DNA from: a virus
Length of the DNA: 43,940 nucleotides
Virus record (IMG/VR): IMGVR_UViG_3300044707_000492
Coordinates: 1-43,940 of that record
Reading direction: 5' to 3' (one strand)
Below are positions 1 through 43,940 of this stretch, in pieces. A model generated the notes under the pieces. That model was not told the DNA's origin. It saw only the letters and a list, made by a program, of their open reading frames with translations, and searched no databases. The position numbers and the translations under genes are program-made. Within the stretch, counting starts at the first letter, position 1. Every line of letters starts with the position of its first letter.

Positions 1-45
1 CAGTCGTTGGCATCGCATTGTCGTTGAGCATGAAGGGCAGACCGA

Positions 46-294
46 ATGAGGGACCCTATCAACCCTGACCACTACAACAATCACCCTTCCGGCATAGAGT
101 GCATTCAAATCACTGAACACTTCAATTTCTGCCGTGGGAACGCTATCAAATACATTTGGCGGGCGGGTGAAAAGGGCGATGCTATCGAGGATCTTCGCAA
201 GGCACGCTGGTACGTTGACCGTGAGATTCAGCGATTAGAAGGGCAGCAGGATGCCGCTTTACGAGAGTCAAGAGGACAGGGAAACAGAGCATAA
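46..294 (+). CDS. DUF3310 family small protein
   Basis: An 82-aa protein. Residues 8-66 fit the phage DUF3310 domain: an HY near the N-terminus, IECIQITEHF, then FCRGNAIKYIWRAGEKGD, EDL and a KARWYVDREI helix. Family members occur in many phage early regions and are related to the T7 gp1.7 nucleotide kinase, but the biochemical role in most phages is not settled. The ATG at 46 follows an AAGGG ribosome-binding site. The last 44 nt overlap the next gene, so the two are probably co-translated. Family assignment is confident; activity is not. Confidence 0.85.
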   Translation: MRDPINPDHYNNHPSGIECIQITEHFNFCRGNAIKYIWRAGEKGDAIEDLRKARWYVDREIQRLEGQQDAALRESRGQGNRA

Positions 295-715
295 AATTGC
301 CTGTTTTTTGGAGTCTAAGCTAAAAGCAAGGGCTATTCCGTCTGGTGACCTTGCCGGGTTTGACCTTGGGCTTTATCGAGTAGATTCAAAAACGCTTGAA
401 ATCAAGCTGTTTGCCGTTGTTGAAATCAAAAGCAGACGAGAGTTTGCCAAGTACGACACTTATAAGATAGCAAGATACAAGTTTCTGAACCTTCTTTCTT
501 TTTTATCCAGAGGCGTTAGAGCCTATCTGGTCGTGCATGAGGATAGCACGGGCGACGTCTGGGTGGCGAGCGTGAGGAAATCAATAGAGATTGGCGTTGA
601 TCGCTTTTGGGGCCGGGATGATCGCCCAAACGACAAAACCAGCAAGGGCGAAACGTCAATTATCCGAAAGGATGCTTTTAGGCTTTTAGGAAATGTCCTG
701 ACCGAATTACAATGA
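251..715 (+). CDS. PD-(D/E)XK nuclease-like protein
   Basis: A 154-aa protein. It has an early helix with paired Glu (TEHKIACFLESKL), an Asp-rich strand (AGFDLGLYRVD) and then FAVVEIKSRREF, which matches the D...(E)xK core of PD-(D/E)XK folds. Such small phage proteins are VRR-NUC or resolvase-like nucleases, or catalytically altered relatives. The function here is inferred only from this motif arrangement. The ATG at 251 lies inside the DUF3310 gene, consistent with coupling. It could also be a non-catalytic member. Confidence 0.55.
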   Translation: MPLYESQEDRETEHKIACFLESKLKARAIPSGDLAGFDLGLYRVDSKTLEIKLFAVVEIKSRREFAKYDTYKIARYKFLNLLSFLSRGVRAYLVVHEDSTGDVWVASVRKSIEIGVDRFWGRDDRPNDKTSKGETSIIRKDAFRLLGNVLTELQ

Positions 716-760
716 CCATGTTCGGCATCGAGGGGAACACTAACACACAGGAGAAAAAAA

Positions 761-994
761 ATGGAGAAGGTTTACAATGTTTGGGTTGCTTCAAACGCCT
801 ATGGTGGCCGAGAGGATCACTGTGGATTTGTTCGTGCTTTTGATGAAAAAGAAGCGTTAGAACAGGCACGAATCCATTTTAAGGATTGCATTAGAACTTC
901 TTTAAAAGACAAAAACGCTGAACTGGATCACCTTTATGTTGATGAGTGGGTGGCTGTTGATGACGACGATCATCCGCCACAAACTGCAAATTGA
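761..994 (+). CDS. Small acidic hypothetical protein
   Basis: A 77-aa protein of unknown function. It begins with a predicted beta strand (VYNVWVASNAYGG), then a helix (EKEALEQARIHFKD), and ends in an Asp-rich tail (VDDDDH). The strand-helix pattern resembles small phage early proteins acting on host targets, but no family was recognised. The ATG follows ACACAGGAG, a recurring ribosome-binding sequence in this arm. The gene stop (992-994) sits immediately before the first copy of the intergenic repeat module. Confidence 0.7.
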   Translation: MEKVYNVWVASNAYGGREDHCGFVRAFDEKEALEQARIHFKDCIRTSLKDKNAELDHLYVDEWVAVDDDDHPPQTAN

Positions 995-995
995 A

Positions 996-1029
996 CCGTC
1001 CTGAGCCGGTTTCAATATCATTGTCGGTC
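996..1029 (+). repeat. Intergenic repeat module, copy A
   Basis: Core CCGTCCTGA - GCCGG - TTTCAA - TATCA - TTGTCGGT, between the genes ending at 994 and starting at 1064. ACACAGGAG follows before the next ATG. Confidence 0.75.
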
Positions 1030-1063
1030 AACCAATCACAAGTCACACAGGAGAAGGAGAGTC

Positions 1064-1390
1064 ATGTATAAAATCGAGCTTCCAACAGCGGGTATCGGCG
1101 ATAAACTCAAGATTGTCGATCTTGCCGACCTTAAACCGCACCATTCCAAGATCGGTTCTCAGAATGCCGGTATCGTCATCCTTTGCGTTTCGGAAAACCT
1201 TTGGTACAAGGCTTTCACCGCAAAAGATGCTTGGGTGAAGTGTGGCAAGCCAAAGAAAGCTGTTTTTTACGCTATCTGGGCGGCCATTACGCTGGATAAC
1301 CATTGCAACTTCATTCTAAACGAGAAGTATTTCCCAAGGTTTACGTGCAATATCGACGATCTGATCGAAGTCATGGGCCACATTGGCTGA
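1064..1390 (+). CDS. Hypothetical early protein
   Basis: A 108-aa protein with no family recognised. It is mixed alpha/beta with several aromatic residues (ENLWYKAF, YAIWAAITLDNHCNF) and no signal peptide or membrane segment. The ATG follows ACACAGGAGAAGGAGAG, a strong ribosome-binding site. Copies of the intergenic module flank it on both sides, so it belongs to the same modular early operon. The stop (TGA, 1388-1390) precedes module copy B by one base. Confidence 0.7.
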   Translation: MYKIELPTAGIGDKLKIVDLADLKPHHSKIGSQNAGIVILCVSENLWYKAFTAKDAWVKCGKPKKAVFYAIWAAITLDNHCNFILNEKYFPRFTCNIDDLIEVMGHIG

Positions 1391-1391
1391 A

Positions 1392-1430
1392 CCGTCCCGG
1401 CCCAGTTCCAAGTGAGTCGTTAGCATCGGT
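1392..1430 (+). repeat. Intergenic repeat module, copy B
   Basis: CCGTCCCGGCCCAGTTCCAA followed by a variant half, GTGAGTCGTTAGCATCGGT. This GTCGTTRGCATCG variant also appears at bases 3-15 of the window. Confidence 0.7.
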
Positions 1431-1467
1431 ACTGAACACTATCACCAACAGCACAGGGGTATCAATA

Positions 1468-1803
1468 ATGGCAACAGCAGGAGTCAGCGTAAATCTTTCA
1501 GCTTTCAGCCTTAAAGAGCTTTTGGTTGAGTATGACCGGCAGATTGCATTGGTCTATCGTCACTACCCGGAAAATCGCAACCCAGAAGCTCGTGAGCTTC
1601 TCCTTCAGGTCGAGCGTGAGATTGTGGCACGTTGCCAGACACACTACGACCCGCCGCAGTCGCTGGCCATGCCCGTTGATTACGGCGTCCACGTTTACAC
1701 GATTGACTTCCGCCAGAAGAGCGTGACCCGCTCGCTGGCCGACTCAACGCTTGAGAATCTTGATGACAACTCGAAAGCGGCTGGATTGTACTGTCCTGAG
1801 TGA
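1468..1803 (+). CDS. Hypothetical early protein
   Basis: A 111-aa protein of unknown function. The upstream open frame is longer, but the ATG at 1468 is the only start preceded by a ribosome-binding site (CACAGGGG) and it lies after module copy B. The sequence has a helical N-terminal half (LKELLVEYDRQIALVYRHY, EARELLLQVEREIVARC) and a shorter C-terminal part. The stop codon (1801-1803) is inside module copy C, so the last residues are repeat-encoded. Confidence 0.7.
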   Translation: MATAGVSVNLSAFSLKELLVEYDRQIALVYRHYPENRNPEARELLLQVEREIVARCQTHYDPPQSLAMPVDYGVHVYTIDFRQKSVTRSLADSTLENLDDNSKAAGLYCPE

Positions 1804-1824
1804 GTTCCAATGCCGGTGTCGATC
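1791..1824 (+). repeat. Intergenic repeat module, copy C
   Basis: CTGTCCTGAG - TGAG - TTCCAA - TGCC - GGTGTCGAT. It carries the stop of the upstream gene and is followed by a terminator-like hairpin rather than directly by the ribosome-binding site. Confidence 0.75.
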
Positions 1825-1829
1825 AGTCA

Positions 1830-1863
1830 GCCCGGTTGACGCCGGGCGTTTCTTTTCTCTTTT
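1830..1863 (+). terminator. Probable intrinsic terminator or attenuator
   Basis: GCCCGG (1830-1835), loop TTGACG, CCGGGC (1842-1847), followed by the pyrimidine run GTTTCTTTTCTCTTTT. A GC-only stem plus U-rich tail is the intrinsic terminator pattern, although the tail is interrupted by C. It lies within the operon before the gene at 1877, so it may only reduce transcription downstream. Confidence 0.6.
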
Positions 1864-1876
1864 CAGGGGCGATAGC

Positions 1877-2104
1877 ATGAGAGTCAGCGAGCTTAAGCGT
1901 CTGCACGAACAGCACAATCCGCAGTCACACTTCTTTTCCCGCAATACCATGAAGTTTTGCGGCGACACGATGGCAAGTTATGGCCTTTCAGATGGCGGCG
2001 ACGTATGGGTATTGCGGAGGTTGAGAAAGTCACCTAAAGGGTTCCTGCCAAAAGCTTGGATCTTCTCTAAAGAGACTTTTGCCTTGATTCACCGTCCCGG
2101 CTGA
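1877..2104 (+). CDS. Small phage protein with FFSRNTMKFCGDTM motif
   Basis: A 75-aa protein. The central motif (HFFSRNTMKFCGDTMASYG) matches a short family I recall from diverse phages and prophages, where the motif is F-F-x-R-x-T-M-x-F-F-G-D-T-M. Its function is not known. The C-terminal part (VWVLRRLRKSPKG) is basic. The ATG at 1877 follows CAGGGG and overlaps by four bases (ATGA) the end of a leader frame that opens in module copy C. The last residues (HRPG) and the stop are encoded by module copy D. Confidence 0.75.
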   Translation: MRVSELKRLHEQHNPQSHFFSRNTMKFCGDTMASYGLSDGGDVWVLRRLRKSPKGFLPKAWIFSKETFALIHRPG

Positions 2105-2124
2105 GTTCCAAGAGCGGTGTCGGT
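2092..2124 (+). repeat. Intergenic repeat module, copy D
   Basis: CCGTCCCGGCTGAG - TTCCAAGAGC - GGTGTCGGT, followed by four tandem ATCA-type steps and CAGGAG. It encodes the C-terminus and stop of the gene ending at 2104. Confidence 0.8.
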
Positions 2125-2159
2125 TCGATCAATCAATCAATCACAATCAGGAGCATTAC

Positions 2160-2372
2160 ATGAACTCAGCATATTGGGACGAAAAGCGGAAAAACGCTGA
2201 TAGTCTTGGCAACATCCTTTTCAAAGGCTTTCGCAAGGTAATTACCGGCGGCGAGATTCGTTATTACAAGACTCCAAGCCTTTATGCGATTGTCACGCTG
2301 CATGAGCGCGTCTTATGGTTCAGGTCAACGCCTGACGGTGATTTTGCACTCGGTTCAAAACAACCGTCCTGA
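2160..2372 (+). CDS. Small hypothetical protein
   Basis: A 70-aa protein, not recognised. It starts with a charged helix (YWDEKRKNADSLGNILFKGF) and continues as alternating strands (GGEIRYYKTPSLYAIVTLHERVLWF). This is compatible with a small beta-sheet domain. The ribosome-binding site is CAGGAG. The gene ends QPS-stop, with the Pro-Ser-stop encoded by module copy E. Confidence 0.65.
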   Translation: MNSAYWDEKRKNADSLGNILFKGFRKVITGGEIRYYKTPSLYAIVTLHERVLWFRSTPDGDFALGSKQPS

Positions 2373-2396
2373 ACCACTTTCAATGGCGGTGTCGGT
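2364..2396 (+). repeat. Intergenic repeat module, copy E
   Basis: CCGTCCTGA - ACCAC - TTTCAA - TGGC - GGTGTCGGT, followed by TACAGGAG before the ATG at 2432. Confidence 0.8.
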
Positions 2397-2431
2397 ACTG
2401 AGCAGCATCACAACAATTACAGGAGCAATCG

Positions 2432-2782
2432 ATGAGCAATTCAGAACAACAGGCCAGAGCGTACATGGACACGATTATCGAGATGGCTGAACTTGATTAT
2501 GACGAGTATTTTGAGCGTGCCCATGAGATGCCGCTTGAGGTCTGTCATCGGTCAGATTGGCAATCAGTGTCGTGCCAGCTATATCCTTCAGAATTTTTAA
2601 TCCTTTTAAGCACTGGCGGGCCTGCCGTGCGGATTACGGGTGATCTTGACCGTGGAACGCCCATAAATGCCCGTCTGGAGCATCAGGACTGGGGGACTGG
2701 CTGGACGCCGCTTTTCCTTTCAGATGACGAGCAGGAGCATTTACGGCGGTTCTGCGACGTTTTCTGTTTTGAGATGTCCTGA
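2432..2782 (+). CDS. Hypothetical acidic protein
   Basis: A 116-aa protein of unknown function. The N-terminal half is helical and acidic (AYMDTIIEMAELDYDEYFERA). The C-terminal half looks beta-rich with a final helix (DDEQEHLRRFCDVFCFEM). No nucleic-acid or metal motif is evident. The start follows TACAGGAGC. The end (EMS-stop) lies in module copy F. Confidence 0.65.
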   Translation: MSNSEQQARAYMDTIIEMAELDYDEYFERAHEMPLEVCHRSDWQSVSCQLYPSEFLILLSTGGPAVRITGDLDRGTPINARLEHQDWGTGWTPLFLSDDEQEHLRRFCDVFCFEMS

Positions 2783-2806
2783 ATGAGTTCCAAGAGCGGT
2801 GTCGGT
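2776..2806 (+). repeat. Intergenic repeat module, copy F
   Basis: GTCCTGA - ATGAG - TTCCAAGAGC - GGTGTCGGT. The TGA is the upstream stop. The adjoining ATG (2783) opens a frame continuous with the next gene. Confidence 0.85.
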
Positions 2807-2833
2807 TCAACAGTTCACAATCAGGAGAAAGAT

Positions 2834-3001
2834 ATGAAGATCACGGTAACTTGGCAGCACGCCAGAGCAGTTTTGGGATATGCGGGCTATAGGGAAGCAA
2901 AAGCCGGTTATTTGCCGGGACGTAAAGTTGGCAAGATGTGGCGAGTGTACCGCTATTGTCAGGGATGTTGGTGGTACACGGAATCTGAGTACAGATATTG
3001 A
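2834..3001 (+). CDS. Small aromatic/basic protein
   Basis: A 55-aa protein of unknown function. It is rich in Tyr, Trp, Arg and Gly (GYAGYREAKAGYLPGRKVG, CQGCWWYTESEYRY), with a single CxxC that could bind metal only together with another chain. The ATG at 2834 follows CAGGAG. An in-frame upstream ATG at 2783, inside module copy F, would add a 17-residue MSSKSGVGS-type leader but has no ribosome-binding site. Confidence 0.6.
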   Translation: MKITVTWQHARAVLGYAGYREAKAGYLPGRKVGKMWRVYRYCQGCWWYTESEYRY

Positions 3002-3002
3002 C

Positions 3003-3034
3003 TGTCCTGAATGAGTTCCAATAGCGGTGTTGGT
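3003..3034 (+). repeat. Intergenic repeat module, copy G
   Basis: TGTCCTGA - ATGAG - TTCCAATAGC - GGTGTTGGT. Here the TGA is not the upstream stop (that gene ended at 3001), so the module follows the gene end. Confidence 0.8.
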
Positions 3035-3060
3035 TCAACAATCACAATAGGAGCGAACAG

Positions 3061-3363
3061 ATGACAAAGGTGATTTTCAGGAAATTCAAAAATGGTGAAA
3101 TAATTGCGATTTTTCCCTACGAAATAAGCAGTCCCGATCCGAGACACTGCCTTTCGTACATGAGCATAGGCCAGCACGGTTCATGTGATCCGCATATCTG
3201 TAGGGACATGACAACAAGGCCAGCGAGTCCAGAAGAATGGACTTCTCTTTTTGCTGAGCTTGTAAGCATAGGTTATGACGATTTACGGGTGATTCGTAAA
3301 GTGCCGAGAAATGCCATAAACTTGCGAATTTCCAAGTTGCAACAGCATTGCACAACGTCCTGA
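3061..3363 (+). CDS. Hypothetical early protein
   Basis: A 100-aa protein, not recognised. It opens with a strand pair (KVIFRKFKNGEIIAIFPYE), has a Cys/His-containing middle (SIGQHGSCDPHICRDM) and a helical end (EEWTSLFAELVSIGYDDLRVIRKV). A DPxxCLSYxxxGQH-type segment resembles small phage proteins of unknown function. The ribosome-binding site is ATAGGAG. The start overlaps (ATGA) the end of a short leader frame beginning in module copy G. Confidence 0.65.
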   Translation: MTKVIFRKFKNGEIIAIFPYEISSPDPRHCLSYMSIGQHGSCDPHICRDMTTRPASPEEWTSLFAELVSIGYDDLRVIRKVPRNAINLRISKLQQHCTTS

Positions 3364-3387
3364 ATGAGTTCCAAGAGCGGTGTCGGT
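3357..3387 (+). repeat. Intergenic repeat module, copy H
   Basis: GTCCTGA - ATGAG - TTCCAAGAGC - GGTGTCGGT, identical to copy F through the core. An in-frame ATG at 3364 leads into the next gene. Confidence 0.85.
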
Positions 3388-3423
3388 TCGGTCAATCAAT
3401 CAATCACTACTAGGAGCGGAAAC

Positions 3424-4032
3424 ATGAGCGTAGAAGCAGTCGAGAAGTTTGAAGTTAATGGGTATTCAGTCAGTATCTACAATGATGATTCAGCCGATTC
3501 ACCACGGGAGTGGGATAATGTAGGCACAATGCAGTCTTTTGAGAGTCGTTTTGGGCCTAACGAGTTGTCGTGCTACGGCTATGAGTTCAATCAGCTTGTA
3601 GTGGAACTTGCCGATAAAGGGGCTAATTTCAAGACTCATACAGATGACATACCAGACGAGCATATCTGGCGAGCATTTCGGAAGCATTGGATAGTTCTTC
3701 CTTTTTGGCGCAGCTACTACGGCGACTATACGGTCGATAAGGCTGAACTTGACCAGTCAGATGATGGTTGTGACGGTGTGATTTTCATGGCCGTTTCGGA
3801 TATGAAAAAGCATGGTTTTACAGATAGGGAACATGCTATTGAGTGCCTAGTGGGCGAAGTAGAAACATACGGCCAGTATGCCAGTGGCGACGTGTACGGC
3901 TTTGTCATCGAAGATGAACATGGCGAGCATATTGACTCCTGTTGGGGCTTTTACGGGCTGGAATACTGCATTAGCGAAGCTAAAGGAATAGCTTCCCGGC
4001 TGGATTGCAAGAGCGGTGTCGGTACTGAATGA
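3424..4032 (+). CDS. Conserved phage protein with SPREWDNxGTM motif
   Basis: A 202-aa protein, the largest of this arm. The segment DSPREWDNVGTMQSF near residue 25 and the later YASGDVYGFVIEDE match a phage/prophage protein family I recall only by motif; its function is unknown. The start at 3424 follows TAGGAG. The end reads through module copy I, so the last nine residues (CKSGVGTE) are repeat-encoded in a frame different from the usual stop. The protein is acidic and has no membrane segment. Confidence 0.75.
   Translation: MSVEAVEKFEVNGYSVSIYNDDSADSPREWDNVGTMQSFESRFGPNELSCYGYEFNQLVVELADKGANFKTHTDDIPDEHIWRAFRKHWIVLPFWRSYYGDYTVDKAELDQSDDGCDGVIFMAVSDMKKHGFTDREHAIECLVGEVETYGQYASGDVYGFVIEDEHGEHIDSCWGFYGLEYCISEAKGIASRLDCKSGVGTE
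4006..4027 (+). repeat. Intergenic repeat module, copy I (truncated)
   Basis: TTGCAAGAGC - GGTGTCGGTACTG. It lacks the CCTGA half, and the upstream gene reads through it to a TGA at 4030. Confidence 0.75.
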
Positions 4033-4060
4033 CAGCACGGTAAACACTGGAGAGAACGCT

Positions 4061-4387
4061 ATGAGAACGATACGGGTATATGAAGAGATTATCACTCATG
4101 AGTCGGCTGAAAATGGGGACTATGAATCAAGCGAACTCTATCGTGAGATAGAGATTGATTCAGAAGAGGATTGCGTCTTTGAAGCTAGACGGGAGATAGA
4201 GTCGTTCGGTCACGTTGAACCTTCTTCTTTTCCTTTTTGCGTCGGTTCATGGTATCGGACAACAGACGCAGATGTGGATTATTTAACAAATGATCGTGCG
4301 TATTACACGATCCATCTTGATGGATTCACGGATGAGGAGGAGGAGTCGATTTACGATCTGCTGAAAGCAGATAGATATGTGTCCTGA
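4061..4387 (+). CDS. Acidic hypothetical protein
   Basis: A 108-aa, strongly acidic protein of unknown function (EITTHES-type N-terminus, YREIEIDSEEDCVFEARREIE, TDEEEESIYDLL). It could be a DNA mimic or an inhibitor of a host enzyme, but nothing beyond charge supports that. The start follows TGGAGAG. The end (YVS-stop) lies in module copy J. Confidence 0.65.
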   Translation: MRTIRVYEEIITHESAENGDYESSELYREIEIDSEEDCVFEARREIESFGHVEPSSFPFCVGSWYRTTDADVDYLTNDRAYYTIHLDGFTDEEEESIYDLLKADRYVS

Positions 4388-4411
4388 ATCGCTTTCAATG
4401 TCGGTGTCGGT
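4381..4411 (+). repeat. Intergenic repeat module, copy J
   Basis: GTCCTGA - ATCGC - TTTCAATGTC - GGTGTCGGT. The ATG at 4398 inside it is in frame with the gene at 4449. Confidence 0.8.
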
Positions 4412-4448
4412 ACTGATCGTAGCCACAACTAACACAACGGAGATTGAT

Positions 4449-4799
4449 ATGAGACAAGTATCTAAGACGGTTATCACTGCATTTTTGAAGGGCGAAAACA
4501 AGACTGTAGGTAATACCAAAACGGACGGTAATGCTCTTTTTCTGCACGGAAATATGATTGCATTAAAGGATGATTGTTTTTTGCGTATTTCCTTTTGCGG
4601 CTGGAATACAGTCACTACACGGGATAGACTTAATTCTCTTCTTTTTTTAGCTCCTGAATATGGCTATCAAATGGATATTACAGGGGTATGTCAGCGTGAT
4701 TTCACGCCCTGTCTGTTTATGGCAAGCGGTAGTATCCGGGAAGTTGACGATATTGGGTATTACGACGCCGCCACCCTAAAGGGTGTATTGGTGTCCTGA
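4449..4799 (+). CDS. Hypothetical early protein
   Basis: A 116-aa protein of unknown function. It appears to be an all-beta or alpha/beta domain (GNTKTDGNALFLHGNMIAL, CFLRISFCGWNTVTTRDRLN) ending in a strand-rich tail. The N-terminal half (FLKGENKTVGNTKTDG) resembles phage proteins annotated only as hypothetical. The ribosome-binding site is ACGGAG. The end (LVS-stop) is encoded in module copy K. Confidence 0.65.
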   Translation: MRQVSKTVITAFLKGENKTVGNTKTDGNALFLHGNMIALKDDCFLRISFCGWNTVTTRDRLNSLLFLAPEYGYQMDITGVCQRDFTPCLFMASGSIREVDDIGYYDAATLKGVLVS

Positions 4800-4823
4800 G
4801 CGGCTTTCAAGAGCGGTGTCGGT
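4793..4823 (+). repeat. Intergenic repeat module, copy K
   Basis: GTCCTGA - GCGGC - TTTCAAGAGC - GGTGTCGGT. Its GCGGCTTTCA stretch also appears across the junction of the window ends. Confidence 0.8.
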
Positions 4824-4867
4824 TATGTTGACCGGCACCACTCAAAACTCAACATAAGGAATAATCG

Positions 4868-5116
4868 ATGGATATTGACAGAGTTATTGAAGCATTGATG
4901 GATATGGCGGATTGTGATGAGTTTTCAGCAGCAGAAGCAGTGCATACATATTGCACGTTGAATCATGATGGACAATTTAGCAAGCTGTATGCTTTATTGA
5001 GTCAGTCACAATTCAATCCGGGCCCATTATGGCGAGAAAGTGACGTTGAAGAATATCTAATTGACTTGGTTCCTGCTGCAATTTCAGCAGCAGAGAAAGA
5101 AGAGGAAGTGTCCTGA
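4868..5116 (+). CDS. Small helical hypothetical protein
   Basis: An 82-aa, acidic and mostly helical protein (DIDRVIEALMDMADCDEFSA, SDVEEYLIDLVPAAISAAEKE). No family recognised. Base composition is more AT-rich than upstream, as in the next three genes. The start follows ATAAGGA. It ends EEVS-stop within module copy L. Confidence 0.65.
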   Translation: MDIDRVIEALMDMADCDEFSAAEAVHTYCTLNHDGQFSKLYALLSQSQFNPGPLWRESDVEEYLIDLVPAAISAAEKEEEVS

Positions 5117-5141
5117 ATGACTTTCAAGGGCATTGTTCGGT
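5110..5141 (+). repeat. Intergenic repeat module, copy L (diverged)
   Basis: TGTCCTGA - ATGAC - TTTCAAGGGC - ATTGTTCGGT, then ATCAATC steps and AAAGGA. Confidence 0.7.
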
Positions 5142-5168
5142 CAATCAATCACAATGAAAGGATTAGGT

Positions 5169-5546
5169 ATGCTCAATTGCAATATGAATCAGAAAACAGG
5201 CATCCGGTACGGTGTCATTCATCAAAAACATGTTTTACAAGCATGGTGTGATAGTTCGGAACCGGAATATCCAGAATGTGAATGTGATGATTTTAGTGAG
5301 TGTGAACCAATCGGTTTTAACTATAGTTCCGATGGTTATAAGTGTAGTGCTGATGAACATGGTGATATTTTCATTATTAAATCTCCATATTACACTTTGT
5401 CCGAATTATGCTCTCCTTGCGCTCCAAATGCTGGATATATTATTAATTCGGGAGATTACAAAACATATTGTTTTGGGCATGATTGGTTTGAAGGTGGAAA
5501 AGCACCTTACCCAGTTTATTCTGTTGAAACAAACCAATTAATCTGA
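5169..5546 (+). CDS. Conserved Cys-rich phage protein (GIRYGVI...SPYYT family)
   Basis: A 125-aa protein. The segments NQKTGIRYGVI near the N-terminus, SPYYTLSELCSPCAPNAG in the middle and YCFGHDWFEGGKAPYPVY at the end match a phage protein family I recall from many siphophages with no assigned function. About nine cysteines, including CxC and CxxC pairs, suggest metal binding. The ATG at 5169 is chosen because AAAGGA lies six bases upstream; ATGs at 5133 and 5154 lack a good site. The gene is strikingly AT-rich, suggesting separate acquisition. Confidence 0.75.
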   Translation: MLNCNMNQKTGIRYGVIHQKHVLQAWCDSSEPEYPECECDDFSECEPIGFNYSSDGYKCSADEHGDIFIIKSPYYTLSELCSPCAPNAGYIINSGDYKTYCFGHDWFEGGKAPYPVYSVETNQLI

Positions 5547-5640
5547 TTTTTCTTTTTTTTCTTTTTTTTTTCTTGTACCGTACACGTCTCATGCACGTAA
5601 GGCGCATATCACGCGTAATGCGCCTAGTGCATGCACGGTT
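5547..5640 (+). other. Polypyrimidine tract followed by long imperfect palindrome
   Basis: Bases 5547-5574 are almost pure T with three C. Then ACCGT (5577-5581) pairs with ACGGT (5635-5639). Inside, CATGCAC (5590-5596) and GGCGCAT (5601-5607) pair with GTGCATG (5627-5633) and ATGCGCC (5618-5624). The 10-nt loop contains ACGCGT. The T-run precedes the hairpin, so this is not a plus-strand terminator. It could be a single-strand origin, a cruciform or a protein site. Confidence 0.6.
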
Positions 5641-5666
5641 TCATTACACGAATTAATTTGAATCAA

Positions 5667-5707
5667 TCCTGATCTGATTCCAAGTAATTCATCGGTAATT
5701 TTGCCGA
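5667..5707 (+). repeat. Variant intergenic module M with hairpin
   Basis: CCTGATCTGATTCCAAGTAATT followed by TCGGTAA (5692-5698), TT, TTGCCGA (5701-5707): a 7-bp stem with one G-T wobble. The hairpin replaces the usual GGTGTCGGT. Confidence 0.55.
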
Positions 5708-5748
5708 TATTCCATATACTCAATCGGAAACAAGCAGGAGCGACAACC

Positions 5749-5949
5749 ATGTTAGGCAGTCTGAAAGATCGGTACACGTTCAAAGGGTATGAAATCAGTG
5801 TCTACAAAGACAATCATGATTATTCATTCCTTATAATTGACTCCAACCAAGATCTTTCACATTTCAAGCGTTACCTACAGTCATTTTATGAGTGTGCACT
5901 GTTGGCCGAATCTTGGATCGATCGGCAACTTGAATTAATCCCAGTCTAA
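5749..5949 (+). CDS. Small hypothetical protein
   Basis: A 66-aa protein, not recognised. It appears to be a beta hairpin (YTFKGYEISVYKD) followed by a helix (FKRYLQSFYECALLAESWID). The ATG at 5749 follows CAGGAG; the open frame extends upstream to 5701 without a site. It sits between two variant repeat modules. Its size and strand-helix layout resemble the next gene, but their sequences are not clearly related. Confidence 0.6.
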   Translation: MLGSLKDRYTFKGYEISVYKDNHDYSFLIIDSNQDLSHFKRYLQSFYECALLAESWIDRQLELIPV

Positions 5950-5978
5950 TTCCAAGTAATTTGCTGGCAACGTTGCCA
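5943..5978 (+). repeat. Variant intergenic module N with perfect palindrome
   Basis: AGTCTAATTCCAAGTAATTTGC followed by TGGCAACGTTGCCA (5965-5978), a perfect 14-bp palindrome at the position of the hairpin in module M. Confidence 0.55.
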
Positions 5979-6012
5979 CAATAGACCACAAACGAATTTT
6001 GGAGAATATGCC

Positions 6013-6324
6013 ATGAATACTCAGTCATTTCAATCATTCGAATCTGACGATGCTTTCTATACCCTGTCGGGATATGATTATCTTGACGCGTGCAGCATTG
6101 AGCGTGATAGACGCGGAAGGAAGTTTAGAGGATACTTACTCTCTTTTTACGTCTCATTTATCGACTTGCCGCCAACAATCAAAGCATGTGACGTATGGTC
6201 ACATAATCGCATCGACGTTCATTTCCACCGCATCGCTGATCTGAGGGCATTTCACAAGCGCGTCATTGAATCAGGCATCACTCTCACCGACTCATCATTG
6301 AACGAAATACCAGTGATCATCTGA
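6013..6324 (+). CDS. Hypothetical early protein, last of left operon
   Basis: A 103-aa protein of unknown function. It contains DAFYTLSGYDYLDACSIERD and a C-terminal beta-alpha-beta stretch (IDVHFHRIADLRAFHKRVIE). No metal or nucleotide motif. The ATG follows TTGGAG with slightly long spacing. It is the last gene before the strong terminator at 6339. Confidence 0.65.
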   Translation: MNTQSFQSFESDDAFYTLSGYDYLDACSIERDRRGRKFRGYLLSFYVSFIDLPPTIKACDVWSHNRIDVHFHRIADLRAFHKRVIESGITLTDSSLNEIPVII

Positions 6325-6338
6325 CAATTGACGTAGTT

Positions 6339-6370
6339 GCTCGGTGGCTTCGGCCATCGGGCATTTTTTT
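6339..6370 (+). terminator. Strong intrinsic terminator (UUCG tetraloop)
   Basis: GCTCGGTGGC (6339-6348), loop TTCG, GCCATCGGGC (6353-6362), then A and seven T. The stem is 10 bp with two G-T wobbles, capped by a stable UUCG tetraloop. It ends the left-arm operon. Confidence 0.9.
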
Positions 6371-6555
6371 ATGCCCACACCCAAGGGTAGACCTTCCGCT
6401 ATTTACACTACTTTTTCGCAACTTTTCACTGGAATCAACTTACTTTGAGGGCCGTCCGTGGCTGGGATTGGTCACTGCTCCGGTACGTCCTGTCCTGCCG
6501 CCTTCACCGCCATCCAACCCAGTGTATCAATGTGCGGGGGGTGTGTGTCAAGACC

Positions 6556-6582
6556 TTTCAGTAATTTCTGTAATGACTGAAA
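6556..6582 (+). promoter_or_regulatory. Dyad-symmetric site, possible operator
   Basis: TTTCAGT (6556-6562) and ACTGAAA (6576-6582), 13 bp apart, are perfect inverted repeats. They lie about 90 bp upstream of the first late gene, a plausible site for a late regulator. Confidence 0.4.
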
Positions 6583-6594
6583 TGATTGACCGGG

Positions 6595-6623
6595 TGGGCA
6601 TCATTGTGGTAGTGGTGGATAAT
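6595..6623 (+). promoter_or_regulatory. Weak sigma70-like promoter candidate for late genes
   Basis: TGGGCA, 17-bp spacer, GATAAT: four of six and five of six consensus matches. It lies 46 bp upstream of the small terminase start. No better candidate was seen in the gap. Confidence 0.3.
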
Positions 6624-6668
6624 ACGAATTGAGAAATCGTAACACTGGATGAAAGGGTAAGGGTGCAG

Positions 6669-7070
6669 ATGTCACATAATGGAGACATACCACTAAATCA
6701 GCAGTTAGCGATCTATAAGAACGCAGTAAAGCACCGATGGGATGTGCCTGCGGAAGTGAGAGCCAAGGTAGTCGAGAAACTTAACGAGATTGTCGAGAAT
6801 GTGAACGGAGAATATAAGCCCAAAGACATCGTATCGGCATCAAAGACGCTGGCTGATATTGTCCATCAGCAGGCGTCAACCGATATTGCGGTGACTAATC
6901 TGGAAATGAGAATCGAGGAACATCGAACACTCAGGACATTTGAGTCATCGCTTACATCAGACTTTGCTACAGGGCCAAAAGTGCTGTCGTATGTCGATGA
7001 TACGCCACAGGAAAGTGAACCTGATCCAGTCATAGACGTTGAGGTTGAGGATGCCCCACAAAATCTATAA
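6669..7070 (+). CDS. Probable terminase small subunit
   Basis: A 133-aa protein placed directly before the large terminase genes. It is helical throughout (LNQQLAIYKNAVKHRWDVP, VRAKVVEKLNEIVENVNGEY, VSASKTLADIVHQQASTD) with an acidic tail. This suits a DNA-recognition and oligomerisation subunit, but no diagnostic motif is seen; the call is positional. The ATG at 6669 is preferred over GTG at 6663 because AAGGGTG lies just upstream. The last 20 nt overlap the next gene. Confidence 0.55.
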   Translation: MSHNGDIPLNQQLAIYKNAVKHRWDVPAEVRAKVVEKLNEIVENVNGEYKPKDIVSASKTLADIVHQQASTDIAVTNLEMRIEEHRTLRTFESSLTSDFATGPKVLSYVDDTPQESEPDPVIDVEVEDAPQNL

Positions 7071-7293
7071 CCCGCTCATGCGTTGCTGGTGGAATATCCG
7101 TTATCAGGCCGAGCGTGACGGCGTAACCGTTGACCCGCTCTGGCTCAAGTCGTGGCCTGACTTCAGGGATTGGGCCAACTTCAACGGGTACAAGGATAAT
7201 CTGCAACTTTGCCGTATGGTCTCCGCCAAAGGATTCCACCCGGATAACTGCTACTGGAAACCAAAGGCAAAAAAACGTGCGAAATGCGATTGA
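7051..7293 (+). CDS. Small DNA-binding-type protein (AP2/HNH-associated fold)
   Basis: An 80-aa protein. The pattern NPLMRCWWNIRYQAE, then WPDFRDWANFNGYKDNLQLCR, then GFHPDNCYWKPK resembles the DNA-binding part of phage HNH/AP2-type proteins (a W..F..WA..NGY...L.L.R......NC.W series). The HNH catalytic residues are absent. It may be a solo DNA-binding domain or a remnant of a homing endonuclease. The ATG at 7051 lies in the small terminase gene, and the 3' end overlaps the large terminase start. Confidence 0.6.
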   Translation: MPHKIYNPLMRCWWNIRYQAERDGVTVDPLWLKSWPDFRDWANFNGYKDNLQLCRMVSAKGFHPDNCYWKPKAKKRAKCD

Positions 7294-8671
7294 TCTGTCG
7301 CTGTCCAAGACAGTGCCAGACTGGCTCTGGGCTGAACGAGAACACTGCAAGCATGACATTGCACGGTTCAACCATGTCGTGCTGGGCCGACCAAAACTCT
7401 GGTCAAAACAGGCCGAACTCTGCGACGCATTCCTCAAACATCCCGTCACTCTCTGCCAGTCAGGTAACTCTACCGGCAAGTCATTCGTGGTTGCGGCCAT
7501 TGCCCTGCACTACCTGACGTTTAACCCCAACTCCAAGATCATCCTCACGGCCTCATCAGAAACGCAGCTTCGAGAAGTCTGCTGGTCATACATCTCCAAG
7601 GCATTCAGTGACTGCCAGTACCGCCTGTTCCCCAAGGCAAGGCTCTATAAGCAGCCACTGAAATTGGAAATCGCCGAGGACTGGTTCCTGCTGGCCTACT
7701 CCACCAAGAAAGCCGAACGCCTCTCAGGCCACCACTCCGAGCATCTGGCATTCATCGTCGATGAAGCGTCCGGTGTTGAGCGTGAAATCTTTGAAGCACT
7801 TGACTCCCTTGCCCCGCACCGCACTCTCCTGATCGGCAACCCGCTCCGGCCCGAAGGTGTGTTCTACGAACGCTGCATGAAACAGGCAATTGAGCCTGAT
7901 CCCAAGACAAAACTCATCAAGATCAAGTCAACCGACACGCCGGATGCCAAGATCGAACGATCCGCGCGTGGTCTGGCGTCCGCTGGCTGGCTTCAACAGA
8001 TGGAACGTGAATGGGGCCGTGGTTCCCAGTGGTGGAAAAGCCACATTGACGCCGACTTCCCCGAGGCGGACGGCGAAGCACTGCTCCCTGCCCCGTGGGT
8101 CGAACGATGTGGCGTCCCACACCGTCAGGCTGGCCCGAGACGTATCGCAATTGACCTTGCAACAGGCACCGGTGGCGACTCGTCCGTTGTCGCCTGTGGC
8201 GATACCGGCGGTATTATCGAATGGTGGCAGTCAAATACCGCCTCAATGGAAGAAACGGCTTGGAAAACATGGGAAATGCGTCAGAAATGGGACGTTTCCG
8301 ATCACCGGATCACCTTCGATGCCCAAGGCGTCGGGGCGGATTTCGCATTCCGGCTCCGATCCAATGGCATCATGAACCCTGTGCCGTATAAATCCCAGCG
8401 AGCCGTCTCCAGCGACTATTTCCTTAACCACAGGGCCGTTTCCTACTGGCGTCTCAGGCAGCGACTTGACCCTACCGGCCAGTATTTCATCCCCTTCAGT
8501 ATCCCCGACAACATGATCTCCGCCATGAAGCGGGAAATCGGCTCGATCTATTACACAACCAACGCCCAAGGCAAGATTTGCATTACCCCCAAGGAAGAAA
8601 TCGTCAAGCTGCTGGGCCGCTCGCCCGATGTTACGGACTGCCTCTCACAACTTTTCGCATATTTGGATTGA
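7277..8671 (+). CDS. terL: Terminase large subunit
   Basis: A 464-aa packaging motor. The ATPase part shows Walker A as CQSGNSTGKS and Walker B as LAFIVDEASG, followed by a coupling-type motif (LLIGNPLRPEG). The nuclease part shows an acidic triad arrangement: IAIDLATGTGGDSS, ITFDAQGVGAD and DVTDCLSQLFAY. The open frame extends to 7130, but the conserved region begins around 7300. GTG at 7277, behind AAAGG, is the likely start, overlapping the preceding gene by 17 nt. It translocates DNA through the portal and cuts concatemers. Confidence 0.92.
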   Translation: MRNAIDLSLSKTVPDWLWAEREHCKHDIARFNHVVLGRPKLWSKQAELCDAFLKHPVTLCQSGNSTGKSFVVAAIALHYLTFNPNSKIILTASSETQLREVCWSYISKAFSDCQYRLFPKARLYKQPLKLEIAEDWFLLAYSTKKAERLSGHHSEHLAFIVDEASGVEREIFEALDSLAPHRTLLIGNPLRPEGVFYERCMKQAIEPDPKTKLIKIKSTDTPDAKIERSARGLASAGWLQQMEREWGRGSQWWKSHIDADFPEADGEALLPAPWVERCGVPHRQAGPRRIAIDLATGTGGDSSVVACGDTGGIIEWWQSNTASMEETAWKTWEMRQKWDVSDHRITFDAQGVGADFAFRLRSNGIMNPVPYKSQRAVSSDYFLNHRAVSYWRLRQRLDPTGQYFIPFSIPDNMISAMKREIGSIYYTTNAQGKICITPKEEIVKLLGRSPDVTDCLSQLFAYLD

Positions 8672-8716
8672 ATTGGGGTACTGATCGGCATTACAATTCT
8701 CACAAAGGGGTCTGTA

Positions 8717-10333
8717 ATGTCAATGAACATATTTTACACTCCGATCTTGGGTAACGCCAAACAGATTGGCGTTGTTCCGGGTCTGATTGTCGCTGAAACC
8801 CCTGAAGAACTGGACGAACTGGTCAAAGGCGGCTTCTCTAACGACCAGCAGCGTCTGACCAACTTCGGAATTGCCAAGGATTGCTATAACGGCAATTTCC
8901 AGAGCTATCTGGCCGATTGGACACAGGGCGATGTCACCCGAGAGAACTCAGCCCGGTTTAGCCTGATCATGCGGCGGACGGTCGATGTCCTTTCGACCCA
9001 TCTCTACCGCAAAGGCCCGAAACGAACTATTTCCGGCCACCCGGAAGCGACCGCTATCCTAGAACGGATCTATTCCGCCAACAATTTCGACACGCTCATG
9101 CAGATGGGCGACCGGACAACATTCATTACCGACTCCGCCGCCGTGGAATTTGTCCCGAACGATGGGATCGATGCCATTACCGTGCCGGTAAAGATCAGGC
9201 TCTGGGACGCCGCCGAATTTATACCAGTCTTTGACACGACCGACTCGCTCAACCCGTGGGCTGTGGCCACTCTCTCCGTGTTTGGTGACAGGAAAGTGGC
9301 GAGAGTATTCACGGCTGATTACATCAGCATGTACTCCAGCCCGATCTGGAACCAGCAGCAGACAGCCAGTGCCACCCAGTCGGCGGCTACACAGGCTCAG
9401 TCGCTTGGAATGACCCAGAATGTCGGCTATCCGATCCCAAACTATCTGGGCGTCCTGCCATTTGAGTTCATGAGCTACGAACTGCCCCGGAACAGTTTCT
9501 GGACAGGCGGTATTGGCCTGCAACTGGCCCACATGAACCTGCATATTAATCGCCGGTTGTCCGATCTGGCTGACAATATCATCCAGTGGCGTCCCAAAGG
9601 CGTGCTAAGAAATGTTAAACCGGACTGGAACTTCCCGCCCAACCAAAAGCCGGGCCAGTTCACCCGCCTCGATGGCATGTCAGGGATCGAATCAAACAAT
9701 AACGAGCCAATCGCTGAATTTATCGCCCCTGACCTGACGTTTACCCAGTACGACTGGAACGACATCTCAGCCTATTCCGATCACATGGTCGAAATGCTGG
9801 GCGTGCCAGCGTCCACCGTGCGCATGCAGCAGCAGGGCGGCACATCGGGCGTGGCCATTATGTCCGAGCAGCTTCCGCTCATCGAACGGGCTGAAGCAAG
9901 GCAGCGAATCTTCGACTACTTTGAGCAGCGGATAGCCAAGAAATGCCTGATGGTGGCAATGGCCCAGCTTCAGAACGCCACACCACAGGATGAAATGACC
10001 GCCATGATGATCCAGCAGGACATCATGTTTATTCAAGCGGCCATGACCGACTTTGACAACGCATTCCATGTGGTCTGGCCCATCATGACCAAAAACAGGC
10101 CGGGGCCGGAACGTGACGCTCACGACGCCTTCCAGTTGAATTTCCAGCGTAAAAGCCGCACGGAAATGACCGCTGAAGATGAGAACATCTCGATAGACGA
10201 AGCGTTTGCCAAGACACAGCAGACCATGAGCCTGATCATGCAGGAAAACATGCTGCTGGCTCAGGCTCAGATGCCGCTAATGCCGCCGCCAGCCGAAAAT
10301 CCACCAGAAACAGGCGAGGCTAAAAATGAGTAA
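8717..10333 (+). CDS. Portal protein
   Basis: A 538-aa protein directly after the large terminase. Its length and layout fit portal proteins: an N-terminal mixed domain, a clip/stem-like central part and a long helical C-terminal region (ISAYSDHMVEMLGVPASTVR, EARQRIFDYFEQRIAKKC) with Gln/Met-rich low complexity at the end. The SGVAIMSEQLPLIE segment resembles the conserved helix in portal families. It forms the dodecameric DNA channel at the capsid vertex. The ATG follows AAAGGGG. It overlaps the next gene by eight bases. Confidence 0.85.
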   Translation: MSMNIFYTPILGNAKQIGVVPGLIVAETPEELDELVKGGFSNDQQRLTNFGIAKDCYNGNFQSYLADWTQGDVTRENSARFSLIMRRTVDVLSTHLYRKGPKRTISGHPEATAILERIYSANNFDTLMQMGDRTTFITDSAAVEFVPNDGIDAITVPVKIRLWDAAEFIPVFDTTDSLNPWAVATLSVFGDRKVARVFTADYISMYSSPIWNQQQTASATQSAATQAQSLGMTQNVGYPIPNYLGVLPFEFMSYELPRNSFWTGGIGLQLAHMNLHINRRLSDLADNIIQWRPKGVLRNVKPDWNFPPNQKPGQFTRLDGMSGIESNNNEPIAEFIAPDLTFTQYDWNDISAYSDHMVEMLGVPASTVRMQQQGGTSGVAIMSEQLPLIERAEARQRIFDYFEQRIAKKCLMVAMAQLQNATPQDEMTAMMIQQDIMFIQAAMTDFDNAFHVVWPIMTKNRPGPERDAHDAFQLNFQRKSRTEMTAEDENISIDEAFAKTQQTMSLIMQENMLLAQAQMPLMPPPAENPPETGEAKNE

Positions 10334-10694
10334 GTGGAAACAAACCGCCGCAACATATCCCATCGAGTTTTACCCCGGCAATAACGTCACGCTGGCTTTC
10401 CAGATCACGTCGCCCGTCACAGCCAATAACATCACGACCAATGTTCCGGTCAATATCACGGGGTATCAGTTTGAAGCCAATCTGACCGTCAACGGGCAGT
10501 CGTTTAACGGCTCGGTTTCGGTGATCAGTGCAGCCAACGGCACGATTGCACCGGCTTTCTCCCGCGACCTGACCTCCAGCGTCCCCGAAGGTTGCCACGG
10601 CTGGGAGCTGAACATGACCGACGCAGCCAACTACAAGCGAACAATTCTGGCAGGCCCAGCCATTGCCAAGTGCAAGGGAGGTTGCAGTGCCTGA
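10326..10694 (+). CDS. Small structural protein, Ig-like or fibre-anchoring
   Basis: A 122-aa, beta-rich protein (YPGNNVTLAFQITSPV, GYQFEANLTVNGQSF, HGWELNMTDAANYKRTILAG). The strand periodicity suggests an Ig-like or fibre-linker domain. It ends in a Cys pair (KCKGGC). Eight-base overlaps with both neighbours point to coupled translation with the portal and the fibre. No named family was recognised; the virion role is inferred from context. Confidence 0.55.
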   Translation: MSKWKQTAATYPIEFYPGNNVTLAFQITSPVTANNITTNVPVNITGYQFEANLTVNGQSFNGSVSVISAANGTIAPAFSRDLTSSVPEGCHGWELNMTDAANYKRTILAGPAIAKCKGGCSA

Positions 10695-11820
10695 CCCAAT
10701 CGTTATTCTGGCAAATTCGCCGGATCAGATCGTCCTTTCGCCCCTTTCCGTAACGATTTTTCAGGATGATCGAACGGCAATGGTCACGTCCGTCAATAAC
10801 ATGACGGGCAACGTATCGATCAATTACGGCAATCTTCCCGGCACGCCGAATCTAGCGGTTTATCAGACAGTCGCCAATAACACTTGGGCCAACCTGACAG
10901 GTAAGCCAACTTTTGCCACGGTGGCAACAAGCGGCAGTTACAGCGATCTTTCTGGCCTGCCGAACCTGAATGTATATCTGTTGAGTTCAACGGCAGCATC
11001 GACCTATCAGCCCATTGGAAACTACGTCGCGGCATCCTGCCTGACTTGGTCAAACATCACGGGTAAACCGACATTTGCGACTGTGGCAACGTCAGGAGCT
11101 TACTCTGACCTTGCAGGCACGCCGAATCTGGGTGTTTACCTGCTTAGCACCACAGCAGCCAGCACCTATTATTTGCAGACGAACCCAGCGGGATATATCA
11201 CGGCTTCCTGCCTGACTTATTCGAACATCACGGGCACACCAAATTTAGGGCTGTATCTGACAACAGCCAATGCAGCGGCAACTTATCTGCCATCGGCCAA
11301 CTTCAGTTTTGCCAATATCACGGGCAAGCCGACGACAGTTGCAGGATACGGCATTACCGATGGATTGACGACCGGTAACGCATCGGCTACTTATGCCACG
11401 ATTGCGAGCCTTTCCAGCTATGCCACCCTCACAACCAACACCTTCACGGGCCAGCAGAACTTCGGCAGCAATATCCTCGATAAGCCACGTCTGCAAGCCC
11501 TCAGAGAGAGCTATTCCAGCCCGACGATCAGCAGCGGCACATTGACGCTCGATTTGAGTGTGGCAAACAACTTTTACACGTCCCTCAATGCGGCTATCAC
11601 AACCATTTCAATTACCAACGTGCCAGCAAGCACGATGGAAGCAAATTTCAAGCTGGAACTGACCTCTGACGGCACGGCTCGGGCAATTACTTGGCCGGGT
11701 TCATTCACATGGCTTTCGGGCTCTGCCCCATCAGTGCCTTCAACCAACGGGGCCAAGACGGTTCTTCTCGGGTACACAAAGGACGGCGGAACAAGCTGGT
11801 CGATAGGGTCGAACAAGTGA
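10687..11820 (+). CDS. Repeat-bearing tail/head fibre protein
   Basis: A 377-aa protein starting at GTG 10687 behind GGGAGG. The middle holds repeats typical of phage fibres: WANLTGKPTFATVATSG, SYSDLSGLPNL, then WSNITGKPTFATVATSG, AYSDLAGTPNLGVYLL and two shorter copies (YSNITGTPNLGLYL, FANITGKP). GITDG follows, as in many collar/fibre proteins. The C-terminal part is a beta domain (TFTWLSGSAPSVPST...YTKDGGTSWSIG). Such repeats form trimeric beta shafts for host binding. It lies unusually between portal and scaffold. Confidence 0.8.
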   Translation: MPDPIVILANSPDQIVLSPLSVTIFQDDRTAMVTSVNNMTGNVSINYGNLPGTPNLAVYQTVANNTWANLTGKPTFATVATSGSYSDLSGLPNLNVYLLSSTAASTYQPIGNYVAASCLTWSNITGKPTFATVATSGAYSDLAGTPNLGVYLLSTTAASTYYLQTNPAGYITASCLTYSNITGTPNLGLYLTTANAAATYLPSANFSFANITGKPTTVAGYGITDGLTTGNASATYATIASLSSYATLTTNTFTGQQNFGSNILDKPRLQALRESYSSPTISSGTLTLDLSVANNFYTSLNAAITTISITNVPASTMEANFKLELTSDGTARAITWPGSFTWLSGSAPSVPSTNGAKTVLLGYTKDGGTSWSIGSNK

Positions 11821-13286
11821 TAGCGAAAAAGCTCTTACAAGTTCTGAAGCCTGCAACAGGCGGCGGTGGTGGTGCTTTTACCCCATCGCAGCTTACCGGC
11901 CTTCAGCGGTGGTATTCCGCAACGGATGTTGTCACCTCTGGAACAAATGTCACGCAGTTTAACGACAAATCAGGCGGCTCAAATCACGCCACGCAGGCCA
12001 CCGGCACGAGACAGCCAGTATTAAAGACCAATCAGGGCAGCGGCTTTCAGACCGTCTCTTTTGATGGTGTCGATGACATTATCAATTTCGCATCAATGAC
12101 CCTGACCGGTGATTTTACGATTTACTGGATCGGCTACATGCGTGAGGCAAATGATAGCGGCGGCGGCTTTTTTGGCGAGGCAGACGCCAGCCTCAATTCG
12201 CTCAATACTTATCTTCAAGGAACATATTGGTACACCGCCTTGGGCGACATTGCTCAGGGCAACAATTATGCTATCACAAACGGCCTATTTTGTGAGATTG
12301 TCGCAAGGCGGACAGGCACAACGGTCACGATTGAGGTCAACGGCACCACCAACTCGACAAGCGGGCCGGTTAATGCAAATCCTGTCATTGGGCAGATTGG
12401 CAGGGTTTATGGCGGCTATGCAAAGGTTGATCTGGCTGAATTTCTGGTTTACAACCAATATCACGACAACGCCACAAAGGCACAGGTATTAAACTGGGCG
12501 GATCAGACTTATGTTGCGCCTTATCCGCTAATCTTGCCCATCTCAGGGGCGGCTTTATGGCTTGATGGGGCAAGGCGAAGCAGTTTGTTTACAGACGCAG
12601 GGGTTACAAATGTCAGCACAGATGGTCAAGCCGTTTATCAGTGGAGTGATCTGTCAGGAAACAGTCGTACAGCCCTGCAAACAACGCTTGCCAACCGGCC
12701 TTTGTATCGCTCACCGTCCAACGGGCATAACGGGCTTTCAACAACATCATACGATGGCACAAACGATTTCTTTTCTGTGTCAAACACCGAAAACTGGGGA
12801 TTGGTGTTCTCAGGTGATTTTACGATTGATCTTTGGGCAAAATTCACAGACAACACGGCACAGCAAGACCTTTTAGGGCAAGATACTGGCGGCGGACAGC
12901 AACCCAAATGGATTCTCGGGTTAAATAACCCCGGAATTGCTGGTGCGGGCGTGCTTGGGTTTTTGTACAACCTGAATAACACACAAAACTACACTTTTGG
13001 CGTCAACTGGACTCCTGCAAATAATATTCTTTACAGAATCACGGTCACTCGCTCAGGCAACGACACGAAGTTTTACATTAATGGCACACAGCAGGGAGCA
13101 ACCAACACGTCAACAAACAGGCCGAGAGCAGCCACAAACATAAAACTGACTGTTGGGCAGGACGGCGAAGGCTACAGATACACAAAGGGCCAGTTCGGCG
13201 AAGTGTTATTCTTCCCGTTTGCTTACTCCGCTTCTGACATGACAGCGATGTCAGCCTATTCTCTTGCTAAATGGGGTGTGTCGTGA
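11817..13286 (+). CDS. Two-domain LamG/ConA-like adhesin
   Basis: A 489-aa protein. The start is GTG 11817 (GTGA overlap with the fibre stop). After a GGGGGAF linker come two laminin-G/concanavalin-like domains. The first is marked by LQRWYSATDVV...FNDKSGGSNHATQ...SFDGVDD, the second by ALWLDGARRSS...WSDLSGNSRTAL...SYDGTND. Both end in FYING/EVNG-type strands and an AEFLVYN/GEVLFFP strand. Such domains bind sugars or proteins. With the adjacent fibre it probably forms the receptor-binding structure. Confidence 0.8.
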   Translation: MIAKKLLQVLKPATGGGGGAFTPSQLTGLQRWYSATDVVTSGTNVTQFNDKSGGSNHATQATGTRQPVLKTNQGSGFQTVSFDGVDDIINFASMTLTGDFTIYWIGYMREANDSGGGFFGEADASLNSLNTYLQGTYWYTALGDIAQGNNYAITNGLFCEIVARRTGTTVTIEVNGTTNSTSGPVNANPVIGQIGRVYGGYAKVDLAEFLVYNQYHDNATKAQVLNWADQTYVAPYPLILPISGAALWLDGARRSSLFTDAGVTNVSTDGQAVYQWSDLSGNSRTALQTTLANRPLYRSPSNGHNGLSTTSYDGTNDFFSVSNTENWGLVFSGDFTIDLWAKFTDNTAQQDLLGQDTGGGQQPKWILGLNNPGIAGAGVLGFLYNLNNTQNYTFGVNWTPANNILYRITVTRSGNDTKFYINGTQQGATNTSTNRPRAATNIKLTVGQDGEGYRYTKGQFGEVLFFPFAYSASDMTAMSAYSLAKWGVS

Positions 13287-13882
13287 GTCTCTACTGCCTC
13301 GTCGTCAATGGTAATATCGGAGCCCCGGCTGCATTGCCTCGGGACTATCGAAATATCAGCAATTTCTATGCTCTACCCCAGTCAGAACTGGCCCGTTATG
13401 GCTGGTATCCGTTTAACCCAGCCACCAAGCCGACGATCAACGAACAGACCCAGAAAGCGGTTGAAACACTGACATTTGACGTTCAGCGAGGGCAGGTAAA
13501 TCAATCTTGGCAGGTGGTAAGCCTGACGCAACAGGAGCAGCTCAGCTACCTGCGATCAATCCGGCCTGTATTTGCCAAGTATCTCAGAGATTATCTGGAT
13601 AAATCAGTTGCCCCGCGAGATTACGACAATATCGATACCGCTGGCGACTGGACAGACGATTCAGATGCAGCATGGGCCGCTGAATCAAAGCAGGCCAGAG
13701 AGTTTCGATCAGCCTGTTACAAAACTTCGTACCAGATTGAAAATGACGTTGTTTCAGGCGTTCGACCCGTGCCGACACTGCAACAGTTTGAAGATGCCAT
13801 GCCACGATTAGGCTGGGGCTATCCGCCACCACCACCGGCACCACCTAACGGCAACGGTACAGCCAACGGGCCAATGCCATGA
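13283..13882 (+). CDS. Fibre-associated protein (tail fibre assembly-like)
   Basis: A 199-aa protein starting at GTG 13283 (GTGA overlap) or less likely ATG 13271. The C-terminal half contains RDYDNIDTAGDWTDD, WAAESKQAREFRSACY and PTLQQFEDAMP, a pattern like the yDnI..a.....p.f.aEg.a...WRdavw region of phage tail proteins of the DUF4376/XkdW type. A proline-rich end follows (GYPPPPPAPP). It probably supports folding or attachment of the fibre encoded just upstream. Assignment is by motif only. Confidence 0.55.
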   Translation: MSLYCLVVNGNIGAPAALPRDYRNISNFYALPQSELARYGWYPFNPATKPTINEQTQKAVETLTFDVQRGQVNQSWQVVSLTQQEQLSYLRSIRPVFAKYLRDYLDKSVAPRDYDNIDTAGDWTDDSDAAWAAESKQAREFRSACYKTSYQIENDVVSGVRPVPTLQQFEDAMPRLGWGYPPPPPAPPNGNGTANGPMP

Positions 13883-14337
13883 CATTTACCAATGCCGCCC
13901 GCAATTTTACGTTCCTGATGATTGTCGCCTTTGTGCTGCTGATTGTTGACCTCTACAAGTGGCAGACAGGCGGTCAAACGTGGTCAGAAGCGATTTGGGC
14001 AGTGAATCAGAAAACGCTGGCCCTTTCGTTCGGTGTGGGTGTCGTTTGCGGCCATCTTTTTACAGTGCCCAGAAAGGGAATATCAATGCCCGAACCTGAG
14101 ATAAAGCAGTTGCCCTCGATTTGGGGCTATATCAACTGGCGAGAGCTGAGAAACATTGTTATTGCCAGCAATGTTTTACAAGCACTTTTGGACTCGGTAA
14201 TTATACCGATCCTGCAAAATCACTCGCTATGGCTTTCAGAGCCTTGGTCAAGCAGGGTTGCGCCATTCATTGCATTAATCATAGCGTTGCTGTCAGGACG
14301 AGAGTTTGGAAGGCGAATGATTCGTCAAGGGAACTAA
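13879..14337 (+). CDS. Membrane protein, holin candidate
   Basis: A 152-aa protein with three apparent membrane segments (about residues 10-26, 50-66 and 130-145: FLMIVAFVLLIVDLY, LALSFGVGVVCGHLF, FIALIIALLSG) and a short basic tail. It starts with an ATGA overlap. Its place in a cluster of small membrane proteins just upstream of a peptidase is what one expects of a holin or antiholin, but no holin family was recognised. Confidence 0.6.
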   Translation: MTFTNAARNFTFLMIVAFVLLIVDLYKWQTGGQTWSEAIWAVNQKTLALSFGVGVVCGHLFTVPRKGISMPEPEIKQLPSIWGYINWRELRNIVIASNVLQALLDSVIIPILQNHSLWLSEPWSSRVAPFIALIIALLSGREFGRRMIRQGN

Positions 14338-14339
14338 GG

Positions 14340-14699
14340 ATGCTCGATTTAGATCACGATTCAACCAGAAGTTTCATAGATTCCATAGGGGATCGGCTAT
14401 TGGGGCCGGCTTGGATTGTAATCGGCACGCTTGAACTGGCTTCGGCTGTTGTTACAGCCGCTCAGGGCAAGTATTCAAGCGGCCTTGAAGGCTTCGGGCA
14501 TCACGTTATGGATCTTTTCATTCCAGCCGTTACGGCAACGATAGGGTATTTCACAATGAGAAATCGTCGTGAATATTACCGGATAAAATTAGAGCTTGAG
14601 CAACAGAACGAACGGCTCAGGCTCGAAAACGAGAATTTTGCGCTTCGGATAGAAGCCGCAAAACTTGGTGTGCCCGATAAGGGCGATATTGGCGTTTGA
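14340..14699 (+). CDS. Membrane protein with coiled-coil tail
   Basis: A 119-aa protein. ATG at 14340 is chosen from the AAGG just upstream and the contact with the previous stop; the frame is open much further upstream inside the previous gene. Two membrane segments (GPAWIVIGTLELASAVVTAA, LFIPAVTATIGYFTM) are followed by a charged coiled coil (KLELEQQNERLRLENENFAL). The hairpin-plus-coiled-coil layout is seen in holins and in spanin-like inner-membrane proteins. Function inferred only from layout and neighbours. Confidence 0.6.
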   Translation: MLDLDHDSTRSFIDSIGDRLLGPAWIVIGTLELASAVVTAAQGKYSSGLEGFGHHVMDLFIPAVTATIGYFTMRNRREYYRIKLELEQQNERLRLENENFALRIEAAKLGVPDKGDIGV

Positions 14700-14729
14700 A
14701 CGCTCTGTCCCGGAAAGGCTAGGTGATCT

Positions 14730-14930
14730 GTGCCGTTGGAAGTATTAGTCACTCAGGTTTGCACCACAGGATGCCCCCAGACCGTCCAGATTTCGCCCAC
14801 AGTGGCCGTCTATGCGGTTGCAGGTGAAATCTATCGACCGAGACCGCTTGCGGGCCTCCTGCGCAAAAATCGGCAGCCTCAGACGCTGCTCATTCTGACC
14901 CAGCCGGAGAAGCCAAAGGAAAAGAAATGA
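14730..14930 (+). CDS. Small basic hypothetical protein
   Basis: A 66-aa protein starting at GTG 14730 behind AGGTGA. The N-terminal half has two CxxxC-like cysteines (QVCTTGCPQ); the C-terminal end is Lys/Pro-rich (QPEKPKEKK). No family recognised. It overlaps the next gene by four bases (ATGA), so it belongs to the coupled cassette. Confidence 0.5.
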   Translation: MPLEVLVTQVCTTGCPQTVQISPTVAVYAVAGEIYRPRPLAGLLRKNRQPQTLLILTQPEKPKEKK

Positions 14931-15139
14931 ACAAACTCGTGCGATTCGTGCCGTTTGCACTGATCTGGCCCATTATCCAGTTGCTTGCTCCGGTCATTAT
15001 CAAGCTCGTCATTCCATTGATCTTGCAAAAGGTCAGGGATGCCGACGAGAAGGGTGAGATGGTGACAATCACGGACGATGAGATCAGCCGGTTCTTAAAG
15101 CGGCATGAGTCTCACCTGAAGGCGGTGTATCAACGATGA
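14927..15139 (+). CDS. Small membrane protein
   Basis: A 70-aa protein. A long hydrophobic N-terminal stretch (VPFALIWPIIQLLAPVIIK, LVIPLILQ) could form one or two membrane segments. A charged amphipathic C-terminal half follows (VRDADEKGE, DDEISRFLKRHESHLKAVYQ). It has four-base overlaps with both neighbours. Holin-like in size, but the assignment is only topological. Confidence 0.55.
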   Translation: MNKLVRFVPFALIWPIIQLLAPVIIKLVIPLILQKVRDADEKGEMVTITDDEISRFLKRHESHLKAVYQR

Positions 15140-15633
15140 TCAGCCTACTTGCAACAATCCTGCTGGCTCAATCATCCGTGCCCTCGGTGGTGGTACAACC
15201 ATCGACTGAGGAACGCGTGGTGTTCAGCCATCACGGGTTCACGTTCTTTGTGGGCAAACAGACAGGTCAGGTGGTGGTTCTTGGCGACGGCAACCCGACA
15301 CCGCCGCCAACTCCGCCACCTGTACCGCCTCCTGACAATAAGCCAGTAGTTAAGGATGTGGCTTGGTTCTCGCTGATCGTTGACCCATCAGACCCGGAAC
15401 AGGCGCAATGGCGAACAAACAGCGTAATGCGCGGCCTGCTGAAAGATGCAGGGGTACAGTTCCGAACGTATGCCGACACGGAAAGGGACATCGACCTTCT
15501 GAATTTTCGAGCAGACGTTTCCTCGACCGGATTGCCCACAGTGATTCTGCAAGACAAGAGCGGCAAGCTGGTGCAGGTCAAGAAAGTAACGTCGATTGAA
15601 GAACTCAAACTGATCGCAGCGGGGCTGAAATGA
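15136..15633 (+). CDS. Exported Trx-fold-like protein with Pro-rich linker
   Basis: A 165-aa protein. Residues 1-15 (ISLLATILLAQSS) look like a short signal peptide or anchor. Residues 52-66 form a PTPPPTPPPVPPP linker. The C-terminal domain (AWFSLIVDPSD..., AGVQFRTYADTERD, then STGLPTVILQDKSGKLV) resembles a thioredoxin/glutaredoxin fold with the conserved cis-Pro loop, but the redox CxxC is absent. It may be a periplasmic binding or chaperone module working with the peptidase encoded next, whose start overlaps by four bases. Confidence 0.55.
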   Translation: MISLLATILLAQSSVPSVVVQPSTEERVVFSHHGFTFFVGKQTGQVVVLGDGNPTPPPTPPPVPPPDNKPVVKDVAWFSLIVDPSDPEQAQWRTNSVMRGLLKDAGVQFRTYADTERDIDLLNFRADVSSTGLPTVILQDKSGKLVQVKKVTSIEELKLIAAGLK

Positions 15634-16436
15634 GCGACAATCCAGCCGGTTTAGAGCCTTGGGAACTGCCTGACGGTCAATCCGTCTTTCTGGGCAACCA
15701 AGAGCCGCCCGTCAGTCTGATCCTGCCCGTTCGTGGCGTGTTGCCAGACGTGCCCGAGCATAAATGGACAGAGTTTGACCTGCGAAAAGACACGTCTTAT
15801 CCGGTCAAGATCAAGAACCAAGGCTCTTACGGGGCCTGTAATGGCCACGCAGCAGCCTCTTCGCTGGAAGATGCCCGATACGTCGCAGGGCTTGGCTATG
15901 TGCCCCTATCCGCTTGGCTGGTTTACGCAGATCTTTGCAATGGTTTTGATCGTGGCAGTTCGATTGCTGAAGCCCTGACGCTGCTGCAAAAGAGCGGCAC
16001 TTGCGACGATGCACTGGTGCCACACGGGGTCATCAATCCCCGCCGAATCGATGCCGGTGCCAGAGAAAACGCCAAGCGATTCAAAATTGAAATCGGTTAC
16101 AGGCTGCAAAACTTCAACGATCTCTGCGTGGCCTGTCAGCTACGAATCCCGTTCAATTTCAGCGTGCCGGTCAATGCGGGCTTTAACATGCTCGATTCCG
16201 AAGGTGCGCCGCAGAATCGGGCAGGCTGGCACAATCACGCCGTATCAGGCGGATTTGCGATGAAGAAAAGCAAATCAGGCTGGCTCATCGGCATGAGAAA
16301 CAGTTGGGGTGAACAGTGGGGTAATCAGGGCTACTGCTGGATCGGTGAGCGTAACATCCGAGGCAGTGGTTTTGATGCTTACGGTGTGTTTGCGGCGGAA
16401 GTTGACCCAGCCAATCTTCCACCAGTCAGAATTTAA
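15630..16436 (+). CDS. C1A (papain-like) cysteine peptidase
   Basis: A 268-aa protein with an intact papain-type active site: oxyanion Gln and nucleophile Cys in IKNQGSYGACNGHA, His in GWHNHAVSGG, and Asn in MRNSWGEQWGNQGY. The order and spacing match peptidase family C1A. There is no evident propeptide or signal sequence. C1A enzymes cut proteins, not peptidoglycan. It sits after four membrane-type genes, where an endolysin is normally encoded, and no lysozyme or amidase was recognised in the window. It may be a lysis enzyme for a protein-rich envelope, or a virion-maturation or ejection protease. Confidence 0.85.
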   Translation: MSDNPAGLEPWELPDGQSVFLGNQEPPVSLILPVRGVLPDVPEHKWTEFDLRKDTSYPVKIKNQGSYGACNGHAAASSLEDARYVAGLGYVPLSAWLVYADLCNGFDRGSSIAEALTLLQKSGTCDDALVPHGVINPRRIDAGARENAKRFKIEIGYRLQNFNDLCVACQLRIPFNFSVPVNAGFNMLDSEGAPQNRAGWHNHAVSGGFAMKKSKSGWLIGMRNSWGEQWGNQGYCWIGERNIRGSGFDAYGVFAAEVDPANLPPVRI

Positions 16437-16448
16437 AGGAGAACGACG

Positions 16449-16559
16449 ATGGCAGGCAAGAAACCGGCTCCGAAGCAGGAAAAGGGCGAAACCAAGGCTC
16501 AGGAACGCAAAGAGCCCAAAAAGACTCAGAAGATGGAAAAGAAAAAAGGCTACTGCTGA
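16449..16559 (+). CDS. Very small Lys/Glu-rich protein
   Basis: A 36-aa protein with about a dozen Lys, several Glu and Pro, and a C-terminal GYC. The ATG at 16449 follows AAAGGAG with good spacing and lies directly after the peptidase gene, so translation is likely. The composition suggests an unstructured nucleic-acid- or protein-binding peptide; the only cysteine is the last residue. Confidence 0.55.
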   Translation: MAGKKPAPKQEKGETKAQERKEPKKTQKMEKKKGYC

Positions 16560-16596
16560 AACTTAATGCAGCCAGCACACTGGAAGGATTTGCACC

Positions 16597-17736
16597 ATGT
16601 TTAACAATAATCCGTTTGGTAATCAGCGGACGCTCAGGCCGATGGGTTTTCCCGGCATGATTTCAATGGGAGCGGCGAACTATCAGGAAGGATTTAGACC
16701 GCACAGCCCAAAACAGTACGCAGGCATGAGGTCATCTCTTCCAAATGTAAGCGCCAATCCGTTGGCGGCGTCTGGTTTGTACTCGCCTAAGCAGGCGTTT
16801 CGGCCAAACACGCCACAGTCCACCTATCAGGGCGGCATGGACAACATACTTTCCCGGCAGATGTATCGTAACAATCAACCTGAACCGGCGAGAGCAGCCC
16901 AGCCATCGCCAATGGATCAGATGCAAGGCATGGTCAATCGCTTGCGGCCCAATCAGGATCTTATGAATAACCTGAATGCCCGCATGACCCAGACGCTCAA
17001 TCGTCCGGTTGATCGCATGAGGAACGATGCGGCGGGCGTTTCCAACGCAATCAATCCGGCCATGCTCAACCCGGCCAACCCGAACAGTTTTGTGCCAAGC
17101 GGCCAGAATAGCGGCGGTCTGTTGCCACGTCAGAATACTCAGATGGCCAGAAACGTGATGATGGGTCAGTCCCCGACCGCTGACACCAGCATGAGGGCAC
17201 TGAACATCCCCGGTATGCGAATGGAAGGTAATCGTATGGTCAGGATGAATCCATACGAATCCAGAGGCGTTATGCCTAATTCCATGAACCAGACTCAGGC
17301 GGCACTGGCTTATGACAACCCTGATGATTTCCGGGTTGCCACGGGCGGCAAGCCAATGGTTCCGTATGCTGGCAGATCGGTTGCCGCCAATGCTCCGCTC
17401 GAGGGCAGTGCCAATCTCCAGCCCGGACAACTGACCAGAGCCGACTGGGGCGCACGGGCAGAGCGGCAGGCGATGCGGCGTGCCTATATGGGCGGCGGTC
17501 GAAGCTCCGCCGGTTTCAATCAGTTCATGCAGAACTACCTTGCTCGCAAGCAAGGGCCAGCCAACAGCATGGGAGTGGCATCAGTGACCGGAATGGGCGT
17601 GTCAGCGGCCAGTCGAGGGGTGATGCCAAATCAATCAAATGCACCGGCTCCACAAATACCGATTGCAGTACCGTCACAATTCATGCAAAAGCGCGGTTAC
17701 TGGCCAGATGATGTCAGTAATCGGTTTTATAACTAA
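16597..17736 (+). CDS. Met/Asn/Gln/Arg-rich low-complexity structural protein
   Basis: A 379-aa protein, unrecognised. The composition is strongly biased to Asn, Met, Gln, Pro, Gly and Arg with few acidic residues (MDQMQGMVNRLRPNQ, RMEGNRMVRMNPYESRGVMP). It has no predicted membrane segments. Such flexible proteins can be internal virion or head-decorating components. The gene precedes the frameshift pair and lies before scaffold and capsid. The ATG follows AAGGA. The role is inferred from position. Confidence 0.6.
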   Translation: MFNNNPFGNQRTLRPMGFPGMISMGAANYQEGFRPHSPKQYAGMRSSLPNVSANPLAASGLYSPKQAFRPNTPQSTYQGGMDNILSRQMYRNNQPEPARAAQPSPMDQMQGMVNRLRPNQDLMNNLNARMTQTLNRPVDRMRNDAAGVSNAINPAMLNPANPNSFVPSGQNSGGLLPRQNTQMARNVMMGQSPTADTSMRALNIPGMRMEGNRMVRMNPYESRGVMPNSMNQTQAALAYDNPDDFRVATGGKPMVPYAGRSVAANAPLEGSANLQPGQLTRADWGARAERQAMRRAYMGGGRSSAGFNQFMQNYLARKQGPANSMGVASVTGMGVSAASRGVMPNQSNAPAPQIPIAVPSQFMQKRGYWPDDVSNRFYN

Positions 17737-17771
17737 CTTGCCATTTGATCGCTTGTTAAGGAGAACATAAC

Positions 17772-18704
17772 GTGCTTTTCAAATTCTTCAAGGCAACAGC
17801 TAAGCCAGCCCCTGCCAAGCCAGCCGCCAAACCCGCCGTTAAGTCTGCCCCACGGGTCAGCGAGCGGTACGGGGTATTTGCCAGCGATCAAGGCGGCGAA
17901 TACATGGTATCGCCGAAAAAGAAGCGATTTCTTGTCAAAAGCGATGACAACAACTTCTATGTCGAGACTGACACGGGCACTCAGAAACGCTACACAAAGG
18001 TTCCTGAAGGCCATTTCAAAAAGCAGGAAACGGCATTTGACAAGTACACTGGCAAAACAGAAGTTGTCAGGGACTACGACTCGCCTGAGCAGTACGCCGC
18101 CGCTTTAGTTTCTCGGAGCGGTTATTCTCTGAGAAAGCAGCAGACGGAAGTGTACGGCGATCCAATAATGGATACCGTCAACAAGAAAACCGGCAAGGAA
18201 TATGGCGGCAGGATGTACCATGCCCCGGTCGAGCCACGATCCCGGACAATGGTACAGGCTGATAATTACAGGAAAACTGAGGATCAGATTCATGCTTACA
18301 TGAACGATCCGGTGCTTAAAGAGAAATCCAGAGCGGCCTCTGCGCCTCCCCCGCCGCCATCTCCGCCGCCTGTAAACGACCCGGCAAATTTCACTGCATT
18401 CAAGGTAAACACAAAAAAGCCAAAGGCTCCCACAGTCGATCCAAACTACAAGCTACCGGTAAATGATCCGGCTAACTTTGGGGCATTCAGGGTAAGCACC
18501 AAGGCAAGTAAGCCTACGCCCAGCAGTCAGTCAAAACCAATTTCCTACAACCCGGATGTCTGGAAGAATTTCAATCAGCCCAGACCAGATCCTGTAGTGG
18601 ATACCGCAACTCAGGAAGTTAAACCTGAGCCTGAAGCCGTTGTAAAAACCCCCAAGCCAAAGAAAAAGAAGGCCACGGTCAATTCGGGAAAAGCCAAGTC
18701 CTGA
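17772..18704 (+). CDS. Structural-type protein, zero-frame product of a -1 frameshift pair
   Basis: A 310-aa protein starting at GTG 17772 behind AAGGAG. After an Ala/Pro/Lys-rich leader, residues about 33-150 form a domain with SERYGVFASDQGGEYMVSP and YTKVPEGHFKKQ. Two similar linkers follow (VNDPANFTAFKVNTKK, VNDPANFGAFRVSTK), then a Pro/Lys-rich end. The stop (18702-18704) comes three codons after the slippery heptamer at 18686. Below it an open frame of 1163 codons continues in -1 with the same Pro/Glu-rich composition, so this is probably the short form of a two-product gene. Confidence 0.75.
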   Translation: MLFKFFKATAKPAPAKPAAKPAVKSAPRVSERYGVFASDQGGEYMVSPKKKRFLVKSDDNNFYVETDTGTQKRYTKVPEGHFKKQETAFDKYTGKTEVVRDYDSPEQYAAALVSRSGYSLRKQQTEVYGDPIMDTVNKKTGKEYGGRMYHAPVEPRSRTMVQADNYRKTEDQIHAYMNDPVLKEKSRAASAPPPPPSPPPVNDPANFTAFKVNTKKPKAPTVDPNYKLPVNDPANFGAFRVSTKASKPTPSSQSKPISYNPDVWKNFNQPRPDPVVDTATQEVKPEPEAVVKTPKPKKKKATVNSGKAKS

Positions 18705-18725
18705 CGCCCGAGGCCAGTGCGTCAG
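18686..18725 (+). promoter_or_regulatory. Programmed -1 ribosomal frameshift signal
   Basis: Slippery heptamer G-GGA-AAA (18686-18692) in the zero frame, an 8-nt spacer, then a hairpin of CTGACGC (18701-18707) with GCGTCAG (18719-18725) and an 11-nt loop. Heptamer type, frame register, spacer and stem all match the canonical -1 signal. The lambda G/GT site uses the near-identical GGGAAAG. Confidence 0.85.
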
Positions 18726-21700
18726 TTGTCCCAGAGGCCGCTCCTGAAGTCGTAACAGAGCCTCCAAAGGTTGAGCCTCCAGAAGTAGAGATTCCAAAGG
18801 GTAAAAAGCGGAGAATAAGCCAAGCCTTCGCAAGCAAAATCGAAGCGATTGCAAGGGGCGATGTAGATTACGGCAACGAGCAACGCTTTAAGAGGGGCGG
18901 CAACTACACAATCACGCCCGATGTGGTGACAAAGGCGATTGATCTGCCGGACGCCCTTCAGTCAACCTATGCGCGTGCCCTCTCTGGCATTGGCTTGGTG
19001 CAGGCGTTCGGTAAGGATACGCCGATTGAATCACTCAGGCAGTACAAGGGCAAGTCTGGCACAAGCGTTTACGACTGGCTCAAGGCCAGCACGAAAGACG
19101 AAAAGGAGTTTACCAAGTTTGAAAAAGTAGGCGATCTGCTGAGAAAACAGCGGGGAGGCGATCTGACCAAGCCTGACATCACGGTTGACCCTGATACTGG
19201 GCTTGTTCCGGCCCCGATAGAAGATGAGTTGATCAGTAATCTTCGTGGCGACGCTGATCTGCTGGGCATACGTCAGGAGTATCAGGACGCCGCCGAATTT
19301 GGTCAGGGCCTGCTGAAGATGCGTCAGGCGATCAAGGCGTCAGATGACAATGGTGGAAGCGATGCAGAGCATTCTGCCATTCTGGATCGGGCGTTCTCGC
19401 ATTCCGGCTTCCAGAACCTGATGAAAAAACATGGAGTCGATGAAGGTCAGATCCGGGACGCTCTGAGCAAGTGGCAATCCAATCGGGCAGCTAAAAATCA
19501 AACGCATAAGGATCTGTTTGCGGAGCTAAGTAAGAAGTCGGTTGATTACCGGAAACTGACAGCCAACCTTAAAGCCAACGAAAAGGCCGATCCCAGCGGA
19601 TTTGGCGATGCTGCCCGGACAGCCAATGAAGTGACCGGCGAGCTAGAGTATGGCGTGGGCGGTCAGATTGCAGGCCGGATCACGGATAAGGATTTCCAAA
19701 ATCCAGAAAAGCAAAAGGTGGATGCGTGGTCTGGCGTCAATGAAGCGTTTGACACGACCGACGAAGAGGCGATAGCTCTCGCATCAGCTTTGAACCTTGA
19801 CACAAAGGATAAAACCACACAGCAGATCCGTGACATGGTGTTTGGCAGGATTTCGACTTCGACAAAAGGCATCAGGAATGTAGTGCCAGCGAACACCACG
19901 GCGGAAGGCAAGGTTTTCGATAGCGTCAGGGGGTTCGCAGAGCAAACGCCAAGTCTGGCGGCTCAGGATAATCTGGAGTTAAGCCCGGAATATCTGGATG
20001 AGATGGCGGATATTGACGCTATGGAAATGGACGCACAGACGGTAGCGTTCAATATTAAGCACGGAGCCAGACCTTTTGAATTTCGAGATGCACAGGACGT
20101 TCCGAGGCTGAGGGAAAACCTCAAGCGGTATTTCCTAGACGATGACTCGCTCTACGACGCTATGGCGGGCGAATCCACTTTCCTGACGACAAGAGAACTC
20201 GAAGAAAGAATAGCGGAAAAGTCAACGCCCTACGAGATGTCGGCTGATCAGGCATCGCTGGAAAACTACAGCACGGAGGATAGAGAGTCTGGCAGGGCCG
20301 TGAGCATCGAGGATCTGGCCAGCAGCGAGTCAGAAATCGGTCGAAAGATGTATTTCACATCAGCCGACAGAAAGAATATCGAGTTTCTGGAAAGCAATAT
20401 CAGGGACTTTGACGAGCTAAACCGCAAAGCATACGAAGAAGCCATCAACCAGAAAGTTGACGATTGGTTCAGCGATCCACAGAACTTGGAGTATTTGAGG
20501 CAAAACAAGCCTCAGTTGGAACAGGTTCGTGCAAAGATCATGCTGAGTTACCTTGATGATCTGTTTGCGAACGATGCGATCAGCAAAACAGGCTCGCCAT
20601 TTGCCCGCAAGGCTGTATTTATCGATCCAAAGGACAGGACGATCAAGGTTGGCGACATAGACAGGGTACAGCTTGGCAAAGGCTCCGACGAAGAGCATCC
20701 CCGTGTTACAGCCGCCAAGATGGCAAAACAGTGGCAATCGTACATTGAGGAAATCGAGGCCAAACGGACTGAGAGCGGCGATCTGAATTACGGAAACACC
20801 CAGATCGCTCGCCGCCTGTACGATTCCTACAATGGCCAGAATCTCCAGTTTCAGGTCGTTGGAATTGAAAGGCTCAAGACGGAAATTGACGCTATTGAGA
20901 AGGCTCTGGCCAACCCAAGCCTGCCGGTAACGTCCGGTCTGGAAAAGATGCTCGCCAATCAAAAACGGCAACTTCAGCAGGCGGAAGCGAAGCTAAATAT
21001 AGAGTTTCCGGATTATGACCGCCGTAGCACCGCCCTGACCCCGGAAGAACTGGCCGCACAGTCCCAGTATGCCGCTGAAATTGGCGATGGCGAGACGATT
21101 ACAGAGTTCCCGGTCGATGCGTCGGTTTATCTGTCAGCGGCCCCAACGCACACTACGGCGGCTCCAGAAGGCTTGCAGAACGCTTATAGGGATTGGAGCG
21201 GTTATCAGCAAGAAATTGACATGGCTGAGGACAGTCCCGATCTGATTACAAGGTATAATGAGCTTGGCAATATCATGCAGGGCCGGAGCGATGCTTTTGT
21301 CTCGATGCTGGAGACGGTTCCATCGTCGCCGGGCCGGAAGCTGGATGTATCGCAGGAGCGAATGATAGGTCGGTTTGAATCACCCGAGCCGTCCCAGAAG
21401 GTCACGGTCAGAAACTACCGGATGGAAGAGGACGTACTGGCGACGGCTGAAAAGTACCGCCGTACTTCCGGCCAGAAAGAGGTTCACGTCCTGTTTGATA
21501 TTGATGATCAAAAAACGCTTGTCGGCCATGACTACGGCGACGGCTCTTACGCTACGCAAGTGGTCACGATCCCCCTTGAAGAGAGAAGCCTCAAAAACGA
21601 CTTGCCTTACATTCAGGAAATGGCCAATCAAGCCGGTCTCACCGGATTCAGCGTGAACCTGAAAACAAACGAACTGGAGATTTACTATGTCGGAGACAGA

Positions 21701-22183
21701 ACCCCAGAAAGCATCGAACGATGGACAGCAGGAGTCGCCGGTTTCCATAACGGACTACTTCGAGAAAAAAGTGTCAGAACTGATAGAGACGATGGAAAAG
21801 CAGTCAGGACAGAAAGTTATAAGAAGAGAATCCAGACGCTCGGGCCAGAATCAAAGTGGGCAACCGAAGAACTCGGCAACTATTTATTTGGTGCCTCCGA
21901 ATCCGGCACAGTCCCCGGAATCGCCGAATGGGCAGGAGCCGACACCATAAACCCACTGAAATACAACCCGTATTCCTTTGGCGATGTAACCGACCGTTCC
22001 GCCGCCATCGGTGCCGGGATGTTGCCTTCCGATTTCCAGTCCGGGTTGCCTGACTACCTGAGAACGGGCGATCCGGCTCTGGATCAGATTGCATACGAAC
22101 TACTCAGCCAGCAGACAGGCTCGACTCCGCAAGCCAATACCAGCGCTCGCTTGAATAAGGGACTCAGAGTAAAACGTCGTTGA
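18692..22183 (+). CDS. Large virion-type protein reached by -1 frameshift (C-terminal part of fusion)
   Basis: An open frame of 1163 codons counted from the first codon after the slip. The frame is open back to 18635 but has no ATG; the first GTG is 18923 without a ribosome-binding site. Read as a fusion with the upstream 307 codons it gives about 1470 aa. After a Pro/Glu linker comes RFKRGGNYTITPDVV, echoing GGEYMVSP of the upstream domain, then a long charged helical region (about 18.95-21.0 kb) and a C-terminal mixed part. No enzymatic motif was seen. It may be an internal or ejected head protein. The 3' end overlaps a second frame (21687-21950). Confidence 0.7.
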   Translation, partial: SQVLTPEASASVVPEAAPEVVTEPPKVEPPEVEIPKGKKRRISQAFASKIEAIARGDVDYGNEQRFKRGGNYTITPDVVTKAIDLPDALQSTYARALSGIGLVQAFGKDTPIESLRQYKGKSGTSVYDWLKASTKDEKEFTKFEKVGDLLRKQRGGDLTKPDITVDPDTGLVPAPIEDELISNLRGDADLLGIRQEYQDAAEFGQGLLKMRQAIKASDDNGGSDAEHSAILDRAFSHSGFQNLMKKHGVDEGQIRDALSKWQSNRAAKNQTHKDLFAELSKKSVDYRKLTANLKANEKADPSGFGDAARTANEVTGELEYGVGGQIAGRITDKDFQNPEKQKVDAWSGVNEAFDTTDEEAIALASALNLDTKDKTTQQIRDMVFGRISTSTKGIRNVVPANTTAEGKVFDSVRGFAEQTPSLAAQDNLELSPEYLDEMADIDAMEMDAQTVAFNIKHGARPFEFRDAQDVPRLRENLKRYFLDDDSLYDAMAGESTFLTTRELEERIAEKSTPYEMSADQASLENYSTEDRESGRAVSIEDLASSESEIGRKMYFTSADRKNIEFLESNIRDFDELNRKAYEEAINQKVDDWFSDPQNLEYLRQNKPQLEQVRAKIMLSYLDDLFANDAISKTGSPFARKAVFIDPKDRTIKVGDIDRVQLGKGSDEEHPRVTAAKMAKQWQSYIEEIEAKRTESGDLNYGNTQIARRLYDSYNGQNLQFQVVGIERLKTEIDAIEKALANPSLPVTSGLEKMLANQKRQLQQAEAKLNIEFPDYDRRSTALTPEELAAQSQYAAEIGDGETITEFPVDASVYLSAAPTHTTAAPEGLQNAYRDWSGYQQEIDMAEDSPDLITRYNELGNIMQGRSDAFVSMLETVPSSPGRKLDVSQERMIGRFESPEPSQKVTVRNYRMEEDVLATAEKYRRTSGQKEVHVLFDIDDQKTLVGHDYGDGSYATQVVTIPLEERSLKNDLPYIQEMANQAGLTGFSVNLKTNELEIYYVGDRTPESIERWTAGVAGFHNGLLREKSVRTDRDDGKAVRTESYKKRIQTLGPESKWATEELGNYLFGASESGTVPGIAEWAGADTINPLKYNPYSFGDVTDRSAAIGAGMLPSDFQSGLPDYLRTGDPALDQIAYELLSQQTGSTPQANTSARLNKGLRVKRR
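21687..21950 (+). CDS. Nested overlapping gene candidate
   Basis: An 87-aa frame wholly inside the 3' part of the large gene. The ATG at 21687 has GGAG seven bases upstream. The product is coherent: a polar N-terminus (MSETEPQKASNDGQQ), a helix suited to coiled coil (DYFEKKVSELIETMEKQSG), a basic patch and a Pro/Asn-rich tail. Codon choice here looks like the rest of the phage, while the enclosing frame becomes rich in AGA, CGA, CTA and GGA codons over the same bases. It resembles nested phage genes such as Rz1, but the function is unknown. Confidence 0.5.
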   Translation: MSETEPQKASNDGQQESPVSITDYFEKKVSELIETMEKQSGQKVIRRESRRSGQNQSGQPKNSATIYLVPPNPAQSPESPNGQEPTP

Positions 22184-22208
22184 CTGTACTGAACGTAATC
22201 GCTATCAT
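22180..22208 (+). promoter_or_regulatory. Sigma70-type promoter upstream of scaffold/capsid genes
   Basis: TTGACT (22180-22185), 17-bp spacer, TATCAT (22203-22208): five of six in both boxes. It lies 43 bp before the scaffold ATG. The inverted repeat TGTACTG (22185-22191) and CAGTACA (22211-22217) brackets the -10 box, and CATTACAGTA (22206-22215) matches ten bases of the operator at 35053. Confidence 0.55.
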
Positions 22209-22250
22209 TACAGTACACACAGTTTTACAGGAATTTGGAGAGTCCTACGC

Positions 22251-23066
22251 ATGGCGGAAGGTCGCGATTTTCAGGGCATGTATTACAGCTTTCGAAACAA
22301 GGCCAAAGGTCTTGCTGCAAGAGTTCGTGATCTGGAAGATGCTCTGGCTAAGAAGTCCCAAGAATCCGAACACCGCTACGAGTTGCTTAAAAAGGTCAAT
22401 TCGGCCTATAAGGAACTTGAGCAATCACCACGGCTGACTGACGAAGAATATCAGCAGTATCAGTATGTGATTGCTCACCAGCAATGGACACAGCATGTAC
22501 AGGCTTTCGAGAGCGCACTCGAAAACGTACTTGCGCCGGGCGTGACAGCAGAACAGGTTCTCAGGGCAGTTGGATACGATCCGGCACAAGTCACGGAATT
22601 GACGCCGGATCTGGTTCAAGGGCTCTTCGAATATGCGTCTGACCAGATCCCCGCTTTCTTCAAAAATGGTGGCTACGAGGCCGAGGATGAGCCTCAAGCT
22701 ACTGACGACACCCCGGAAGTTCTCAATACCGTCGATACATTCAAGGCAGCGTTTGAAGCTGGCTCTGTCGCTTCGCAGCAGCAGCAGAACGGCTTTTCCC
22801 AGAGCGGTACTGAACGAAATGGCTATAATGCCAGTGTTCAAAGTGATGTCAGGCCGCAGATGGCCCAGCATCAATCGGCTCCACAGACGCCAGCGGCTGA
22901 ATTTCGTGGTTTTGGGCAAGTGGCCAGTCGTGGTGGGCCTTCGCCAACAAAGGTTGCAGCCGTGGGGGCGCATCTGCGCGACCCGGTTTGGATTGCGAAC
23001 AATCAAGGTGCGCTGGCCGAAGCTGTCAAGGAAGGCGTTCGTGTCGTGAACGTCGATTCCAAGTAA
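22251..23066 (+). CDS. Probable capsid scaffolding protein
   Basis: A 271-aa protein immediately upstream of the major capsid gene. It is acidic and helical, with an N-terminal coiled coil (RNKAKGLAARVRDLEDALAK, YELLKKVNSAYKELEQ) and a Gln/Asn/Ser-rich, probably disordered C-terminal third ending in charged residues (EAVKEGVRVVNVDSK). This layout is typical of phage scaffolds, which line the procapsid and are removed before packaging. The ATG follows TTGGAG. Assignment rests on position and composition. Confidence 0.7.
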   Translation: MAEGRDFQGMYYSFRNKAKGLAARVRDLEDALAKKSQESEHRYELLKKVNSAYKELEQSPRLTDEEYQQYQYVIAHQQWTQHVQAFESALENVLAPGVTAEQVLRAVGYDPAQVTELTPDLVQGLFEYASDQIPAFFKNGGYEAEDEPQATDDTPEVLNTVDTFKAAFEAGSVASQQQQNGFSQSGTERNGYNASVQSDVRPQMAQHQSAPQTPAAEFRGFGQVASRGGPSPTKVAAVGAHLRDPVWIANNQGALAEAVKEGVRVVNVDSK

Positions 23067-23075
23067 CAACGGTCA

Positions 23076-23100
23076 AGCACCTTTCTTGAAATAAGGTGCT
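23076..23100 (+). promoter_or_regulatory. Hairpin sequestering the capsid ribosome-binding site
   Basis: AGCACCTT (23076-23083) pairs perfectly with AAGGTGCT (23093-23100), loop 9 nt. The 3' arm contains the AAGGTG ribosome-binding site of the capsid gene, whose ATG starts at 23106. There is no U-tail, so it is not a terminator. Confidence 0.55.
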
Positions 23101-23105
23101 ACGAA

Positions 23106-24308
23106 ATGCCAACTCTGTCTCCCGGCGGAAGCTCGTTTTCGGGCTCGCCAAATACCGTGGGTGGTGTCGGCGGTTATGATGGCCTGTTTGCCAACATTAT
23201 CGCCGCTTTTTCGCAGGCTCAAGCCTCACTGGTCGGGCCTAACAAACTGCTCGATATGGTCATGACGGACGTTGACCCGTCCAACACGGCCTATCAGGGC
23301 AAAACCATTGAAATTAACTTCCCGGATTCGACTGGCACAGTAAAAAACATCAACTCGATGTCAACGCCAGTCTCATACAGTCCGGTTCGAACGATCCGGC
23401 GTGCGTTGACGCTCGATCAACACCCGGTCTATGCGTTTGAAATCCCGGATCTGGACAAGGCACTGGTGGCCCGTCCTGAAGAATTGCGAACCATGTTCGT
23501 CGATGAGGCGATCAAAAAGTTCACAACCTACATCAACCGCCAGATTGCCCTGCTGATTTTCAACACCCAGTCGGCAACCGACCCCGGCGGCGGCGTGGAG
23601 TGGGGCACCAAGTTTAACGTGCCTGCTCAGGACTCGCTGTTTAAGCTCAACGGCGCAACGGCACCGTCAGGATACGATGCTGATGTCTGGAAGGGCTATG
23701 CCAACAAAGGTATCAACCCGATTGACCAAGCTGGCACAGACACCACTCCGGTGTTTGGCATTGACTTGGTTGCAAAGGCGTGGCGAAAGCTCACAAATGC
23801 TCTCTGCCCGACGACCGATTTGGAGAACATGTTTGCACTGGTTCCAACTATTTCCTACGAGTCGATGATTAAGTCGTCGGAATGGTACCAGTCTGCCGTG
23901 GGTGACGACATTGCCGCCGGAGTACGTCGCACAGGCATGATTAATCGGGTTTACGGCTTTCTGGCTGACTGGGAACTTGATATTCCCGTCGAGGCTGGAA
24001 ACGGTGCCAATAGCTCGACGGCGGGAACAAACGGTGGTACCTCCAATCAGGTTCGATACCACTCTTTTGTATTTCATCGCCGGGCAATGGCGGTAGCTTA
24101 TCGTCCGCTTGAAATTCCGCCACCTTCCGTGGGCGTTCAGGCATCGATGGCTTACTACCGGGGCATTCCGATCCGGTTCATGTTGAGCTACGACCGTGAT
24201 CTGATGAAGTACAAGCTCTCATTTGACTCGCTGTTCGGGGCGATGGTTTATCGTCCTGAATTTGGCGTGCGAGTCCGCTCCAAGTGGCTCCAGAACACTT
24301 GGGACTGA
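23106..24308 (+). CDS. Major capsid protein
   Basis: A 400-aa protein following the scaffold and preceding the connector genes. The N-terminal part is Gly/Ser-rich. Then come a helix (GLFANIIAAFSQAQASL), a strand-rich segment with VSYSPVRTIRRALTLDQHPVYAFEIPDLDKAL (an extended-loop and spine-helix type layout) and FVDEAIKKFTTYINRQIALLIF. The C-terminal AYYRGIPIRFMLSYDRDLMKYKLSFDSLFG is like the end of HK97-fold capsid proteins. The call is strong by position and size; the exact family is not identified. Confidence 0.8.
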   Translation: MPTLSPGGSSFSGSPNTVGGVGGYDGLFANIIAAFSQAQASLVGPNKLLDMVMTDVDPSNTAYQGKTIEINFPDSTGTVKNINSMSTPVSYSPVRTIRRALTLDQHPVYAFEIPDLDKALVARPEELRTMFVDEAIKKFTTYINRQIALLIFNTQSATDPGGGVEWGTKFNVPAQDSLFKLNGATAPSGYDADVWKGYANKGINPIDQAGTDTTPVFGIDLVAKAWRKLTNALCPTTDLENMFALVPTISYESMIKSSEWYQSAVGDDIAAGVRRTGMINRVYGFLADWELDIPVEAGNGANSSTAGTNGGTSNQVRYHSFVFHRRAMAVAYRPLEIPPPSVGVQASMAYYRGIPIRFMLSYDRDLMKYKLSFDSLFGAMVYRPEFGVRVRSKWLQNTWD

Positions 24309-24343
24309 TTGAAACCCTGTAACTGTGTGAGGGAGTTTTGGCC

Positions 24344-25201
24344 ATGTTTCCTGAGCCGATGGCAGTTGATCGCAAGATTTACGAAGTCAGTCAGGGACTG
24401 GCCAAAACATTCACACGTCGAATCTACGACGAAAACTCCGCCCGTATCGGCGGTTTTACGGGTAACGAGAAGATTACGGTTGATCTTTGGCAGGGTGATA
24501 CCGGCCATTCGATTGACGGCGACGATGTACTGACCGCCAACTGGATCACTCCCAGTGAAGGCGAATATCTGATCGGCGTTCCGGCCCTGACCATCACGCC
24601 GGGCATGTATTCCATCCGGGCTGTCCTCGATCCCAACGGCGGCACTTGCTGGGAATCACCACGGGAAATCTACCGTGGATTCATCAAGATCAAACCCTCT
24701 CCCGGCTTCCAGTGCAGCGACTCGCTCAAATCCTATTGCACTTATGCCGACCTGCTGGAAAAAGCACCGTTTCTGGAACACGCATTCACGGACACAGACC
24801 TCTCCGGCTTTGCCCGCCAGCGAGTGAGGGCAAGGGAATGGGTCGATATGGCGATCATCCGTAATGCCATTAACACCTCGGGCTGGACACATACAAACCC
24901 AATCTTTTACGGCGTATTCCCACCGGGCTATTCCTCTCGAAACAAAGTGGCGGAACTGCTTCAGAAGAATCAGTTGACCGTCACCAGATCAATCCGGGAT
25001 GCCGCTACGCACTATGCGATTTTCCTGATCTGTGATGCCCTCAATGGCACGCCAACCACCGGCGGATACGGCGAGATTGCGGCCAAAAACTACTCACGGG
25101 CCTGTTCCGCACTCGACTCCACAACCGCCGAATTTCGCAGCACCAACAGCGAACAGCCGGACTATGTGGTTGATCTTCGCATGGCGACGGGACGGTATTG
25201 A
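24344..25201 (+). CDS. Head-tail connector-type protein
   Basis: A 285-aa protein. The N-terminal half is a beta domain (KTFTRRIYDENSARIGGFTG, ALTITPGMYSIRAVLDPNGG). The C-terminal half is helical (YCTYADLLEKAPFLEHAF, ARQRVRAREWVDMAI, TRSIRDAATHYAIFLICDAL), like the helical adaptor proteins that bind below the portal. ATG at 24344 follows GAGGGAG. It overlaps the next gene by one base (TGATG). Function inferred from order: capsid, adaptor, joining proteins, tail tube. Confidence 0.6.
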   Translation: MFPEPMAVDRKIYEVSQGLAKTFTRRIYDENSARIGGFTGNEKITVDLWQGDTGHSIDGDDVLTANWITPSEGEYLIGVPALTITPGMYSIRAVLDPNGGTCWESPREIYRGFIKIKPSPGFQCSDSLKSYCTYADLLEKAPFLEHAFTDTDLSGFARQRVRAREWVDMAIIRNAINTSGWTHTNPIFYGVFPPGYSSRNKVAELLQKNQLTVTRSIRDAATHYAIFLICDALNGTPTTGGYGEIAAKNYSRACSALDSTTAEFRSTNSEQPDYVVDLRMATGRY

Positions 25202-25929
25202 TGGATACCAAACCGAAATCCAGCCCCAAAGAAACAGCCCGCAATCTGGTACAGGAAAAGCTGATCACCAGCCAGAGCGAGGATGCTATCCGCTCACTGC
25301 AATTTCTGGCCAATATCGGCAACTATGTCAACCAGCTTCAGTACCGGCTGGCTTGCACCATGTTTGTGTGCAACAAGCTCGGGATCATGGCCTGCCGCAC
25401 TGGCGGCGGTAAAAACGACAAAACGTCGTCAATCATGCAGGAAACTCAATACCGCAAAAGCAAGTCGCCCAGTGGTGAGCCGACTGTCAATATGCCCAGT
25501 TCGGTGATTGCTCTGTCCTCGCAGGCACAGGTCAATTTTGCGGCCCCCGGCCCTGACGATACAACGGCTGTGTCGGAAGTCCGCCATGTCGGCTACTCGC
25601 CATACGTCACGGGCAGAAAGCTCTCGTTCTATCGGCAATTCTCCGGCCCGCCACTGGCCCCACAGAACGAGCAGAGCCGGGTTGTGACCAATTATGTGGT
25701 CAGCATCAAGTCGGAGTCAGAAACCGGCTTTACGGCGGAAGGAAAGTGGTCGCAGGTCAAGGAACTGGGCAAATACGGCGAGCAGAACATTCTCGACAGG
25801 CATTTTGATTCCGGCGTGGGCGAAAAAAAGACAACCCGTGATTTGCGTGGAGCCACCCAGTATGAGATGGATCAGATCAAGCGTCAGATTGACCTCTGGG
25901 TCAAGGAAACAGCGAGGAACCTGATTTGA
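25201..25929 (+). CDS. Head-tail joining region protein, unrecognised
   Basis: A 242-aa protein of unknown family, encoded where head completion or stopper proteins are found. The N-terminal 60 residues are helical (SEDAIRSLQFLANIGNYVNQ). The middle is beta-rich and basic, and the end is helical (QYEMDQIKRQIDLWVKETARN). The motif KETARNL occurs at both ends of the protein with different codons. The start overlaps the preceding stop (TGATG) and the end overlaps the next start (TTGA). Confidence 0.6.
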   Translation: MDTKPKSSPKETARNLVQEKLITSQSEDAIRSLQFLANIGNYVNQLQYRLACTMFVCNKLGIMACRTGGGKNDKTSSIMQETQYRKSKSPSGEPTVNMPSSVIALSSQAQVNFAAPGPDDTTAVSEVRHVGYSPYVTGRKLSFYRQFSGPPLAPQNEQSRVVTNYVVSIKSESETGFTAEGKWSQVKELGKYGEQNILDRHFDSGVGEKKTTRDLRGATQYEMDQIKRQIDLWVKETARNLI

Positions 25930-26417
25930 TCTATGCGCTCAATCTCAAGGATGGCATCCGCTCTCGCCTGCTCAAGGCGTTTGTCAATCACCTGAAAAGC
26001 GATCCACAGCTTTCCAGTGCGGTCAAGACGTGGGATGACTATTCGGCCCGTGCGGAGGATTTTCGGGTCATCCCGGTGGAAAGCACTCCGGCAATCCGGT
26101 TCTCAGTCAGTTGTCCCGCCAGTTCGCCCGCCAGTTTCAATTCCTACACAGGCAATTTTTCCATCGATATGGAAGTGATCGTGCCGGGCACAAACCAGTA
26201 CGACATGATCAACCTGTCCGAAGCAATTGAAACCGCCGTCCACCCATTTTTTGAGGGGGACAAGGCAATGCTGGCGGCACTCAAGGGCGATCAAACGTGC
26301 ATCTACGCCACCCACATGCTTACAGGTTCGGCAATTAACCACCAGAAATACTCCAATCCCCCGTGCATGGTTGGAACCAGTTCGGTTTCCGTCATCCTTA
26401 ACATCAGGAGACCCTGA
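25926..26417 (+). CDS. Tail terminator / tail completion-like protein
   Basis: A 163-aa protein starting at TTG 25926 (TTGA overlap, GAGGAA upstream); there is no ATG near the start. It has a helix at the N-terminus (KDGIRSRLLKAFVNHLKSD), then strands (FRVIPVESTPAIRFSVSC, NFSIDMEVIVPG), then a helix (MINLSEAIETAVHPFFEGD) and a final strand pair. This is the alpha-beta layout of phage tail terminator proteins, which sit just upstream of the tail tube gene, as here. Confidence 0.6.
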   Translation: MIYALNLKDGIRSRLLKAFVNHLKSDPQLSSAVKTWDDYSARAEDFRVIPVESTPAIRFSVSCPASSPASFNSYTGNFSIDMEVIVPGTNQYDMINLSEAIETAVHPFFEGDKAMLAALKGDQTCIYATHMLTGSAINHQKYSNPPCMVGTSSVSVILNIRRP

Positions 26418-26419
26418 AA

Positions 26420-27559
26420 ATGCCTCGTTTATGGGCTTACATGCTGAAAGAATATGACACTGACGGCACAACCGAAAAGTATCTTGGCTCGACAGTCAAA
26501 GGCCCGACCGGTAAATACACCGGCACCGCTGGCACTTCAGGGTCGGCCAGTGCCGTGGGCGACTACATCATTCCTGATGTTGAGAATCAGGCTCTTGTGA
26601 TTCAGGACGTGAACAACGCCTATCCGATTGTGAGCTATGGCTCCAATGGCGGCGTCCGGCTGATGCCGGTCGTCGGCTATCAGGTAGCAGGCCAGTTCTC
26701 CACCAAGCTCTACCGGGAACATGCCCCGTGGTGGTTTGACATGGCCCTTCGCAAAAAATCCACTACCAATAAAACCGCCGACATCCCCAGCATAAGGCTG
26801 GATCGCTGCTTCTACGACTCCGACTTCACGCCCGGCTTCATTGGCGACGCATTTACAGGCGTGAAAGTCTCTTCGCTCTCGCTCACGGTCGGTTCCGCCT
26901 CGCCAATGGTGCAGATGGCGATGGGGCTTGTCGGCTCCCGCTGTTCCTCAATTCCGGCCACAGACAATGTGCCTGACTATGCCAAGGAACCAGACTGCTC
27001 AAGCTATCCGGTGTTCCCCTATACATTCCGCCATACCAAAGTCTATGCCGACTTTACTGGCGGCTCGCTGATCAGTTCCAAGACAACCACATGGGATCTG
27101 GCGGGCCTTACTGATGCCAAGCAGATCAAGACGATCCGCTCGGTCAACCTGAACTTTCGCAACCAGCTTGCCACGACAACGCACGAAGAAGGCTTAATTG
27201 ACCGGATTCAGCGTACCGCCGTGACGCTGCAATTCTCGATTGTGGTTGACCTGATGGATCCGCAGCCATCGATCAATAACAACACAACCGCAACAAACTA
27301 CCCGCAATCGACCGCTTGGCAGTTCAAATACCGCCAGATGCGTTCCTCAATCACTGGCGGGAATATGTCGCTGGTGGTTCTGTTCGATGATGGCACCCAG
27401 AAAATCGTTATCGATCTGGGCAAGAAAGCCTTGCAGGACGGTTATACAACAGTCACTCCCCTGCCCGACATCTTTGCGGCCCAGATTTCAGGCTCGGTCA
27501 CATTCGATCCTGATAATTGTGGCGTGGGCTTGGGCGGATTTGACTGGACGATCCAGTAA
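26420..27559 (+). CDS. Major tail (tube) protein
   Basis: A 379-aa protein between the tail terminator-like and tape-measure-like genes. It is beta-rich throughout (YQVAGQFSTKLYREHAPWWF, VKVSSLSLTVGSASPMVQMA, LQFSIVVDLMDPQPSI) and ends with a domain opening ISGSVTFDPDN. This agrees with tail tube proteins that repeat a beta-sandwich. The start follows AGGAGA two bases after the previous stop. It is longer than many tube proteins, so an added C-terminal domain is likely. Confidence 0.65.
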   Translation: MPRLWAYMLKEYDTDGTTEKYLGSTVKGPTGKYTGTAGTSGSASAVGDYIIPDVENQALVIQDVNNAYPIVSYGSNGGVRLMPVVGYQVAGQFSTKLYREHAPWWFDMALRKKSTTNKTADIPSIRLDRCFYDSDFTPGFIGDAFTGVKVSSLSLTVGSASPMVQMAMGLVGSRCSSIPATDNVPDYAKEPDCSSYPVFPYTFRHTKVYADFTGGSLISSKTTTWDLAGLTDAKQIKTIRSVNLNFRNQLATTTHEEGLIDRIQRTAVTLQFSIVVDLMDPQPSINNNTTATNYPQSTAWQFKYRQMRSSITGGNMSLVVLFDDGTQKIVIDLGKKALQDGYTTVTPLPDIFAAQISGSVTFDPDNCGVGLGGFDWTIQ

Positions 27560-27575
27560 TTCGAGGGGCTGAGTC

Positions 27576-29369
27576 ATGGAAAATCTGGATTACCGGGTCG
27601 GCTTTAATGTCGATTCGTCAACCGTAAGCTCGCTGCAATCGCTTGTCAGTGAACTGTCAAAGATCCAAGATGCTCTCCGTGGCATTAACACCACCGGCGT
27701 CAAGTTTGGCGTTTCCGGTGGAGGTGGCGGCGGATTTGGTGGCGGAGGCGGTGGAGGCTATGGCGGCGGTGGTGCTTCCCGGAATGCTTCCGCCAGTGCC
27801 AGCGGTATGGCGGCGGCATTCGATGAGGGCGACTTGATCGATAGGCTGTTTGGCGTGTCCGAATCCGACCCGATTAACGATCAGGTTCGCAACGGGGCAT
27901 TGGCAGGGGCCACTTCCGCTGCATCCAGAGGCAAGGGTGGTAACAAAACAGACGGCTGGAGAAACTGGGCCGCAATCTCAGGCTTCAATGCCGTGGCCTA
28001 CGGTCTGGAGGACATGTACTACGCTGGTTTCCGTGGGGCGATGAACAACGTCGGCTTCGTGGCTCAGGGCATCGGGTCGGCTTTTATGTCCAATCAAAAA
28101 GCCATGTTAATGGCAGGCGTGGGTGCATTGGCGGCGACCGGCGGTGCCATGCTCTACGACAACCGGGAAGCGATCTTTGGTGAGGAGGCACTTGGTTCCC
28201 GTGAGGACTCAATCTTTGGCCTGCCAACCAGAACCGAATCCGGTCGGTACGACAAACTGGCCAGCGACGCCATGTTCTACGCTGACCGCTACGGGCTTGG
28301 CTCCCGGCTGGGCCAGAGTTACACAAGCGAGGCCGCTGCCAATATTGCACGGGCACAGAGCGCATCGACGGTGGACTTCTCCGCCGAACGGATCGCATCG
28401 ATTCTGAGAACGCCCAGATCGTCCGATATTGGGGCCGCTGAACGCCTCAGTTCGCTCAATGCCCCATTTGGCGACATCATCCGGGAAAATGAGCAGAACC
28501 TCTGGGCCACCCGGCAAAACGACTATATTGAGCGTGCAATCGAGGATGCCAAGTCCAAGGCTGGCTACTTGAACAAACTGACTAGCGGCCAGATCCTACA
28601 GGACGCCAAAGATCAGGCGTCGGCGGATTCCGCCCGGTTCTCCGGCCTGCTGATGTCGGCACTTCAGGGCAACCCGGAAACGCTTCGCTCGCTGGAAGAA
28701 CAGATGGCGAATGCCAAGGTCAGTGAAAACCAGAAGAATGCAATCCGCAACGCTGTCCGGCTGGGCGGCAACTTCTCGGCCACCGACTCCCGGCTGGTGG
28801 ACATGCTCCGCTCGGGTGCCGCTAATCCGTTTGCGGATGTGGAATATCGCCAGCGATCAATTCAGTCACTGCTGGAAGGGCGTGGTGCTGACCCGGAGAT
28901 TGCGGATCAGCTTGCCGGTGCCATTGGCGATGATATGCGAGAGCAGCAAAAAGGCGCAATGATGCCGTGGGAAGAGGTGGTCGGTGGCAACCGCAACCGC
29001 TGGGTGGGCAACATCGCCGCTTCTTTCGGCTCGATTGAGCTGAATAGTCGCAGCAAGATGATGCGCAATAGGCAGGCGTCAAACATGCAGTCGGAGATTT
29101 ACAGTACCTTGCTGGCAAGTGGTGTACCACAGCAGCAGGCGGGCGGCTTGGCAAGCCTGCTGTACCGTGAGGGGTATGAAGAATACATCCGGTCGGTGAA
29201 TGCCAATCAGGGCGATGCGGGCGGATTTTTTGCCGGTCTGACTGAAGAGCAGCAAATGGCATTTGGCCAGTACCAGCAGAATTTCGCCCAGATTCAGATG
29301 CAATATCAGGCGTGGCGTAACTATGGCCGGTTCCAGCGGTCACGCATGGCATTTCGAGGGGCAAGATGA
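27576..29369 (+). CDS. Tape-measure-like tail protein
   Basis: A 597-aa protein. The first 40 residues (YRVGFNVDSSTVSSLQSLVS, ELSKIQDALRGIN) match the usual beginning of tape-measure proteins. A poly-Gly stretch (about residues 47-68), a hydrophobic segment (MLMAGVGALAATGGAMLYD) and a long helical Ala/Gln-rich remainder follow. It is short for a tape measure, implying a short tail if the length rule holds. No separate tail-assembly chaperone pair is found upstream. Four-base overlap with the next gene. Confidence 0.6.
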   Translation: MENLDYRVGFNVDSSTVSSLQSLVSELSKIQDALRGINTTGVKFGVSGGGGGGFGGGGGGGYGGGGASRNASASASGMAAAFDEGDLIDRLFGVSESDPINDQVRNGALAGATSAASRGKGGNKTDGWRNWAAISGFNAVAYGLEDMYYAGFRGAMNNVGFVAQGIGSAFMSNQKAMLMAGVGALAATGGAMLYDNREAIFGEEALGSREDSIFGLPTRTESGRYDKLASDAMFYADRYGLGSRLGQSYTSEAAANIARAQSASTVDFSAERIASILRTPRSSDIGAAERLSSLNAPFGDIIRENEQNLWATRQNDYIERAIEDAKSKAGYLNKLTSGQILQDAKDQASADSARFSGLLMSALQGNPETLRSLEEQMANAKVSENQKNAIRNAVRLGGNFSATDSRLVDMLRSGAANPFADVEYRQRSIQSLLEGRGADPEIADQLAGAIGDDMREQQKGAMMPWEEVVGGNRNRWVGNIAASFGSIELNSRSKMMRNRQASNMQSEIYSTLLASGVPQQQAGGLASLLYREGYEEYIRSVNANQGDAGGFFAGLTEEQQMAFGQYQQNFAQIQMQYQAWRNYGRFQRSRMAFRGAR

Positions 29370-31786
29370 GTTACCCGTCGCCGCTGATCTATCTTCGGTA
29401 TCGCTCGGCTTCCATGCCGTCCACTTTACTGCCGGGGAACTGCAAGCCATCATCGATGGGGATTCAAATATCCCGTGTTCCCCTGTTCCAGTTGAACGGC
29501 ACTCCGGCAATGGAATTTGCCGTGCTGGGCAAAGGCTCGCATCACTCGCCTGCCACGCCGCCTTCGACGCCCGCCGTGGGCAATCCGTGGACTCTACAGG
29601 GCACGGAAGTCTCTGTCTGGCTCGACTCCAGATCAGATCGCACGGCATCGTTCAATACCAATGGCACAACGTCTGGCGTCCGGCTGGCATTCCGGGGCGA
29701 CATTCATGAGATTCGCCCGATGGAAGCCGGGATGAATCCGTATCACGCCTACCTTTGTTCCGCTCGGGGCTTGCTGGCTCGGGCAGAGCGGGTGCCGGTC
29801 ATTTCACCCATCGATAATTCAGACATCGCCCGGTTCAACATCAATGCCCTCTCAACCGAATACGAACCGGCAACCGGCGGCAAGACAGTCGGACAAGCCA
29901 TCCAGATGCTACTGGAAGAATACGGTGCCGCCTTCCGGCTCAATGCTGCCGGGATTGGCCAGTACACACTCAATACAACCGCCCAGACAGCCACCCTGCC
30001 TGCCCAGACGATTTCCGATCTGTCCTATCTTGATCTGATCACGCCGTTCGAGCTTCGGGTCACTGGCGACAACATTGTGGCCGGTATCACACAGATGCTC
30101 GAAGCCTACTGCCCAAACTACATGATGATCGTGCTGCCTGACGGCATGATCCGGTTTGTGGATATTCGTCAGACGCAGGTGGCCGACACCAACTTTTGCA
30201 CTGATCCGGTGGATCGGCTGGAGTATGTCAAAACCACGCTTTCATCTTATTCCAGAGTGATCGTTCAGGGCGGGCCGCGCATCAGTCCGTACTATGTCCA
30301 GTGGGACAAGTCACGGTTTGCAACCACCAACCCGGACAACTCAGGCGATGCAGCCCTGATCAATGGCAACCTGACGGAACAGTTTGACTATACCGGTTAC
30401 AATAACGATCAAGCCAAGACAGCATTCAAACATTCTGATTACACGCCGGGGCGGCTCTGGCTCTCCAAGGGGTCGGTGTCATTTCTGGATTCATCCAACG
30501 CCACCCTGCCCAGCAACAAGGTGCGTCTGATCCCGTCCACAGCCAATACAGTGACGGCCAATCAGACCAACCTGAAAACGTGGGGCGAAAACCATCTCTG
30601 CATTCAGGACGATTCCAAGCAGACCCGGCGGGATTGCAGGCTCACGATCCGGCGGAAAATCTACCGGATCACTTCACAGACACCGCTCACGGAATCGCTG
30701 GTCAATGTCCAGAGCGGGTCATTTCTGATCACCCAGAACGATCAGACAGCCAACGGATCGTCGGTTGTCACCACGGCCCCTACGGTATTCCGCACGCCGG
30801 ATCGGTTTAACAACGCCACTCTGTATCGGGTGGCGATTGATTATGAGCTTTATGGCTACACGCCGCCCGGAGCGGTAGTCTGGCGGCTCTTCAAGGTCGG
30901 ATTCGACCCGAAAGATGCAGATGAACCGGCGACAACCTACAAGCGAAAGCTGGCTGAAGTATTCACGGAACCGGTACAGGCACCACGGCTGTCAAATCTT
31001 TCAGCCAACTCGCCATCGGTCGAGGTGCGAACTTCGCTGCCCATGCTGCTGGCAGAGTATCAGCAGCAAGTGGTCGGCCAGACAGGCACGTCCTACTCTT
31101 ACACGCACTCATGGATTCCATTTCGGATCGATAAAGCCAACAATCTGGTGGTGCTGGACTATCCGGCGGTACGCCAGACATCACCTAACGGCAATTTCAG
31201 CACGGCCATCAATCCGCCGTGGAGTGCCAATCAGCCATTCAAGTATGTGCCATACAATATCAAGGCGGTATTGCCGGTCTATGATGGCCGCTATGAGGCG
31301 ATCTATCCACCGGACGGTTCAACCGATGTGGCTCTGATCAAGAGTGCCTATAACATCGACCGTGACTTGACGGTGACGCTGGAAGAATGGCAGGACGGGC
31401 GGGATCAGACCTACGCCGAAAAGTACGCCAAGGAAATCTGGGATAGTGTCAAACAGCCACAAGTCGATGGCGGTTTTGTCTGGGCAGGCAGTGACTGGCC
31501 CACATGGAACGCCTACGGCATTTCAACGGTCAACAATCGGGCCGTCTTGCAGGCATTCCGGGCCATCGCAACGCCGGAAGGATCGTGCGTTTACACTGAC
31601 GAGGAAGGCACGGGAATTGAGGATGTAAATTTGATCCTCACGGCGGCCCAGCTTCAGTTCTCAGGCGGTTCAAGACCGGTCATTTCGGCGGCGTTTACGG
31701 TTTCAAAACCAAGGCTCGGGCCGCACATGACCGACTTCCACAGCTATCAGGAACGGCTGACCGAAAATCTCGGCTCAATATTATAA
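29366..31786 (+). CDS. Tail hub / baseplate-like protein
   Basis: An 806-aa protein. The region about residues 20-330 has the layout of gpD/gp27-like hub proteins: a beta domain, VGQAIQMLLEEYGAAFRLNA, then YCPNYMMIVLPDGMIRFVDI and YVKTTLSSYSRVIVQGG. The rest is beta-rich with long loops. It follows the tape-measure-like gene with an ATGA overlap, the usual place for distal tail and hub proteins. Exact family unrecognised. Confidence 0.6.
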   Translation: MSYPSPLIYLRYRSASMPSTLLPGNCKPSSMGIQISRVPLFQLNGTPAMEFAVLGKGSHHSPATPPSTPAVGNPWTLQGTEVSVWLDSRSDRTASFNTNGTTSGVRLAFRGDIHEIRPMEAGMNPYHAYLCSARGLLARAERVPVISPIDNSDIARFNINALSTEYEPATGGKTVGQAIQMLLEEYGAAFRLNAAGIGQYTLNTTAQTATLPAQTISDLSYLDLITPFELRVTGDNIVAGITQMLEAYCPNYMMIVLPDGMIRFVDIRQTQVADTNFCTDPVDRLEYVKTTLSSYSRVIVQGGPRISPYYVQWDKSRFATTNPDNSGDAALINGNLTEQFDYTGYNNDQAKTAFKHSDYTPGRLWLSKGSVSFLDSSNATLPSNKVRLIPSTANTVTANQTNLKTWGENHLCIQDDSKQTRRDCRLTIRRKIYRITSQTPLTESLVNVQSGSFLITQNDQTANGSSVVTTAPTVFRTPDRFNNATLYRVAIDYELYGYTPPGAVVWRLFKVGFDPKDADEPATTYKRKLAEVFTEPVQAPRLSNLSANSPSVEVRTSLPMLLAEYQQQVVGQTGTSYSYTHSWIPFRIDKANNLVVLDYPAVRQTSPNGNFSTAINPPWSANQPFKYVPYNIKAVLPVYDGRYEAIYPPDGSTDVALIKSAYNIDRDLTVTLEEWQDGRDQTYAEKYAKEIWDSVKQPQVDGGFVWAGSDWPTWNAYGISTVNNRAVLQAFRAIATPEGSCVYTDEEGTGIEDVNLILTAAQLQFSGGSRPVISAAFTVSKPRLGPHMTDFHSYQERLTENLGSIL

Positions 31787-31795
31787 GGAGAAGTT

Positions 31796-33271
31796 ATGAG
31801 CGTCGAAGAGACGTTTTCAGAGATCGAACGGCGACTTAGAGAGATCCAGACCAACACCAGTTACCGGCCCAGTATGGATGTCAAATATGGCGAGATAGTT
31901 ACTCCGACAGACTGGTTTGGTGAAGGAGAATGGATATGGATAAAACTCAACTCGAAAGCAACGGCCAACGGCGAATACTTCTACGGCTGGCAGCAGATGC
32001 TCAGACTTGTCAATGCAACTGGATCGTACACATGGATCAACGGCGAGAAGTTTGGTTCGGTCAACGAATTTCCGGCCATCGCACTGAATAACGACAACCT
32101 TTCCACTACAGACGGGCGAAGGTATCCGGCCCGGTGGAATCCTGACACTTATCAGTGGATTTTTTTTTTGAGGGACAGAGAAACGCTAGGCGTACTCAAC
32201 TACCGCTTTACCGGCACCGCCGCATCAAGCCTGACAGCACCCGTTTACGGCTTCTCAAAGCGATGGTTCCGCACAAATGCAATGACCGGCAATGGAACAT
32301 GCCCGTCAGGTGATTTCGTGCAATCGCAAACTGCAACTTACAATAACATCACATTTTACTATGAATACAGTAACGGCACCCGGAGCAATCTGGCAACATT
32401 TCAGAATAATGGCACCGCCAATAGCCCGATTGATGTCTGGTTCAGTGCCAACGTGACATTCCCCGGCAGGATTGGCGTAGATTGTGTTTATTATGATGGC
32501 AGTGTGTTTGGTAGCCATACCAACGCTAATGGATGCGTTAATGGCTATGCTCACCAAGTCGCCGCCGATACCAATGCAAATATGGCCGTATCTGCAAGCG
32601 GTAATAATATCACGCTGGCAATTCCATTTACGCCCACGATTATTTATCCGGCAGACGACCTTGCGTGGCCTTCCGAAGTTACGGTCAATTTCAATGTGTC
32701 GTACGGACAGGCTAACGCTGGCTGGCCAGCAGCGGTTCAGACGGCTTTCAATAACTGGTCAGCCAATATTGCATCGCAACTTCAGAAACTCACTGTGGGC
32801 GTTAATCAGCCGATCAAGAGTTGTACCGGGTACACAGTCACGCATGGCCGGATCACTGGTACGCCTACGCATGAGTTTGATGTGACATCAGGAACCTGTG
32901 GAACAAATAAAATACGCATCTGGCTTGAAAGCCGTACAGAAAACGCAGCGGCCCAGCCATATTATTTTGCCGGTTCAAAGCGGGTCAATTCATCCGGCGT
33001 GAATACCGAACTAAAATACTCGTTTGCCCACAATGGCGGCGGCACGGTCAAGATCGGTTCAGCGTTGAACACCGGCACATTGCCGACTAATGTAATAGGT
33101 GCCGACATGGCTAAACTGGACGAGTGTACGCTGATTAAAACATGGTCGCCCAATTCAAGTGGAAACCTTTCAATGCACCAGATCAATGTCGGCTTTGGTT
33201 ATGACGATGCGGGCACATGCACTGTTTATCAGCAGACATTTAGCCTGATGGGTAATATTACACGATCTTAA
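31796..33271 (+). CDS. Tail fibre / minor tail protein
   Basis: A 491-aa protein, last of the late operon. A short helical start (SVEETFSEIERRLREIQTN) is followed by a beta-rich body full of Asn, Thr and Gly (ITFYYEYSNGTRSNLATFQ, TYTNG-like turns), as in receptor-binding tail proteins. Ten consecutive T at 32160-32169 fall in the coding frame. The ATG follows AAGGAG. It ends one base before the convergent integrase gene, with no terminator visible between them. Confidence 0.6.
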   Translation: MSVEETFSEIERRLREIQTNTSYRPSMDVKYGEIVTPTDWFGEGEWIWIKLNSKATANGEYFYGWQQMLRLVNATGSYTWINGEKFGSVNEFPAIALNNDNLSTTDGRRYPARWNPDTYQWIFFLRDRETLGVLNYRFTGTAASSLTAPVYGFSKRWFRTNAMTGNGTCPSGDFVQSQTATYNNITFYYEYSNGTRSNLATFQNNGTANSPIDVWFSANVTFPGRIGVDCVYYDGSVFGSHTNANGCVNGYAHQVAADTNANMAVSASGNNITLAIPFTPTIIYPADDLAWPSEVTVNFNVSYGQANAGWPAAVQTAFNNWSANIASQLQKLTVGVNQPIKSCTGYTVTHGRITGTPTHEFDVTSGTCGTNKIRIWLESRTENAAAQPYYFAGSKRVNSSGVNTELKYSFAHNGGGTVKIGSALNTGTLPTNVIGADMAKLDECTLIKTWSPNSSGNLSMHQINVGFGYDDAGTCTVYQQTFSLMGNITRS

Positions 33272-33272
33272 A

Positions 33273-34424
33273 TTAACCCAGCTTTTCGGCCACTTCCGCA
33301 ATCTTGGCAAGTGACAACTCGGCATAGATTTCGGTGGTCTTGGCGTGCTGATGGCCCAGCGCGGATTGGGCGGCATCAAGGCCAAACTCCTTTCGGGCGC
33401 GAGTGGCAAAAGAATGCCTGATCCGGTTCGGCCCCCATCGGTCAATCCCGGCCCGCTTGCAAGCCTTGGCGATGGACTTGGCAAACGACTGCTCGGTATA
33501 TCGCTCGCCCGGCTTTTTGATCGGATTGGCCTTGCGCCGGTCGGTCTGGGATGGCTGCACTTTGGTTTTGCGGTTGGCTCGCTGTTTAACGCGCCGATCC
33601 ATTTCCGCCTCCACCGGACAGAAACAGTACGCCTTGGGGTCACGATCCAGAAATGGCGCAAGGATCTGTTTGCACTTCTCGCCCATACCGACTGTCCGAT
33701 CAAGGCCCCGATGTTTGGTTTTATGGCTGTGGGGCCGGTAGAACCAGATCGGCCCGGACTGGTCAATGTCGCAGGGCCGGATCAGCACCACTTCGCCCGG
33801 ACGCATCCCGGTATGCCAGAGCAGTTCGATCATCGCCCACACCTGACGGGAGACAAATGGCTTGACAGCCTCAACCAATCGGTATTCCACGGGCATGACC
33901 TTTGACGGGGGGGCGGCGCGACTGGAATGTTTGCGGAGCTTGCGGACGGTTTTCAGGGCATTCCAGATTTCCACCGGGGCCAATTCATTTTCAGCCCCCC
34001 AGCGGAAGAGCCGGACGATGTAAGAGTGGTACATATTAACGGTGGTGACGGACAATCCCCGCTCGATCCAGTGTTCTCTGGTCGATTTGATTGCCGCCTG
34101 AGACATTTCGGTGACTTTCAGCGGCCCGTACATCACCAAAAAGTCTTTCATGGCCAGTCGCTGCTGGCGGGGTTCCTTGCTGCCTACAAACTCCTGCTCC
34201 AAGTCAACAAAATAAAGTCTGGCCAGTTCAGCGATGGTCATGTCGTCGCCTGAGCTTCGAATTTTGCCGGTACGTTCAAACAGATCGAGAATTTGTTGAT
34301 ACTTGGCGTAACTAATTGCCGACCCGTAGGGGCCGACCAAAACTTCGTCGTTTTTCCATACTATCCGCGCCTGTCCTGAACTGTGCTTCAGATAGGCTGG
34401 AATGGTTCGCTGTCGCCGTCCCAT
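33273..34424 (-). CDS. int: Tyrosine site-specific integrase
   Basis: A 383-aa protein. The N-terminal part has a SAM-like core-binding domain (KVTEMSQAAIKSTREHWIER, TVNMYHSYIVRLFRWG). The catalytic domain shows Arg I in LLWHTGMRPGEVV, Lys in YRPHSHKTKHRG, His-x-x-Arg in RIRHSFATRARKEFG, GH in SALGHQHAKT and the Tyr nucleophile in TEIYAEL. The RPCDID and RHSFATR blocks resemble integrases I associate with planctomycete genomes. The start MGRRQR at 34424 is chosen because upstream codons run through the attP region. The 42-nt tRNA segment lies 113 bp upstream. Confidence 0.93.
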   Translation of the reverse strand: MGRRQRTIPAYLKHSSGQARIVWKNDEVLVGPYGSAISYAKYQQILDLFERTGKIRSSGDDMTIAELARLYFVDLEQEFVGSKEPRQQRLAMKDFLVMYGPLKVTEMSQAAIKSTREHWIERGLSVTTVNMYHSYIVRLFRWGAENELAPVEIWNALKTVRKLRKHSSRAAPPSKVMPVEYRLVEAVKPFVSRQVWAMIELLWHTGMRPGEVVLIRPCDIDQSGPIWFYRPHSHKTKHRGLDRTVGMGEKCKQILAPFLDRDPKAYCFCPVEAEMDRRVKQRANRKTKVQPSQTDRRKANPIKKPGERYTEQSFAKSIAKACKRAGIDRWGPNRIRHSFATRARKEFGLDAAQSALGHQHAKTTEIYAELSLAKIAEVAEKLG

Positions 34425-34536
34425 AGCATCATTTTCTTGAATAAAATGGAAGTATTCCACGTTATGCACCCTGTACGATGTCGGTTGTCTAGTTGTACGG
34501 GTGAAATATATCCTACAAAATAAGGGTTTGGAAAAA

Positions 34537-34578
34537 TGCACTCGGTAGGATTCGAACCTACAACCTTCTGATTCGAAG
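34537..34578 (-). other. Probable attP core: 3' tRNA segment
   Basis: Read on the minus strand, the 42 nt split exactly as anticodon loop CTTCGAA, 3' anticodon stem TCAGA, variable loop AGGTT, T-arm GTAGG-TTCGAAT-CCTAC, 3' acceptor strand CGAGTGC and discriminator A. The anticodon would be TCG (Arg). The 5' half of the tRNA is absent, since upstream sequence does not pair with the stem. A 3' tRNA piece next to an integrase gene is the classic attP core, which restores the host tRNA on integration. Confidence 0.75.
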
Positions 34579-34611
34579 GGGTTCAAGCCCTGCCAGAGCA
34601 GAAAAAAGCGG

Positions 34612-34932
34612 TCAGTTGTTTTCCACGTTATCCCGTTCGGCAATAATTTGCGCGACCGGCGTGTCTTTAATCTTGGGGTAGAGTTCCTTGCCCTTACGGT
34701 AAAGCCTGTCACACAAGGAAGGTTCGTAGGTCAGGGCTGAAAAGACAAAGTTGATCAGATCTTGTATTGTCCCATCTTCACCATCAGGCACATGGCGTGC
34801 CGAAAGAATCTTGGCGTGATGCACCAGATTCTTATTGGTGTTGGCATACAGCCTCACACCACGGACAACGCCCATCGGGTCGTTTGATTCGACCTTCTTG
34901 GGTGTCGGTTTCTTTTTTGAGCCAGCACTCAT
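34612..34932 (-). CDS. Hypothetical protein divergent from the control region
   Basis: A 106-aa protein, unrecognised. The start MSAGSKKKPTPKK at 34932 follows AAGGAG; the frame is open further upstream but without a site. It has a Lys-rich N-terminus, then VVRGVRLYANTNKNLVHHAK and a helical C-terminal half (IQDLINFVFSALTYEPSLCD). It is transcribed divergently from the putative early promoter and towards attP and int, so it could be a lysogeny regulator or an integration accessory factor, but no DNA-binding motif is certain. Confidence 0.6.
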   Translation of the reverse strand: MSAGSKKKPTPKKVESNDPMGVVRGVRLYANTNKNLVHHAKILSARHVPDGEDGTIQDLINFVFSALTYEPSLCDRLYRKGKELYPKIKDTPVAQIIAERDNVENN

Positions 34933-34985
34933 CGCAGATGTTCTCCTTATAATGCCTGCTAACACAGTGTCGCCAACGTGTGTTG

Positions 34986-35000
34986 ACATTACCATTCTAC
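34986..35000 (-). promoter_or_regulatory. Weak leftward promoter with operator half-site
   Basis: On the minus strand, TTTCCA-N16-TAGAAT (the -10 maps to 34994-34999) could drive the gene at 34932. ACATTAC (34986-34992) adjoins it and matches one arm of the palindrome at 35052. Confidence 0.3.
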
Positions 35001-35044
35001 GATTTAGCAGCAGATTGGAAAGGTAAAAATTTCTGACCAGTGTG

Positions 35045-35073
35045 TTGACTGACATTACAGTAATGTTTATAAT
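35045..35073 (+). promoter_or_regulatory. Near-consensus sigma70 promoter
   Basis: TTGACT (35045-35050), exact 17-bp spacer, TATAAT (35068-35073). It is the best promoter match found by eye in the window and drives the RHH-like, hypothetical and ERF genes up to the terminator at 36313. Confidence 0.85.
35052..35066. promoter_or_regulatory. Operator palindrome inside promoter spacer
   Basis: ACATTAC-A-GTAATGT, perfect 7-bp arms around a single A, centred between the -35 and -10 boxes. A protein bound here would block RNA polymerase. Related words occur at 34986 and 22206. Confidence 0.7.
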
Positions 35074-35085
35074 TCCTGTAAGCCG

Positions 35086-35107
35086 AAGCCAGCAACTTCG
35101 CTGGCTT
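35086..35107 (+). promoter_or_regulatory. 5'-UTR hairpin downstream of early promoter
   Basis: AAGCCAGC (35086-35093), loop AACTTC, GCTGGCTT (35100-35107): a perfect 8-bp stem about 6 nt after the expected transcription start. No U-run. It may stabilise the 5' end or regulate translation. Confidence 0.55.
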
Positions 35108-35133
35108 GGTGAGGATTGTGTAAGGATTACTTC

Positions 35134-35361
35134 ATGACTAAGACTTCGGTTGGACTCACAAACGAGACAGTAGGCAGAATTGCCGATGAGGTTTCAAGGC
35201 TCTACAAGACAAAGCCAACGGTCAAGCGGAGCTTGACAACCAATTCGATGATGACGGAGCTGGCACTGGACTACTTTTTCAAGTTGCCGGAAGCAAGTCG
35301 AGACGAGGCTTTTGAGAAAGTCTTTACGCCAACGGAAGGTGTAGCTGTTGAGTCTATCTGA
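35134..35361 (+). CDS. Ribbon-helix-helix-like small regulator
   Basis: A 75-aa protein. The order strand (KTSVGLT), helix (NETVGRIADEVSRLYK), loop, helix (TNSMMTELALDYFFKL) fits the Arc/MetJ ribbon-helix-helix fold, in which the strand pair of a dimer reads DNA. It is the first gene after the promoter with the embedded palindrome, so autoregulation is plausible. The ATG follows AAGGATT. It overlaps the next gene by 14 bases. Confidence 0.55.
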   Translation: MTKTSVGLTNETVGRIADEVSRLYKTKPTVKRSLTTNSMMTELALDYFFKLPEASRDEAFEKVFTPTEGVAVESI

Positions 35362-35752
35362 ATCTTATCAGGTACTCGCCAAGGTAACGAAAGACCTCGC
35401 TCGGCAACGCAGCGAGGTTGATCGTTTATGGCGAGAGTGGTCGGCGTCACTGTTTGCCGACCTGCGGGCAAAACGCATTGACGCAAAGCTGCTAATCTTC
35501 AATGGCAGCGACAGCGTGGATTACTACGCACTTGACACGGCGACTGAAACGATTTCGCTGGTCACGTCAAATCAGATTATCCAGATGTCCCGGCCTGATT
35601 CCAATAACGATGCCGGTACTGAATGTAATGTCGATATACCTACAAGGGAGGATTCGGATGAGCGTTTACAAGAAGCTGCACAAGATACAGGCCAATCGCC
35701 TTCAGGTGGTGAAGAACTGCAAGGCGAATCTTGGCGGGGGTCGAGTCTATGA
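35348..35752 (+). CDS. Hypothetical protein upstream of ERF
   Basis: A 134-aa frame starting at TTG 35348 with GGAAGG upstream. The N-terminal half is a charged helix (ESYQVLAKVTKDLARQRSEV, DRLWREWSASLFADLRAKR), followed by two strands. The C-terminal third is Asp/Glu/Ser-rich and overlaps the ERF gene by 95 bases, a long overlap that suggests the functional part ends earlier. No family recognised; perhaps an accessory to the annealing protein. Confidence 0.5.
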   Translation: MSLSESYQVLAKVTKDLARQRSEVDRLWREWSASLFADLRAKRIDAKLLIFNGSDSVDYYALDTATETISLVTSNQIIQMSRPDSNNDAGTECNVDIPTREDSDERLQEAAQDTGQSPSGGEELQGESWRGSSL

Positions 35753-36311
35753 ATATGCCAGTCTGGATGACGTGCTGGCACAGGCCATTCCAGCCATGAA
35801 TGCGGCGGGTCTGGTACTGACCCAGAGTGTGCTGGTGTCCAGCGACAATCATGTTGTCCGCACTGAGGTGATTGACACGGAGACGGGCGAAAAGGTCACT
35901 TCCGATATTGCGATGCCGGTTGTGGTCAAGTGGCATGATTTCGGCTCGGGCATGACCTATGCCCGGCGTTACGCCCTCTCGGCCCTGCTGGGGATCGCCT
36001 GTGACGGTGACGACGATGCCAACGTGGCGATGGAATCCCAGCGTCAGGAATCCAAGAAGCTCACCTTCTTCCCCATCGTCCAGAAGTTTCAGGCTGATCT
36101 AAAGCGGGAAGGCTTCGAGGTGAACGTCGATGAGGCGGTCGGCGTGATCTACGACCTTGTTTCGGCCAGTTACAAGGATGATACGATGGCCCGTACCACC
36201 AGCGAGCGTGGGGTCTGGCTGGCGTCAATCCTGAACCGTGTCGGTCAGGCTGAGTTCAACAGCATGATTGATGAGGCCAAGCACGGCTACATGGATGCGC
36301 CGGGAAACTGA
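35658..36311 (+). CDS. erf: ERF-family single-strand annealing protein
   Basis: A 217-aa protein. It matches the ERF superfamily: SVYKKLHKIQANRLQV, YEYASLDDVLAQAIPAMNAAG, VLTQSVLV, VVKWHDFGSGMTYARRYALS, ALLGIACDGDDDAN. ERF proteins form rings that anneal complementary single strands in phage recombination, usually paired with an exonuclease (here the YqaJ protein at 40629) and SSB. The ATG at 35658 follows AGGGAGG. The open frame upstream belongs to another reading frame. It ends just before a strong terminator. Confidence 0.93.
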   Translation: MSVYKKLHKIQANRLQVVKNCKANLGGGRVYEYASLDDVLAQAIPAMNAAGLVLTQSVLVSSDNHVVRTEVIDTETGEKVTSDIAMPVVVKWHDFGSGMTYARRYALSALLGIACDGDDDANVAMESQRQESKKLTFFPIVQKFQADLKREGFEVNVDEAVGVIYDLVSASYKDDTMARTTSERGVWLASILNRVGQAEFNSMIDEAKHGYMDAPGN

Positions 36312-36312
36312 T

Positions 36313-36357
36313 ACACGCCCGGCTGGTTCGACTCTTTCGGGCCAGTCGGGTGTTTTT
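36313..36357 (+). terminator. Intrinsic terminator after ERF gene
   Basis: ACACGCCCGGCTGG pairs with CCAGTCGGGTGT (one 2-nt bulge, one G-T), 15-nt loop, then TTTTT. It starts two bases after the ERF stop. Confidence 0.85.
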
Positions 36358-36370
36358 GTAAATAGTAACG

Positions 36371-36400
36371 GTTGTGTACACAACTCACACAATGTAAAAT
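36371..36400 (+). promoter_or_regulatory. Replication-operon promoter overlapping a 14-bp palindrome
   Basis: TTGTGT (36372-36377), 17-bp spacer, TAAAAT (36395-36400). The perfect palindrome GTTGTGTACACAAC (36371-36384) covers the -35 box, so a dimeric repressor could occlude it. The promoter lies directly after the ERF terminator and before the initiator gene. Confidence 0.6.
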
Positions 36401-36404
36401 AAAA

Positions 36405-36435
36405 AAACCGTGGGCCATGATGATCCCCACGGTTT
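36405..36435 (+). promoter_or_regulatory. Leader hairpin 1 of replication operon
   Basis: AAACCGTGGG (36405-36414) pairs with CCCACGGTTT (36426-36435), loop 11 nt. It falls at the predicted 5' end of the transcript. The A-run before it gives a U-run on the minus strand, so it may terminate leftward transcription. Confidence 0.5.
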
Positions 36436-36497
36436 CGAGTTTTCGAGTTGGCCATCCCTCCGGGTGTATGGGGAAGAAACCAACAAATGCAACTACC

Positions 36498-36530
36498 ACC
36501 AACAGCTTCATTATGCCCGAAGCTGTTGGT
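36498..36530 (+). promoter_or_regulatory. Leader hairpin 2, perfect 12-bp stem
   Basis: ACCAACAGCTTC (36498-36509) and GAAGCTGTTGGT (36519-36530), loop 9 nt, about 30 nt before the initiator ATG. No U-tail. It is a candidate translational control element or protein site. Confidence 0.5.
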
Positions 36531-36558
36531 TATTTCAAGGGCATGATGAGGGAATATC

Positions 36559-37629
36559 ATGAAAGAATCGTGCGACAGGTTTGTAGTTATTCGTCACGCC
36601 ATTTACGAGAAGTGCGAGACGTTGCTTGAGGCGAACATCTACGCCTACATTGAGGGCTGGCAGACATCACTTAGCCAGTCATGCGTGGAGTTGTACGCCG
36701 GAATTGCTTTAATGTCGCAACTGTTCAAGGTTTCAGAGCCAACAATCAAGCGTGCATTGGCTCGGATGACTGACACTGGATTAATTGCAAAAAAGAGAAC
36801 TCAGCGAGGCATGATCTACACAACGAATGTAGATGTGGCTGCCCGCTGGGAGAAAACCAGACAGATCAAAAACGAAAACCAGACAGATCAAAACGATCTA
36901 TCAGACAGATCAAAACGATCTGACAGACAGATCAAAATGATCCCTCAGACAGATCAAAATGATCCCTCTTCTTATAAGACTAATAATAAGACTCTTCATA
37001 AGAACAACTACAACCTCCCCCTACCCCCTCAAGGGGGGCGAGGAGGAGTTGGGGTGGGAGATTCATCATCCTCAGAAATCCAAAGCCAGCCTTCAGCGTC
37101 CCAGTCTGATTTCAATTCCGGTACTGGACTACCACGAACTCATGCGTTTACGGAGCCAGTAACAAAACCCATGTCACTCAGGTACAGCGAGAGTCAGAGG
37201 AATCTGATTTCGCAGGTACTGGGAGCATCTGGTGGCGAGACAAAGCTCGGCCAGTTCCTCAAGCAAGAGATGGCTGACAAGCCGGGCTTCTTGGAGTATT
37301 GCCTGAATGAAACCTTGAAAAAGATGAAGTCGGGCAAGATGACAGGGCTACCGTTTGCTTATCTCAGACAGGTTGTTGGCAATCAGTGGAACAACGGAGA
37401 GTGGATCAGCCCGGCTGTTGTCCAATCAAACGCCGATCTTGAGGAAGTCTTGGCGGCTATGGAAAGGCCCATCAATCGGCTCGACCTCACAGATGAGGAA
37501 CACACTGAAAAACTCAATGCTATCCGGGCGGAAGTCGCCTCTAATCCCAGCTTGACAAAAGCGTTGATGCTGAGATTTGCAAACGCATACACAATGAAAA
37601 TACTTGACAGAAGGGAATTAGCTATATGA
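36559..37629 (+). CDS. Replication initiator with helix-turn-helix domain and internal origin
   Basis: A 356-aa protein. The N-terminal part is a winged-helix replication-initiator type domain (ANIYAYIEGWQTSLSQS, LSQLFKVSEPTIKRALARM, TDTGLIAKKR). Residues about 98-135 are low complexity (RQIK, QTDQND, SDRSK recurring) because the DNA there holds five 22-bp iterons read in different frames. The C-terminal half is helical. The layout matches lambda O-type initiators, which bind iterons inside their own gene and recruit the helicase or loader. The ATG follows GAGGGAATATC; the stop overlaps the next ATG. Confidence 0.75.
   Translation: MKESCDRFVVIRHAIYEKCETLLEANIYAYIEGWQTSLSQSCVELYAGIALMSQLFKVSEPTIKRALARMTDTGLIAKKRTQRGMIYTTNVDVAARWEKTRQIKNENQTDQNDLSDRSKRSDRQIKMIPQTDQNDPSSYKTNNKTLHKNNYNLPLPPQGGRGGVGVGDSSSSEIQSQPSASQSDFNSGTGLPRTHAFTEPVTKPMSLRYSESQRNLISQVLGASGGETKLGQFLKQEMADKPGFLEYCLNETLKKMKSGKMTGLPFAYLRQVVGNQWNNGEWISPAVVQSNADLEEVLAAMERPINRLDLTDEEHTEKLNAIRAEVASNPSLTKALMLRFANAYTMKILDRRELAI
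36858..37010 (+). other. Putative replication origin: five iterons plus AT-rich region
   Basis: CAGACAGATCAAAA occurs at 36858, 36880, 36902, 36924 and 36946, always exactly 22 bp apart. Four copies extend into a following GATC. An AT-rich stretch follows (36969-37010, including CTTATAAG and TAATAATAAG), as in a DNA-unwinding element. Because 22 is not a multiple of three, the repeats are read in all three frames, so DNA rather than protein is conserved. Confidence 0.85.
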
Positions 37630-38306
37630 GCCTTCGCCCAAGTCCAAGACAGCAAATGCAAATACAAGAGGTGTTTGCGTTCTTTGGTTTCGAAGCAGAA
37701 TATGAGGCGGTAGCAAACGCCCAACTGGATTCGTGGTATTGGTTCTTCGAAAAGAACAATTTCACTGATTTTCCGGCACTTTTTGAGCAGTATCGAAACC
37801 TCTTCTATTCGCAAAAGGTAACAGACCCTTACAAGCTGATGATCATGTTCGGCAGATTTATCAAGGAGAATCCTACAGTCGCCTCTGTGTTCTTTGAGGA
37901 TCGATTGAAGTATGTCGAATGCGATTATTGCGAGGGGCACGGCGTGGTAATGATACCTGTGATTGGCCGCGATCACATTGAACGGCCAAAAGCATTTCGC
38001 TGCTGCTGCGCTAAAGGCAAGATACAATTTGCCGGGATACCTGAACCAACCGAAGAGATGATGGAGTGGCGAATACGGGAAAACCGCCGGGAAAACCAGA
38101 AGGCACGGGTGTATCTTCAGGGTTTGGGGCTTGACCCTGACCGTTGCACCTTTGCTGACATGTGGAAAAAGCTCCAGACGGCCCGTGGGCCGATGTTCAC
38201 AAACGTATCCGACCTCTCCAAGCCGGTTCCAGAGAGAAAAGTGGTAGAAAAAAGTAGTGTGGTACTGAATAGCACCACTGAGGGGGCTGTGGCATGGAGC
38301 TTCTGA
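37626..38306 (+). CDS. Zinc-finger protein, possible helicase loader or replication partner
   Basis: A 226-aa protein directly coupled (ATGA) to the initiator. The N-terminal half is helical (RQQMQIQEVFAFFGFEAEY, FPALFEQYRNLFYSQ). A metal-binding cluster follows (CDYCEGHG ... RCCCAKG, near residues 99-126), resembling a DnaJ-type CxxCxGxG half. The C-terminal part is helical and basic. Its place right after the initiator suits a helicase loader, but no ATPase motif is present; the role is inferred from order only. Confidence 0.55.
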   Translation: MSLRPSPRQQMQIQEVFAFFGFEAEYEAVANAQLDSWYWFFEKNNFTDFPALFEQYRNLFYSQKVTDPYKLMIMFGRFIKENPTVASVFFEDRLKYVECDYCEGHGVVMIPVIGRDHIERPKAFRCCCAKGKIQFAGIPEPTEEMMEWRIRENRRENQKARVYLQGLGLDPDRCTFADMWKKLQTARGPMFTNVSDLSKPVPERKVVEKSSVVLNSTTEGAVAWSF

Positions 38307-38674
38307 GTGTTGCCGAAATCGATGCGCTGGCCCAGATCGTCAAGCTGCTCGGTGACAAGCGGCTCTGGATTGTTACCGGCATCAACCGGGATAAGCGGCA
38401 TCAGATTGAGGTTCAGACGCTGGATGGCACGGAAAAGCGGATCGTGGGCGTGACCGACATTGTGGTTCAGCGGTACAGGCATATAGCCAAACGGTACGCC
38501 GCTCTCTCTCCGGCAATGGCGGCGGCAAACCTGATTCTGAATGAAAGATCCCGCACCAAAAACAGTCGCCTGAAGCTGCGAGACTCTGTGAAGCAGGACG
38601 AAACGCTTGGCTTCCGGGAATGCAGACATAGGCGTAAAGCAAGGGTAGAAAAGAGGCTGGAAGATGGGAAATAA
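38294..38674 (+). CDS. Basic hypothetical protein
   Basis: A 126-aa protein with no recognised family. The first half is alpha/beta (VAEIDALAQIVKLLGDKRLW, IEVQTLDGTEKRIVGVTDIV); the second is highly basic (RSRTKNSRLKLRDSVK, RECRHRRKARVEKRL), suggesting nucleic-acid contact. It overlaps both neighbours, indicating coupled translation in the recombination operon. Confidence 0.6.
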   Translation: MELLSVAEIDALAQIVKLLGDKRLWIVTGINRDKRHQIEVQTLDGTEKRIVGVTDIVVQRYRHIAKRYAALSPAMAAANLILNERSRTKNSRLKLRDSVKQDETLGFRECRHRRKARVEKRLEDGK

Positions 38675-39119
38675 AGCGTGGAAACAGCGCGAAAGAGAGG
38701 CGGCAAAAGCGTTCGGTGCCTTGAGGAACATTGGCTCCGGCTCGCAGGGCAGGCCCGACAAATCCATGTCAGACAGCACGCACGACCGTCTTTATATTGA
38801 GGTCAAACTTAGAAAAAAGCACACCGCCGTGACGTTGCACGACGACACCAAATCAAAGGCAATTAAGGAACACAAAGTGCCCGTGGTTCTGCTGGCTGAG
38901 GCTAACAGGCCGGGATTTTGGATATTGGTTCACGAACGGAATCTGGCCGAAGTGGCGGCAATGTACCGTCCCGGCCAAGTTTCAAACACCGATGAAGGGA
39001 GTAAGCACCATGTTGAGACGGAAACGAGCAAAGAAACCGAGCAAGTCAGGGTGGCTAACGCTGGCCAGAAAGATCTCGGAGCCTGTTTATATTCTGACCC
39101 CCTCGGGCGACAGAATTGA
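38664..39119 (+). CDS. Holliday-junction resolvase-like PD-(D/E)XK nuclease with extended C-terminus
   Basis: A 151-aa frame. The first about 105 residues fit a resolvase-type fold: a basic helix (KQREREAAKAFGALRNIGSG), an Asp in PDKSMSDSTHDR, then LYIEVKLRKK (ExK) and VPVVLLAEANRPGFWILVH. The remaining residues arise because an intergenic repeat copy at 38965 has CAA where other copies have the stop TGA. The frame therefore runs on into the CsrA-like gene by 110 nt. In related phages it would probably end near MYRPG. Confidence 0.65.
   Translation: MGNKAWKQREREAAKAFGALRNIGSGSQGRPDKSMSDSTHDRLYIEVKLRKKHTAVTLHDDTKSKAIKEHKVPVVLLAEANRPGFWILVHERNLAEVAAMYRPGQVSNTDEGSKHHVETETSKETEQVRVANAGQKDLGACLYSDPLGRQN
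38965..38992 (+). repeat. Intergenic repeat module, remote copy with lost stop
   Basis: CCGTCCCGGCCAAG - TTTCAAAC - ACCGATG, matching copies B and D at 1392 and 2092 except that CTGAG has become CCAAG. Confidence 0.6.
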
Positions 39120-39357
39120 ACTGGTTGTCACCGAGATAACAAGCGAACACTGCGTAAGGCTGAGTTTCAACGCACCAATTGAATACAAAGTGTTGCGTCA
39201 CGATGTCCGGGATGCGCACGGCGTGAAGCTGCACGAAAGGATGGGGGTGAGTGAGTCTGCCCAAGAAAATAACCAAAGCGGCCCAAGCACAGAACGAGGC
39301 TGTCTTGACAGGGATCTGGGCAACGATGGCGAACAACTTGACCGAAGCACTTCATAA
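39010..39357 (+). CDS. csrA: CsrA/RsmA-like translational regulator
   Basis: A 115-aa frame. Residues 15-65 fit CsrA: WLTLARKISEPVYILTPSGD, RIELVVTEITSEHCVRLSFN, APIEYKVLRHDV. These align with the L-x-L-x-R-K-x-G-E, I-x-V-x-x-I, V-R-x-x-x-x-A-P and V-x-R-x-E-V signature, keeping the Leu/Arg and C-terminal Arg that contact GGA RNA. A basic N-terminal extension precedes the fold and a polar tail follows. CsrA dimers bind ANGGA motifs and repress or stabilise mRNAs. The ATG at 39010 follows AAGGGAG. Confidence 0.75.
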   Translation: MLRRKRAKKPSKSGWLTLARKISEPVYILTPSGDRIELVVTEITSEHCVRLSFNAPIEYKVLRHDVRDAHGVKLHERMGVSESAQENNQSGPSTERGCLDRDLGNDGEQLDRSTS

Positions 39358-39475
39358 CGGTTTTGAAGCGGCCAAGTCAGGGGATAAGATGGGTGTCTTT
39401 GTCAACATTGAGATGATCGGCAATGGTTGCCGGTCTGCGTTGGACAGGATTCAAAAGGAACTACCATGCGAGTGA
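39251..39475 (+). CDS. Small helical hypothetical protein
   Basis: A 74-aa protein starting at GTG 39251 with GGGGGTGA upstream. It is helical (KKITKAAQAQNEAVLTGIWA, NNLTEALHNGFEAAKSGD, NIEMIGNGCRSALDRIQKE) and ends in an acidic tip. No family recognised. It lies between the CsrA-like gene (107-nt overlap) and SSB (10-nt overlap). Confidence 0.55.
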   Translation: MSLPKKITKAAQAQNEAVLTGIWATMANNLTEALHNGFEAAKSGDKMGVFVNIEMIGNGCRSALDRIQKELPCE

Positions 39476-39855
39476 ATGTAGTTGTCATTTCAGGCACAGT
39501 GGAACGTGGCCCGGAAGTTACAAAGGCCGGATCAGATTACGGCAGGATCAGGGTCAGTTCTGAAGGTTACGGTGATCGCATTGACCTGATCGAAGTGGTC
39601 GCCAAGATGGACAAACTTGAGCCCTGCCAAGAGGGCGACTGGGTTGTCATTCGGGGCTCGATCAGTGGCCGTGAAAACGACAAAGGATACATCAATATGA
39701 GCGTTTTTGCAGACTTGATTGAAGTTTCTGGCATTGACAGTGGTACTGACAAACAGTACAATGCACCACCTGTAAAACAGCCGCCACAAAACAGCTCGCA
39801 GAGGCGACCAGCCAGAAGTTTCAGTGGCAGAACCAGAGATGATATTCCATTCTAA
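39466..39855 (+). CDS. ssb: Single-stranded DNA-binding protein
   Basis: A 129-aa OB-fold protein. Strands NVVVISGTVERGPEV, YGRIRVSSEG, DLIEVVAKM, DWVVIRGSISGRENDKGYIN and MSVFADLIEVSG follow the SSB pattern. The tail is disordered, Gln/Arg/Ser-rich, and ends RDDIPF, the acidic tip that SSB uses to recruit partner enzymes. It protects single strands made by the YqaJ exonuclease and supplies the ERF annealing protein. The ATG at 39466 follows AAAGGAA. Confidence 0.88.
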   Translation: MRVNVVVISGTVERGPEVTKAGSDYGRIRVSSEGYGDRIDLIEVVAKMDKLEPCQEGDWVVIRGSISGRENDKGYINMSVFADLIEVSGIDSGTDKQYNAPPVKQPPQNSSQRRPARSFSGRTRDDIPF

Positions 39856-40058
39856 TGGCTAAAGAAAACTACAAGTCCGAAGGCTATAAAAAGAACTGTA
39901 TTTATAGCCTCCGGGCCATGCCTGAATGGCGTCATTGGTTGCACATTCGGGCCTCTGAACAGGGTGTCACAGCAGCAGACCTAATTGATGAGGCAATGGA
40001 ACTATGGGCAGCAGCGAAGAAGAAACCAGCCCCGCCGAGCCGGTGGCCGAAGAAATAG
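39855..40058 (+). CDS. Small basic protein, possibly DNA-binding
   Basis: A 67-aa protein starting one base into the SSB stop (TAATG). The core (YSLRAMPEWRHWLHIRASEQ, GVTAADLIDEAMELWAAAKK) resembles the strand-helix-helix layout of ribbon-helix-helix proteins. It is Lys/Pro-rich at the C-terminus and overlaps the next gene by 55 nt. Assignment is weak. Confidence 0.5.
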   Translation: MAKENYKSEGYKKNCIYSLRAMPEWRHWLHIRASEQGVTAADLIDEAMELWAAAKKKPAPPSRWPKK

Positions 40059-40327
40059 GCTTCAGGCCACGCCAGATGCGGTTCTGGAAAAAGTTGTCGT
40101 GGGAGTTTGGCTGGGATTTCATACCGCACAAAATCGGGCCAAAACTGTGGACGTTTACTGTCAAGAAGCCGTTTAAGGACAGGTTTGTGATATTTGAATG
40201 TCAGACCCGTCATGAGGCGTGCATGTGGTGGGGCGGTCAAGTCAAAGCACCGGAAATGCGTGAGCAGCGAACGATGCTGGCGATCTTCTGGAATCACGAG
40301 GATGCACCGAAAGAGTGTCCTGAGTAA
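40004..40327 (+). CDS. Hypothetical protein
   Basis: A 107-aa protein, unrecognised. After an acidic start (SSEEETSPAEPVAEE) it is Trp/Phe-rich (RFWKKLSWEFGWDFIPHKIG, LWTFTVKKPFKDRFVIFEC) with a helical end (MREQRTMLAIFWNHED). Its C-terminal Cys-Pro-Glu-stop lies in a remote copy of the intergenic module, as with left-arm genes. Confidence 0.55.
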   Translation: MGSSEEETSPAEPVAEEIGFRPRQMRFWKKLSWEFGWDFIPHKIGPKLWTFTVKKPFKDRFVIFECQTRHEACMWWGGQVKAPEMREQRTMLAIFWNHEDAPKECPE

Positions 40328-40341
40328 ATACCAATAACAGC
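40318..40341 (+). repeat. Intergenic repeat module, remote copy
   Basis: GTCCTGAGTAAATACCAATA, close to copy C (GTCCTGAGTGAGTTCCAATG), followed by AAAGGAG before the ATG at 40357. Confidence 0.5.
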
Positions 40342-40356
40342 GAAAGGAGAGCAAAA

Positions 40357-40632
40357 ATGCCAGAGTCAATCAACGATCTGACAGGCAAGATTGAGCAGTG
40401 GGCGTCAGCACAGGGCACTCCCGGCCCTGAGCGGGTCTATACGTTTGAGGAAACCGCAAGCCTGAAAAACGTGCTTCAGAATGCCCTTTACCTGCTCAAA
40501 TATTACGACGAACTCAGCGGCACGTTCGGCACGCCAGTGGAGTATCACCGTGGGCCGGACGGACGCTTTTATCGGCGGCTTGGTACTGAACAGAAGGCCG
40601 TTACGGCCAGTGTCAATGGAGAACACTCATGA
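40357..40632 (+). CDS. Hypothetical protein upstream of the YqaJ exonuclease
   Basis: A 91-aa protein of unknown function: helix (INDLTGKIEQWASAQG), helix (TASLKNVLQNALYLLKYYDE), then a short basic hairpin (YHRGPDGRFYRRLG). The ATG follows AAAGGAGAG. It overlaps the YqaJ gene by four bases (ATGA), so it may be a recombination accessory. Confidence 0.55.
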   Translation: MPESINDLTGKIEQWASAQGTPGPERVYTFEETASLKNVLQNALYLLKYYDELSGTFGTPVEYHRGPDGRFYRRLGTEQKAVTASVNGEHS

Positions 40633-41516
40633 GAACGAAGGAATGGTTACTCGAGCGCAAAAAGACGCTCAATGGTTCGGAAGTGGCGGCGGTGCTTGGA
40701 CTGAGCAAATGGGCGACTCCTGCTGATATTCAGCGGGAAAAGCTGTCTGAAGCGATAAACGAGGAAGTCAGCGAGCCTCAGCGTCTAGGAATGATCTTGC
40801 AAAACGTGATCGGACGTGAAGCGGCAGAGCGTCGAGGACTACTTCTTTTAGAGGACGAAGTCGCCAAAAAGCATGAGGACTGGCTCAGTGCCACCATCGA
40901 TTATCTGGCAAAAGACAGGGAAACCGGCGAGCCAGTGATCTTGGAGTGCAAGGCGACCAGAGACCAGTCTTGGGCCTATATTCCAACTTGGTATCAGATT
41001 CAGCTTGCCTGCCAGTGTCATTGCCACGGGATAGACCGGGCAATTCTGGCTGCATTACACGCTTCGACCAAACTTGAAACTTACAGCTTCTGCCTGAGCG
41101 AGTGCAACTGGTGGCCGGAAGTGCTGGAGAAGGCAAAGAACTGGTGGCATGAGCATATAGTCTTGGGCGTGCCGGTGGGCGAGCCTGACGTGCCAGTCAT
41201 ACCGCCGGTGCCGGGCAAGTGCGTCAATTTTGGTGATGACGAAGCTCTGCTGGTGGCTGGGTATCTGGGCTTTGTGGCGCAGGCAAAAGAACTGACTGAC
41301 AAGGCTGAAACCGTTAAAAAGCAAATTCAGGGCTTGCTGGGTGATGCGGAAATCGGCCTGTTTGACAATCAGCCGCTTGTGACTTGGAAGTCATCGACTT
41401 CCGAACGATTTGATTCAACTGGCTTCAAGAAAGCCAATCCGGCTGAGTACGCCAAGTACACAAAAACCAGCACATCCCGGCGGTTTCTCGTGAAGGGGGG
41501 CAGCGATGCTAATTGA
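40629..41516 (+). CDS. YqaJ-family recombinase exonuclease
   Basis: A 295-aa protein of the lambda-exo-like PD-(D/E)XK class. Motifs: an N-terminal Arg in RTKEWLLERKKTLNGSEVAA with LGLSKWATP, RLGMILQNVIGREAAERRG, LSATIDYLA (Asp), EPVILECKATRDQSW (ExK) and WYQIQLACQCHCHGIDRAIL (QxxxQ-type helix). It degrades one strand from DNA ends, making substrate for ERF and SSB. The C-terminal part carries a helical extension (AQAKELTDKAETVKKQIQGL). Start by ATGA overlap. Confidence 0.92.
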   Translation: MRTKEWLLERKKTLNGSEVAAVLGLSKWATPADIQREKLSEAINEEVSEPQRLGMILQNVIGREAAERRGLLLLEDEVAKKHEDWLSATIDYLAKDRETGEPVILECKATRDQSWAYIPTWYQIQLACQCHCHGIDRAILAALHASTKLETYSFCLSECNWWPEVLEKAKNWWHEHIVLGVPVGEPDVPVIPPVPGKCVNFGDDEALLVAGYLGFVAQAKELTDKAETVKKQIQGLLGDAEIGLFDNQPLVTWKSSTSERFDSTGFKKANPAEYAKYTKTSTSRRFLVKGGSDAN

Positions 41517-41709
41517 TCTGGCAGAGACATCCAAGCGGTTTGACAGCATTGTTGAGGCAAACGACAAGGGCGACTCTAAGGCTCTCCGGGCAGCGATTGA
41601 GAGCAATATCAGCGTTGTCGGCGAGTGCATCCGCAGTGCTGAAAATGTGATCAGGCGTTATGGCCCGACCCTCAATGGGCTGCTTGTGGATCTATCGAAA
41701 CTCGACTGA
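41506..41709 (+). CDS. Small helical protein
   Basis: A 67-aa, all-helical protein (DLAETSKRFDSIVEANDKGD, AAIESNISVVGECIRSAENV). No family recognised. It overlaps the YqaJ gene by 11 bases and is followed by a 195-bp gap. It may be an exonuclease partner, based only on position. Confidence 0.5.
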   Translation: MLIDLAETSKRFDSIVEANDKGDSKALRAAIESNISVVGECIRSAENVIRRYGPTLNGLLVDLSKLD

Positions 41710-41904
41710 CAACGCTGGTCGGTGCCGGGCCATAGCGGACTCACGGCACTTCGTTGGTGGGGGGTCAGAACGTGCTGCAAGATGTACCAGCAGGGAGTGG
41801 GTGGCCTGTCTCTGCGTCTCCGACCCATAACTGTATCGGACAATCCCCTTGGTCAGGATTGAGTTGTCTGAGCCAACGAAAACGACCAATACACTGGAGT
41901 AGCT
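41710..41904 (+). other. Gap without a convincing gene
   Basis: No frame has both a ribosome-binding site and plausible composition. GTGCCG (41731-41736) and CGGCAC nearby could form a small hairpin. The last 40 bases (GTCTGAGCC..., ACACTGGAG) resemble a decayed copy of the left-arm module. Confidence 0.4.
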
Positions 41905-42081
41905 ATGGACATAGGCGATCTGGTGGTTGAACACAAAAACAAGTATCGGGTGGTCACACTCGATCAGATCGCCAGAGGCGATGATCGGGTCTTTTACAAA
42001 ATCGTTGGCTTTATTGGGATGTCTGGCAGGCCGCTGGTTGTCCCATATCAATTTCAAAGGATTCGTAACGATGGTGAATGA
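41905..42081 (+). CDS. Small beta-rich protein (SH3-like?)
   Basis: A 58-aa protein. The ATG follows ACTGGAG. The pattern IGDLVVEHKNKYRVVTLDQI, then VFYKIVGFIGMSGRPLVVPY looks like a small five-stranded barrel (SH3/KOW-type), as in short phage proteins binding nucleic acid or protein. No family recognised. Confidence 0.55.
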   Translation: MDIGDLVVEHKNKYRVVTLDQIARGDDRVFYKIVGFIGMSGRPLVVPYQFQRIRNDGE

Positions 42082-42133
42082 ATCGACCGGCGATAGCATC
42101 GACAGAAAAGTCTTACCAGTGTGGGGGGAGTAA
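42071..42133 (+). CDS. Tiny ORF ending PVWGE
   Basis: A 20-aa frame overlapping the previous gene by 11 bases. Its end (LPVWGE) is encoded in the 37-nt repeat that also ends the gene at 42686-42832 (VPVWGE). It may be a remnant of that gene after duplication. Weak ribosome-binding signal. Confidence 0.3.
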   Translation: MVNESTGDSIDRKVLPVWGE

Positions 42134-42152
42134 AGATGAAAGAGCAGATTGA
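42116..42152 (+). repeat. 37-nt direct repeat, copy 1
   Basis: Identical to 42815-42851. It includes the end of the upstream frame, the GGGGGGAG ribosome-binding site and the first six codons of the coiled-coil gene. Confidence 0.85.
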
Positions 42153-42450
42153 GCAACTGAAATCTGACAAAGAGGCACTTGAAGCGGCAAAAGAAGCGAT
42201 GCAAAATTATGAGAAGAGAAGAGATCTAACATGGACTACTAACGGCAAAATATGGCTGGCGTTGCACGGCGACCAGTGGGCCAAGATTCAGCGGGTGGAA
42301 ACTGCCCAGTATCCATTTATTGTGTGCGTAGGCTGGGAAGTGTCAGATGACGGTGAACTGGATCTTGATACAAAACTCTGGTCTGCTGCTGCAAAGTTCA
42401 AAAAGCTTGAACATGCTCAGGCATGGGCTGAAGAGAAGCTGGGGGAATGA
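42136..42450 (+). CDS. Coiled-coil plus conserved domain protein, duplication parent
   Basis: A 104-aa protein. Residues 1-30 form a coiled coil (MKEQIEQLKSDKEALEAAKE). Residues 33-100 form a small domain (WTTNGKIWLALHG at its start, LEHAQAWAEEKLGE at its end). The first part recurs in the gene at 42835 and the second in the gene at 42447, with stretches of 37-41 identical nucleotides, so this gene shares modules with both neighbours. The ribosome-binding site is GGGGGGAG. Function unknown. Confidence 0.6.
   Translation: MKEQIEQLKSDKEALEAAKEAMQNYEKRRDLTWTTNGKIWLALHGDQWAKIQRVETAQYPFIVCVGWEVSDDGELDLDTKLWSAAAKFKKLEHAQAWAEEKLGE
42229..42269 (+). repeat. 41-nt direct repeat, copy 1
   Basis: Identical to 42462-42502; encodes TWTTNGKIWLALHG in both genes. 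Confidence 0.85.
42406..42445 (+). repeat. 40-nt direct repeat, copy 1
   Basis: Identical to 42639-42678; encodes LEHAQAWAEEKLG in both genes. Confidence 0.85.
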
Positions 42451-42689
42451 AGATGCCGCTCACATGGACTACTAACGGCAAAATATGGCTGGCGTTGCAC
42501 GGGCCACGATATGCAGCAATCCATGCACCAATAACGCAAGGTGGTGCGTATCTTGCGACTGTTGGCTATTTGCTGACAACTGAAACAGATGTTGTTTTGG
42601 GCCTAGATGATTGGGGCCCCGCCAGAAGGTGCGAAACACTTGAACATGCTCAGGCATGGGCTGAAGAGAAGCTGGGGGTAGAGCAATGA
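42447..42689 (+). CDS. Single-domain paralogue of the C-terminal half of the preceding gene
   Basis: An 80-aa protein starting by ATGA overlap. It consists only of the WTTNGKIWLALHG ... LEHAQAWAEEKLG domain shared with the preceding gene. The ends are identical at DNA level, while the middle has diverged (TQGGAYLATVGYLLTTETDV versus VETAQYPFIVCVGWEVSDDG). That pattern suggests tandem duplication with diversification or ongoing gene conversion at the ends. Function unknown. Confidence 0.6.
   Translation: MKMPLTWTTNGKIWLALHGPRYAAIHAPITQGGAYLATVGYLLTTETDVVLGLDDWGPARRCETLEHAQAWAEEKLGVEQ
42462..42502 (+). repeat. 41-nt direct repeat, copy 2
   Basis: Identical to 42229-42269. Confidence 0.85.
42639..42678 (+). 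repeat. 40-nt direct repeat, copy 2
   Basis: Identical to 42406-42445. Confidence 0.85.
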
Positions 42690-42832
42690 GCGATGCCGAA
42701 GATGACGTTTGGCAAAAGCAACTTGGCCCACGAAAGCAGTTGAGCTATCAGTTGTTTCTTGCGCAAAGCCACGCCGAAGAGTATGCATCACAACTACGAA
42801 AATCAAAGGTCGTTCCAGTGTGGGGGGAGTAA
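42686..42832 (+). CDS. Small hypothetical protein ending PVWGE
   Basis: A 48-aa protein starting by ATGA overlap with the previous gene. It is polar and helical (DAEDDVWQKQLGPRKQLSYQ, LFLAQSHAEEYASQLRKSK). The last residues lie in the 37-nt repeat. No family recognised. Confidence 0.5.
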   Translation: MSDAEDDVWQKQLGPRKQLSYQLFLAQSHAEEYASQLRKSKVVPVWGE

Positions 42833-42851
42833 AGATGAAAGAGCAGATTGA
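42815..42851 (+). repeat. 37-nt direct repeat, copy 2
   Basis: Identical to 42116-42152. Confidence 0.85.
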
Positions 42852-43266
42852 ACAGTTGAAGGCTGATAAAGCCGCACTTGAAGCAGCACAAGAAACCGCA
42901 ACCCGTCGAGGTTTTGTGCGGGGTCAGCTCTACGAGCATACCATCATGGAAATTGCCGGGAAAATTGCCGAGCTTGAAAAACAAGCGGCTGACCCATGGA
43001 AGGAAGCAAAGCAACTAGTTAAGTACTGGCATCGCGAAGGCGGATTGTATGACAAGAATGGAGAGTTGAGACGAGAAGTTGCTTTGTACGTCTTTCACCT
43101 TGAGGAGAAGGTAAAACAACTGGAAAGCACCGCTATACCGGCCGAAGTCTTTAATCGTGCAGCATTACAGCGGCGGATTAAGCACCAGCGAAGGGAGCTA
43201 AAGCGGCTGAATAACGCCATGAAACAATGGGCGGCTTGGTCGAGGAACCCGGTAGCAAAACAGTGA
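42835..43266 (+). CDS. Coiled-coil protein, paralogue of the N-terminal half at 42136
   Basis: A 143-aa, mostly helical protein. The start repeats the coiled coil of the gene at 42136 (MKEQIEQLKADKAALEAAQE). Further charged helices follow (IMEIAGKIAELEKQAADPWK, LRREVALYVFHLEEKVKQLE, RRIKHQRRELKRLNNAMKQ). It is probably an oligomerising protein. The ATG at 42835 has GGGGGGAG; the frame upstream belongs to a shadow reading. Function unknown. Confidence 0.6.
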   Translation: MKEQIEQLKADKAALEAAQETATRRGFVRGQLYEHTIMEIAGKIAELEKQAADPWKEAKQLVKYWHREGGLYDKNGELRREVALYVFHLEEKVKQLESTAIPAEVFNRAALQRRIKHQRRELKRLNNAMKQWAAWSRNPVAKQ

Positions 43267-43379
43267 GTGATGAGATAAAAATTGAGTTGATAAGATCGGC
43301 AACGATAATCACTATCCTGCTGCCAATCTTTATCTTTTTTGCGGCCCTTATGTACAAAGTATTTCGGAAGGAACTATGA
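43263..43379 (+). CDS. Very small single-pass membrane protein
   Basis: A 38-aa protein starting at GTG 43263 (GTGA overlap with the previous stop) and ending by ATGA overlap with the next gene. The middle is a clear membrane segment (IITILLPIFIFFAALMY) between a polar N-terminus and a basic C-terminus (KVFRKEL). Topology and perfect coupling on both sides argue that it is real. Function unknown. Confidence 0.6.
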   Translation: MSDEIKIELIRSATIITILLPIFIFFAALMYKVFRKEL

Positions 43380-43576
43380 GCCAAATTGAAATCACGCCCC
43401 CCTTGTTGAATGATCTGCGACAAAAGGCAGAGGCAGCAACGCCTGCCGTGGTGCTGGCACTGGTGGATGAGGTGGAGCGGTTAAGGGACAGGCTGGATGA
43501 CCTTGTCTGCTCAGGGTGCGACCAACAGCCAAAGTTTTGTGTCTGTGAACTCGTACCGTTGTCTGGTAGTGATTAA
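43376..43576 (+). CDS. Small phage protein with Ea22-like N-terminus and Cys cluster
   Basis: A 66-aa protein. The opening (PPLLNDLRQKAEAATPAVVL) resembles the N-terminus common to many small phage accessory proteins of the Ea22 type. It is followed by a helix (VDEVERLRDRLDDLV) and a CSGCDQQPKFCVC cluster able to bind zinc. The ATG lies in the overlap with the membrane gene and has AAGGAA upstream. Confidence 0.6.
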   Translation: MSQIEITPPLLNDLRQKAEAATPAVVLALVDEVERLRDRLDDLVCSGCDQQPKFCVCELVPLSGSD

Positions 43577-43587
43577 AGGGGTTAATA

Positions 43588-43881
43588 ATGCCGATCAAGC
43601 CTGAATCTATCACCAAACAACAGGCGGAAAAGTTCGCCGAATTAATGGATGCCGATTTTGGGCGGTTTTTAAATGACTACGCAGCAATCCCGCTTGAAAA
43701 GATTGCCAACGCACTGATTGAGGCCGGTATCGTCAGCCCGCCAGTCTGGGCAGTTCGCAACAATAAAACAGGCAAACTGGCCTCTCACCCAATGACAAGG
43801 CTCAGAGATTTGGTTCCTGACAAAAGAGAGCCATTAGTCGATGGCTGGGAATACGAACAGTGGAAGGGGCAAGCAGAATGA
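43588..43881 (+). CDS. Hypothetical protein
   Basis: A 97-aa protein, unrecognised. The N-terminal two thirds are helical (TKQQAEKFAELMDADFGRFL, PLEKIANALIEAGIV), followed by a strand-rich end (VWAVRNNKTGKLASHPMTRL) and an acidic tail. The ATG follows AAGGGG. Its stop overlaps the next start (ATGA). Confidence 0.6.
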   Translation: MPIKPESITKQQAEKFAELMDADFGRFLNDYAAIPLEKIANALIEAGIVSPPVWAVRNNKTGKLASHPMTRLRDLVPDKREPLVDGWEYEQWKGQAE

Positions 43882-43940
43882 GTGACCACAACGCAAACGG
43901 CCCGCATCTAGTCACATTCAACGCCAGATTCGGCGGCTTT
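43878..43940 (+). CDS. Partial gene at window end
   Basis: ATG at 43878 (ATGA overlap, AAGGGG 12 bases upstream) opens a frame of 21 codons that reaches the window edge. If the window is circular, the frame would continue for eight more codons and stop at bases 25-27, giving a 29-aa product. Function unknown. Confidence 0.45.
   Translation, partial: MSDHNANGPHLVTFNARFGGF

Follow-up and report, generated by a model that had tools for sequence, protein, structure and literature searches.

Organization of the split gene

Two overlapping open reading frames (ORFs) precede the MCP gene (23106) of an uncultured virus, and the question was whether they represent one gene read through a programmed ribosomal frameshift, one gene broken by the loss of a base, or two separate proteins. 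The studied sequence was the IMG/VR record IMGVR_UViG_3300044707_000492 (positions 1–43,940), and this whole stretch of 43,940 bases is referred to as the window. The 3' end of ORF1 reads TCG GGA AAA GCC AAG TCC TGA, and the conceptual fusion of ORF1 and ORF2 via a slip at this place is 1470 aa long (Table 1).

Table 1. Coordinates of the split gene, its slip signal and the neighboring features in the window.
Feature	Position	Strand	Description
Shine-Dalgarno (SD) TAAGGAG of ORF1	17757–17763	+	7–8 nt before GTG 17772; anti-SD duplex −9.0 kcal/mol
ORF1, zero frame	17772–18704	+	GTG start, 310 aa; N-terminal domain and beginning of a Pro/Lys/Glu-rich linker
Second in-frame slippery heptamer, A_AAA_AAG	18413–18419	+	Within the same linker; ribosomes slipping here would terminate after ~17 codons
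ORF2, −1 frame	18635–22183	+	Slipped ribosomes would enter at AGC 18692–18694; supplies the other 1163 aa of the fusion
Slippery heptamer, G_GGA_AAA	18686–18692	+	X_XXY_YYZ in the ORF1 zero frame, three codons before the stop; class V_VVA_AAR
Spacer, 8 nt	18693–18700	+	Separates heptamer from hairpin
Hairpin, 7 bp, perfect	18701–18725	+	CTGACGC 18701–18707, 11-nt loop, GCGTCAG 18719–18725; −10.3 kcal/mol
Downstream gene, 271 aa	22251–23066	+	31–41% conserved in relatives; synteny marker

The initial annotation had described the −1 frame as open over its whole length without a credible start of its own, and the analysis bore this out. The first ATG, GTG or TTG in ORF2 is GTG 18923, where no Shine-Dalgarno pairing could be detected (duplex energy 0), compared to the strong pairing at the ORF1 GTG (Table 1). 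The −1 frame is open through the heptamer and its codon usage downstream is that of coding sequence. Codon-usage scoring placed the switch from the zero frame to the −1 frame at about 18682–18703, in better agreement with the heptamer than with the A5 run (18663–18667). The Pro/Glu/Lys linker style, which had been reported to continue across the slip, runs on into the −1 frame in the translation of the fusion.

The locus had been placed between the peptidase gene and the scaffold; a further gene (16597–17736) separates the peptidase gene from the split gene, and the name scaffold was deduced from position. The designation of both halves as virion-type proteins was likewise deduced from position, and neither half matched any family in the PHROGs and Pfam searches. 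The AlphaFold models were unusable, with a mean pLDDT of 40 for the N-terminal part of the split protein and of 31 for the 806-aa gene.

Slip signal and chance estimates

The heptamer in the zero frame, the 8-nt spacer and the perfect 7-bp hairpin three codons before the stop of the 310-aa ORF were confirmed at base level as initially annotated. The hairpin covers the zero-frame stop (18702–18704). Heptamers of the V_VVA_AAR class, including G_GGA_AAA, rank with the efficient E. coli motifs, and the usual spacing between heptamer and structure is 5–8 nt (PMC4066793). Earlier work, as cited in a passage of the same paper, had termed G_GGA_AAA inefficient in E. coli (PMC4066793). The upstream sequence holds no notable SD-like stimulator (background fraction 0.30), and an Rfam search gave nothing at Rfam thresholds.

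One-base deletions were simulated in 35 genes taken from the window and from the relative g2 (contig of L003/L015), and the resulting frame overlap was scanned for an efficient-type heptamer, defined as XXXAAA[A/G]. Such a heptamer occurred in the overlap in 2.2% of the 12,939 cases, and in 3.7% when the deletions were restricted to homopolymers. None of the 12,939 deletions produced a heptamer followed, at a spacing of 5–9, by a perfect Watson-Crick stem of 7 bp; under a looser definition 0.05% did. When hairpins were scored by energy, about 10.5% of coding positions matched the slip-site hairpin (7-bp stem at 8 nt, −10.3 kcal/mol). Folding of the downstream segment was average for its composition (z = +0.38 for 50 nt and −0.15 for 100 nt). 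Depending on the hairpin measure, we estimate the combined probability of a coincidence of heptamer and hairpin at approximately 1e-4 to 2e-3. The combination of heptamer, spacer, hairpin, frames and missing second start is hard to obtain by chance.

Comparison with related contigs

Direct searches of viral contigs with either half of the split gene found no relatives. Relatives were found through the portal, peptidase and capsid, and the contigs with the same gene order were compared. Among cultured phages, no DNA or protein match could be found for the split gene, the portal or the 806-aa gene, and the window matched them only in distant terminase, peptidase and capsid. The genome collection contained no capsid relative and only distant peptidases.

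Between the homologues of 16597–17736 and 22251–23066, a single ORF was observed in each of the four syntenic relatives, coding for 1500 aa in L015, 940 aa in L016, 996 aa in L017 and 1354 aa in L018 (identical to L019). These continuous relatives have a common layout of an N-terminal domain, a Pro-rich linker and a long C-terminal part. No slippery heptamer was present at the corresponding place in L015, L016 and L017. The initial annotation had proposed to compare the conservation of heptamer and hairpin in related phages; the site was not conserved, and no relative carried the split or the heptamer at this place. The slip site is thus, judged from these sequences, not a conserved device, since four relatives are continuous and three of them (L015–L017) lack the heptamer.

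Homologues with one continuous frame and no heptamer had been named in advance as evidence against programmed frameshifting. That situation was half realized in these four relatives, while the signal, the frames and the missing second start stand in favor of the reading. Conservation supports a frameshift call and is unnecessary for a lineage-specific signal. The continuous relatives do not refute frameshifting in this phage, because the same would be expected if the fused protein were the needed product. As the relatives with the same gene order have a continuous ORF, the fused chain probably represents the ancestral state of the protein, and the window would therefore have lost the equivalent of one base.

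The N-terminus of the window protein resembles the continuous relatives in layout, with weak sequence similarity. An hhalign comparison of the window and the relatives gave an E value of 0.002 over 26 residues, compared to 0.09 for the best of 30 shuffles. The HMM matches were colinear across the slip (residues 52–367 and 564–656), with a score that was not significant after bias correction. With this weak sequence significance, orthology of the window protein with the relatives is suggested mainly by synteny and layout. Contig L010 was dropped as a homologue; neither of its two ORFs at this place matches the other relatives.

Elsewhere in the window, the block 13271–16436, which contains the papain-like peptidase gene, is mostly 80–96% identical to relatives. 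In these relatives the head genes flanking it are only 30–57% identical to those of the window or belong to another type. This contrast in identity suggests module exchange.

Probable frameshifting and alternative explanations

The two frames are read here as one gene expressed through a −1 programmed ribosomal frameshift, at a probability of about 0.65. Most ribosomes would stop at 18704 and yield the 310-aa N-terminal-domain protein. A fraction would slip at G_GGA_AAA, with tRNA-Gly moving from GGA to GGG and tRNA-Lys from AAA to AAA, and the hairpin 8 nt downstream probably aids the slip. The slipped ribosomes would make the 1470-aa protein with the junction ...VNSGK|SQVLTPEAS.... The signal, the frames, the absent second start and the unsplit ORF at the same place in relatives are observed, and the occurrence of slippage, its rate, the stimulation by the hairpin and the importance of both products are inferred.

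A possible, although clearly less probable, explanation is that a continuous gene was broken by the loss of one base, through a genuine recent mutation or through a mistake in assembly or sequencing, and that heptamer and hairpin are coincidental. Every syntenic relative is continuous, the site contains GGG and AAAA runs, the source is a single metagenomic contig and the hairpin energy is ordinary for this DNA; moreover, a frame transition that is unclustered and has fused homologues mostly proves to be an error or an indel (PMC3711429). On the other hand, deletions placed at random or only in homopolymers create an efficient-type heptamer within the overlap in just 2–4% of cases, and almost never one with a 7-bp stem; the break combines continuous syntenic relatives with the presence of a recoding signal. 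No other mid-gene frame break was found in the conserved genes of the window, and none attributable to error in approximately 220 kb aligned among relatives, where frame changes between contigs were few and all located at gene-gene junctions. The sequence quality looks good. A frame difference at 13879–14337 was ruled out as a sign of low sequence quality: two adjacent small genes (MTFTN... and MPEPEIK...) with varying spacing are joined in a single frame in the window and lie in different frames in three relatives. By sequence alone, a single lost base is indistinguishable from frameshifting, and the continuous frame of the relatives is silent on whether the ribosome regains the frame in the window. 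Were the deletion real, some full-length protein might still be made through natural slippage. By our own estimates, the prior is approximately 10–50 to 1 for indels and the likelihood ratio of the signal amounts to some hundreds to thousands; frameshifting is therefore favored. The stated probability takes into account that the hairpin evidence varies with the measure used, that the site lacks conservation and that a single strain is involved.

It is quite unlikely that the two frames encode separate proteins, with ORF2 translated by termination-reinitiation at CTG 18701 or from GTG 18923. The CTG shares bases with the stop (CTGA), the usual −1 arrangement for coupling, and has weak SD pairing (−4.3 kcal/mol), and an apparent GTGA overlap occurs between the two ORFs at this place in L010; CTG is, however, a rare start, and GTG 18923 lies without an SD 219 nt past the stop, within the −1-frame coding sequence. 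Furthermore, the break interrupts a linker which the relatives encode as one chain. A tail-chaperone frameshift of the lambda G/GT type can be regarded as extremely improbable. The lambda gpG/gpGT chaperone resembles the locus in the G_GGA_AAR-class heptamer, the −1 direction, the slip just before the zero-frame stop and the short and long products (PMC5009743). Unlike that system, which lies between the major tail protein and the tape measure, the window site precedes the capsid gene, its product is far larger at 1470 aa, no chaperone similarity could be detected in PHROGs or Pfam and the site is unconserved among relatives. The initial remark that this is not the usual use of such a signal agrees with the position before the MCP gene and the missing chaperone match.

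Under the favored frameshift reading, the group may even keep a two-product strategy, a short N-terminal form and a full-length chain, by different slips, although this is doubtful. In the window, the zero frame would give the short form and the GGGAAAA/hairpin frameshift the long one; in L018 and L019 the long form would come from the zero frame and the short one from slippage on an A9 run located at almost the same residue. This run (L018 4599–4607, same in L019) is the only A≥9 run of that genome and covers residues 313–315 of the 1354-aa relative, near residues 306–307 where the window would slip, and it was counted in favor of frameshifting. A slip there would reach a stop after ~10 codons and give a short form of ~325 aa, close in size to the 310 aa of the window. 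The placement of the run may be chance, as one lineage is concerned and several kinds of signal were examined.

Relation to known frameshift systems

The mechanism is of a known kind and the gene family is new. The frameshifts of T7/T3 gene 10A/10B and of phiEco32-like capsid genes are also −1 and lie in a structural-operon gene, and Privateer uses GGGAAAG for its capsid frameshift (PMC5009743, PMC7881722). These add a small extension to a capsid protein, whereas ~1160 residues would be added to an unrelated protein in the window. Genes of the dnaX type are continuous in some bacteria, while the two-ORF type in others needs recoding for the long form (PMC3711429); as at the present locus, some homologues are continuous and others need a frameshift for the long form, next to a short N-terminal product. 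They are, however, non-homologous, and two-ORF dnaX genes mostly carry poly-A stretches which suggest transcriptional slippage, in contrast to the heptamer and hairpin of the window. G_GGA_AAA is also among the heptamers used with downstream structures in the −1 frameshifts of the IS3/IS1 family, although those are transposase genes with longer or more complex stimulators (PMC4066793).

If the frameshift is real, it adds a head-module protein of 1470 aa to the tail chaperones and small capsid extensions for which phages use frameshifting, and the gain of a frameshift would be open to comparison with unsplit relatives. Gene callers would annotate this gene as two unrelated proteins.

Other slip-prone runs

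The ORF 35502–36311 has an in-frame GGGAAAC heptamer (36302–36308) two codons from its end, where the −1 extension is only 19 aa. In the gene 31796–33271, which follows the 806-aa gene, a T9–T10 tract was observed (32160–32169 in the window). It lies exactly at the transition from a conserved N-terminal domain of ~130 aa (RYPA[KR]WN.DT.QW[IV]FF) to an unrelated C-terminal part. The tract was searched with a codon-neutral pattern in which the Ile/Val and Phe codons could take any third base that the code allows. The matches and the window together comprised seven distinct phage sequences, namely the window, L018 (17997), L024 (reverse strand), L066, L069, L070 and L071, and the tract was kept at the nucleotide level in 7/7. 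In these genomes TTT accounts for only 52–57% of Phe codons, and ATT/GTT for 21–38%. In the sequences examined, a one-base slip in one direction leads to an immediate stop. The T tract could reflect programmed transcriptional slippage, phase variation or the seam of a recombination event, and the gene itself may encode a tail fibre. It is a stronger lead than the A9 run of L018/L019 and is better conserved than the frameshift site, and the use of slip-prone runs may be more widespread in this phage group.

Follow-up and report, generated by a model that had tools for sequence, protein, structure and literature searches.

A phased array of GATC-armed inverted repeats inside an initiator gene marks a probable replication origin in an orphan phage

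Introduction

The origins of lambdoid phages were reportedly compared by Grosschedl and Hobom. For bacteriophage λ, a passage of PMC5043065 describes each iteron as an inverted repeat bound by a dimer of the O protein, with the iteron DNA being bent and the neighbouring A+T-rich region opening upon O binding, and a passage of PMC3985674 describes O dimers on adjacent iterons as building the O-some. Origins inside initiator genes are already known for λ and have been inferred for phage 80α. In the relevant section of PMC5499656, the failure of 80α ORF20 to complement in trans is taken as a sign of an embedded origin, an origin embedded in the initiator gene is ascribed to both 80α ORF20 and SPP1 G38P, and λ O is called unrelated to these two. 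The iterons of RepA_N plasmids, according to the part of PMC7145576 that also gives PF06970 as the accession of the family, are semi-palindromic direct repeats in which inverted repeats converge on a poly-A tract, and the initiators have an N-terminal DNA-binding domain; a section of PMC8263062 states that in PLEs the RepA_N domain and the origin covary.

Here we analyse a viral record of 43,940 bases (this whole stretch of DNA is referred to as the window) that carries a phased array of repeats inside a putative initiator gene. As in λ and the lambdoid phages P22, HK225 and Sf101, the array follows directly on the part of the gene that encodes the N-terminal DNA-binding domain, and consists of phased inverted repeats with an A-rich centre and an AT-rich stretch on their 3′ side. 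The first-pass annotation of the window had pointed to λ as a phage that keeps its origin within the O gene, and the annotated λ iterons indeed show the same layout as those of the window. The five-base centre of λ iteron 1 (TCCCTC-AAAAC-GAGGGA) is identical to that of AGATC-AAAAC-GATCT in the window while the arms differ, an A-rich stretch follows the λ iterons, and a 9-base core, TCAAAACGA, is common to the iterons of both. This core and its variants in other copies, read in three frames, give QN[D/E], SK[R/Q] and [I/P]K[T/N/M] in the linkers of both proteins.

The two arrays differ in that λ has four iterons at 20–24 bp with CCCTC-type arms, whereas the GATC-armed array of the window comprises four dyads and one half site in steps of exactly 22 bp. 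The proteins differ as well: λ O matches Pfam Phage_rep_O (PF04492) at 5.7e-36, whereas the window protein has no match to this family at E ≤ 0.1, such that the description of the locus as lambda-type holds for its layout and fails for its protein family. Pfam RepA_N (PF06970) is likewise not matched by the window protein at E ≤ 0.1, although a PLE RepA structure is among the fold matches described below, and the origin of the PLE satellites is intergenic, unlike the intragenic array of the window. With 80α ORF20 and SPP1 G38P the likeness, taken from their description, is the embedded origin.

Results

Five iterons at exact 22-bp steps lie within the initiator gene

The initiator open reading frame (ORF) occupies positions 36559–37629 on the plus strand and encodes 356 residues: an N-terminal winged helix, a linker encoded by the iterons, and a C-terminal region that belongs to no known family. 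Within it, the five copies of a 14-mer at exact 22-bp steps that the first-pass annotation had picked out are real; the 14-mer, CAGACAGATCAAAA, begins at 36858, 36880, 36902, 36924 and 36946, the copies span 36858–36959, and the whole record holds no further exact copy. TRF reports one array at 36858–36968 with a period of 22 and five copies, and when up to 3 mismatches are allowed the 14-mer has 12 matches in the window against 4.9 ± 1.9 in shuffles. The 14-mer is exact in all copies, but the conserved unit is longer than had been proposed, as 18 of 22 positions are identical in copies 2–5. These copies read CAGACAGATCAAAA[C/T]GATC and contain a dyad, AGATC-AAAA[C/T]-GATC, so that the inverted repeat GATCAAAANGATC is present in four of the five copies (at 36886, 36908, 36930 and 36952). 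Copies 2 (36880–36901, core 36886–36898) and 3 (36902–36923, core 36908–36920) have the five-base arms AGATC/GATCT around AAAAC, and copies 4 (36924–36945, core 36930–36942) and 5 (36946–36967, core 36952–36964) read GATC-AAAAT-GATC. Copy 1 (36858–36879) is a left half site only, its right arm (GATC) being absent. All five lie on the plus strand, and copies 2–5 differ from each other only at position 15 and positions 20–22, none of which falls within a GATC arm.

Steps of 22 bp do not correspond to a whole number of codons, so that the reading frame shifts from copy to copy: the copies start in frames 2, 0, 1, 2 and 0 of the ORF and encode, in order, RQIK, QTDQN, DRSK, RQIK and QTDQN. This had been noted before, together with the suggestion that conservation acts on the DNA rather than on the protein. 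We generated 20,000 synonymous versions of the same protein, with codon usage taken from seven ORFs of the window, and none of them contained at least three 14-mers or at least four dyads (observed, 5 and 4, respectively). This result agrees with conservation at the DNA level and shows that the repeats are not a by-product of the protein sequence. A recent tandem duplication is unaffected by the recoding and must be judged from other genomes.

An AT-rich element had also been placed beside the array, and positions 36965–37012 (plus strand) are in fact 71% AT and contain the lowest-GC 40-mers of the initiator ORF (25% GC). The hexamer ATAAGA occurs in this stretch at 36974, 36986 and 36998, i.e. 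in 12-bp steps. The composition and the 12-bp period, which recurs after the iterons of other initiator genes (see below), make it a probable DNA unwinding element; sites as AT-rich occur elsewhere in the window, where 85 40-mers in all have a GC content of at most 25%. Cumulative GC skew, which had been put forward as a check on the position of the origin, was not diagnostic, as it stays flat over the first ~35 kb and rises thereafter, with no turn at 36.9 kb.

Two perfect inverted repeats, which resemble a terminator or operator, lie in the gap that precedes the initiator gene, at 36405–36435 (10 bp, with 11 between) and 36498–36530 (12 bp, with 9 between).

The initiator has a predicted winged-helix domain and no close kin in the collections searched

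AlphaFold2 models residues 1–98 (36559–36852), from an alignment of 21 rows, as a winged-helix DNA-binding domain with a mean pLDDT of 71, helices at 49–56 and 60–72 and strands at 76–81 and 84–89; a model of the whole protein reached a pLDDT of 42 and was set aside. The model and the relatives together place the recognition helix and its cap at residues 59–72 (36733–36774), beginning with S59-E60-P61-T62-I63-K64-R65. The fold matches of the modelled domain are winged helices of many kinds, including ArsR/MarR regulators and origin-binding ones; the N-terminal domain of PLE RepA (4ro3_B) aligns over 85 residues with a Z score of 8.1 and an rmsd of 2.5, and many other winged helices are alike in this respect.

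At the sequence level, the whole protein has weak matches to the PHROG profiles phrog_428 (1.7e-7) and phrog_7498 (2.4e-7), which are replication initiation and DnaD-like families. Residues 1–98 alone score 1.9e-5 with phrog_7498 and 0.0024 with phrog_428, a drop which indicates that the iteron-encoded linker contributes to the score of the whole protein. A sequence search of solved structures gave nothing convincing for the protein, full-length relatives were absent from the phages, viral contigs, genome contigs and plasmids searched, and no DNA-level relatives, near or distant, were found among the phages searched. The iterons of the window therefore cannot be traced in close kin. Its N-terminal domain is 13–24% identical to 20 domains of initiators of the phrog_6493, phrog_11233 and phrog_428 types, and sits on a long branch in a tree of these domains.

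Overlapping the stop codon of the initiator is an ORF of 226 codons (37626–38306, plus strand), which sits where λ has P and to which we ascribe a possible role by position only; it matches no Pfam or PHROG family, and a search with it returned no relatives. Neighbouring genes encode an ERF annealing protein, a YqaJ/RecE-like exonuclease and an integrase, and a search with the ERF protein found one distant locus. Rfam and tRNA scans of the window were empty.

The layout recurs in initiator genes of other families

We assembled 52 initiator genes, comprising those of 24 known phages, that of the window, and those of 27 viral contigs. Two protein searches of a phage collection gave 472 and 156 records, from which 25 loci were fetched; 23 of these and λ were used, L355 (no annotation) and L363 (split gene) being left out. 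A search of viral contigs with the N-terminal domain of one initiator gave 80 loci, of which 27 are non-redundant at 90% identity.

Spacings between [CG]AAA[AT] words in the 52 genes cluster at 22 bp (35 pairs) and 23 bp (28 pairs), neither of which is a multiple of three, whereas the lags of 9–21 and 24–43 bp have 0–12 pairs each; a second heap lies at 44–47 bp. The repeated words fall mostly at nucleotides 280–490 of the gene in the known phages and in the window, and among all 52 genes the A-centred dyads at nucleotides 300–479 number 67 in the sense of the gene against 9 in antisense. Over whole genes the excess above shuffles is about twofold (51 against 21.8, and 57 against 27.7). Under the rule used, 41 of the 52 genes have phased A-tract words and 11 have none; five known phages (VibK2, PseAF, PaeUSP25, Suso and BcepMigl) have no sense A-centred dyad. 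The arms in these relatives include GGTC, GGGC, GATC, TATC, GCTC and GGCC with the layout unchanged, and thus relatives with other iteron sequences at the same spacing, which the first-pass annotation had predicted, do occur: A-tract words at 22–23 bp are combined with different arms. Another 13 A-centred dyads in sense orientation gather at nucleotides 180–239, perhaps reflecting conserved codons.

Among the genes that share the layout are initiators of the phrog_6493, phrog_11233 and phrog_428 types from Staphylococcus, Bacillus, Listeria, Escherichia and Pseudomonas phages, which are annotated as DnaD-like helicase loaders or replication initiation proteins. Like the window, they have C-AAAA[T/C]-G dyads at 22–23 bp in the linker that follows the winged helix, and GATC arms occur in several of them; unlike in these initiators, the winged helix of the window is divergent, as described above.

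In the 41 genes with phased words, the 60 nucleotides after the last such word show excess identity at lags of 12 (p = 6e-9) and 24 (p = 1.4e-4) and none at a lag of 15, and their GC content is slightly lower (0.379 against 0.414, p = 0.02). Since 12 is a multiple of three, causes at the level of the protein are possible for these downstream repeats. Directly after the iterons of six initiator genes (L356, L357, L358, L359, L360 and L368) we observed repeats of TACAGAGA at 12 or 24 bp, which encode TE(T/N/I)TTE-like peptides and are common to Escherichia, Providencia, Pseudomonas and Klebsiella phages.

In searches with the repeat pattern itself, an exact three-iteron pattern had no match in viral contigs, and a looser one, GATCAAAANGATCN{4,20}GATCAAAA, matched 44 viral stretches and at least 117 stretches in genome contigs. 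We analysed 124 of these at least 161 loci (L008–L131) and read 37 of their ORFs. Many of the loci are 9-bp coding repeats or sit in unrelated genes, making pattern matches alone poor evidence, and because GATC was in the query all of them were left out of the covariation tests. In three loci (L016, L028 and L032) the GATCAAAANGATC pattern lies close to the start of a small ORF of 152 codons that is not initiator-like, and an Acinetobacter contig (L109, 4320–4446) carries GATCAAAA 14 times at 9 bp, which is a coding repeat and differs from the iterons. We also considered whether GATC arms might be a general feature and rejected this: none of 30 phrog_428 prophage loci (L200–L229) has a cluster of GATC-AAAA dyads.

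The recognition helix covaries with the iteron arms

Rows pairing a recognition helix with its arms were called automatically, requiring at least two phased CAA[AT][AT]NG cores and a half-site agreement of at least 0.6, with other loci dropped. This yielded rows for 10 of 25 loci in set A, 72 of 84 in set B, 2 of 91 in set C (prophage loci L169–L259, many of which are weak or partial family matches) and 44 of 59 in set V; merging of near-identical rows left 53 rows and the window. The window was kept out of the covariation statistics, and its arms were known before the rules below were stated.

Across the 53 rows the helix reads S-x1-x2-T-[IVL]-[K/R]-R, and the residue at the [K/R] position goes with the outer base of the arm: arginine occurs with T in 11 of 11 rows, and lysine accompanies a purine in 41 of 42 rows. 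When x2 is proline, the arm is GATC in 6 of 6 rows, against 5 of 47 for other residues at x2. When 20 helix positions were scanned against five positions of the arm, K/R with base 1 ranked top (z = 20.4) and x2 with base 3 next (z = 9.2), with x2–base 4 (z = 6.6) and x1–base 3 (z = 6.2) lower down; base 1 is also associated with the residue that follows the motif by two places (z = 7.9). For bases outside the arm, z is at most 3.2. On a tree of the domains from which the covarying residues were masked, a tree-aware likelihood test (custom script) supports correlated change with p = 1.9e-5 for K/R–T and p = 0.0023 for P–GATC on what is a poorly resolved tree; five bootstrap trees gave p of 1e-5 to 3e-4 and about 0.001, respectively. 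An independent-pairs test on the tree (treekit) found 1–2 supported pairs.

The lysine/arginine and proline rules were first seen in sets A, B and C, and set V was fetched afterwards. In set V lysine goes with a purine in 21 of 22 rows, arginine with T in 1 of 1 and proline with GATC in 3 of 3, in a set that leans to ESTIKR helices because the query held that motif and that includes one locus (L375) sharing a contig with a locus of set B (L298). Helices with ES are mixed at the inner bases; S-E-S-T-I-K-R is found with AGGTC, GGGTC, GGATC, GGTTC and TGGTC in set V, which means that residues beyond the motif must matter too. In the window, the positions that covary with the arms in relatives are E60 (x1), P61 (x2) and K64 (K/R). 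Its motif, S59-E60-P61-T62-I63-K64-R65, predicts GATC with an outer purine, and its arms are AGATC, fitting both rules. We found no report of a residue-to-base code for phage initiators in the open-access literature searched.

Discussion

The array and the adjoining AT-rich stretch are, with a probability that we put at about 0.9 on the strength of the sequence comparisons, a replication origin within the initiator gene, arranged as in λ, at which winged-helix dimers of the encoded protein would bind the dyads and the AT-rich stretch would open. This is in line with the first-pass annotation, and DNA-level conservation, the λ layout, the recurrence of that layout in several PHROG families and the covariation of helix and arms all point the same way, from which we infer initiation at this site. 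The winged-helix domain would recognise AGATC-AAAA[C/T]-GATC as a dimer. By analogy with λ, the four dyads would be occupied on one face of the helix, where bound dimers could stack because the dyads repeat every two helical turns. The stacked dimers would bend and wrap the DNA, the adjacent stretch with its 12-bp repeats would open, and the helicase would be loaded there as replication initiates.

The array might instead be a recent tandem duplication, a coding minisatellite that plays no part in replication. Slippage would yield five near-identical copies in one array, and no close kin were found that could show its age. Yet slippage would have to account for differences among copies 2–5 that are confined to position 15 and positions 20–22 and spare the GATC arms, for the recurrence of gene position, spacing and dyad layout with other arms in initiators of other families, and for arms that covary with the recognition helix, and we consider it very improbable. 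Similarly little weight attaches to the idea that the winged-helix protein represses its own operon, or segregates the prophage, through an operator or partition site, with the origin elsewhere. Winged-helix regulators and partition proteins do bind dyads, and both ArsR/MarR regulators and origin-binding winged helices are among the proteins that the model resembles; the site, however, lies 300–400 nt inside the gene and away from the promoter, is followed by AT-rich DNA with a 12-bp repeat, a feature that other initiator genes share, and has recombination genes as its neighbours.

The GATC content of the arms raises one more reading, that this is primarily a control site of the Dam-methylation or SeqA type at which an initiator site is incidental. 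The nine GATC sites within ~100 bp of the array form the densest GATC cluster of the window, and GATC is frequent throughout, with 273 occurrences against ~172 expected (simple arithmetic, at 1 in 256 over 43,940 bases). Against this stand the non-GATC arms of the relatives at the same layout, which indicate that GATC is the arm that goes with the helix of the window rather than a general feature, and the absence of a Dam gene among the ORFs scanned in the window. We regard a methylation-centred role as exceedingly unlikely.

These results locate a likely origin of replication for an orphan phage, in a layout that recurs in phages of Enterobacteria, Pseudomonas, Staphylococcus, Bacillus and Listeria, the initiators of which are assigned to different families. 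The layout itself was known, and the link between residue and base is the interesting part. With site and reader in one gene, each genome constitutes a natural pair of a DNA-binding helix and its target, and the lysine/arginine and proline rules make initiator specificity, and hence replicon compatibility, testable from sequence. We lean towards the view that origin-carrying phage initiators share one site grammar (arm-C-AAAA[T/C]-G-arm′, phased at 22–23 bp and followed by 12-bp repeats) and a readable recognition code, in which x1 and x2 specify the inner arm bases and K/R the outer one, and that profile similarity between the linkers of unrelated initiators is partly similarity of DNA sites seen through codons. 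If so, the origin could be predicted from the protein and the protein from the origin.

Elsewhere on the plus strand of the window, an ORF at 38992–39357, in the phage replication region, matches CsrA, a carbon-storage-type RNA-binding regulator (PF02599, E = 1.1e-7, above the Pfam cut-off), and matches to a PDDEXK_14 endonuclease (4.1e-8) and to Kyano_Gp96 (1.1e-9) lie at 251–712 and 4377–4796, respectively.
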